DNA of 34,623 bases from Parcubacteria group bacterium (GTDB taxonomy: Bacteria; Patescibacteriota; JACQLU01), in NCBI GenBank assembly GCA_016203935.1, contig JACQLU010000015.1, forward strand, positions 1-34,623, written 5' to 3'. Both the position numbers and the translations under genes were made by a program. Below the pieces are notes generated by a model. The model was given only the letters and a program-made list of their open reading frames with translations, had not been told where the DNA came from and did no database searches. Each line of letters begins with the position of its first letter. Position 1 is the first letter of the stretch. Shown here piece after piece: positions 1 to 34,623 of the stretch.

Positions 1-92
1 CATGCTCTCCAAGCATGCGCCATAAACCGGGCTCGGCCATCTCTCCATGCGCACTCACGATAGCTGATTTATTGGGTTATTTCAATGAAGCT

Positions 93-140
93 CCCTGCGC
101 CAAGTCTCGACTCCGCGCTCGACTCGAGGAGACCGCAGGG
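93..140. repeat. Imperfect inverted repeat
   Basis: CCCTGCG at 93-99 is matched by CGCAGGG at 134-140, and GTCTC/GAGAC arms lie inside. It lies beyond the terminator of the small membrane-protein gene. No gene was recognised in bases 1-156, and the short ORFs there are not protein-like. Confidence 0.35.
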
Positions 141-156
141 TATTCGGCGGAGGAGA

Positions 157-188
157 ATAAAAAGAACAGGCCGCTCTTACGAGCGACC
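157..188 (-). terminator. Intrinsic terminator of the small membrane-protein gene
   Basis: On the minus strand an 8-bp stem (GGTCGCTC / GAGCGGCC, one G-U pair) with loop GTAA is followed by a T-rich run (TGTTCTTTTTATTC). It begins 1 nt after the stop codon of the gene at 190-408. A near-identical stem is used at 475-495. Confidence 0.8.
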
Positions 189-189
189 C

Positions 190-408
190 TCATTTCTTCC
201 TCCCTCCCTTCCATATCCACCGGATAATCGCCACAAGCATGACGATGGTGAAGATGGTTCCGATCAGCGGCGAGAACAGGTTGACGAAGTTTGTGAGCCA
301 CTGACCCACCAACCCTGGCTGAACCTTTTCAATAAGGTACAGAGCCACGGCGAGCGTGATCAGTGTCCTCGCGGGAGTACCAAAGAGAAATCTCGTCCAG
401 CTTCGCAT
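190..408 (-). CDS. Small two-helix membrane protein, unknown function
   Basis: A 72-residue protein with a basic N-terminus (MRSWTRFLFG) and two hydrophobic stretches at about residues 14-30 and 45-65. It ends in the basic tail WKGGRKK. This is a typical small inner-membrane hairpin protein, and I recognise no family. The start is fixed by a strong SD (AAGGAGG, 5 nt before the ATG). It has its own promoter at 441-468 and terminator at 157-188, so it is a single-gene transcript. Existence is well supported by signals on both sides; the function is unknown. Confidence 0.75.
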   Translation of the reverse strand: MRSWTRFLFGTPARTLITLAVALYLIEKVQPGLVGQWLTNFVNLFSPLIGTIFTIVMLVAIIRWIWKGGRKK

Positions 409-440
409 GCTCCCCTCCTTCGGTGATTTCCTATCTTCTT

Positions 441-468
441 AGCATATTTAGTAAGATCGTGCAATCAA
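441..468 (-). promoter_or_regulatory. Promoter for the small membrane-protein gene
   Basis: Minus strand: -35 TTGATT (468-463), 16-nt spacer, -10 TATGCT (446-441). It gives a short leader to the SD-led gene at 408. The -35 overlaps the U-tract of the upstream terminator. Confidence 0.55.
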
Positions 469-495
469 AAATCAGGGCCGCTCGCTGAGCGACCC
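461..495 (-). terminator. Intrinsic terminator of the 475-847 mini-ORF transcript
   Basis: Minus strand: GGGTCGCTC, loop AGC, GAGCGGCCC, then TGATTTTTGATT. The 9-bp stem is nearly the same sequence as the terminator at 169-188. It closes the transcript started at 820-847. Confidence 0.75.
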
Positions 496-521
496 CTCGG
501 GGTTAACACTTCCTTAAGACC

Positions 522-668
522 CTACCTCCTTACATCAAGCACCAGATTGAAAAGGGAGACCGTATCACTATCCTGTGCGTCGGAGTCCCTCACTCCAACA
601 CCGATAAGGACAGGGTGCGGTCCACTGACTGGAGAAAAAGATTTCCAGTCAGCGAGATGTTGGATCAC
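522..668 (-). CDS. Possible 48-aa protein, GTG start overlapping an upstream mini-ORF
   Basis: Open frame GTG ATC CAA ... ending at TAG, 48 residues (VIQHLADWKSFSPVSGPHP... ending NLVLDVRR). Composition is protein-like, with no low complexity. The GTG overlaps the TGA of the preceding 18-codon ORF (GTGA), the arrangement of translationally coupled genes. The SD abuts the GTG, so initiation there is odd. A -1 frameshift joining both ORFs is the alternative. The same DNA also folds into hairpins (627-650, 585-599), so a structured non-coding RNA is a third possibility. I recognise no family. Confidence 0.4.
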   Translation of the reverse strand: MIQHLADWKSFSPVSGPHPVLIGVGVRDSDAQDSDTVSLFNLVLDVRR

Positions 669-721
669 CTCCTTCGGGATACCTCACCGTTGAGTTCCTC
701 GAAGCATCCATGACCCTTCAT
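665..721 (-). CDS. Possible 18-aa mini-ORF
   Basis: ATG at 721-719 is preceded by AAAGGAG at good spacing and reads MKGHGCFEELNGEVSRRR before TGA. An in-frame ATG at 742 would add seven lysine-rich residues. The last codons (AGG AGG TGA) form the extended SD at 674-660. It could be a leader peptide coupled to the ORF at 522-668, or the N-terminus of one frameshifted protein. Confidence 0.35.
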   Translation of the reverse strand: MKGHGCFEELNGEVSRRR

Positions 722-772
722 CTTCTTCTCCTTTCTTACCATAAAAGGAAAACTAAATACGACCTGCCTCCA

Positions 773-793
773 CTAGTGAGTACGGTCGCACAT
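773..793 (-). CDS. Possible six-residue leader peptide
   Basis: AAAGGAGG lies 9 nt before ATG TGC GAC CGT ACT CAC TAG, giving MCDRTH. The first start codon after the promoter at 820-847 encodes only six residues. It may be a leader peptide, or the SD may belong to an RNA structure. Confidence 0.25.
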   Translation of the reverse strand: MCDRTH

Positions 794-819
794 GATGTTG
801 CACCTCCTTTAATACTTTT

Positions 820-847
820 ATCGTAGCGGACTATCGACGCGTGTCAA
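820..847 (-). promoter_or_regulatory. Strong sigma70-type promoter of the mini-ORF transcript
   Basis: Minus strand: TTGACA (847-842), 16-nt spacer, TACGAT (825-820). The -35 hexamer is perfect. The expected transcript runs from about 812 to the terminator at 475-495, roughly 330-350 nt. The -10 block GCTACGATA also occurs in the groES promoter. Confidence 0.7.
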
Positions 848-865
848 ATTTCATAACTCCCCTCA

Positions 866-890
866 ATCCCCTCTTATCTTAAGAGGGGAT
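866..890. repeat. Dispersed palindrome, copy 1
   Basis: An 11-bp inverted repeat, ATCCCCTCTTA-TCT-TAAGAGGGGAT, preceded by CATAACTCC. A second copy with the same core (CCCCTTA-TCT-TAAGGGG) and the same CATAACTCC flank lies at 31880-31930. It looks like a small dispersed palindromic element. Confidence 0.55.
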
Positions 891-898
891 AAGATAAA

Positions 899-940
899 TC
901 GAAAATAAAGAGACGACCGTCTTATCACGATCGTCTCTTT
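899..940 (-). terminator. Intrinsic terminator of groEL
   Basis: Inverted repeat AAAGAGACGA ... TCGTCTCTTT at 908-940, about 12 bp with one wobble pair, followed on the minus strand by TTTATTTTC. It lies some 50 bp beyond the groEL stop. Between the two is a run of GATCCGCG words (948-985). Confidence 0.7.
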
Positions 941-992
941 CTCTATCCGCGCTGATCCGCGTATTGATCCGCGAGTATCCGCTTCTACAGGA

Positions 993-2744
<1,752 letters not shown>

Positions 2745-2754
2745 CATAGGGAAA

Positions 2755-3057
2755 CTACTTCTCTATAATTGCGAGCACGTCGTCCTCCTTAAGAATAAGG
2801 TACTCGACGTCGTCGATCTCGACTTCGTTCGGCGAGTATTTGGTGAAGACTACGCGGTCGCCCTTCTTCACTTCCATGGGCGCGCGCTTGCCATCCTCCA
2901 TGCGCTTTCCCGGCCCCACCGCGATCACTTCCCCTTGTTCAGGGCGTTCTTTTTCGGCAGTATCGGGAAGCACGATGCCGGATTTGGTTCGTTCCTCTTC
3001 GGTAATGGGTTTAACGATTACTCGATCACCAAGCGGTTTAAGGTTCATTTTGGCCAT
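2755..3057 (-). CDS. groS: Co-chaperonin GroES (Hsp10, 10 kDa)
   Basis: The lid of the GroEL cage. Family signature [12 protein letters not shown] begins at about residue 5. The mobile loop reads [21 protein letters not shown], and the C-terminal half carries [33 protein letters not shown]. Starting at MAKMNLKP gives 100 residues, the usual length. The frame is open to a GTG at 3072, but that codon overlaps the SD-like GGGAGGTG, so the ATG at 3057 is preferred. It is first in the groES-groEL operon, directly downstream of the promoter and CIRCE. Confidence 0.96.
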
Positions 3058-3105
3058 AAATAGTGTGCGCACCTCCCTTCGTATACCTTAAAAGATGGTA
3101 GAATA

Positions 3106-3201
3106 TTCTGCGTTGTTCTGGTCGCCTCAGGCGACCGTCTGTTCTGCGATGGAGGTCTTTAACGCGGAACCACGCAGAATGGAACGCAGAACTACGCAAA
3201 A
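3106..3201. repeat. Word-type inverted repeat in the groES leader (TTCTGCG / CGCAGAA)
   Basis: TTCTGCG words at 3106-3148 face CGCAGAA words at 3173-3196. A perfect 7-bp hairpin, GGTCGCC-TCA-GGCGACC, sits at 3120-3136. The block shares the 18-mer ACGCGGAACCACGCAGAA with the pyrG leader repeat (27021-27114), although the genes are unrelated. Confidence 0.6.
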
Positions 3202-3206
3202 CGTGA

Positions 3207-3233
3207 TTAGCACTCTTATTTACCGACTGCTAA
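3207..3233. promoter_or_regulatory. CIRCE operator (HrcA binding site)
   Basis: TTAGCACTC-N9-GACTGCTAA matches the CIRCE consensus TTAGCACTC-N9-GAGTGCTAA at 17 of 18 arm positions. It lies at the expected transcription start of groES. CIRCE is bound by the heat-shock repressor HrcA, so groES-groEL is probably HrcA-controlled. hrcA itself is not in the window. Confidence 0.9.
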
Positions 3234-3243
3234 TCCGCCTGCT

Positions 3244-3273
3244 ATCGTAGCACTCTCGTTAAATAAGTGTCAA
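3244..3273 (-). promoter_or_regulatory. groES-groEL promoter with a second, degenerate CIRCE
   Basis: Minus strand: TTGACA (3273-3268), 18-nt spacer, TACGAT (3249-3244). Across it, TTGACACTT-N9-GAGTGCTAC (3273-3247) matches CIRCE at 14 of 18 arm positions, so the -35 is itself part of a weak operator. HrcA bound here would block polymerase directly. Confidence 0.7.
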
Positions 3274-3276
3274 GGG

Positions 3277-4653
3277 CTAAGAGGGTCGGAGCTCGGAGTT
3301 GGGAGCTCGGCGATCTAAATTGACTATCCAGAGGGCAAGAATCAAGAAAAAAAGGCCCTGCCCGGCTTTGAGAGTCCAGAGGTAATGGTCGAAAAGAGAG
3401 AGAAAGAGGAGTACTAAAAGAGCAAAAGAGACAGCCGCAAACTCTAGCGAGGGTGGAGATAACCTTGAGAGAAGTCGTTTAACCATAACGACGACAAGCC
3501 CCAACATACATACAATCCATATCACAAAACCTGTCACTCCCAACTCGGCAAGAATAAGAAGTGGCACATTATGGGCTGGCTGGTACTCCCAAGGCGGAAG
3601 CGAACTATCTATTCGCGCGAAGGTCGCGTTGGTGAAATTACCTGCCCCCACACCACGATAGTTTGATTCTCTTACTAATGCGAGCGCCCGTTCAGTGAGC
3701 ATCACGCGATCCACCAAGGAGCGGTCAGTCACATGATACCCCGAGGGATCCACCCGAACGGCTACCACGTCACGGAAGATGACGGCGAATAGCAAAGCGC
3801 TCATCGCTAATAGCACGAAGATGAGTTGATACTGTTTCACTAGCTCTCGCTTACGAAACCAAAGCCAGAGAAAGAAAAGAAGGAAGATGAGAAATCCAGT
3901 GAGCCACGCAGAACGGGAGAAGGTAAAAAACAGACCGGTGAAGATCACCATGACTATAAAAGGAAGGCCTATCGCGAATCGCTTATCGCGAAACGTCGCG
4001 AATACTTTGGGACCCAGATACACGGTAGCAAGTAAAAGAGCAACCAGTAGAAATCCTGCCAGCACATTGGGATGCGGCAGTATGCCATAGGCGCGTAAGA
4101 AATATTCCCCCACTCCTTTGGCGATCGCCACTCCCGGTTCGCCTGCGGCGAGTGGTGATTCACCGAGGAGACGAAGCCCTAACGATGACTGATTGAGAAA
4201 CTGGAAAAGCCCAATAAAAGCCTGAAGATAGGCGGAGATGACAAGCCACATAACAAGAAAACTAAAACGCGGGCGCAAGGTAGCGACGCCTACGTAGAGT
4301 AGTACTCCGAGGAACAGTCGATACGTTGCCCAAAGCGCGGCAATCCGATCGCTGGCCCATATAACGGAGATGAGTGAGAGTACGGGGAGTAGAACTAGTG
4401 GAACTGTTATCCATCGTGGGCTGGGATTGAAGGCACGTTGCTTTTTTGAAACCAAAATACCAACCGCCACAAGAAACATAACCAGCACAACGTCAGAAAT
4501 AAAGAGACTCACCGACCCATACTCCCAGAATCCTCCCGCCAGGGTGCGACGAAGAAGAATGAGGCGCGTCTGAATAGGCAATAACAAAACAAAAAGCGCC
4601 AATAGAAAATAGGCGCCGCGCTCGAGAGTAAAAAAACTGATGAATCTTTTCAT
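3277..4653 (-). CDS. O-antigen ligase/polymerase-like (Wzy_C family) membrane protein
   Basis: About 458 residues with ten or more hydrophobic helices. Family-like features are the periplasmic-loop blocks YGILPHPNVLAGFL, FTFSRSAWLTG, YRGVGAGNF and PAHNVPLLILAELGVTG, which carry the conserved Arg and His of O-antigen ligases and bacterial glycan polymerases. The likely role is polymerising or ligating lipid-linked polysaccharide outside the membrane. The start is the ATG that overlaps the upstream stop as ATGA. An alternative ATG lies 12 nt further up (4665). The C-terminal residues RRAPNSELRPS are encoded by a GAGCTCC-type repeat, so the tail is probably not conserved. The gene is co-transcribed with the overlapping nucleotidyltransferase-like gene. 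Ligase versus polymerase cannot be decided here. Confidence 0.85.
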   Translation of the reverse strand: MKRFISFFTLERGAYFLLALFVLLLPIQTRLILLRRTLAGGFWEYGSVSLFISDVVLVMFLVAVGILVSKKQRAFNPSPRWITVPLVLLPVLSLISVIWASDRIAALWATYRLFLGVLLYVGVATLRPRFSFLVMWLVISAYLQAFIGLFQFLNQSSLGLRLLGESPLAAGEPGVAIAKGVGEYFLRAYGILPHPNVLAGFLLVALLLATVYLGPKVFATFRDKRFAIGLPFIVMVIFTGLFFTFSRSAWLTGFLIFLLFFLWLWFRKRELVKQYQLIFVLLAMSALLFAVIFRDVVAVRVDPSGYHVTDRSLVDRVMLTERALALVRESNYRGVGAGNFTNATFARIDSSLPPWEYQPAHNVPLLILAELGVTGFVIWIVCMLGLVVVMVKRLLSRLSPPSLEFAAVSFALLVLLFLSLFDHYLWTLKAGQGLFFLILALWIVNLDRRAPNSELRPS

Positions 4654-5615
4654 AACGTCCGACATCGCTCTTGGTACTCACGGGCAATCTCTCTCCTTCT
4701 ATCCTGCGTATGGAGTTTGATACATGAGAAGGTCAGCTGCACCTCGCCGGCGGGGCTGCCCTGCGTGAGCTTTGCATAGATACGTTTTTGGTAGCGGGCG
4801 GCAATTGACTCAAAAAGATTGCCCACCGGTCCGCGAAGCATCCTTTCTCCTACTCTCGCGACGCGCGATGGGTTTAATTTTTCAAATCCCGAGATGACCG
4901 CTTCGGAAACAAAATTCGGAAACTCTTCGTGGATCCACGGGTTCGCGGCGAGAAATTTCTGATAGACCTCTTTTCCAAAAATAGGTAAAAGTTCACGAAA
5001 CCAAAAGATGCGATGGACATCTTTCTCAAAAGGAAGATCGGCAAGGGTGAAACGTTTTAAATCAAGAGCGTCCTCGGTGATAAGAAAGGAGAGGCAGAGC
5101 CGCCTGCCGGTACGCGTCCGGCTAATCTTTTCGCCCCGTAGCCACAGCAAGAGATACAAAAGCGCCCGCGTGAGATACAAACGCCTTTTTTTGACTACGA
5201 AGAGAAGATCGATATCGCTTGTTTCGGTGACGTTCTCGAGGGCTAAAGAATTCACCACCCCAATCATGCGAATAAACGGGATATGACGGATGGCGTTCAT
5301 CGCGTGTTTAAGCGCTTTCCAATGGAAAATAGCGATCTTCTGACGGCGGAGACGTTCGTCGATAATCGCTTCTCGTCTTAACAGGGCATAAAAGCCGCGA
5401 TCGGTAACCACCTTTCCAGATGCGACGAGTCCATCGAGAGCTACATCAATCTCCTCTAACGTCGCCCGAACTTTAGGGAGTGACTGCCAGATCTCAACCA
5501 AGGTCAAAGGATGGTTAAAAAGATCGTAGTAAACGAGAGCCTTGAGAATGGCAGTCCCAATGACATCGTGTTGTATGATCCGATTACTGGTAGGTAAGGT
5601 AGCTGTAGGAAGCAT
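4650..5615 (-). CDS. Nucleotidyltransferase-fold protein with N-terminal winged-helix-like region
   Basis: About 321 residues. Residues 10-100 look like a winged helix: a predicted helical repeat around YYDLFNHPLTLVEIWQSL, then LVASGKVVTDRGFYAL. The centre has VVNSLALENVTETSDIDLLFVV, the nucleotide-binding and metal-binding pattern of the polymerase-beta-type nucleotidyltransferase superfamily (the usual GS is NS here; Asp-x-Asp is present). Substrate is unknown. It overlaps the O-antigen-ligase-like gene by the ATGA junction, which suggests a shared task in surface polysaccharide. The ATG at 5615 is chosen; a TTG at 5630 is possible. No SD is visible. The upstream DNA is a CTAAT-word inverted repeat. 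Confidence 0.7.
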   Translation of the reverse strand: MLPTATLPTSNRIIQHDVIGTAILKALVYYDLFNHPLTLVEIWQSLPKVRATLEEIDVALDGLVASGKVVTDRGFYALLRREAIIDERLRRQKIAIFHWKALKHAMNAIRHIPFIRMIGVVNSLALENVTETSDIDLLFVVKKRRLYLTRALLYLLLWLRGEKISRTRTGRRLCLSFLITEDALDLKRFTLADLPFEKDVHRIFWFRELLPIFGKEVYQKFLAANPWIHEEFPNFVSEAVISGFEKLNPSRVARVGERMLRGPVGNLFESIAARYQKRIYAKLTQGSPAGEVQLTFSCIKLHTQDRRREIAREYQERCRTL

Positions 5616-5621
5616 GACAAT

Positions 5622-5739
5622 AATGTCCAATTTCTAATTACTAATGCCTAATCAAGCTTAAATGACTAATGTCTAATCAATTTCTCAATTCGCTAACGTT
5701 AGACATTGATTAGAAATTAGGAATTAGACATTAGAAATC
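5622..5739. repeat. Word-type inverted repeat (CTAAT / ATTAG)
   Basis: CTAAT recurs at about 7-nt period in 5622-5690. Its complement ATTAG recurs in 5701-5739, so the uvrA-to-nucleotidyltransferase gap can form a long AT-rich hairpin. The same word appears at the window end (34604-34623), after rpsF. Confidence 0.6.
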
Positions 5740-5748
5740 TTGTAGCTT

Positions 5749-8625
5749 TTATACTCTCTTGGAAAGTCGCGCAAACAGCTTGGCAAGGTATTGTCCGGTG
5801 TAAGATCGTTTCACCTTCGCCACTTCTTTCGGTGTTCCTTGAGCGACAACCTCTCCTCCGGCATCGCCGCCCTCGGGCCCGAGATCAATAATCCAATCAG
5901 CTGATTTGATCACGTCAAGGTTATGCTCGATCACAAGGATCGTATTGCCGGCATCAGCGAGCCGGTGTAATACCGAAAGCAGATGCTTCACATCATGGAA
6001 GTGAAGTCCGGTCGTTGGCTCATCGAGGATATAGAGAGTGCGGCCCGTGGCGCGGCGCGAAAGTTCGGTAGAGAGTTTTACCCGTTGCGCTTCTCCCCCA
6101 GAAAGTGTGGTAGCCGGCTGCCCCAATTTGATATACCCAAGGCCAACATCGGCAAGCGTCTTTAGTTTACTGCGAATCTGCGGCACGTTCACAAAAAACG
6201 CGAGCGCTTCATCAACACTCATCCCGAGCACGTCGGCAATGCTCCGCTCCCGATAATGAATCGAAAGCGCCTCGGGATTGTAACGTTTACCTTTACACTC
6301 TTCGCAAGTGATATAGACGTCGGGCAAAAACTGCATCTCGATTCTCCGTACCCCGTCGCCCGCACACGTCTCGCACCGTCCCCCTTTCACATTAAACGAG
6401 AACCTTCCCGGTTTATAGCCGCGAATACGTGCCTCGGGAGTCGCCGCGAAGAGTTCCCGAATGGGAGTAAAGAGACCGGTATACGTAGCAGGGTTACTCC
6501 GCGGGGTGCGTCCAATCGGCGATTGATCAATCACTACCACCTTATCAAGATACTCCGTGCCGCCGATACTCTTGTGAACCCCCGGGGTATCTTTCGCATG
6601 GTAGTAGAATCGCGCCAGCGCCTTGGCAAGAATGTCGTTTACGAGCGTTGACTTCCCTGATCCCGAGACGCCGGTCACGGCGACGAACTTCCCGAGGGGA
6701 ATCGCAACGTCGATAGCCTTAAGATTATGCTCACGCGCGCCGCGAATGGCGAGAGTCTTACCATTACCCTTACGATACTCTTTCGGCGCCGCAATGGCTG
6801 CTCTCCCCGCAAGGTATTGGCCGGTAAGCGAACCCGGGACCTTGGTAATCTCTTCGACCGTCCCTTGCCCAACAATCTCGCCGCCTTTCTCACCTGCGCC
6901 GGGTCCGATATCCACGATGTGATCAGCCGAACGAATAATCTCTTCGTCATGTTCGACCACAATCACGGTGTTGCCAAGGTCGCGTAGCCGCTTAAGCGTG
7001 GTAATGAGTTTGCTATTATCGTGCTGATGAAGCCCGATCGAAGGTTCATCCAAAATATAGAGCACCCCCATGAGCGAAGAGCCTATTTGCGTCGCGAGCC
7101 GGATCCGCTGCGCTTCTCCCCCCGAGAGGGTCGCCGAAGCACGGTCAAGGGTGAGGTACCCTACGCCGACATCGATAAGAAAGGTAAGCCGCGCGTTAAT
7201 CTCTTTCAAAATCTGATGGGCGATGAGAAGGGCATTCGTAGAGAGCCGCTTCTCCTTGGTAAGCGCATGGAAGAAAGCGGCGGTATCGGTGAGCTTACTC
7301 TCACTCACTTCCACAATCGATTTGCCGCCAATAAATATCGAGAGTACCTCCTGTTTAAGCCTTGCCCCCTTACAGACCGCGCAGGGTTCGACTCGCATGT
7401 ACTCTTCAAACTCCGAGCGGATGTAATCCGATTCGGTCTCGCGGTACCTCCGCTCAATATTGGGAATTACCCCCTCAAATTCGGTTTCGTATTCGTACGA
7501 GCGGAATTTTCCTTCGGCACTCTGCTCTTTAATAACTACGTGTTCGCCGTTCGTTCCATAGAGTACGACGTGGAGTGCTTCTTTGGGGAGTTTCGCAACC
7601 GGCGTATGAATGGAGAATCCGTAGCGCTCGCCGGTGGCGGCGAGCATCCGTAGGTACCACGATGAAGACGAGCCGGTCTTATTCCACGGCCGGATCGCGC
7701 CTTCCGCCAGGGTAAGCCGCTTATTGGGAATCACAAGGTCGGGATCCACGGTGAGCTTGGTGCCGAGACCGTCGCACGCGGGACAGGCGCCGTACGGTGA
7801 GTTAAACGAGAAACTGCGCGGCTCAATTTCGGGAAGATTGATGCCACAGTGAATACACGCAAAGTGTTCGGAGAAAAGGCGTTCCTCCTTGGTATCAAGA
7901 AGATAGAGTGAAACGATGCCGTTCCCTAAATCGAGGGCGGTCTCGAGCGAATCGGCGATCCGCGTCCGATCCTCACTATCGCCGCGGGCTTCCAAGCGAT
8001 CCACTACCACCTCAATCGTGTGCTTCTTCTGTTTATCAAGCTCCCGCCCCTGGCGGGCCTCTTCAAGCGTAAGCATCTCACCATCGATCCTGACCCGGGC
8101 AAAGCCGGCGTCGGCGATCTCTTTTAGTTCCCGTTTGTACTCTCCCTTGCGACCCTTCACGAGCGGGGCGAGGATGAGAAATTTGGTTCCCTTGGCAAGC
8201 GCGAGCACTTGATCGGTGATTTGGGAAAGACTCTGGCGATTGATAGGCCGACCGCAGTTGGGGCAGTGAACCTCGCCGATGCGGGCATATAAAAGTCGGA
8301 GATAATCGTATATCTCCGTGACAGTTCCGACGGTGGAACGTGGATTTCGTGAGGTACTTTTTTGATCAATCGAGATCGCAGGTGAAAGCCCATCGATCTG
8401 ATCCACATCCGGCTTCTCCATGAGCCCCAGAAACTGCCTGGCGTAGGCAGAGAGCGATTCCACGTAGCGCCGCTGCCCCTCGGCGTAGAGCGTATCAAAG
8501 GCAAGGCTCGACTTTCCCGAACCCGAAAGGCCGGTAAAGACGATGAATTTATCCCGCGGCAGAGTGAGATTAATGTTTTTTAGATTGTGCTCCCGCGCCC
8601 CGCGGATGGTGATGACATTGGACAT
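5749..8625 (-). CDS. uvrA: Excinuclease ABC subunit A
   Basis: A 958-residue damage-recognition ATPase of nucleotide excision repair. It has two ABC modules. The first Walker [10 protein letters not shown], is at residues 32-40 and the second ([14 protein letters not shown]) lies near residue 640. The two signatures are [14 protein letters not shown] and [14 protein letters not shown], with Walker B/D-loops [10 protein letters not shown] and [10 protein letters not shown]. Cys pairs for zinc are CPNC, CIHC...CPAC and CETC...CEEC. Length is normal. The start [17 protein letters not shown] matches the family start; the open frame reaches back to 8706 but only through repeat DNA. No SD is visible. 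uvrC lies elsewhere in the window and uvrB is absent. Confidence 0.98.
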
Positions 8626-8627
8626 AA

Positions 8628-8764
8628 CTCTAGATACTCGTAGATATTGATAGATACTTGCTCCTCCGACCTCGGTCGGAGTCACGATATTCATTGTTTT
8701 AAACAACGAGTATCTATGAGTATCGTCCCGAGAAAATCGAGGGACAAATATCTATGAATATCCA
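8628..8764. repeat. Word-type inverted repeat in the uvrA leader (TAGATACT / AGTATCTA)
   Basis: TAGATACT-like decamers at 8631-8660 face AGTATCTA-like decamers at 8708-8764. Two tight hairpins lie inside: CTCCGACC-TC-GGTCGGAG (8664-8681) and GTCCC...GGGAC (8725-8745). On the mRNA the repeat ends a few nt before the uvrA ATG. The same decamer family precedes the phosphomannomutase gene (25228-25349). Confidence 0.65.
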
Positions 8765-8781
8765 TGATCTCTGATGCGCAT

Positions 8782-8810
8782 AGTATAGTTGAAAAATACC
8801 GTTCGAACAA
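8782..8810 (-). promoter_or_regulatory. uvrA promoter
   Basis: Minus strand: TTGTTC (8810-8805), 17-nt spacer, TATACT (8787-8782). It predicts a leader of about 150 nt made mostly of the inverted repeat at 8628-8764. No LexA-type box was recognised. Confidence 0.55.
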
Positions 8811-8825
8811 GATAAAGGAAGTCAT

Positions 8826-8854
8826 CAAAAAGAATGACCCCATAATATGGGGTC
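8826..8854 (-). terminator. Intrinsic terminator of the coiled-coil/winged-helix gene
   Basis: Minus strand: GACCCCAT-ATT-ATGGGGTC followed by ATTCTTTTT. It lies about 70 bp past the stop at 8921. Confidence 0.8.
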
Positions 8855-8920
8855 TGATAGGATTGAAAACATGAGATCACTGAAAATGATGAGATCTCCT
8901 CTGGCTAGAAGGGGTCCTAG

Positions 8921-9565
8921 CTATGACTCTGAGGGAGTCGAGGCCGAACCCTTGGCAGATTTTGCGAGGAAGTCCTTCCCCATCTTGGTCAGCTTGAGGA
9001 CTTCAGCATTTTTATCCTCCACCCTCACTTCACCCCTCTTCACGCAGCCACACCGCATAAGAAGGTGAGGAACCTGCCACTGAAAATAGTACGTTTTAGT
9101 CTTGGGAGGTTCGAGAAGACCACGCTGGATGAGATTAGCAGTAATCGCCTCAAGAGTAGCCGGAATGCCATTGGTTTCGAGAAACTCGATGGCACGCAGC
9201 TGCAGAAAAGCGATTCCAGTTTGGGAGATCTTATCCCGCGGTCTTGCGACGGGTTTAGCTCTCTCCTGCTTGAGTGTGGATTGTGCCTTCACTTTCTTCT
9301 TCGGCTTCACAATCTCGATCTCCGACGGCGAGAGAGATATACCGAAGAGTTTCTCTATCAGTTCCCGCACTTGAGCCGCCTCGCCTCGTAAGTTGGCCGC
9401 TTCCCCACGCAAAGCCTCTGCTTCCAGTCCGAGTTGTTTTGCTTCTGCCTCCTTCTCGTTGGCCTTTTGCTCCTTATACGTCGCCTGAGCTTCCTTTTGT
9501 TCCAGTTCTCCGAACTTCTCAGGAAGCTTCTCTTGTGCTGCCGTAAGAATTCCCTGCCACTTCAT
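8921..9565 (-). CDS. Coiled-coil protein with C-terminal winged-helix-like domain
   Basis: 214 residues. Residues 15-80 are a strongly charged, Ala/Glu/Lys-rich heptad region (about 65 residues, typical coiled coil). Residues 85-115 are a basic linker (KPKKKVKAQSTLK). Residues 118-205 resemble a winged helix (IAFLQLRAIEFLETNGIPAT, LIQRGLLEPPKTKTYYFQWQ, LKLTKMGKDFL). DNA binding is inferred, not shown. The start MKWQGIL has a good SD (AAGGAGG, 9 nt upstream). An upstream in-frame ATG at 9598 falls on the -10 region of its own promoter and is rejected. It follows the GHKL ATPase on the same strand but has a separate promoter and terminator. The catalytic partner, if any, is unknown. Confidence 0.65.
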   Translation of the reverse strand: MKWQGILTAAQEKLPEKFGELEQKEAQATYKEQKANEKEAEAKQLGLEAEALRGEAANLRGEAAQVRELIEKLFGISLSPSEIEIVKPKKKVKAQSTLKQERAKPVARPRDKISQTGIAFLQLRAIEFLETNGIPATLEAITANLIQRGLLEPPKTKTYYFQWQVPHLLMRCGCVKRGEVRVEDKNAEVLKLTKMGKDFLAKSAKGSASTPSES

Positions 9566-9599
9566 ACCAATTGTCCTCCTTAGAAATGTTTGACTCATG

Positions 9600-9628
9600 A
9601 TGATAAATCTTTATCATCTTCTTGTCAA
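9600..9628 (-). promoter_or_regulatory. Promoter of the coiled-coil/winged-helix gene
   Basis: Minus strand: TTGACA (9628-9623), 17-nt spacer, TATCAT (9605-9600). This is near-consensus. GATAAA/TTTATC half-sites inside it (about 9602-9616) form a small palindrome that could be an operator. Confidence 0.7.
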
Positions 9629-9637
9629 CATAAGGAT

Positions 9638-9664
9638 AACCCCGCGCAATGTATGCACGGGGTT
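9638..9664 (-). terminator. Hairpin after the GHKL ATPase gene
   Basis: AACCCCG...CGGGGTT with extra inner pairs (TGCA/TGCG) 30 bp past the stop. The following bases (ATCCTTATG) are only weakly T-rich, so termination may be inefficient. Confidence 0.5.
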
Positions 9665-9693
9665 AAAACCCAAGAGAAACTACAGGATAGCAG

Positions 9694-11298
9694 TTAATTC
9701 TTGGGTGATTGTTTCTTAGTGGGGACCCTCCTACGCTTTGCGACTTCGTCGGCATGGAGAAGAGTAAAGACGTACGCCTTCAGAAGATCGTCATAAGCGA
9801 TTCCTACCACCTCCGCCCAGTTAAGCGGTATGGTATGGAAGGTGACGGCTTGGATGGCAACGTACTCAATATACCGCATGAGTGTCTTATCGTTGCGCTC
9901 ACACTGCTCCCACAGTGGATGGCGTACATTGAAGCGGAGAATTCCTGTTTCAATCTCCAGCTCCCACGCCTTGGAAGAACCAGACATGGAATCGAACAAG
10001 AACTGGAGACCAGAGCTATCGCTTCGCACGGTCACTCTCTGCTTGCCATGCGGACCCGTAACGGTAAGAGGTACGTGTGCCTTCTTGTCTTTCTCGGGTG
10101 TTCCCTTCGGATGATTATCGCCATTCTTTCGTGGTTTCGGTTGCAGGGAAGGCCCTTCGATCGAGAGTGAGGACTCCTGTTGCACGCCTTCCACGATCTC
10201 TTTCGGGGGTTCGGTATGCCCTACTCCCACCGTCCCTTTACCAAAGGATTTCACAACCTCCAAAAGGTCTTTGAACGCTGGATTTTTAAGAACGGCATCT
10301 ATCACTCGCATCGACTGGATGCCAAGTTCTTGATAGCGCCGTTCCTGCCGAGCTTCACGGACCTCTTGAAAGTGCTGGTGTCCTACCTTCCTGAACCAAG
10401 CGTCAATGCAGGCACATAACCCTGTCAATGCATCATTCTTCTCGAAACCCTTACGGTTAGGATGGAATTTTGCATTAGTGGAGAGTATCTGTCCCTCAAA
10501 AATACCAGAGGTGAAGACAGAAATGACCTCCTCACTTAAAGGCAACCAGTCGTTCACCGACCTTGCAAAGGTAGCAAAGTTGATGCGGTAATCGTTACCA
10601 ACTTCACCAACAGTTACCTGACCCTTCCTACCCTTAGCAGTCTTCCTGGCAATGTAGAGCTCAAAGATGGTAGGGCCCGCATCGAGGTCGGTAATCGTTT
10701 GAACTTCAAGTGGCTCTCCCTCGAAGGGTTTTGCCGAGAACACCAGCGGAGGTAAGTCTCGACCATCTAGATCCTTGATGCGGATTGAAACAACCGTCTC
10801 ATACTTACGCATCACGGGACTATACCGGTCGAGAATTTCAGCCTTTAATGATTCACCACTGATCCGGCTAATCATTCTGTCGGTAGTGAAGTTCTCGATC
10901 CGCATTTCAGTCCGCCACGGTACTCGCTGTTGACCATGGCGACCCTGAAGTTCGAACACAAGATCTGTGCGAGCAGCGCGGGGAATCCCTGAGACTACGC
11001 GCTGAGCACGGATTTCGTCAGTGACAAAGGTCCACTCGATGAACCCACGCGGCTCGTCTTTCGGTGTAGAGAGGAAAGTGTATCGTTCACACTTACCAAG
11101 TGGCGCTATAAGCCCAACGCCAAATCTCCCCATCTTACTCGAATCCTTCACCGATTGACATACCGAGCGGAGAGCCTTCTCGAACTCTTTCTGGTTCTTC
11201 CCTAGTCCATTATCACTAATGGTCAGGTTCCTTGCTCTACGGTTGATAGTGACCCATACTTTAGTCGCCTCCTCGTCAAGAGCATTCTGGATGGTCAA
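9694..11298 (-). CDS. GHKL (Hsp90/MutL-fold) ATPase, main open frame, 5' end displaced by a frameshift
   Basis: 534 residues open from a TTG at 11298. The start of the frame, TIQNALDEEATKVWV, aligns with the N-box of GHKL ATPases (MutL-type ELVENALDAGAT). DNGLGK is the DxGxG motif and GRFGVGLIAPLG the GxxGxG lid motif. An N-terminal ATPase region of about 200 residues is followed by a transducer-like segment, a charged linker near residues 350-400 (Lys/Pro-rich) and a C-terminal domain of about 130 residues that I do not recognise. The family cuts in the middle of its first conserved helix if this start is used. The missing residues are encoded in another frame at 11276-11401. The gene sits 2 nt after the HTH gene. 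Relatives act in repair, restriction and antiviral systems, but the role here is inferred only. Confidence 0.75.
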   Translation of the reverse strand: MTIQNALDEEATKVWVTINRRARNLTISDNGLGKNQKEFEKALRSVCQSVKDSSKMGRFGVGLIAPLGKCERYTFLSTPKDEPRGFIEWTFVTDEIRAQRVVSGIPRAARTDLVFELQGRHGQQRVPWRTEMRIENFTTDRMISRISGESLKAEILDRYSPVMRKYETVVSIRIKDLDGRDLPPLVFSAKPFEGEPLEVQTITDLDAGPTIFELYIARKTAKGRKGQVTVGEVGNDYRINFATFARSVNDWLPLSEEVISVFTSGIFEGQILSTNAKFHPNRKGFEKNDALTGLCACIDAWFRKVGHQHFQEVREARQERRYQELGIQSMRVIDAVLKNPAFKDLLEVVKSFGKGTVGVGHTEPPKEIVEGVQQESSLSIEGPSLQPKPRKNGDNHPKGTPEKDKKAHVPLTVTGPHGKQRVTVRSDSSGLQFLFDSMSGSSKAWELEIETGILRFNVRHPLWEQCERNDKTLMRYIEYVAIQAVTFHTIPLNWAEVVGIAYDDLLKAYVFTLLHADEVAKRRRVPTKKQSPKN

Positions 11299-11401
11299 GA
11301 ATGATATCGTGAAGGGTTGGGTAGCTACTCGCGAGCCTCAATAAGGTCTCGCCTTGATGGAACTCGATCTGACTAACACGCTGAGCAGATGTTCCTTCCA
11401 T
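11276..11401 (-). pseudogene. 5' part of the GHKL ATPase gene, out of frame with the main ORF
   Basis: ATG at 11401 has a good SD (GGAGG, 8 nt before) and follows the HTH gene stop by 2 nt. It reads MEGTSAQRVSQIEFHQGE, then LLRLASSYPTLHDIILD, and then goes out of frame, ending HPECS-TGA. Its helix LHDIILD should run straight into TIQNALDEE of the main ORF, which lies in the +1 frame. One base too many, or two too few, near 11300-11305 would explain it. This may be a true inactivating mutation, a programmed +1 shift, or a sequencing error. A full protein would be about 570 residues. Confidence 0.7.
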
Positions 11402-11403
11402 TG

Positions 11404-12189
11404 CTATTTCCTCCTCCCTCCCTCGGGGATATCGTAGGCAGGAATTTGCTTCCTAGCCTGCTCGCTGCAAAGTTTTTCTAGTAGGTTCGAGAACCGGAAG
11501 ATGGTATCACCTCCTGTGAGCTTTCGCAACTCGCGTCTCTCTTCGGCACTGAACTCCTCCGAGAGAATCTGTTCTAACAGAGGAACAGATGCCTGAATGA
11601 GGTGAGCGAGGATCGTCAAGAACCCCCGATGGCCTGGTAAGCCATTTGTTACCTTGCGAAGTCTCCTAGGCCGAGATGGTAGGGGTTCCTGTGAAACCAA
11701 TGAGACCTCCTTCCTCTGGACGGTTTCCGGTAATCCACTTGGGAAATGAGATTGGTGTCTTGCTAGAATCTCGTCTATCATCCGAAGCCTACGCAACGAG
11801 AATCCTTGCTTACCACGCAATACCTCGACGAGACTGTCTCTACTTCCGTATCCGATTTCGCGTACCAGAGAATTGATATTCTCCACGTTGTGCGCTACCA
11901 GTACGCCGAGCTGGCGGACTGTCGGTGTTAACCATTCCAGTTCCACGACTCGATAGCCTCTTGACTGGAGAAAAAATCTAATTTTTATTAGATTCTCTCC
12001 CTGAGGCTTCGCTCGACCAGTAAGCCATCCTTGGATCAAACGACGATAGCGTGGGGCTCCGAAGAACTCTGCAATTGGCTGCAGTGCTTGGGAAGAAACC
12101 TCGCCCATCGGAAATTGCCCAACATAGTGTGCAAGGCATTCTTCGGTCGTTCCCTCGAATCCTATCTCGATCTGCCGCTCCGTAGTCAT
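11404..12189 (-). CDS. Helix-turn-helix protein, first gene of the GHKL ATPase operon
   Basis: 261 residues, no family recognised with certainty. Two stretches look like helix-turn-helix units: ALQPIAEFFGAPRYRRLIQG followed by WLTGRAKPQGENLIKIRFFL (about 35-75), and VREIGYGSRDSLVEVLRGKQ (about 108-128). The middle is basic (RPRRLRKV). The C-terminal 80 residues are helical and acidic/basic mixed. It could be a repressor of its own operon or the DNA-recognition part of a complex with the ATPase. SD GAGGAGGG lies 6-7 nt before ATG. Its promoter carries a perfect 5-bp palindrome between -35 and -10 (12297-12312), a plausible operator. Confidence 0.65.
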   Translation of the reverse strand: MTTERQIEIGFEGTTEECLAHYVGQFPMGEVSSQALQPIAEFFGAPRYRRLIQGWLTGRAKPQGENLIKIRFFLQSRGYRVVELEWLTPTVRQLGVLVAHNVENINSLVREIGYGSRDSLVEVLRGKQGFSLRRLRMIDEILARHQSHFPSGLPETVQRKEVSLVSQEPLPSRPRRLRKVTNGLPGHRGFLTILAHLIQASVPLLEQILSEEFSAEERRELRKLTGGDTIFRFSNLLEKLCSEQARKQIPAYDIPEGGRRK

Positions 12190-12285
12190 TAAATTCCCTC
12201 CTCTCCATATCCTTTTCTGTAAAAGAACTCTCCAAGTACGTAATCGAGAGGCAGGACCTATCCCTCCTTTTTGCCTCTCTCCTAT

Positions 12286-12314
12286 TTCATACTTTGGTTA
12301 CGAAAGAGTAACAA
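12286..12314 (-). promoter_or_regulatory. Promoter with embedded palindrome for the HTH-GHKL operon
   Basis: Minus strand: TTGTTA (12314-12309), 17-nt spacer, TATGAA (12291-12286). GTTAC-N6-GTAAC (12297-12312) lies mostly in the spacer and overlaps the -35, a typical repressor position. Confidence 0.55.
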
Positions 12315-12330
12315 TAATTTATGGAAAAGT

Positions 12331-12366
12331 CAAATAAAATGAGGCCACCCCAGTTGGCTGGGGTGG
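12331..12366 (-). terminator. Intrinsic terminator of the pseudopilin-like gene
   Basis: Minus strand: CCACCCCAG-CCAA-CTGGGGTGG (9 bp) followed by CCTCATTTTATTTG. It lies 28 bp past the stop at 12394. Confidence 0.85.
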
Positions 12367-12393
12367 TTGATCTCAAGAAGAATGCCGATACGG

Positions 12394-13932
12394 TTATTCG
12401 CTCGCTTCGCCGGTGACTTCGACGACCTCGCCGTCAGACTCTTGTACATACGCGAGGGTGTAGCGGCGACCGTTGGAGCCGTAGCGATACTGGTAGGGTT
12501 CGGTATTAACTGGATCAAGGGGTAGTGGTTTCGATGAGAGACTGGTTAGCCCGCTTTGCCGTAGTTCAATGAGAAGGTTACGTAATTCAATGTAGCCTTT
12601 GGCACTCGGCTCTCTGCGGTCGCTTAATTCTGGAAGATGCGACCCCAATTTGGCAAGCTCGATCCCGACTAACTCCATATCCAAAGCCCTTCGTACATCG
12701 CGGGTGGTCTCCACGGGCATATTCACCACGTGAATAAAGGAACGGATTTTGCGTTCTTCTGACCAGTTACCAAATCGGTCGGCTTGGCGTACGTAGAGAA
12801 CGTAATTCCCCGCTGGTAAGGTATCAGTGAAAACCGTATCAAAGAGCTCTCCAATACCGAGAATAAACGGCCGCTCACGCTCTCCGTGGAAACTTAATCC
12901 GTCAAAGAGACGCTCCAGCCGATACTCCATCCAGTGCACATCCTCATTGTCAAAGAATGAACGCACCACTGGCTTCTCGGGGGTTCCCACGACTGACACT
13001 CCCTGTGCGGGAGCCGCGGGAGGAGTAGTATCAGGCGGAATGGCGAGTGGATCTTGGATTTTATAGAGACTCGCTTCTTCGGTCGAAAGCGTAAAGATCG
13101 GTCGCACCGCAAAGCCATTGGCTCCGGCATGCGGCCAGCGAAGGCGTTCAATCGGACTAAAGGTCCTGCGCACGGTTTCGCTGCCGTTCTCTTCCACCAC
13201 ATACACGGCGCTATCATTGGGAAACTGCACCAGAGTCCCGGAAGGAGCCGTAAGCGGCGCGCCAAGAATGATGCGACGTATGACCTCATCAGAGACCGTA
13301 CGAATACGTTCCCATCTGAATCCATATGAAAGAAAGGTTGCCATGCTTATGATAGGCCGTTTCGTATCGTTTTCAATCAAATACACCCTCGGGTGATTTG
13401 CACTCTTGATAAGTGCGCCGTTGGGGTACCACCCGATAGGAAGTGTTCTGGTAACCGTAAGACCGCTAAGGTTAGCGACCGAAATAATCTCGGCTTCGCT
13501 CCCCCCAATGGCGGTAAAAATATCCCACGAAGGTACACGCATGAGCTCACCCACATTATTGACCACATAAATAGGAGAGGTACCGGCTACCTTGAGAAAC
13601 GTGCCAACACGATAGGAGAGCGGATCTTTGGTTACCGTGATCTTACGCGCATCATCAAGATCAATATCGAAGATGTCGTTCGCAGTATATCCGTACGATA
13701 CTAAGACCTCCATCGAAGGGATATACTGACCGCTTCGCCCGCGATTGACGATCCGATAAAGGGCGTCACGCCCGCTGATTCTCACCACGATGCCATCGGG
13801 GAAGCGTTCCTCGCCCACCGAGGCCGAACTCGAAGGTAAGTAAGCGAGCAGTGCAAAGAAGAGCGCGAGGAGAATAGTGAAGAAACCGTAGAGAATAAGC
13901 CGTTTTTGGTTCATAGGATTGTGTGGTAGCAT
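12394..13932 (-). CDS. Membrane-anchored extracellular repeat protein with pseudopilin-like C-terminus
   Basis: 512 residues. An N-terminal signal anchor (LILYGFFTILLALFFALLAY) follows QKR. Residues 45-290 contain about four degenerate units of 50-60 residues with the core VYLIENDTKRPIIS / IYVVNNVGELMRVPS, followed by xFxxxG and I/V-rich ends. Residues 310-410 have a fibronectin-like strand pattern (AGNYVLYVRQADRFGNWSEE). The last 90 residues (RRALDMELVGIELAKLG ... LPLDPVNTEPYQYRYGSNG, YTLAYVQ) resemble the globular part of type II pseudopilins: helix, then P-x-DP-N and Y-x-Y strands. A surface structural role is inferred. Start ATG 13932 or 13914; neither has an SD, and the promoter leaves only a short leader. 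Monocistronic. Confidence 0.65.
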   Translation of the reverse strand: MLPHNPMNQKRLILYGFFTILLALFFALLAYLPSSSASVGEERFPDGIVVRISGRDALYRIVNRGRSGQYIPSMEVLVSYGYTANDIFDIDLDDARKITVTKDPLSYRVGTFLKVAGTSPIYVVNNVGELMRVPSWDIFTAIGGSEAEIISVANLSGLTVTRTLPIGWYPNGALIKSANHPRVYLIENDTKRPIISMATFLSYGFRWERIRTVSDEVIRRIILGAPLTAPSGTLVQFPNDSAVYVVEENGSETVRRTFSPIERLRWPHAGANGFAVRPIFTLSTEEASLYKIQDPLAIPPDTTPPAAPAQGVSVVGTPEKPVVRSFFDNEDVHWMEYRLERLFDGLSFHGERERPFILGIGELFDTVFTDTLPAGNYVLYVRQADRFGNWSEERKIRSFIHVVNMPVETTRDVRRALDMELVGIELAKLGSHLPELSDRREPSAKGYIELRNLLIELRQSGLTSLSSKPLPLDPVNTEPYQYRYGSNGRRYTLAYVQESDGEVVEVTGEASE

Positions 13933-13952
13933 GGCATTTTGAAAGACATGAC

Positions 13953-13981
13953 ACTATAGTACATATGTGCAAAAGTGTCAA
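13953..13981 (-). promoter_or_regulatory. Promoter of the pseudopilin-like gene
   Basis: Minus strand: TTGACA (13981-13976), 17-nt spacer, TATAGT (13958-13953). This is near-consensus. The predicted start is about 14 nt before the ATG at 13932, too short for an SD. Confidence 0.75.
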
Positions 13982-14083
13982 CACTATGGCATGATGGCCA
14001 AATTGCACAACTTCGGTGCTCAATAATGATGTGTGTGAACAATAAATTAAGACAATGAGTACCGAATGGACACAATCATTACT

Positions 14084-14112
14084 CAAAAAAAGAGGCCTCA
14101 AGCGTGAGGTCC
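14084..14112 (-). terminator. Intrinsic terminator of the lipid-kinase-like gene
   Basis: Minus strand: GACCTCA-CGCT-TGAGGCC (7 pairs including G-U) followed by TCTTTTTTTG. It lies 30 bp past the stop, after a short TTCTGCG repeat (14117-14140). Confidence 0.75.
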
Positions 14113-14143
14113 CTTTCAGCGTTGTTCTGCGTACAGTTCTGCG

Positions 14144-14848
14144 CTAGACTTTAAATATCCAGAACCGTGCTACAATGGCAACCGCAATCGGGATGGTAAG
14201 ATTATCAATACCGCGCTTAGAGATAGCTTCGAATATTGTCGCAACTAATGCCAGGGTAACGGTGGCAACGTACATTGTGGGAGATTCGAGCGAGAATCCG
14301 CCAAAAAGCCTGAGAACAAGAAAGATACTGATAAGACTTGCGAGAAACATGGCAATCGATCCTCGAATCGAAATCTCCTTTCCGGCAAGATGGAAATGGT
14401 GGCGCGCACCACGACCAATGAGGGTGGCGAACGCGTCACCAAACCCAAGCGTCACCGCACCCAGAATAGCGATGATGCGATAGAGGTGGTACGTAACCGC
14501 ATTCGAAAACGACGGCATGAACGCCGGATTCCACGTAAAGAAGATAAGGAGAAGAATGGCGAGGGGGAAATAAATAAATCCCAAGTGGTCTACCTTACGA
14601 TCAATAGTAAGCTCACCGCCCCTTCGCAGAGCGAAATTGATGATGAAGAAGACGAGTGGGATGAGCGCCGCATAGATCCACGTCTCAAATTGCACTGCCG
14701 CGAGCCACACCCAAAGGCCGGCGACCATATGGAGACCTTTGCGGGCAAAGAGCACATACCCACGGCGCGCGAACCTCTCAGCAATCACAATGGCGAGCGC
14801 GCCGCCGAGTAACGAGAAAAGGAACCAGACAAGATCGGTGAAAAACAT
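14144..14848 (-). CDS. Phytol/dolichol kinase family (CTP-dependent lipid kinase-like) membrane protein
   Basis: 234 residues with six to seven hydrophobic helices. Conserved blocks match the SEC59/VTE5/DGK1-type family (related to CDP-diglyceride synthetases): RKGLHMVAGL near residue 37, GFGDAFATLIGR near residue 137, KEISIRGSIAMFLAS, and IFEAISKRGIDNLTIPIAVA near the C-terminus. Such enzymes phosphorylate polyprenols, phytol or diacylglycerol using CTP. The substrate is open here; an undecaprenol-type carrier would suit the surface-polysaccharide genes in the window. It is transcribed divergently from uvrC with a gap of only 24-54 bp. A TATAAT on the minus strand (14869-14864) may be its -10. 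SD is weak. Confidence 0.8.
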   Translation of the reverse strand: MFFTDLVWFLFSLLGGALAIVIAERFARRGYVLFARKGLHMVAGLWVWLAAVQFETWIYAALIPLVFFIINFALRRGGELTIDRKVDHLGFIYFPLAILLLIFFTWNPAFMPSFSNAVTYHLYRIIAILGAVTLGFGDAFATLIGRGARHHFHLAGKEISIRGSIAMFLASLISIFLVLRLFGGFSLESPTMYVATVTLALVATIFEAISKRGIDNLTIPIAVAIVARFWIFKV

Positions 14849-14902
14849 ATGAAAAGTTACCTAATTATATAGATGTTTCATCATAGCGAATCATTATCAT
14901 CC

Positions 14903-16615
14903 ATGCAACCGACTCTCAAAGCTACCATCCAAGCCTTTCCGCACAAACCGGGTTGTTACCTCTTCTATGACCAAGCCGGGGATGTAATCTATGTGGGTAA
15001 AGCCAAGGATCTTAAAAAACGTGTGGACTCGTATTTCCGCCCCCATCCTGTACTCGATCCCTGGAAACGGCGACTCCTTACCGAGATCGCGACCCTTAAC
15101 CACGTCGTGGTGAGTAACGAGCTTGAGGCGCTTCTTTTTGAATCAACCCTTATTAAGCGCTTTAAGCCAAAATTTAACGTGATGCTTAAGGACGATAAGA
15201 ACTATCTTTGGATCGAGATCGGCGACGAGGTCTATCCGCAACTCCGGTTTGTACGGCGCATCACCCCTCACGGAAAGAAGAGGTACTTTGGCCCCTACAC
15301 GAATGCCTTCTCGATCCGCGCAACCCTTCGTATCCTCCGCCGTATCTTTCCCTATTCGACCTGCGGCCGTAATCTCGATGGAAAACATCCGACGCCGCGC
15401 CCCTGTCTTCATTACTATCTTAAACTCTGCCCGGGTGCCTGTATCGGCGCCATCACTCCCCAAGTATATCAAAAGAACATCGATAGGGTCACCTCGGTGC
15501 TCTCGGGGCGGACCGAAGAGGCACGATCACTCCTCACGGCAATGATGGAGCGGGCTTCCCGTGAGGAGCGTTTTGAAGCCGCGGCCAAACTTCGCGACCA
15601 GATCACTCTTCTCGATGCGATTGCGCTACGCCAGTACGTGATCACCCCCTCGTCAGTAGCCCGCGATGTCCTCGGTATCGCACGAAATGATGCCACCGTG
15701 GTAGCTCACCTTCTTATCATCCGAGGTGGTAAAGTACTAGGGAGCGAACGGTTTCTGCTTACCGACGCCCTCGGTGCGCCGCCCCCTGAAACCATCACGC
15801 GTTTTCTCAAGCAGTACTATGCGCGCACCGAAAATATCCCCAAGGAGATTATCATCGAGCACGTTATCGAGGAACGATCACTCATTGAAACATGGTTAAC
15901 TCATCGATCAGGACACGCCGTATACCTCCTCATCCCCAAAAGAGGGATACGTAAGAAACTCTTACGTTTGAGTATCGAGAATGCCAAAGAGTATGCCCGT
16001 ACAGACGCCAAAACCTACCACAAACGCCACACGCGAATTACCAAGGGACTCAACGAACTTACCTCGATGCTCCATCTTCCTCGCCTCCCTCAACGGATTG
16101 AAGCCTTTGATGTCTCTAATATCCAAGGCACCTCGATGGTAGCTTCGATGGTAGTACTCATTGACGGCGAACCTGCCAAGGGGTTGTATCGGAAATTTAA
16201 GATCAAAACACTCATAGGCGCCAACGACCCTGCCGCAATGGCTGAAGTGTTACGTCGAAGATTTACCCATCTCACTACCGACCACAAGGCTCCGCTTCTC
16301 AAGAGCGACGAGAGTTTCTCGCAAACCCCCGACCTCGTGATCCTTGATGGCGGAAAGCCACAACTCTCCGCAGGACTTACGGTATGGAGAAAACTTTCCC
16401 TTTCGATCCCATTAACCGCTCTGGCAAAACGGGAAGAAATTCTGTATCTTCCTGAACCCAAGGAAGGGTACCGTGAAGTAAGGTTCGAGCGAGCAAGCCC
16501 TGCGCTCCACATTATCCAGAAGATTCGCGACGAAGCCCATCGTTTTGCCATTACCTACCATCGGAAACTACGGGGAAAGAGAATGCTGGGGGGAGGGAGA
16601 GTCCCTCCAAAGTAG
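14903..16615 (+). CDS. uvrC: Excinuclease ABC subunit C, lacking the C-terminal helix-hairpin-helix
   Basis: The nuclease that makes both incisions in nucleotide excision repair. The N-terminal GIY-YIG domain (PGCYLFYDQAGDVIYVGKAK, then DLKKRV) has the usual GIY as GCY. The UvrB-interacting helix pair (ERFEAAAKLRDQITLL) lies near residue 225. The RNase-H-like domain has EAFDVSNIQG, LVILDGGKPQL and RDEAHRFAITYHR. The protein ends at KLRGKRMLGGGRVPPK, exactly where other UvrCs continue into a tandem helix-hairpin-helix, so it is about 570 residues instead of about 600-620. The stop codon lies inside a 12-bp hairpin (16595-16625). The chosen start gives the usual spacing to PGCY. An ATG at 14873 would add 10 residues. 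No SD. Confidence 0.96.
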   Translation: MQPTLKATIQAFPHKPGCYLFYDQAGDVIYVGKAKDLKKRVDSYFRPHPVLDPWKRRLLTEIATLNHVVVSNELEALLFESTLIKRFKPKFNVMLKDDKNYLWIEIGDEVYPQLRFVRRITPHGKKRYFGPYTNAFSIRATLRILRRIFPYSTCGRNLDGKHPTPRPCLHYYLKLCPGACIGAITPQVYQKNIDRVTSVLSGRTEEARSLLTAMMERASREERFEAAAKLRDQITLLDAIALRQYVITPSSVARDVLGIARNDATVVAHLLIIRGGKVLGSERFLLTDALGAPPPETITRFLKQYYARTENIPKEIIIEHVIEERSLIETWLTHRSGHAVYLLIPKRGIRKKLLRLSIENAKEYARTDAKTYHKRHTRITKGLNELTSMLHLPRLPQRIEAFDVSNIQGTSMVASMVVLIDGEPAKGLYRKFKIKTLIGANDPAAMAEVLRRRFTHLTTDHKAPLLKSDESFSQTPDLVILDGGKPQLSAGLTVWRKLSLSIPLTALAKREEILYLPEPKEGYREVRFERASPALHIIQKIRDEAHRFAITYHRKLRGKRMLGGGRVPPK

Positions 16616-16625
16616 GGACTCTCCC
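16595..16625 (+). terminator. Perfect 12-bp hairpin over the uvrC stop codon
   Basis: GGGAGAGTCCCT-N7-AGGGACTCTCCC. The loop end carries the uvrC TAG (16613-16615). There is no T-run after it, so it may protect the 3' end or slow termination rather than act as a classic terminator. The last five or six UvrC codons are part of the stem. Confidence 0.55.
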
Positions 16626-16636
16626 TACTCAATGAT

Positions 16637-16665
16637 TTGACAGGATTATCTTGATCTGTTACTAT
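16637..16665 (+). promoter_or_regulatory. secG promoter
   Basis: TTGACA (16637-16642), 17-nt spacer, TACTAT (16660-16665). The -35 is consensus and the leader to secG is about 100 nt. Confidence 0.65.
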
Positions 16666-16770
16666 GATGTTTACCTTTTCAACTCGCTCTGCTTCGTATA
16701 CTATGACAGGGTGATACCAACCGAGCTTTTCGTGTGTTAATTATATTACAAAAAGTACCCCTTTTCGGTT

Positions 16771-16989
16771 ATGACCCCTCTCCAAATTGTCGAGATTGTA
16801 CTGGCATCACTCTTGACCGCAGCCATTCTCATTCAAAGCAAAGGAGTAGGCCTCTCGGCAACCTTTGGCGGCGAAGGAAACTTTTATCGGACAAAACGAG
16901 GTTTTGAAAAGACCCTCTTTAATCTCACTATCCTCCTCGCGATTGGCTTTTTCACGGTGGCGACGCTCATGGCGTTTCAGATTATCTAA
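16771..16989 (+). CDS. secG: Preprotein translocase subunit SecG
   Basis: 72 residues with two transmembrane helices (about 4-22 and 50-70). Between them is the SecG loop with IQSKGVGLSATFGGEGNFYRTKRGFEK, typical of the family (Q-x-x-GxGLSAxFGG). SecG is the small partner of SecYE and aids preprotein export. Length is normal. No SD is seen before the ATG. It lies upstream of the solute-binding protein gene; a 115-bp gap contains an ATCGGA...TCCGAT hairpin. Confidence 0.93.
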   Translation: MTPLQIVEIVLASLLTAAILIQSKGVGLSATFGGEGNFYRTKRGFEKTLFNLTILLAIGFFTVATLMAFQII

Positions 16990-17104
16990 GGCCACCTCTC
17001 TTTCTTAAGCGACAACTATTCGTAGAGTCTCTTTTGGCATCGGACCATCTTCCTCCGATCCTTCCTCCTCCGTCGCTTCCCCGTTCTATGGAAGCCGTTT
17101 AGGT

Positions 17105-18808
17105 TTGTCGCGCCTTCTCTTTCTTTGGCGGCTCTTGGGAAAACGAGAACGGACGATTTTTAATATCGCACTCACGCTTGCGTTCGTGGCGGTAAGCGCC
17201 ATCCTTATTCAAGCGTATCTCAACGCCACCGAGGTGGTACCGGAAATCGGAGGAAGTTATCGGGAGGGCACGGTGGGTGAACCCCGCTTTGTGAATCCCG
17301 TCCTCGCGCAGACCAACGACGCCGACATGGATCTCATTCCGCTCATCTACTCTTCACTCTTTAAGTTTGACGAGAACCGCACGCTCGTACCGGACCTCGC
17401 CAAGGAGTATACGGTGAGTGAAGATGCGAAGACCTACACGATCACGCTGCGCGACGACGCAACCTTCCATGACGGCACGCCGCTTACCGCTGACGATGTC
17501 CTCTTTACCCTCTCGCTCATTCAGAATGTCAACGTAGGAAGCCCCTTGTATCTCAATTTCCTTAATGTCGATGTCGCGAAGGTAGACGCGACGAAACTCA
17601 CCTTCACCCTTCCCAAAGTATTTGCGCCATTCTTAGCTAATCTCACCTTTGGGATCCTCCCCCAGCATCTCTGGCAGCAGATTGAACCGCAGAACGTGAG
17701 CCTTGCGGAACTTAACCTTACGCCGATCGGTTCGGGCCCCTACGCCTTTGAGAAGTTTACCAAAGACCGACGGGGAACAATTCTTAAATATGTCCTCCGC
17801 GCGAACCCCGATTACTATGGCACGCAACCTTATCTAGAGCGCCTCGAGTTTGTCTATAACCGCACCGCCGAAGAGGCAGTGGAGGGATTTGCGCGAGGCG
17901 AATTCTCCGGTATCGCCCACATTACCCCGGCGCTCCTTAACAAAGTAAAGGATGACGCGGGTATCACGCTCTATCGCATGGAGCTCCCGCGCTACTTTGC
18001 GCTCTTTTTCAATCTCAAGGATGGATTCGTTGGTCAAAAACCGATCCGCGAAGCTTTGAGACTTGCAACCAATAAGGAAGCACTCCTTACGGCAGTCAGC
18101 GGAGAAGCAACAGTCACCCACGCGCCTATTCCGAATGAACTATTAGAAGGAGACCTCGCGCGATTTTCGCCCTATGATCCCAACCGCGCCAAGGAGATAC
18201 TCGCTGGATTAGGCTGGAACGATAGCGACTCCGATGGAATCCGTGACCAAAATGGGTTCATGCTCAATATCCAGGTCACCACCACTGACCAACCGACCGA
18301 CCTTGCCGTGCTCGAGATGCTTACACAAGAGTGGCGCGAGATCGGCGTCAACCTCGTCGTGAATCCCCGTCCCGCGCTTGAGTTACAAACCGAGGATATC
18401 AAAAATCGTCGCTATCAAGTGCTCTTCTATGGCGAAGTACTCGGGAACGAACCCGACCCCTACCCATTCTGGCACTCCACCCAGGTTACCGATCCGGGAC
18501 TTAACCTTTCCAATTTTGAAAGCATCGAAGCCGACCGCATCTTGGAGAGTGCGCGGCAACTTACCGACGGCACCGCGCGGATTGAGAAGTATCGTGAATT
18601 TAGTGAGATTGTTGCGAGAGAAATCCCGGCGCTCTTCCTCTTTAATCCCTACTATATCTTCGGTACCAGTGACGAAATTCGAGGTGTGACGGTAAACCAT
18701 GCCACGATCCCGAGTGACCGATTTAATGAGATCTCGTCGTGGTATAGCAATACCAAGCGCATCTTTTCGCGGATTAACACTGACTCAACAGAGACCGTCG
18801 CAGACTAA
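17105..18808 (+). CDS. Extracellular solute-binding protein, family 5 (peptide/oligopeptide type), membrane anchored
   Basis: 567 residues. A basic N-terminus and one helix (residues 18-40, IFNIALTLAFVAVSAILIQAY) act as signal anchor; there is no lipobox Cys. The mature part matches SBP family 5: GGSYREGTVGEPRFVNPVLAQ, then LIYSSLFKFDENRTLVPDLA, the LRDDATFHDGTPLTADDV block, and IGSGPYAFEKF. NDSDSDGIRDQNG near residue 377 is a Ca-loop-like insertion common in the family. It should capture peptides for an ABC importer, but no permease or ATPase genes are next to it. The start is a TTG chosen because the frame closes upstream and the anchor must be included. It lies between secG and tRNA-Leu. 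Confidence 0.9.
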   Translation: MSRLLFLWRLLGKRERTIFNIALTLAFVAVSAILIQAYLNATEVVPEIGGSYREGTVGEPRFVNPVLAQTNDADMDLIPLIYSSLFKFDENRTLVPDLAKEYTVSEDAKTYTITLRDDATFHDGTPLTADDVLFTLSLIQNVNVGSPLYLNFLNVDVAKVDATKLTFTLPKVFAPFLANLTFGILPQHLWQQIEPQNVSLAELNLTPIGSGPYAFEKFTKDRRGTILKYVLRANPDYYGTQPYLERLEFVYNRTAEEAVEGFARGEFSGIAHITPALLNKVKDDAGITLYRMELPRYFALFFNLKDGFVGQKPIREALRLATNKEALLTAVSGEATVTHAPIPNELLEGDLARFSPYDPNRAKEILAGLGWNDSDSDGIRDQNGFMLNIQVTTTDQPTDLAVLEMLTQEWREIGVNLVVNPRPALELQTEDIKNRRYQVLFYGEVLGNEPDPYPFWHSTQVTDPGLNLSNFESIEADRILESARQLTDGTARIEKYREFSEIVAREIPALFLFNPYYIFGTSDEIRGVTVNHATIPSDRFNEISSWYSNTKRIFSRINTDSTETVAD

Positions 18809-18868
18809 TATAGTGGAAGGGAAGGAGACTGGTGAGAATGGTAGATTGCACCCTGCCTTTCTCAAAAT

Positions 18869-18952
18869 GGGGATGTGGCGGAACTGGCAGACGCGCACGG
18901 TTCAGGGCCGTGTAGGAGTAATCCTGTGGGAGTTCGACTCTCCCCATCCCCA
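18869..18952 (+). tRNA. tRNA-Leu (anticodon CAG)
   Basis: 84 nt. Acceptor stem GGGGATG/CATCCCC (7 bp), anticodon stem CACGG/CCGTG around loop TTCAGGG, and long class II variable arm with stem AGGA/TCCT. The T-arm is GGGAG-TTCGACT-CTCCC. Discriminator A. CCA is not encoded (the next bases are TAG). It lies 60 bp after the solute-binding protein gene. Confidence 0.95.
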
Positions 18953-18982
18953 TAGTCTTGCATTTCGAATCCGAGGTTTGTA

Positions 18983-19022
18983 GTTCAAAAGTTTTGGACT
19001 TTGAACTTTGGACTTTGAACTT
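18983..19022. repeat. Heptamer tandem repeat before RNase J (TTTGGAC / TTTGAAC)
   Basis: TTTGGAC and TTTGAAC alternate with a 7-nt period (about 18993-19022). An AGTTCAAAA arm on the left can pair with TTTGAACTT. It lies between tRNA-Leu and rnj. The rest of the gap has no gene that I can see. Confidence 0.55.
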
Positions 19023-19091
19023 CATGGCAGTAATCCTCCCTGCGTCATCAAACTTACGCAGGAATATCTTCATTCTTAATTCCCTAATTCT

Positions 19092-20876
19092 ATGATGACC
19101 CCCCGTTTTCGACGTAGAGAGCCGCGCCGTCGCCCTCCGGAAAGTGGCCGAACCGCGATCCGCACCCTCTCTGAGACCATACCCATTGAAGCCCACCGCT
19201 TCACCGGACAGCATGGAAGCCTCCGCGTGATTCCCCTAGGGGGACTCGAAGAGGTTGGTAAAAACATGATGGCGATTCAATATGAGCGCGACCTCATTGT
19301 CATTGACGTCGGCCTCAACTTCCCCGACGAAACCATGTTTGGGATTGACTATATCATCCCCGATTTTACCTTCTTAAAACAGCACCAGAGCGACATCCGC
19401 GGCATCTTCATCACCCACGGCCACATGGACCACATGGGCGCGCTTCCCTATATCCTTCCCAAGATCGGCATGCCACCGGTGTATGGGACTAAACTCACCA
19501 TCGGCATGATCGAGGATCGCCTCGAGGAGTTCCACCTCGTGGGAAGGACAAACCTAAGGACCATAACTCCCGACGATGTCTTAAAGCTCGGTAACTTTGA
19601 GATAAGTTTCTTCCGTGTCAATCATAATATCCCCGACGGGGTCGGCATCGTGGTAAAGACCCCGGAAGGGGTACTCGTCCATACAGGAGATTTTAAATTC
19701 GACCATACGCCGGCGGCCGGCCAACTGCCCGCTGAATTTGGCAAGATTGCCGAAATCGGCGATCGCGGAGTGCTGATGCTCATGTCCGATAGCACCAACG
19801 CCGAGGGCCCCGGCTATGCCATTTCCGAGAAAGAGATCGGTAAAACCCTTTCGCAGATCATCGCCGAAGCCCCTGGGCGCGTCATGGTCACCACCTTTGC
19901 TTCGCTCATCTCGCGTATCCAACAAACCGTTGATGCCTCAATAAAGTATGGCCGCCACGTGGCGTTTTCAGGCCGTTCCATGGAGAAGACTGCCGAGGTC
20001 GCCATGCGTCTTGGCTACCTTAAAGTACCCAAGGATTTCTTCATCCCGATCCGCGAAGTCGAGAATGTCGATCCGCGCCGCGTGACCATCCTCGCCACCG
20101 GCTCGCAAGGTCAATCGGAATCAGCGCTTGGCAGGATCGCAAGCGGCGACCACAAATTCATCCATATCCAGAAAGGCGATACGGTAATCCTCTCCTCGTC
20201 GCCCATCCCGGGCAATGAACGGGCGATCTACGCCCTCATGGATAACCTCTACCGCGCCGGCGCCAAAGTGATCTACTCGAAGATCATGGGCGTACACGTC
20301 TCGGGCCACGGCTATCAGGAGGATCTTAAACTCATGCTCGCGTTAGTAAAACCCCGCTACTTCATGCCGATCCACGGCGAGCATCACATGCTGGTAGCCC
20401 ACGCCCAGATCGCCCAAGACCTTGGCATTCCACCCGAGCACGTCTTCATCATGGAGAACGGTCAAGTGGTGGAAATCAAAACTGGCGTCGCCCAAAAGGC
20501 GCGCGAGAAGGCCCCGGCCGGTCTTATCCTCGTTGATGGTCTCGGGGTTGGTGATATCGGCAACGTCGTCTTACGCGACCGCCAAGTGATGGCACAGGAT
20601 GGGATGCTCGTGCTTATTGCGAAGATCGATAACAATACGGGTCAACTCGTCGACGAACCGGATATCATTTCGCGCGGGTTTGTCTACATGAAGGAATCGG
20701 ACGAGCTCATGCGCGGCGCGAAGGCAGTGGTGCGGGATATCTTAAACCGCAATGGTCATGAGAAGAGCATCGACCATGGCGAGTTACGCGCGATCCTGCG
20801 CGACGAACTGGGAAAGTACCTCTTTAAGCGCACCGAGCGCCAGCCGATGATTCTGCCAATTATCCTTACGGTCTAG
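19092..20876 (+). CDS. rnj: Ribonuclease J
   Basis: 594 residues; metallo-beta-lactamase/beta-CASP 5'-exonuclease/endonuclease that matures and degrades RNA. The catalytic motif is THGHMDHMGALPYIL near residue 108 (H-x-H-x-D-H kept; Met replaces the usual Glu). HTGDFKFD and SDSTNAEGPGYAISE follow. The beta-CASP region has SGRSMEK and TGSQGQSESAL, and the C-terminal active-site part has HVSGHGYQEDLKLMLALVKP and PIHGEHHML. A 40-residue Arg/Pro-rich N-terminal extension (RFRRREPRRRPP) precedes the domain, as often seen in RNase J. No SD; the start is one of two adjacent ATGs. RNase J is the probable main 5'-exonuclease for the hairpin-rich mRNAs here. Confidence 0.96.
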   Translation: MMTPRFRRREPRRRPPESGRTAIRTLSETIPIEAHRFTGQHGSLRVIPLGGLEEVGKNMMAIQYERDLIVIDVGLNFPDETMFGIDYIIPDFTFLKQHQSDIRGIFITHGHMDHMGALPYILPKIGMPPVYGTKLTIGMIEDRLEEFHLVGRTNLRTITPDDVLKLGNFEISFFRVNHNIPDGVGIVVKTPEGVLVHTGDFKFDHTPAAGQLPAEFGKIAEIGDRGVLMLMSDSTNAEGPGYAISEKEIGKTLSQIIAEAPGRVMVTTFASLISRIQQTVDASIKYGRHVAFSGRSMEKTAEVAMRLGYLKVPKDFFIPIREVENVDPRRVTILATGSQGQSESALGRIASGDHKFIHIQKGDTVILSSSPIPGNERAIYALMDNLYRAGAKVIYSKIMGVHVSGHGYQEDLKLMLALVKPRYFMPIHGEHHMLVAHAQIAQDLGIPPEHVFIMENGQVVEIKTGVAQKAREKAPAGLILVDGLGVGDIGNVVLRDRQVMAQDGMLVLIAKIDNNTGQLVDEPDIISRGFVYMKESDELMRGAKAVVRDILNRNGHEKSIDHGELRAILRDELGKYLFKRTERQPMILPIILTV

Positions 20877-20950
20877 CGACCAGTCACCGGTGACCAGTGA
20901 TTGGTATCTGTCAAGGAGTTGCCAGGACATGTTACAGTAAAATTATCAAA

Positions 20951-20988
20951 GCTAATGAAGCTAACGAAGCTAAAAAGCTAACGAAGCT
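20951..20988. repeat. Nonamer tandem repeat in the trpS leader (GCTAACGAA)
   Basis: Four copies of GCTAAYGAA, one shortened by a base, end about 6 nt before the trpS ATG. The same word recurs at 22412-22437. Just upstream, GTCACCGGTGAC (20883-20894) is a perfect palindrome. Confidence 0.6.
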
Positions 20989-20994
20989 TAATCT

Positions 20995-21975
20995 ATGCCT
21001 CGTCTCTTTTCCGGCATTCAACCTACGGGCGCACTCCATCTAGGAAATTACTTAGGTGCGGTTAAAAATTGGGTGACACTTCAGGATCAATACGAAAGTA
21101 TCATCTCGATTGTGGATCTTCACGCGATCACGATTCCGTATGATCCTAAGACCCTCCACGAACGAACGATTGGACTTGCCATTGATCTCATTGCGCTTGG
21201 CATCGATCCCAAAAAGACCAAGCTCTTTACCCAATCGCACATCGAGGAGCATGCCCTCTTGGGTTGGCTCTTGGGGACCATCACCAAACTTCCCGAACTT
21301 AACCGCATGACGCAGTTTAAGGAGAAGGCGGCGCAGCATGCGAAGAGCATTAATCTTGGTCTCTTTGCCTATCCGGTCTTGCAAGCCGCCGATATTCTTC
21401 TCTACAAAGCCGAGGTGGTACCGGTGGGCGAAGACCAGGTACAGCATGTGGAACTTACCCGTGATATCGCCGACCGGTTCAATACCGTCTTTGGTACAGT
21501 TTTTCCTCTTCCCAAACCGCTCCTTACACCTACGGCGCGCGTGATGAGTTTAGATGATCCCACAAAGAAAATGAGCAAAAGCCGCGGGGAGAAGACGTGT
21601 ATCAATCTAGCTGACGAACCCGAAGTAATCCAGGAGAAACTCAAATCGGCGGTGACCGATTCGGATCCCAAGCGCGCGATCGTGTTTGAAAAATCGGAGC
21701 CAGCGATTCCCAACCTGCTTCGGATCTATCAAGCCTTCACCGAGGAGAAAAAAGAGGTGATCGAGACGCACTTTAGCGGAAAGAGTTATGTGGAGTTCAA
21801 GGATGAAGTTGCCGAGGTGATCAGTCTTGGCCTTTCCAAGTACCGCAGCGAACGAGCAAAAATCGCTTCAGACCGCACCGCAGTGGAGAGACTTCTCAAA
21901 GAGCATGCTGCCGCACTTCGCCCGATTGCAGAGAAAACAATGGGAGAGGTACGGATGGCAATGGGTTTTGAGTAA
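20995..21975 (+). CDS. trpS: Tryptophan--tRNA ligase
   Basis: 326 residues; class I synthetase that charges tRNA-Trp. The N-terminus reads SGIQPTGALHLGNYLGAVK, with the HIGH-type motif (here HLGN). The Trp-binding region includes VGEDQVQHVELTRDIADRFN. The KMSKS loop is DDPTKKMSKSRGEK. Length matches the bacterial enzyme. It has no SD; the GCTAACGAA repeat ends directly before the ATG. It is followed by a palindromic interspersed element. Confidence 0.97.
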   Translation: MPRLFSGIQPTGALHLGNYLGAVKNWVTLQDQYESIISIVDLHAITIPYDPKTLHERTIGLAIDLIALGIDPKKTKLFTQSHIEEHALLGWLLGTITKLPELNRMTQFKEKAAQHAKSINLGLFAYPVLQAADILLYKAEVVPVGEDQVQHVELTRDIADRFNTVFGTVFPLPKPLLTPTARVMSLDDPTKKMSKSRGEKTCINLADEPEVIQEKLKSAVTDSDPKRAIVFEKSEPAIPNLLRIYQAFTEEKKEVIETHFSGKSYVEFKDEVAEVISLGLSKYRSERAKIASDRTAVERLLKEHAAALRPIAEKTMGEVRMAMGFE

Positions 21976-21983
21976 TACTTTAT

Positions 21984-22097
21984 TTGTCATTCCTGCCCCG
22001 ATATGCATCGGGGTAAACTCCAGCAGGAACCCAAGGTTTGTCATCCCTGCGGAGGCAGGGATCCAGACTGGATCCCAGATTAAATCTGGGATGACAA
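21984..22097. repeat. Composite palindromic interspersed element
   Basis: About 114 bp with matching ends TTGTCAT ... ATGACAA. Inside are CCCCGAT-ATGC-ATCGGGG, CCCTGC-GGAG-GCAGGG and ATCCCAGATT-A-AATCTGGGAT, with GGATCCAG/CTGGATCC between. The GTCATCCCTGC...GGGATCCAG wording resembles the small palindromic repeats found between genes in many bacteria. No ORF inside. Confidence 0.7.
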
Positions 22098-22114
22098 GAA
22101 ATGAGGATAGCAAC

Positions 22115-22154
22115 AAAAAAAGGAAAACCGGCCGCCGAAGTGGTGGCCGGTTTT
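22115..22154 (-). terminator. Strong intrinsic terminator of the small minus-strand gene
   Basis: AAAACCGGCC ... GGCCGGTTTT (10 bp plus inner pairs). On the minus strand it is followed by CCTTTTTTTG. It lies 15 bp past the stop at 22170. Confidence 0.85.
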
Positions 22155-22169
22155 GCATGTTGGTTATGC

Positions 22170-22382
22170 TCACCGCTCGTCACGCTTGCTGAGCTTTTCC
22201 TCGGCAAGTCGGAGTGCTGCTTCGCGTAATTCTCTCCTTGCGCATTCTGCTTCTTCACGCATTGGTGTACGCCAATCAGTGACACCGTTCTTGAGATATT
22301 GCTCGTATGCTTCGATTCCCCGATGCGGAGGAATGACTTCGATCCCTTCACAAGAGCAATGACTCCCTTGAGCGTGTTTCAT
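22170..22382 (-). CDS. Small charged hypothetical protein
   Basis: 70 residues, not recognised. The N-terminal half has HCSCEGIEVIPPHRGIEAYE, with a possible metal-binding Cys/His set (H-C-x-C ... H). The C-terminal half is a charged helix (REEAECARRELREAALRLAEE). The start is the ATG preceded by GAGGAGG at 5-nt spacing; an in-frame ATG at 22400 lacks an SD. A strong terminator follows. It sits downstream of the epimerase gene on the same strand. The SD plus terminator make it a likely real gene. Confidence 0.6.
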   Translation of the reverse strand: MKHAQGSHCSCEGIEVIPPHRGIEAYEQYLKNGVTDWRTPMREEAECARRELREAALRLAEEKLSKRDER

Positions 22383-22411
22383 AATACCCTCCTCGCTCAT
22401 TCTACTGTCAA

Positions 22412-22437
22412 AGAAGCTAATAAGCTAGTGAAGCTAC
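22412..22437. repeat. GAAGCTAA-word repeat after the epimerase gene
   Basis: Three copies of GAAGCTA(A/C/G) with variable spacing, the same family as the trpS leader repeat at 20951-20988. Confidence 0.5.
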
Positions 22438-22441
22438 GCAG

Positions 22442-23830
22442 TTACCACGTCACTTCCCCTTTCTGCCATGCGCCATTCTTATGAAACTCCAAGACCTCGT
22501 GCTCCCAGCGGAAGAGCTCTCCGTCTTTCAAGGATGAGAGTGTGCGTTCAACGATTTTGGGAGCCACGTTTTCTCCATAGACATGCGGTGAACCTCGCAT
22601 CGCCTCATTATCATCGGCATAGTTGATAAATGAAACTAAAAGTTCAGGGTCAATAGGCGGGGCGAGGAGATTGGCGCCGGCGAGCACTGATTCGAGTCGG
22701 TCGGTATTAAAGCGAATCGTGACGCACGGAACATCCAAATGATCGGCTTCTTCCTGCATACTGCCTGAATCAGTCACAATGCAGGTGGAGGCTTTTTTAA
22801 GCGCCCGCATGAGCGAGCCGTGATGGGGCCATGGATCGGAGATGACAAAATTGGGATGTTTTTTGGCGTATTCCTCGACCTCAGCAGTTAACCCAAACTC
22901 GGCGAGTGCGTACTTCCACGCTTCAAAACTCACCAACCACACAGTCCGCCCTTCCGCAACCAACTGCTCAATCGCCGTAAGGATAGTGCGCACTTTGTGG
23001 AACGAGCTTACATTCTCACGTCGATGGATGGTCATAAAAATAAACCCCTTCGTGAACGATGGAAAACGCATGAATACTTCATTACTTGATTCAGCGACCG
23101 CCAGTGCCCGATCGACCGCGTCGACCACGGTATTCCCGGTAAGCGCGATAGTCCTTATCGCCATGCCTTCGCCGCGCAGACTCTCCACGCAGAGCGAGGT
23201 CGGTGCACAATGCAGGGCGGCAGTGGCCGCGATCGACCGCGTATTGAACTGTTCGGGAAAGGGTTCGATAGTGCCGCGTTCCCAATTCCTTATATCTTTG
23301 AGTACCACCATATACTGGGAAATATCAGGAGTTGTCGTCAACGCATCGAAGAACTCTCGACGGGGAGTGAGGCTTCGTACCCCGGCTTCGATATGCACCA
23401 CCGCCACACGGCTTTGGTAACATGCGACTGCCGAAGCAAACGCGGTCAAGGTATCGCCATGGATATAGGGAACGATGGTCTTGCCGGTCGTTTTGAGCGC
23501 CTCCACCACCGTACCCAAGCGGGTGATAATTTGGGCGAGCCGCTCGTGGAGCGATCCTCGGATATTCAGATTGAAATCGGGTACCATCCCGAATTCTTTG
23601 GTGACGCCGTCAGAAAGATTATAGCCATAGTGCTGGCCGGTGTGTCCCACGACTAAAAGTTCGCCACGCGTTCTCAATTCAGTAACGAGCGACATCATTT
23701 TGATAATGTCGGGCTTTGTTCCAACTACCAAGAGGTGTACTACCTGCGCGGGGTGATCCGCAGTACGGGTAAAAAGATCCTCACGATAGCTGATGGCAGG
23801 ATCAAGTAGCGAGGGAAACGAAGGGGTCAT
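22442..23830 (-). CDS. UDP-N-acetylglucosamine 2-epimerase (WecB-like)
   Basis: 462 residues; interconverts UDP-GlcNAc and UDP-ManNAc for surface glycans. Family elements are VVGTKPDIIKMMSLV near residue 35, GHTGQHY, VHGDT-type IHGDTLTAFASAVA, HIEAGVRS, MTIHRRENV, and TDSGSMQEEADHLDVPCVTIRFNTDR near the UDP site. It is longer than the usual about 370-380 residues by an N-terminal stretch of about 30 and by inserts. Exact specificity is inferred. Start ATG overlaps the phosphomannomutase stop (ATGA), so the two are coupled and form a sugar-nucleotide operon. Confidence 0.88.
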   Translation of the reverse strand: MTPSFPSLLDPAISYREDLFTRTADHPAQVVHLLVVGTKPDIIKMMSLVTELRTRGELLVVGHTGQHYGYNLSDGVTKEFGMVPDFNLNIRGSLHERLAQIITRLGTVVEALKTTGKTIVPYIHGDTLTAFASAVACYQSRVAVVHIEAGVRSLTPRREFFDALTTTPDISQYMVVLKDIRNWERGTIEPFPEQFNTRSIAATAALHCAPTSLCVESLRGEGMAIRTIALTGNTVVDAVDRALAVAESSNEVFMRFPSFTKGFIFMTIHRRENVSSFHKVRTILTAIEQLVAEGRTVWLVSFEAWKYALAEFGLTAEVEEYAKKHPNFVISDPWPHHGSLMRALKKASTCIVTDSGSMQEEADHLDVPCVTIRFNTDRLESVLAGANLLAPPIDPELLVSFINYADDNEAMRGSPHVYGENVAPKIVERTLSSLKDGELFRWEHEVLEFHKNGAWQKGEVTW

Positions 23831-25221
23831 GAAGAAAGAGATGAGAAAAGATCGACCACAAAGCCTGTCTCACGCATGAGCGCCTCTGTGTGTCTCACAA
23901 TGTCGTGAAGGTCGTCATTAGTCTTGCCTTCAAACCGCGCCTTGATCTGCGGCGCGGTATTGGAAGCGCGGACTAATCCCCAACCATTCGGAAACGTAAT
24001 CCGTGCGCCGTCGATATCGAGTACGGGTAGCCCTCGTGCTTTCACCAGCTTCACAAAACGGTCGACGAGTGCAAATTTTTCACTCTCGCTGACCTCAAGG
24101 ATGATTTCCGGACTTGCGGCATAGTGGGAAAGCTTGGCAAGTTGCGATGACAACGGTTCGGAAAGTGATGCGACGACCTCGGCAAGTTTCAGTGAAGCAA
24201 AGATGCCATCGTCATACTCATAGTAACAATAGGGGAAGAAGATGTGGCCGGTGATCTCACCGCCAATGAGTGCGCCCTCGCGCTTGACCGCTTGAAGAAT
24301 GTAGCCATGTCCTGCGGGTGCCAGTACCGGTATGCCGCCATGCGCTTTTATATCCTCAACCACCGCATCCGAGATTCGGACGTCAAAGACGATCGTACCC
24401 TTCTTTCGCGCGAGTGCTTGACGCGCCAAAAGCAGCATGAGATGATCGCCCGAAACGATCTCCCCCTTATCGGTCACCATCCCTACCCGATCGCCGTCGC
24501 CGTCGTAGGCAAAACCAAGATCGGCATGTACTTCGACCACTCGTTTTTGTAGAGCAACGAGAGTCTTGTGATCATGCGGATCGGCAATATGGTTCGGGAA
24601 TGATCCGTCGGGCGTTTCGTAGAGCGCTTCAACCCTGCATCCCAATCGCTCAAAGATGGCCCGCGGGATGAAACCTGTGGCGCCGTTGCCAATATCGAGC
24701 ACGATCGAAAGTGGCCTCGTAAGCTTAATGCTACCTGCCACAAAATCAATGTAATCAGCTATGGCGTCACGATCAAAACTGACAAGCGTTCCCTTTCGGG
24801 CTATGGGTGGGGGCGTCTTTCCTCCTGCGATTTGATCGCGAATTACATAGATGCCGGTCTCACCGGTAATCGGGATAGCATGTTCGCGCTTAAGCTTAAT
24901 GCCGTTATACTCCTTGGGGTTATGCGAAGCGGTCACCACTACTCCCCCGTCAAACTTATAATGCACAATGGCGAAATAGATAAGCGGGGTAGGGAGAGTG
25001 CCAATATCGGTTACCTCCTTACCCGCATCGAGGAGTCCTTGTATGAGTGATCCTTTAAGCGCGGGGGTACTCGCCCGATAGTCTCCTCCGATCACGATGC
25101 GCCGAGCCCCGGGAAGGAAATGACCGTAGGCAAGGCCCACTTGATAGGCAGTATCTTCATCAAGATCGGCGGGGTACATGCCGCGGATGTCGTAGGCGCG
25201 GAAACTTTGGGGATTGAACAT
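23827..25221 (-). CDS. Phosphomannomutase/phosphoglucomutase
   Basis: 464 residues of the alpha-D-phosphohexomutase family, interconverting hexose-6-P and hexose-1-P. Domain 1 has the phosphoserine loop VVVTASHNPKEYNGIKL. Domain 2 has the Mg-binding AYDGDGDRVGMV. Domain 3 has the sugar-binding GGEITGHIFF. Domain 4 ends with WGLVRASNTAPQIKARFEGK, with the phosphate-binding R-x-S-N-T. The N-terminal FNPQSFRAYDIRGMYP fits bacterial PMM/PGM. The start is set at that MFNP; the open frame extends to 25278 only through repeat DNA. No SD. It is coupled to the epimerase and lies downstream of pyrG. Confidence 0.95.
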   Translation of the reverse strand: MFNPQSFRAYDIRGMYPADLDEDTAYQVGLAYGHFLPGARRIVIGGDYRASTPALKGSLIQGLLDAGKEVTDIGTLPTPLIYFAIVHYKFDGGVVVTASHNPKEYNGIKLKREHAIPITGETGIYVIRDQIAGGKTPPPIARKGTLVSFDRDAIADYIDFVAGSIKLTRPLSIVLDIGNGATGFIPRAIFERLGCRVEALYETPDGSFPNHIADPHDHKTLVALQKRVVEVHADLGFAYDGDGDRVGMVTDKGEIVSGDHLMLLLARQALARKKGTIVFDVRISDAVVEDIKAHGGIPVLAPAGHGYILQAVKREGALIGGEITGHIFFPYCYYEYDDGIFASLKLAEVVASLSEPLSSQLAKLSHYAASPEIILEVSESEKFALVDRFVKLVKARGLPVLDIDGARITFPNGWGLVRASNTAPQIKARFEGKTNDDLHDIVRHTEALMRETGFVVDLFSSLSS

Positions 25222-25227
25222 TGTTTT

Positions 25228-25349
25228 GGATACTTGTAGATATTGATAGATACTGGTAGATACTCGTAGTACGTGCAATAAGTATCTATCAGTATCGGTC
25301 GCCGGAGGCGACCAAATATCTATGAGTATCTATAAGTATCTTCAGAGTA
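25228..25349. repeat. Word-type inverted repeat between pyrG and the phosphomannomutase gene (TAGATACT / AGTATCTA)
   Basis: GATACT-type decamers at 25228-25269 face AGTATCTA-type decamers at 25281-25349, with the hairpin GGTCGCC-GGA-GGCGACC (25297-25313) between. It overlaps the last codons of pyrG. The mRNA arm AGTATCTATCAATATCTAC, directly before the ATG, is the same as in front of uvrA. Confidence 0.65.
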
Positions 25350-26994
25350 TCCTCTGCTGCGCCGCGGTCTTCTCTTTCATCGCGGCACCTTTTTGGTAGT
25401 GTATTGCTGCTCCGACAAAATCCCTAAAGAGCGGATGCGGCCGATTGGGGCGCGAGCGGTACTCGGGGTGGAACTGGGTGGCGATAAACCATGGATGATC
25501 TCGTAACTCAATAATCTCGACGAGATCAAGATCGGGATTAACGCCCGAGGCAATAAGCCCTGCGCGCTCGAATTGATCGCGATACGCATTGTTGACTTCG
25601 TAGCGGTGCCGGTGGCGCTCGTATACTCTCTCGGTCTGATACGCCGCGTACGTCTTAGTCCCCTTTCGGATCACCGCGGCGTAGGCCCCGAGCCGCATCG
25701 TGGCACCCTTAGTTGCGATTTTCTTTTGTTCCTCCATGATATCAACGACGGGATGGGGAGTATTGGGATCAATCTCGGTGCTGTTGGCTCCTTTGAGGCC
25801 CACCACATTCCGCGCGAACTCTATCGTGGCAAGCTGGAGTCCAAAACAGAGTCCAAGATAAGGTACCTTATGTTCGCGTGCAAAACGGGCGGCCATGATT
25901 TTTCCTTCGGTACCACGCGCACCAAAGCCGATCGGCACCACAATGCCGGATACTTCGCCAAGCGCATCGAGCGGTACGATGCCTTTCTCCAAATCCTCCG
26001 AGTTAATCCAATGAACCTCGATATCCACCTCGTGATGAATCCCGGCAGATTTTAACGCTTCGGTAACCGAGATGTACGCGTCGTGGAGCTGTACGTACTT
26101 TCCCACTAACGCAATCGGAAGTTTCTCCTTTTTCGCATGAATCTTGGCAACCATCGCGGTCCATTCGGCAAGGTCGCTCTTGCGCGGAGTGAGGCCTAGG
26201 TTGCTAAGGACAATGTCGTCTACGCGCGCCCGCTTAAGGTTTACCGGAATATCGTAGATCGATTGCACCGTCGGCAAATCGATGACGTGATCTTCGGCGA
26301 CGTCGCAAAAGAGCGCAATCTTCTTAAAGAGTTCGGAAGCGATAGGAAAATCAGCGCGACAACCGATCATATCGGGCTGCACCCCGTAGGAGCGAAGCTC
26401 CTTCACCGCATGCTGGGTAGGTTTGGTTTTGAGCTCGCCGGTCGCCGCAAGATGAGGAAGTAAGGTAAGCATGGAGACATACGTATTCTGGTGACCCAAT
26501 TCGCGCCGTAGCTGCCGCACCGCCTCCAAGAAAGGCATGCCTTCGATGTCGCCTATCGTGCCCCCTACTTCGACAATGAGGATTTCGGCGTTCTGCGTCT
26601 CCGCGGCTCCCTTGATACTCGCTTTAATCGCGTCGGTGATGTGGGGCACGATCTGAATGGTGCTTCCCAAAAAATCGCCGGTGCGCTCCTTGGCAATAAT
26701 ACCCTGATAGAGTTGTCCGGTGGTAAGGTTATTCACTTTACCAAGGTTCTCATCGATGAAACGTTCGTATTGCCCAAGGTCAAGATCGGTTTCGGCGCCG
26801 TCGTCGGTCACGAAGACCTCGCCATGTTGATACGGATTCATGGTGCCGGGGTCAACATTGAGATACGGATCGAGTTTTTGTAAGGAAACTTTAAAACCGC
26901 GCGACTTAAGCACGGTCCCAAGCGAAGCGGCAAAGGTACCCTTGCCGAGTGACGACGAGACTCCTCCCACAACAAAAATAAACTTCCGGTCCAT
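25342..26994 (-). CDS. pyrG: CTP synthase (glutamine hydrolysing)
   Basis: 550 residues; makes CTP from UTP, ATP and glutamine. The synthetase domain begins RKFIFVVGGVSSSLGKGTFAASLG (P-loop) and continues with KLDPYLNVDPGTMNP and GGTIGDIEGMPFLEAVRQ. The class I glutaminase half has YLGLCFGLQLATIEF (nucleophile Cys) and FIATQFHPEYRSRP (His/Glu). Length is normal. The start is the ATG of MDRKFIF; the frame is open to 27120 but only through repeat DNA. No SD. The last codons run into the TAGATACT repeat, so the extreme C-terminus (TAAQQRIL) may be species-specific. CTP also feeds the lipid-kinase-like and lipid pathways. Confidence 0.97.
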   Translation of the reverse strand: MDRKFIFVVGGVSSSLGKGTFAASLGTVLKSRGFKVSLQKLDPYLNVDPGTMNPYQHGEVFVTDDGAETDLDLGQYERFIDENLGKVNNLTTGQLYQGIIAKERTGDFLGSTIQIVPHITDAIKASIKGAAETQNAEILIVEVGGTIGDIEGMPFLEAVRQLRRELGHQNTYVSMLTLLPHLAATGELKTKPTQHAVKELRSYGVQPDMIGCRADFPIASELFKKIALFCDVAEDHVIDLPTVQSIYDIPVNLKRARVDDIVLSNLGLTPRKSDLAEWTAMVAKIHAKKEKLPIALVGKYVQLHDAYISVTEALKSAGIHHEVDIEVHWINSEDLEKGIVPLDALGEVSGIVVPIGFGARGTEGKIMAARFAREHKVPYLGLCFGLQLATIEFARNVVGLKGANSTEIDPNTPHPVVDIMEEQKKIATKGATMRLGAYAAVIRKGTKTYAAYQTERVYERHRHRYEVNNAYRDQFERAGLIASGVNPDLDLVEIIELRDHPWFIATQFHPEYRSRPNRPHPLFRDFVGAAIHYQKGAAMKEKTAAQQRIL

Positions 26995-27020
26995 AGTATG
27001 CGTTGAGATAGCGCTTACAC

Positions 27021-27114
27021 TTCTGCGTAGTTCTGCGTCCGATTCTGCGTTCCTTCTGCGATAGAAAGCTTCCCACGCGGAACCACGCAGAACTATACGC
27101 GGAATAACGCAGAT
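27021..27114. repeat. Word-type inverted repeat in the pyrG leader (TTCTGCG / CGCAGAA)
   Basis: TTCTGCG words at about 27021-27060 face CGCAGAA-type words at 27076-27112. It shares ACGCGGAACCACGCAGAA with the groES leader repeat. Confidence 0.6.
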
Positions 27115-27202
27115 AGACACCTATATCTTACATTATGCCATTATGACTCACCGTTTGAAAAGAGTACATTTGCTTCAACACATTGTGCGGTTAAATGTAA
27201 AG

Positions 27203-27237
27203 AGCGTCCTCGGTCGCCTCAGGCGACCAAGGACGCT
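27203..27237 (-). terminator. Intrinsic terminator of the aminotransferase gene
   Basis: Minus strand: AGCGTCCTTGGTCGCC-TGA-GGCGACCGAGGACGCT, a 16-bp stem with one wobble pair, then CTTTACATTT. The stem unites the GGTCGCC hairpin word with the GAGCGTCC terminator word. Confidence 0.8.
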
Positions 27238-27268
27238 TGGCGCTACTTCGCTGCCTCAGGACGTCTTC

Positions 27269-28525
27269 TTATTCGTGGAGGAGCTTGTCTACCGCTGCGA
27301 GTGACTTGGAAAATGCTTCAACCACGCGATCGATCTGATCTTCTGTGACAATCAGAGGCGGTGCGAGCCGCATCACTTCGGGGCGGTTGAGACTGTAGGT
27401 GGTCAAAATGCGTCGTAGGGCCATCTCCGAGAGCACTGCCGTAGCGTGATCGGAAGAAACAAACTCAACCCCTACCATGAGTCCGCGGCCGCGTACCTCG
27501 GTTACAAGATGCGGATAGGCTTGCACCGAAGTCTTAAGTCCGCCTAAGAGCCGTTCGCCCAGCGCGCGAGCCCGTTCCGGTAACCCTCCTTCGATCGTTA
27601 CCTTCACCGCCGCTAATCCCGCGGCGCAGGCCAAGGGATTCCCGCCAAAGGTACTGGTGTGGATATAGGGATCGTCTTTGAATATCTTCCACGCCTCGGG
27701 CCTGGCCACGATCGCTCCGATCGGCATCACTCCGCCGCCTAACGCCTTGGCAAGCGCTATGATGTCGGGTACCACACCGTCGTGGTCGCACCCAAAAAGT
27801 CTTCCCGTACGGCCAAATCCGGTCTGCACTTCATCAATAATGAGAAGTGCGCCTTCGGTATCACAGATCTTCCGCGCACGGCGTAAATATCCTCCAGGCG
27901 GAATAATCACTCCTCCTTCACCCTGAATCGGCTCGAGGATCACCGCCGCGGTCTTTTCACCAACCACTCGCTCTAAGGCTTCAGGATCTCCAAAAGGTAC
28001 CCTGCTGACATCGGGAATTAAAGGTTCAAACGGTTTCTGGTAACGCTCCCTGCCTGAGACTGAAAGCGCGCCCATGGTTTTGCCATGAAAGGAGTTTATG
28101 GTGGTGACGTAGCCGGTGCGTCCTGTAGCAGCTCTTGCCAATTTAATCGCTCCCTCCACTGCCTCAGCCCCACTGTTGCAGAAGAATGTGTATTGGAGAT
28201 TTCCTGGGGTGATTTCGGCAAGGAGCGCGGCGAGTTCTGCCTTGGGTCTATTAAAGAGCATGTGGGTAGGAAGCGGCATTTTATGGAGTTGCTCTTCGAC
28301 TGCTGCCACTACGAGAGGGTGGCAATGGCCTAATGTGAGCGCGCCATAGCACCCTTGGAAATCAAGATACTCCCGTCCATGGACATCCCACACGATGCAA
28401 CCCTGCGCGTGGTCGGCCACCGATTCAAAGCCGGCAAACCGTAAGAGCGTTGCCTGCGCGGGACTAAGGTGCTTCGCGTGCCAGGCAAAGGTCTCCTCAA
28501 AAATCTCATCCGGAGTCTTTGGCAT
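27269..28525 (-). CDS. Class III aminotransferase, putrescine-aminotransferase-like
   Basis: 418 residues; PLP enzyme that moves an amino group from an omega-amine to a 2-oxo acid. Strong resemblance to PatA/ornithine and GABA aminotransferases: DFQGCYGALTLGHCHPLV, FFCNSGAEAVEGAIKLA, FHGKTMGALSVSG, ILEPIQGEGGV, IIDEVQTGFGRTG, the PLP lysine in LAKALGGGVMPIGA, and STFGGNPLACAAGLAA. Residue pattern recalls E. coli PatA more than ArgD, but substrate cannot be set from sequence. Start is secure: AAGGAGGG is 7 nt before the ATG, preceded by a hairpin (28542-28569) and an extended -10 promoter. It is monocistronic and has no amine-pathway neighbours. Confidence 0.85.
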   Translation of the reverse strand: MPKTPDEIFEETFAWHAKHLSPAQATLLRFAGFESVADHAQGCIVWDVHGREYLDFQGCYGALTLGHCHPLVVAAVEEQLHKMPLPTHMLFNRPKAELAALLAEITPGNLQYTFFCNSGAEAVEGAIKLARAATGRTGYVTTINSFHGKTMGALSVSGRERYQKPFEPLIPDVSRVPFGDPEALERVVGEKTAAVILEPIQGEGGVIIPPGGYLRRARKICDTEGALLIIDEVQTGFGRTGRLFGCDHDGVVPDIIALAKALGGGVMPIGAIVARPEAWKIFKDDPYIHTSTFGGNPLACAAGLAAVKVTIEGGLPERARALGERLLGGLKTSVQAYPHLVTEVRGRGLMVGVEFVSSDHATAVLSEMALRRILTTYSLNRPEVMRLAPPLIVTEDQIDRVVEAFSKSLAAVDKLLHE

Positions 28526-28541
28526 ATTATATCCCTCCTTA

Positions 28542-28569
28542 CTTTCGATAGCTTATGAACCATCGAAAG
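28542..28569 (-). promoter_or_regulatory. Leader hairpin of the aminotransferase gene
   Basis: CTTTCGAT-N12-ATCGAAAG, an 8-bp stem ending 2 nt before the SD AAGGAGGG. It could control ribosome access. The same word forms the palindrome ACTTTCGATCGAAAGT at 29217-29232. Confidence 0.5.
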
Positions 28570-28579
28570 GCTTCCTTAA

Positions 28580-28608
28580 AAAATAGCACGACATTCGCTC
28601 AACTTCAA
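28580..28608 (-). promoter_or_regulatory. Promoter of the aminotransferase gene
   Basis: Minus strand: TTGAAG (28608-28603), 17-nt spacer ending in TGC, TATTTT (28585-28580). Extended -10 type. Confidence 0.5.
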
Positions 28609-28690
28609 ACAAGCACTTCAATATCTCAATACATAGACAATCTCCATTAAGTCTGCTACACAAAGAAGAGAAGAAAAGACAGGAGGGATT

Positions 28691-29131
28691 ATGAACGTAA
28701 CCGAAGCGCGAGTAGTGATTCCAAGATCGCCGCAGGAAGTCTACACAAAGGCACAGGATATCGAGGCTCTTGCGAAAGCAATGCCGGATGTAAAATCTAT
28801 CAAGTTTCTCGTGAAGGAACCGAACCATACCGTGGTGGAGTGGGTCGGGGTCACGCATGGCCGTACTATACGCTGGACCGAAATAGATCTATGGAATCCC
28901 AAGACACTCACGTGCGTGTTCCACCAGACCGAAGGGGCTTTCGACCATTACGAAGGCTCGTGGACATTCCGGGAAACGCCGCAGGGCGGAACAGAATTTA
29001 TCCACCATCTGGAGTGGGAACTCTCTATCCCTCTCCTAGGACCGCTTCTTAAGGGAGTTATTAAGAGGGCGGTGCAAGAGAATTCCGATGCGATTGCAAA
29101 GGCCCTCGCCAAAATCTGCGAGACCCCTTAG
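28691..29131 (+). CDS. SRPBCC (START-like / polyketide-cyclase-type) small protein
   Basis: 146 residues. The pattern fits the helix-grip fold: N-terminal strand EARVVIPRSPQEVYTKAQDIEALAKAMPDVKSIKFL, then paired strands (TVVEWVGVTHGRTIRWTEID, TLTCVFHQTEGAFDHYEGSW, GTEFIHHLEWELSI), and a long C-terminal helix (LLKGVIKRAVQENSDAIAKALAKI). Such domains bind lipids, quinones or other hydrophobic ligands. COQ10-like and cyclase-like relatives exist, so the ligand is open. Excellent SD (AGGAGGG, 4 nt) and an intrinsic terminator make it a stand-alone gene, divergent from the aminotransferase. Palindromes with CTTTCGAT lie on both sides. Confidence 0.75.
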   Translation: MNVTEARVVIPRSPQEVYTKAQDIEALAKAMPDVKSIKFLVKEPNHTVVEWVGVTHGRTIRWTEIDLWNPKTLTCVFHQTEGAFDHYEGSWTFRETPQGGTEFIHHLEWELSIPLLGPLLKGVIKRAVQENSDAIAKALAKICETP

Positions 29132-29152
29132 AACTGTCGATGAATGGAAGCC

Positions 29153-29187
29153 GAGAGACGGTACAAAGCTGTCTCTCATTTTTTTCT
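29153..29187 (+). terminator. Intrinsic terminator of the SRPBCC gene
   Basis: GAGAGAC ... GTCTCTC (7 bp, 29153-29177) followed by ATTTTTTTCTT. Confidence 0.85.
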
Positions 29188-29189
29188 TA

Positions 29190-29255
29190 AAGTTGAAATT
29201 ATAGAAATGACATTCAACTTTCGATCGAAAGTAGAGTGTCTTTTCTCGAAAAGAC
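29190..29255. repeat. Three consecutive palindromes in the convergent intergenic region
   Basis: AAGTTGAA-N15-TTCAACTT (29190-29220) overlaps the perfect 16-bp palindrome ACTTTCGATCGAAAGT (29217-29232). This is followed by GTCTTTTC-TC-GAAAAGAC (29238-29255). With the two flanking terminators this gives five hairpins in about 155 bp. Confidence 0.6.
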
Positions 29256-29270
29256 AAATTCTTTAAAAAG

Positions 29271-29307
29271 AAAAACGCGTCCTTGGTCGCCTGAGGCGGC
29301 CAAGGAC
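29271..29307 (-). terminator. Intrinsic terminator of the Cys-rich anchored protein gene
   Basis: Minus strand: GTCCTTGGCCGCC-TCA-GGCGACCAAGGAC (13 bp with one mismatch or wobble), then GCGTTTTTC. It has the same stem wording as 27203-27237. Confidence 0.8.
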
Positions 29308-29333
29308 TCCTCCTGTTTTCAAGTCCGCCTAAA

Positions 29334-29864
29334 CTACTGAGAGGTATTGAACGGATCGTCGTTAAAGATGGTCTGACCCTCGAGTTGATCCCACCCTAGA
29401 CCTGTTGAGGGAAAATCATCAAAATCAATGCCCGATGGCTCATAGGGTACGGTAAACTCGCCATTCTCTGGAATCACTAAATCAGACTGACGTGACTCTG
29501 TAATTATCTGCCATTGGATATCATGGCGGACATTTGGCGCCCAACATCCCGCATTAAAATTACGGCATGTCAAACAAGATGGTCCAAGCTCGCACGATGA
29601 CGGACAGCTGGGACGGCCGCCATACTTGTACCGCGGATCATCAGAGGGCAGTCTCTGGAAGGATCGAGAGCAAAAGAGGATTAATTCACGATTACCCGCC
29701 GATAAAAGAGCGGCACGGATCTTAGACTCAAGGGTGAACCCTGCAAACACAGAAAGCGTTCCTTCGGTGACAATGTAAACAACAACCACTAGCAAGAGTC
29801 CAACGAACAGCTTTTTTGCAAGAACACCCAAACGCATAAGACTTTTTATCTGATTACTGCTCAT
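29334..29864 (-). CDS. Membrane-anchored cysteine-rich extracytoplasmic protein, unknown
   Basis: 176 residues. N-terminal helix LFVGLLLVVVVYIVTEGTLS (about residues 19-38) after a basic stretch is a signal anchor. The exposed part has seven cysteines: FCSRS near residue 65 and a cluster CPSSCELGPSCLTCRNFNAG then CW (about 87-108). An acidic C-terminus follows (IDFDDFPSTG, FNDDPFNTSQ). The cluster may bind metal or form disulphides; there is no family match I know. Start is ATG 29864 or ATG 29837, both without SD; TAGAAT overlapping the first ATG could instead be a -10, favouring the second. It is monocistronic, with terminators on both sides. Confidence 0.6.
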   Translation of the reverse strand: MSSNQIKSLMRLGVLAKKLFVGLLLVVVVYIVTEGTLSVFAGFTLESKIRAALLSAGNRELILFCSRSFQRLPSDDPRYKYGGRPSCPSSCELGPSCLTCRNFNAGCWAPNVRHDIQWQIITESRQSDLVIPENGEFTVPYEPSGIDFDDFPSTGLGWDQLEGQTIFNDDPFNTSQ

Positions 29865-29890
29865 TCTAGCACATCAAGCTCACCCAGTAG

Positions 29891-29928
29891 AAAAAGAAAA
29901 GAGCATCCTCGCGGGTGCAAGGACGCTC
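29891..29928 (-). terminator. Intrinsic terminator of the 84-aa protein gene
   Basis: Minus strand: GAGCGTCCTTGC-ACCC-GCGAGGATGCTC (stem with wobbles), then TTTTCTTTTTC. It lies 18 bp past the stop at 29946. Confidence 0.85.
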
Positions 29929-29945
29929 ATAAGGCTAGGTAGCCT

Positions 29946-30200
29946 TTAACGACTTGGGTATACAGTGAGACGGACAGCGGTAACATCGATATTGTATTTC
30001 TCCACGATGCGTCCTTTTTCGTCGTAGATGGGATCAAGCAACCGAACATAGTCATTGGTGGTGTACACGTCAACGACTAATGCCTCAGAAGTTGGCTCAA
30101 TCCTTGGATCGAGACGGACGTGCATAATCCTCACTCTTTGCACTCCGGGAATCTTCTTTAGGTGTCTTCTCAGAGCCCTCGAAACTTTCTGGACTTCCAT
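29946..30200 (-). CDS. Small basic hypothetical protein (84 aa)
   Basis: Not recognised. MEVQKVSRALRRHLKKIPGV is a basic amphipathic helix. Alternating strands follow (QRVRIMHVRLDPRIEP, ALVVDVYTTNDYVRLLDP, KYNIDVTAVRLTVYPS), suggesting a small alpha/beta fold. The start is fixed by AAGGAGGG 6 nt before the ATG. An extended -10 (TGC-TATGAT, 30239-30231) lies about 30 nt upstream, and a strong terminator follows. Real gene, unknown role. Confidence 0.65.
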   Translation of the reverse strand: MEVQKVSRALRRHLKKIPGVQRVRIMHVRLDPRIEPTSEALVVDVYTTNDYVRLLDPIYDEKGRIVEKYNIDVTAVRLTVYPSR

Positions 30201-30230
30201 GATCTTCCCTCCTTCACAAGAATTCTCGAC

Positions 30231-30239
30231 ATCATAGCA
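30231..30239 (-). promoter_or_regulatory. Extended -10 promoter of the 84-aa protein gene
   Basis: TGC followed by TATGAT on the minus strand. No good -35 at 17 nt, consistent with an extended -10 promoter. Confidence 0.4.
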
Positions 30240-30272
30240 TTCTTACATGAAAAAGAAAGAGCGCGTACAGTT

Positions 30273-30338
30273 AACATCGAGAGGTGACACTTAGTAGGAT
30301 GAAGTGGTACACCTCTTCACCGAGAGGACTCCGATGTT
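30273..30338 (-). ncRNA. Candidate three-way-junction RNA element
   Basis: Outer stem AACATCG/CGATGTT encloses AGAGGTG/CACCTCT, itself capped by ACACTT/AAGTG, and a small GAG-AGGA-CTC hairpin. On the minus strand it is followed by CTCTTTCTTTTTC (30262-30249), a terminator-like U-tract. It may be the 3' end of a small RNA or a leader/terminator upstream of the 84-aa gene. With 30201-30507 it forms a gene-free stretch of about 300 bp that also holds the palindrome ATTCGCGCGAAT (30348-30359) and the hairpin 30401-30427. Confidence 0.4.
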
Positions 30339-30400
30339 ATATCTCTAATTCGCGCGAATAAGGGGTATAAGATAGGAGGTAGTTTGAAAAGAAAATTGAA

Positions 30401-30427
30401 GAGCGTCCCACATGATGCAGGACGCTC
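30401..30427. terminator. Bidirectional hairpin terminator
   Basis: GAGCGTCC-N11-GGACGCTC. T-rich bases follow in both directions (GCCATATTTTTCTTT on plus; TTCAATTTTCTTTT on minus). It probably ends the transcript of the 51-aa membrane protein on the minus strand. Confidence 0.65.
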
Positions 30428-30507
30428 GCCATATTTTTCTTTGGCTACCCCCCCTCTCTCTCGGCTTAGAGCATGCGTCTCTCCCTCCAACAAACACAAC
30501 CTGCTTT

Positions 30508-30663
30508 TCACCTAGTGTACTCGAATAGAAAATAGGCACCCATGCTCGCCACAAACACCCATAGTCCCGTCACAAGAGGTGGGGCACTAAGCCCACTCAA
30601 AAGCGAGATACCAAACACCATTAAACAATATACACTAAACCATAGCTTTTTCTTCGCTTTCAC
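30508..30663 (-). CDS. 51-aa two-helix membrane protein, unknown
   Basis: GTG start, 51 residues: basic MKAKKK, then helix LWFSVYCLMVFGISLLSGLS, a short PP turn, then helix LVTGLWVFVASMGAYFLFEY and a terminal TR. SD AGGAGG lies 4 nt before the GTG, exactly placed. It is too short for usual gene-calling cut-offs. The leader folds into a GNRA-type hairpin (TGGGC-GAAA-GCCCA) right before the SD and a longer stem further up (30700-30754). Real gene on signals and composition; function unknown. Confidence 0.7.
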   Translation of the reverse strand: MKAKKKLWFSVYCLMVFGISLLSGLSAPPLVTGLWVFVASMGAYFLFEYTR

Positions 30664-30674
30664 TTGTCCTCCTA

Positions 30675-30754
30675 TGGGCTTTCGCCCAATAAACTCACCG
30701 TAAGAATCGCTCCTTACAGTGGTGAATCAAAATCGTTTTGCGATTCTGACTTAC
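30675..30754 (-). promoter_or_regulatory. Structured leader of the 51-aa membrane protein gene
   Basis: Minus strand order: long stem GTAAG-TCA-GAATCGC paired with GCGATTCTTAC (30754-30740 with 30710-30700). Inside it, CAAAACGATTTTG can form a hairpin. Then comes the tetraloop hairpin TGGGC-GAAA-GCCCA (30688-30675), then the SD. This arrangement is typical of a cis-acting regulatory RNA; I match it to no known riboswitch. Confidence 0.4.
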
Positions 30755-30772
30755 CACAATAAGAGAGTTTTG

Positions 30773-30800
30773 GGAGCGCTACGGGGATCCGAAGCGCTCC
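30773..30800 (-). terminator. Hairpin after the 60-aa protein gene
   Basis: GGAGCGCT-N12-AGCGCTCC, 8 bp, 20 bp past the stop at 30821. The following bases (CAAAACTCTC) are a poor U-tract, so it may terminate only partly. Confidence 0.45.
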
Positions 30801-30820
30801 TGTGTAGTGTTCTTCCGCCT

Positions 30821-31003
30821 CTAGAATTGAGGGATGCTTTCGTGAACAACAAGGAGAAACCTCTCTACTTCTGGGTTCCTCTGGTTATAAAGGTCGTTCA
30901 TATCCCTCAGCTGACCAACAAGATAACTCATCGTCGCTCTTATTCCGGGATTCTTGTCCAGAAGCGCCAAGATGCGTTTCTGGATTCTCAAGTCCTTTGT
31001 CAT
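30821..31003 (-). CDS. Small hypothetical protein (60 aa)
   Basis: Residues 1-30 (MTKDLRIQKRILALLDKNPGI, then RATMSYLVGQLRD) look like a small helical, possibly winged-helix-like unit. The rest is polar (NDLYNQRNPEVERFLLVVHE). SD AAAGGAGG lies just before the ATG. No family recognised; a tiny DNA-binding regulator is only a guess. Confidence 0.6.
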   Translation of the reverse strand: MTKDLRIQKRILALLDKNPGIRATMSYLVGQLRDMNDLYNQRNPEVERFLLVVHESIPQF

Positions 31004-31059
31004 ACCCCTCCTTTCAAACGGCCATCAATGTAACACAATACACTAACTGCGTCAACAGC

Positions 31060-31088
31060 TTGCAAAAATTTCCCTTCTTCTGTATTCT
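31060..31088 (+). promoter_or_regulatory. Promoter of the 31143-31774 operon
   Basis: TTGCAA (31060-31065), 17-nt spacer, TATTCT (31083-31088). Confidence 0.55.
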
Positions 31089-31098
31089 CGTATGAAAT

Positions 31099-31127
31099 GA
31101 CTAGCGCTAAGTAAATCTTAGCTAGTC
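31099..31127 (+). promoter_or_regulatory. Leader hairpin of the 31143-31774 operon
   Basis: GACTAGCGCTAAG-TAAAT-CTTAGCTAGTC, an 11-bp stem with a 2-nt bulge, ending 1 nt before AAGGAGG. It begins close to the predicted transcription start, so it may be a stabilising 5' hairpin or a ribosome-access switch. Confidence 0.5.
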
Positions 31128-31142
31128 AAGGAGGTCAATCAA

Positions 31143-31382
31143 ATGGTCAAGGTAAAGGTAAAGGAAGGATACCGCAATATGGGAATGGGAGGCACCGCCA
31201 TCTTCTGCCTAGATGGCAAACCGACGCTGGAGGCGTCTACTCCAACAGGAGAATTTCTCCTAAACATCATGGAATATCTCATTAAGCACAAGGGCTTTGA
31301 GAGAGGGAGTAGAGAATTGCAGGATGCTGCTCAACACGAACTACATCGATCAGAAGCAATGTTCGGAGGTGAAGAAGGATGA
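31143..31382 (+). CDS. Small hypothetical protein (79 aa), first of a two-gene operon
   Basis: Not recognised. Lys-rich start (MVKVKVKEGYRNMGMGG), then TAIFCLDGKPTLEASTPTGE and a helical C-terminal half (FLLNIMEYLIKHKGFERGSR). SD AAGGAGG lies 8 nt before the ATG. It overlaps the next gene by ATGA, so the two products are translationally coupled and probably act together. Own promoter and leader hairpin; terminator after the second gene. Confidence 0.65.
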   Translation: MVKVKVKEGYRNMGMGGTAIFCLDGKPTLEASTPTGEFLLNIMEYLIKHKGFERGSRELQDAAQHELHRSEAMFGGEEG

Positions 31383-31774
31383 ATGATACGCACGCACATC
31401 ATGATGATGGATACCATTGCGACCCCGAGTTCTTGAGAGAGCAATTCAGAAGGAAAAGGAATAGGGAAAGGAACGAAAGGGTGTACCGGGACAAGCAAAA
31501 GAGTGGAGCTCGCGTGGATGGTATTTGGTACGTCGACGAGTGCGGCAATGTTCAAGGTCTTCAAAGCATTGTAGATCTCGGCGATGGATTCATGAAAGGC
31601 GTATACTATGATGGCTTCTTGGGTCTTAGGCGTAATGAAACCATCATTGATACGGAGGAAGGGAAACTCCACTTCTCGAGATTACCGCCTGAGCCAGAAA
31701 AAGTCTGTGCAGATCCCAAGGCAAAAGACCCACTCGCAGAGACTCTCCAGAGAATGAGGGCAGGTGCAATCTGA
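31379..31774 (+). CDS. Hypothetical protein (131 aa), second of a two-gene operon
   Basis: Not recognised. It opens with a His/Asp-rich motif (NDTHAHHDDGYHCD), which could bind metal, then a strongly basic Arg-rich helix (FRRKRNRERNERVYRDKQK). A strand-rich centre follows (ARVDGIWYVDECGNVQGLQS), then a polar tail. The ATG overlaps the preceding TGA. The metal-site and nucleic-acid-binding ideas rest on composition only. Confidence 0.65.
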   Translation: MNDTHAHHDDGYHCDPEFLREQFRRKRNRERNERVYRDKQKSGARVDGIWYVDECGNVQGLQSIVDLGDGFMKGVYYDGFLGLRRNETIIDTEEGKLHFSRLPPEPEKVCADPKAKDPLAETLQRMRAGAI

Positions 31775-31793
31775 GGTCATGTATCAAATTGAC

Positions 31794-31830
31794 GAGGCGG
31801 TAGCCTTAGGCTACCGCCTCACATCTTTTT
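31794..31830 (+). terminator. Intrinsic terminator of the 31143-31774 operon
   Basis: GAGGCGGTAGCC-TTA-GGCTACCGCCTC (12 bp) followed by ACATCTTTTT. Confidence 0.9.
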
Positions 31831-31881
31831 AGACTTTTGTTTCTATTTCCCTCATGCTACATAAGGAGATGAATCTTTTCA

Positions 31882-31930
31882 TAACTCCTCCCCACCTCCC
31901 CTTATCTTAAGGGGAGGAGAGATGGAGTTA
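31882..31930. repeat. Dispersed palindrome, copy 2
   Basis: TAACTCC ... GGAGTTA outer arms and CCTCCCCTTA-TCT-TAAGGGGAGG inner arms, 49 bp in total. It has the same core and CATAACTCC flank as the copy at 851-890. Confidence 0.55.
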
Positions 31931-31973
31931 CTTTCGGGTCATTCGAATGTAATTCTTAGTATTCGGATCGCTT

Positions 31974-33038
31974 ATGTCTTTATCCATCGGTATCGTTGGC
32001 CTTCCCAATGTGGGCAAATCCACCCTCTTTACCGCGCTTACGAAAAAGCAGGCGGAGATTGCTAATTACCCTTTTACCACCATTGATCCCAATGTAGGGG
32101 TGGTTCCTGTGCCTGATCCGCGGGTTACTCACTTAGCGCAACTCTCCCATTCTCAAAAGACTATTTATACCACCGTCAACTTCGTTGACATCGCCGGCCT
32201 GGTGAAAGACGCTCATAAAGGCGAGGGACTTGGCAATAAATTCCTCTCCCACATCCGCGAAGTGGATGCCATCGCCGAGGTGGTGCGGTTCTTTACCGAT
32301 CCCGATATCACCCATGTAGCTGATAGTATCGATCCAGCACGAGACGCCGAGATCATTAATCTCGAACTTGTCCTCGCTGATCTCGCAACTGTCACCGAGC
32401 AACTTGCCAAGAAAGAGAAACCAGCCACAATGGGTGATAAGGAACTGGCATTTGAGGTGGCGATTCTCCAAAAGATCAAGCATACCCTCGAGGCAGGCAA
32501 ACTTGCCAATACGCTCCCATTTGATCCTCTCGAAGAGTGGCCGTTTGTAAAATCGCTTAATCTTCTTACCATAAAGCCGATCCTCTATATCGCCAATGTT
32601 GACGAGGACGCGGTGACAAAATCGTTCACATTTCCCTATCAACCGCTCATTACCATCTCTGCCAAGATCGAAGCCGAACTCGCTGGACTTTCCGATACTG
32701 AAGCTAAGGAGTATCTCAAGAGTTTAGATCTTGCGACATCGGGCCTTGAAAAACTGATCCAGACGGCCTACGAGACCCTTGGCCTCATCACCTTTTTAAC
32801 CACCGGTGAAGACGAAACGCGGGCGTGGACTATAAGACGCGGTACAAGGGCACCCCAAGCCGCCGGTGTAATTCATAGCGACTTTGAGAAAGGCTTCATC
32901 CGCGCTGAGACGATCTCTTACGATGACTTCATAAAAGCCGGCTCTGAAGTTCGAGCAAAAGAGCTAGGCCTCATGCGCACCGAAGGGAAGGAATATATAG
33001 TGCGAGACGGCGACATAATGCATTTCAGATTCAACTAA
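31974..33038 (+). CDS. ychF: Redox/ribosome-associated GTPase YchF (OLA1 family)
   Basis: 354 residues; an Obg-related P-loop NTPase that prefers ATP and associates with ribosomes. Motifs: G1 GIVGLPNVGKSTLFTALTKK, G2 region NYPFTTIDPNVG, G3 DIAGLVKDAHKGEGLGNKFL, the YchF-type NVDED in place of NKxD, and a C-terminal TGS domain (LITFLTTGEDETRAWTIRRG to VRDGDIMHFRFN). Length is normal. No SD. The DNA for its last 16 residues recurs, diverged, at 33888-33938 behind the next gene. Confidence 0.97.
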   Translation: MSLSIGIVGLPNVGKSTLFTALTKKQAEIANYPFTTIDPNVGVVPVPDPRVTHLAQLSHSQKTIYTTVNFVDIAGLVKDAHKGEGLGNKFLSHIREVDAIAEVVRFFTDPDITHVADSIDPARDAEIINLELVLADLATVTEQLAKKEKPATMGDKELAFEVAILQKIKHTLEAGKLANTLPFDPLEEWPFVKSLNLLTIKPILYIANVDEDAVTKSFTFPYQPLITISAKIEAELAGLSDTEAKEYLKSLDLATSGLEKLIQTAYETLGLITFLTTGEDETRAWTIRRGTRAPQAAGVIHSDFEKGFIRAETISYDDFIKAGSEVRAKELGLMRTEGKEYIVRDGDIMHFRFN

Positions 33039-33084
33039 ACTATTATAACGATAGCGGTTCAATTCTTAAGGAAGAACTGTCAGC

Positions 33085-33888
33085 ATGCAAGAATTTTCTA
33101 ATCTTCTAGAAAATTTACTCTTCGGAGTGGTGTTAATTGTTGTCGTCTTTGGGATATTCTACTTTGGCGTTCGCGTATTTCCGCGTATTGGATTTTTCAT
33201 TGATAAGTTCATATTCTCATTTCGCCATGGAACCTCATTATACGATCCAGATCTTACAAAAGAAACTCGCGGTAAATGGTACAAGAGATTTCTTATTCTC
33301 TTCATAAGTTTCTTTATCAATTTCGGCATTGGACTAACATCAATTCCTACCGATCCCGCCTCGGACTGGAAAGAATCAGTTGCGGCTGTTCTAAGCAACA
33401 AAACCTATTATCTCGCATCATTGACTACGTTCTTACTTCTTCTAGGGATCGGCGCACTAATTGGTCTTCGGCTTGATCGTTCACAGGGAAAGAAAAAACC
33501 ATTTGCTCCGTGGGCGAAGCAATTAGCACGCGAGATCGGCTTTACTATCGATCGAGACCAACGCTCGGCAAGCCAAGATGATATTACGTTGACTCATGGT
33601 CTCGCGGAGAATCTTCTCATGCAAATCCGTAATCCCATTCATCGATCTATTACATTCACTCTTTACGATACACATTCGCTCTATTACGAACTAGGCAGCT
33701 ATCTGCAAGAGAAAATAAGAGAACTCGAAATCCCTCTATATGCTGACGATGCTTGGATTCGTTTTGAGATCACACCGGAACTGAGGAATAAAGTGAAGAT
33801 GCGGTTTCAAACTATGATTGAAATACTGCGAGAATTATCTAAAGAACTCTCCTATCGTACCGAAGCTGGCTTTAAATATTTTCACTGA
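33085..33888 (+). CDS. Hypothetical membrane protein inserted behind ychF
   Basis: 267 residues, not recognised. Three hydrophobic helices (about 9-28, 68-90, 110-130) lie in the N-terminal half. A cytoplasmic-looking C-terminal half of about 130 residues follows, with polar helices (AKQLAREIGFTIDRDQRSAS, LRNKVKMRFQTMIEILREL). The base composition is visibly more AT-rich than in its neighbours. SD is weak (AAGGA, 12 nt before the ATG). It sits between ychF and a duplicated ychF 3' stump, so it looks like DNA gained by an insertion that rebuilt the ychF end. Confidence 0.65.
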   Translation: MQEFSNLLENLLFGVVLIVVVFGIFYFGVRVFPRIGFFIDKFIFSFRHGTSLYDPDLTKETRGKWYKRFLILFISFFINFGIGLTSIPTDPASDWKESVAAVLSNKTYYLASLTTFLLLLGIGALIGLRLDRSQGKKKPFAPWAKQLAREIGFTIDRDQRSASQDDITLTHGLAENLLMQIRNPIHRSITFTLYDTHSLYYELGSYLQEKIRELEIPLYADDAWIRFEITPELRNKVKMRFQTMIEILRELSKELSYRTEAGFKYFH

Positions 33889-33938
33889 ACTATCACATTG
33901 TACGAGACGGCGACATAATACACTTTCGCTTACAGTAA
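33888..33938 (+). pseudogene. Duplicated stump of the ychF 3' end
   Basis: Reads NYHIVRDGDIIHFRLQ-stop, compared with the true ychF end EYIVRDGDIMHFRFN-stop. An identical run CGAGACGGCGACATAAT is followed by mostly diverged bases. It has no start and no upstream ychF body. It marks the far side of the insertion that carries the membrane-protein gene. Confidence 0.85.
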
Positions 33939-34006
33939 CGCGGAGAAAAATCACTATTTGACTGTACTGATAAAATATTACCGAGTAGCCACTCGAAAAA
34001 GTAAGC

Positions 34007-34035
34007 TTGCCGATAGGGTTATTCCGTGCTAAACT
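34007..34035 (+). promoter_or_regulatory. rpsF promoter
   Basis: TTGCCG (34007-34012), 17-nt spacer ending in TGC, TAAACT (34030-34035). The expected start is near 34042. Confidence 0.5.
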
Positions 34036-34086
34036 CATACCGTTATTGCTATGCATTCAAATTCACACACTGACCGCTCGCCCAGC

Positions 34087-34605
34087 ATGCCATTCTACGA
34101 ACTCATGTACCTCACGACACCGGAGATTTCCGAGGAAGAACTGAAGGAAATCTATACGCGTGTGGCAGAAAAGATCACTACGCTTGATGGCAAAATTCGC
34201 CATGAAGAGAATTGGGGTAAACGAAAACTTGCGTATCCTATTGAAAAACAAGAGTACGCGGGTTACCGACTCTCCTATTTTGAATTACCCGCGGAGAAAC
34301 TTGCCGAGTTCGAGCGTCACCTGAAAGAAGAACCGCGCATCATCCGCCATCTGCTCTTAACCTCAAGCGAGGAAGACCTTGCCCGTTATCAAGCGCGAGT
34401 AAAGGAGCTTGCCGCCATGGCGCAAACTCAAGAGATGCGCGCGGAATCAATCGTGACACCGAGACGCGAAGAGCGTATACCCGAGAGAGTAGTAAAGAGA
34501 ATGGAACCAACCCCTGTGAAAACGGAAGAAGCGCCCACCAAAGAAAAGAAACGTGAACTTACGGAAGCGGAGCTGGATGAACTCCTTAAGAAAAATCTAC
34601 TTTAA
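34087..34605 (+). CDS. rpsF: Small ribosomal subunit protein bS6 with long C-terminal extension
   Basis: 172 residues from MPFYELMYLTTPEISEEELK. Residues 1-95 are the S6 fold (ENWGKRKLAYPIEKQEYAGY, YRLSYFELPAEKLAEFE, IIRHLLLTS). S6 is usually about 95-130 residues; here another 75 residues form a charged tail (ARVKELAAMAQTQEMRAE, Arg/Glu/Pro-rich middle, ELTEAELDELLKKNLL). The start at 34087 matches the S6 N-terminus. An ATG at 34051 would sit about 9 nt from the promoter's start point and adds a non-conserved HSNSHTDRSPS. ssb and rpsR, the usual followers, would lie beyond the window. Confidence 0.93.
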   Translation: MPFYELMYLTTPEISEEELKEIYTRVAEKITTLDGKIRHEENWGKRKLAYPIEKQEYAGYRLSYFELPAEKLAEFERHLKEEPRIIRHLLLTSSEEDLARYQARVKELAAMAQTQEMRAESIVTPRREERIPERVVKRMEPTPVKTEEAPTKEKKRELTEAELDELLKKNLL

Positions 34606-34623
34606 TTAGATATTAGTAATTAG
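34604..34623. repeat. Start of a CTAAT/ATTAG-word repeat, cut by the window edge
   Basis: ATTAG recurs three times in the last 20 bases, the same word as at 5622-5739. Confidence 0.4.

Follow-up and report, generated by a model that had tools for sequence, protein, structure and literature searches.

A leader-like or small RNA candidate beside groEL in a Patescibacteria genome shares the anatomy of a recurrent phage element

Between groEL and the gene for a 72-aa membrane protein, a Patescibacteria genome carries a compact minus-strand unit in which the 20-mer AAGGAGGTGATCCAACATCT is followed immediately by an 11-bp hairpin. By sequence comparison, this pair has the anatomy of a recurrent phage element composed of GGAGGUGAUCC-N-R-CAUCU and a hairpin. 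The unit may represent a leader-like or small structured RNA with its own promoter and terminator, whose core would be two start-codon-less elements, each an extended Shine-Dalgarno (SD) sequence plus hairpin, that capture 30S subunits; we place this tentative reading slightly below an even chance. What the analysis shows directly are the features of the sequence, its likeness to the phage element, and the nucleotide constraint and hairpin of that element.

The window, meaning the whole stretch of 34,623 nucleotides analysed (contig C54), belongs to a genome of 1.0 Mb in 97 contigs. Among 379 other genomes of the phylum, the best UvrA identities reach only ~66-68%, which indicates that no close relative is present in the compared set. 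Reading along the minus strand, groEL (2627-993) is followed by its terminator (940-907), a repeated palindrome (889-850), the unit, the 72-aa gene and the terminator of that gene (189-168). Table 1 presents the parts of the unit. The original prediction described a promoter-to-terminator layout, and this proved real: a promoter-like site and a terminator hairpin bracket the unit in the interval between groEL and the 72-aa gene. The promoter is near-consensus, matching at 10 of 12 positions, and is the best of four such sites in 3 kb. Also borne out were the three AAGGAGG sites (minus strand, starting at 809, 674 and 531), the frames of 6, 18 and 48 codons, the GTGA overlap between the GTG start of ORF3 and the stop of ORF2, and internal hairpins at 654-623 and 601-577. 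Of the 17 AAGGAGG occurrences on both strands of the whole window, three fall within these 386 nt, against 0.19 expected (P ~0.001). AAGGAG lies 10 nt from the AUG of ORF1 and 6 nt from that of ORF2, inside the range of the window's SD-bearing genes. We infer that the unit is transcribed and that ORF1 and ORF2 are translated.

Table 1. Features of the minus-strand unit and its downstream gene, in window positions.
Feature	Position	Strand	Basis
Sigma-70-like promoter, TTGACA-16-TACGAT; predicted transcription start near 813	820..847	-	sequence
Element copy 1, shortened, AAGGAGGTG---CAACATC; doubles as SD of ORF1	794..809	-	pattern match
ORF1, 6 codons (MCDRTH), well-placed SD; possible leader peptide	773..793	-
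Hairpin hp1 after copy 1, 8 bp plus inner stem, z -2.8	757..791	-	fold
Hairpin hp2, masks SD of ORF2	726..752	-	mean pair probability 0.95
ORF2, 18 codons (MKGHGCFEELNGEVSRRR); ends CGA AGG AGG TGA within element copy 2	665..721	-
Element copy 2, full, AAGGAGGTGATCCAACATCT; possible AGGUG/CAUCU mini-hairpin	655..674	-
Hairpin hp4 directly after copy 2, 11 bp, z about -4.1	623..654	-	fold
Alternative long hairpin hp3 (AGATG/CATCT, GGGTCAT/GTGATCC, CTTCG/CGAAG); would mask copy 2	655..723	-	mean pair probability 0.89-0.99
ORF3, 48 codons from GTG; without coding signature or relatives found	522..668	-
Hairpin hp5, 22-23 bp with internal loops	558..622	-	fold
Third AAGGAGG, without start codon, no close hairpin after	525..531	-
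Intrinsic-terminator-like hairpin, 10 bp, T-rich tail	474..496	-
Downstream 72-aa membrane-protein gene, own SD (420)	190..408	-

The original prediction also claimed a perfect SD of about 15 nt at 674-660. Since the 16S rRNA of this very genome ends in ...GGATAGATCACCTCCTTT (L011), the perfect match shrinks to 12 nt, AAGGAGGTGATC. The duplex of copy 2 with this tail is nevertheless the strongest among the sites tested, at -22.3 kcal/mol, where the 0.1 percentile of the background lies at -21.3; with a general bacterial tail, copy 2 would form a 16-bp duplex of -30.7 kcal/mol. The 16S 3' tail itself, GATAGATCACCTCCTTT (L011 403-419), carries a change just ahead of the usual GATCACCTCC. No ATG, GTG or TTG follows the AAGGAG at 674 at a distance of 3-12 nt; copy 2, like a Stab-SD, has a strong SD and no functional start codon nearby. 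In Firmicutes, strong SDs that lack an initiation codon are established stabilisers of mRNA (review PMC3997798), and Stab-SD denotes such a start-codon-less stabiliser, for example in the cryIIIA leader (Agaisse and Lereclus 1996, as cited in PMC3997798).

From these properties a mechanism may be outlined. Copy 2 would pair with nearly the whole single-stranded 16S tail and, having no start codon, could hold a 30S subunit that does not initiate. That subunit may have just been released at the ORF2 stop codon inside the element, and the hairpin that follows copy 2 would serve as a block. As a likely consequence, the RNA would be protected or controlled much as by a Stab-SD, or the downstream 72-aa gene would be modulated; a role as a ribosome sponge is less likely. 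The binding of 30S subunits is inferred, as is any influence on expression or on the stability of the RNA. The suggestion that an over-long SD stalls or sequesters ribosomes has accordingly been retained as the leading mechanism, given the absence of a usable start codon and the match to a start-codon-less phage element with a hairpin, while its premise of 15-nt perfect pairing has been given up. One point against the 30S-capture reading is that copy 2 is masked in the global fold predicted for the window RNA.

The phage counterpart was found by a search seeded from the window's own 20-mer, with the IMG/VR set picked by exact pattern. In IMG/VR the exact sequence AAGGAGGTGATCCAACATC occurs in 14 contigs representing at least seven unrelated contexts, and every one of them continues with T. 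For AAGGAGGTGATCCAAC there are about 24 independent contexts, 7-8 of which continue with ATCT against 0.1 expected. No contig was gained when position 11 or 18 of the 20-mer was allowed to vary freely, whereas the same change at position 15 added 25, nearly all with G, so that this position is A or G. A scan for GGAGGTGATCCNRCATCT returned at least 120 stretches. Many phage copies lie within ORFs, where they read [EKQ]GGDP[AT]S. Among the synonymous codings of EGGDP[AT]S, the form GAAGGAGGTGATCC-N-R-CATC accounts for 26 of 68 contexts and most other codings occur once, genomes of about 65% GC included; the dominance of this exact form argues for a constraint that acts on the nucleotides. An explanation at the level of the peptide is insufficient, since the exact nucleotides are over-represented among the synonymous codings and noncoding copies also exist. 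Nine coding copies in an EVI[QR]HL frame may be coincidences. The 20-mer is absent from the E. coli genomes searched, and in the phage loci tested none of the Rfam models matched the element. It was likewise not found in the literature, in a search mostly outside subscription journals, and an earlier description is possible.

Directly after the element, the phage RNA tends to fold. Over 94 unique contexts, the window's own among them, the 45 nt following CATCT were compared with shuffled sequence and gave a mean z of -1.70 (SE 0.21) in 63 coding-like copies and -1.29 (SE 0.25) in 31 noncoding-like copies. Upstream flanks have a z near 0, and the next downstream windows have 0.04 (coding) and -0.68 (SE 0.30; noncoding). 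GGAAGC appears no more than 57 nt downstream in 16 of 95 contexts, with about 1.2 expected, and several of these are G[AG]TGGAAGC loops. Within the 20-mer, RNAalifold pairs AGGUG with CAUCU, a helix that shows only wobble-type changes. One pair of the Streptococcus hairpin is C-G in seven sequences, U-A in four and U-G in one; this covariation is modest and confined to one pair, with 22 of 500 shuffles reaching its score. Carried over to the phage element, the proposed contrast of codon-type with stem-type variation yielded nucleotide constraint and a hairpin, and limited compensatory change. Across 12 aligned Streptococcus copies, GTG[AG]TC and ATCT are preserved, while some show an altered GGAGG core; in phages whose flanks are related, the variants of this core are AGTAGG, GGTAGG, GGAGCG and GGAAG. 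Because the GGAGG core is not always intact, pairing with 16S rRNA may not be the whole function. An AGATG partner upstream of CATCT is not enriched in the phage copies, which makes hp3 a peculiarity of the window.

The gene context of the phage copies is recurrent as well. In 22 of 30 noncoding copies, the stop codon of the upstream frame ends -1 to +5 nt from GGAGG, and this frequency suggests that terminating ribosomes may deliver subunits to the element. The gene following the element encodes a head scaffolding protein in four loci (L093, L179, L138 and L369), and in the first three a major head protein comes next. Elsewhere the element sits within a portal protein gene, just ahead of a domain matching 'RNA ligase' (L259), or within a prohead-protease-like ORF (L095), and further copies adjoin lysin and terminase genes. 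When INPHARED was searched with a Streptococcus leader, several divergent phages matched only at about positions 104-152 of the query, that is, the element plus its hairpin. Its usual place in Streptococcus phages is 100-160 nt ahead of the genes for scaffold and capsid. The annotated scaffold gene starts 141-174 nt after the match start in PH15 and Javan246, 247, 262, 407 and 576, and 338 nt after it in Javan628, with a small ORF between; in phage 109751 the element precedes a hypothetical ORF and the major capsid gene. Variants in phi20c, Javan562 and SM1 (L409, L412 and L414) precede the terminase gene and not the scaffold gene. A TTGAC after the Streptococcus element was considered as a promoter and rejected on inspection, as no consistent -10 follows it.

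Turning to Pseudomonas phages, the element occurs in the tRNA arrays of PAK_P3 (L344, 1202) and PAK_P1 (L345, 1003). Small RNAs have been described from PAK_P3 (PMC4933390); the element shares their tRNA-array region, where it follows a promoter annotated as putative, but sRNA1 and sRNA2 as annotated are transcripts next to the element and distinct from it. A 32-nt form of the element matched 171 phage records, 169 of them from Pseudomonas phages (part of the records were inspected). Compared with the Stab-SD as portrayed in PMC3997798, the phage element shares a strong SD without an associated start codon and a proposed function in 30S occupancy, and some of its copies are in leaders of presumably highly expressed genes such as capsid genes. 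Differences are the greater length of its SD, with 13 nt in the consensus, the conserved NRCAUCU and the hairpin that come next, its frequent position at the stop codon of an upstream frame, and the existence of copies read in frame within coding sequences.

How closely the window fits this pattern has to be read with the origin of the search in mind. Copy 2 (674-655) matches the GGAGGTGATCC-N-R-CATCT core at 20 of 20 positions, partly by construction because copy 2 seeded the consensus. The independent parts of the match are the hairpin and the second copy. A hairpin 0-4 nt after CATCT was recognised as a feature after the motif had been defined, and it is present at copy 2 (654-623). Copy 1 repeats the layout, with hairpin 791-757 three nt after it. 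Across 380 Patescibacteria genomes, this one included, AAGGAGGTGATCCNRCATCT occurs once; the loose form AAGGAGGTGN{0,3}CARCATC occurs twice in 357 genomes, both times in this unit (809-794 and 674-656). Neither form was found in about 356-379 other Patescibacteria genomes. Unlike many phage copies, which adjoin head genes (scaffold, capsid, portal or protease), the unit has groEL and the 72-aa membrane protein gene as neighbours. Most noncoding phage copies have a stop codon adjacent upstream; in the window the stop codon of ORF2, a frame of only 18 codons, falls inside copy 2 (667-665) and not ahead of it. For the unit as a whole, homologues were found neither by blastn in 58 other Patescibacteria genomes nor by a covariance model of 725-556 in 379 other genomes or in 38 relatives of G142 (overlapping sets). 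Among 80 GroEL-matched loci, blastn and, on 30 of them, the covariance model also gave none near groEL, plasmids gave none, and phages gave only one weak 34-nt match.

It is decidedly unlikely, in our view, that the phage likeness is accidental, an ordinary strong SD having met one of many intergenic hairpins by chance or convergence. Complementarity to 16S rRNA alone would favour AAGGAGGTGATC, intergenic DNA here is commonly rich in hairpins, and a 13-mer match also falls within a galE-like coding region. Yet, given the 12-nt SD, the remaining C-N-R-CATCT has a chance of ~1/8192 per site by our own calculation, the thirteenth base agrees with the general consensus but not with the 16S rRNA of this genome, and at a distance of 120 nt stands a second element-like copy with a hairpin, with no such copy elsewhere in 357 genomes. 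We rate lower still the possibility of a structured noncoding RNA whose activity would lie in its fold or in an antisense role, with the SD-like stretches as mere stem strands and copy 2 pairing with the ORF2 region in hp3. The minus-strand RNA does fold strongly, at -139 kcal/mol (z -5 to -6); its pair probabilities are mostly high and it forms five strong hairpins, and the plus strand of the unit folds less well (z -4.1). Other intergenic stretches of the same window, however, reach z -4.7 to -6.4, so that a strong fold is not by itself evidence of a noncoding RNA, and extreme z as proof of one was rejected on these controls. The unit resembles the structured families of Rfam 15 in being a compact tandem-hairpin RNA and differs in that none matches it; the phage loci tested gave only tRNAs, none at the element. 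It is neither RNase P RNA nor tmRNA, the genome's own copies of which are on contigs C33 and C9. An RNA of this type would also leave the phage-element identity and the properly spaced SD/AUG pairs unexplained.

Two further alternatives take the short frames as the starting point. A leader for transcription or translation attenuation of the 72-aa gene, with ORF1 and ORF2 as leader peptides, hp1-hp5 switching with ribosome position and 496-474 as a conditional terminator, is unlikely. In its favour stand a promoter, two well-spaced SD/start pairs with the second SD masked by hp2, a predicted pairing of the 5' end (807-795) with 509-499 just ahead of the terminator, and a gene only 66 nt past that terminator. 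Known leader-peptide attenuators and erm-type translational attenuation share the promoter, the short ORF with a strong SD, the masked second SD and the terminator; they differ in that no inducer-specific leader peptide is recognised here and the downstream gene has its own SD. Against such a leader, moreover, no strong alternative antiterminator stem is evident, and the distant 72-aa relatives are few and weak, with no such unit evident upstream of two of them. The 72-aa gene may or may not be under the control of the unit. A small operon for one to three short proteins of 6, 18 and 48 aa, which the original prediction half suggested, is very unlikely. ORF1 and ORF2 have good SDs, ORF2 and ORF3 overlap as GTGA, and of all frames in the region ORF3 scores best (z 1.9 against shuffles). 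The description of ORF3 as protein-like did not hold, since it scores -0.015 bits per codon, above the median of other frames (-0.47) and below the 5th percentile of in-frame chunks of real genes (0.057). Its SD directly abuts its start codon, and searches of the 48-aa and joined 66-aa sequences recovered no protein family; they covered Pfam, PHROG and NCBIfam for ORF3 and NCBIfam for the joined frame.

Returning to 30S capture, a broader version can be formulated from the sequence comparisons, although we regard it as doubtful. An undescribed but widespread RNA element, made of an extended anti-16S stretch, NRCAUCU and a hairpin, would capture terminating or free 30S subunits without initiation. 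In phages it would sit at the boundaries between genes, notably ahead of those for scaffold and capsid, as well as in frame within head genes; this Patescibacterium would have taken it up twice, the two copies forming the core of a small RNA beside groEL. If confirmed, it would connect the odd, over-long SD in a reduced bacterial genome with an RNA element that recurs near phage head genes and apparently has no name, offer the testable idea that phages tune capsid production via 30S capture at stop codons, and provide a clear case of a 16S-tail-complementary sequence used for something other than the choice of a start codon.

Several minor observations concern the surroundings of the unit. No phage gene families were recognised beside it except for one ORF 31 kb off; this 354-aa ORF (31974-33038) matches PHROG 23947 over almost its full length (E 1.7e-137) on a contig that is otherwise bacterial. 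The 72-aa membrane protein has sparse, weak relatives in Patescibacteria (motif FLGTPRRFLA) and a sub-threshold similarity to a phage holin model. The intergenic stretch upstream of groEL (2628-2973) folds strongly on both strands (z -4.9 and -6.4) and includes an inverted repeat of 38 nt that is imperfect. The palindromic repeat at 850-889 (TTATCTTATCCCCTCTTAAGATAAGAGGGGATTGAGGGGAG on the minus strand), which separates the groEL terminator from the promoter of the unit, has at least six further copies on other contigs of the genome. Lastly, the terminators at 474-496 and 168-189, which flank the 72-aa gene, have a common stem, GGTCGCTC...GAGCGGCC, that occurs nowhere else in the genome.
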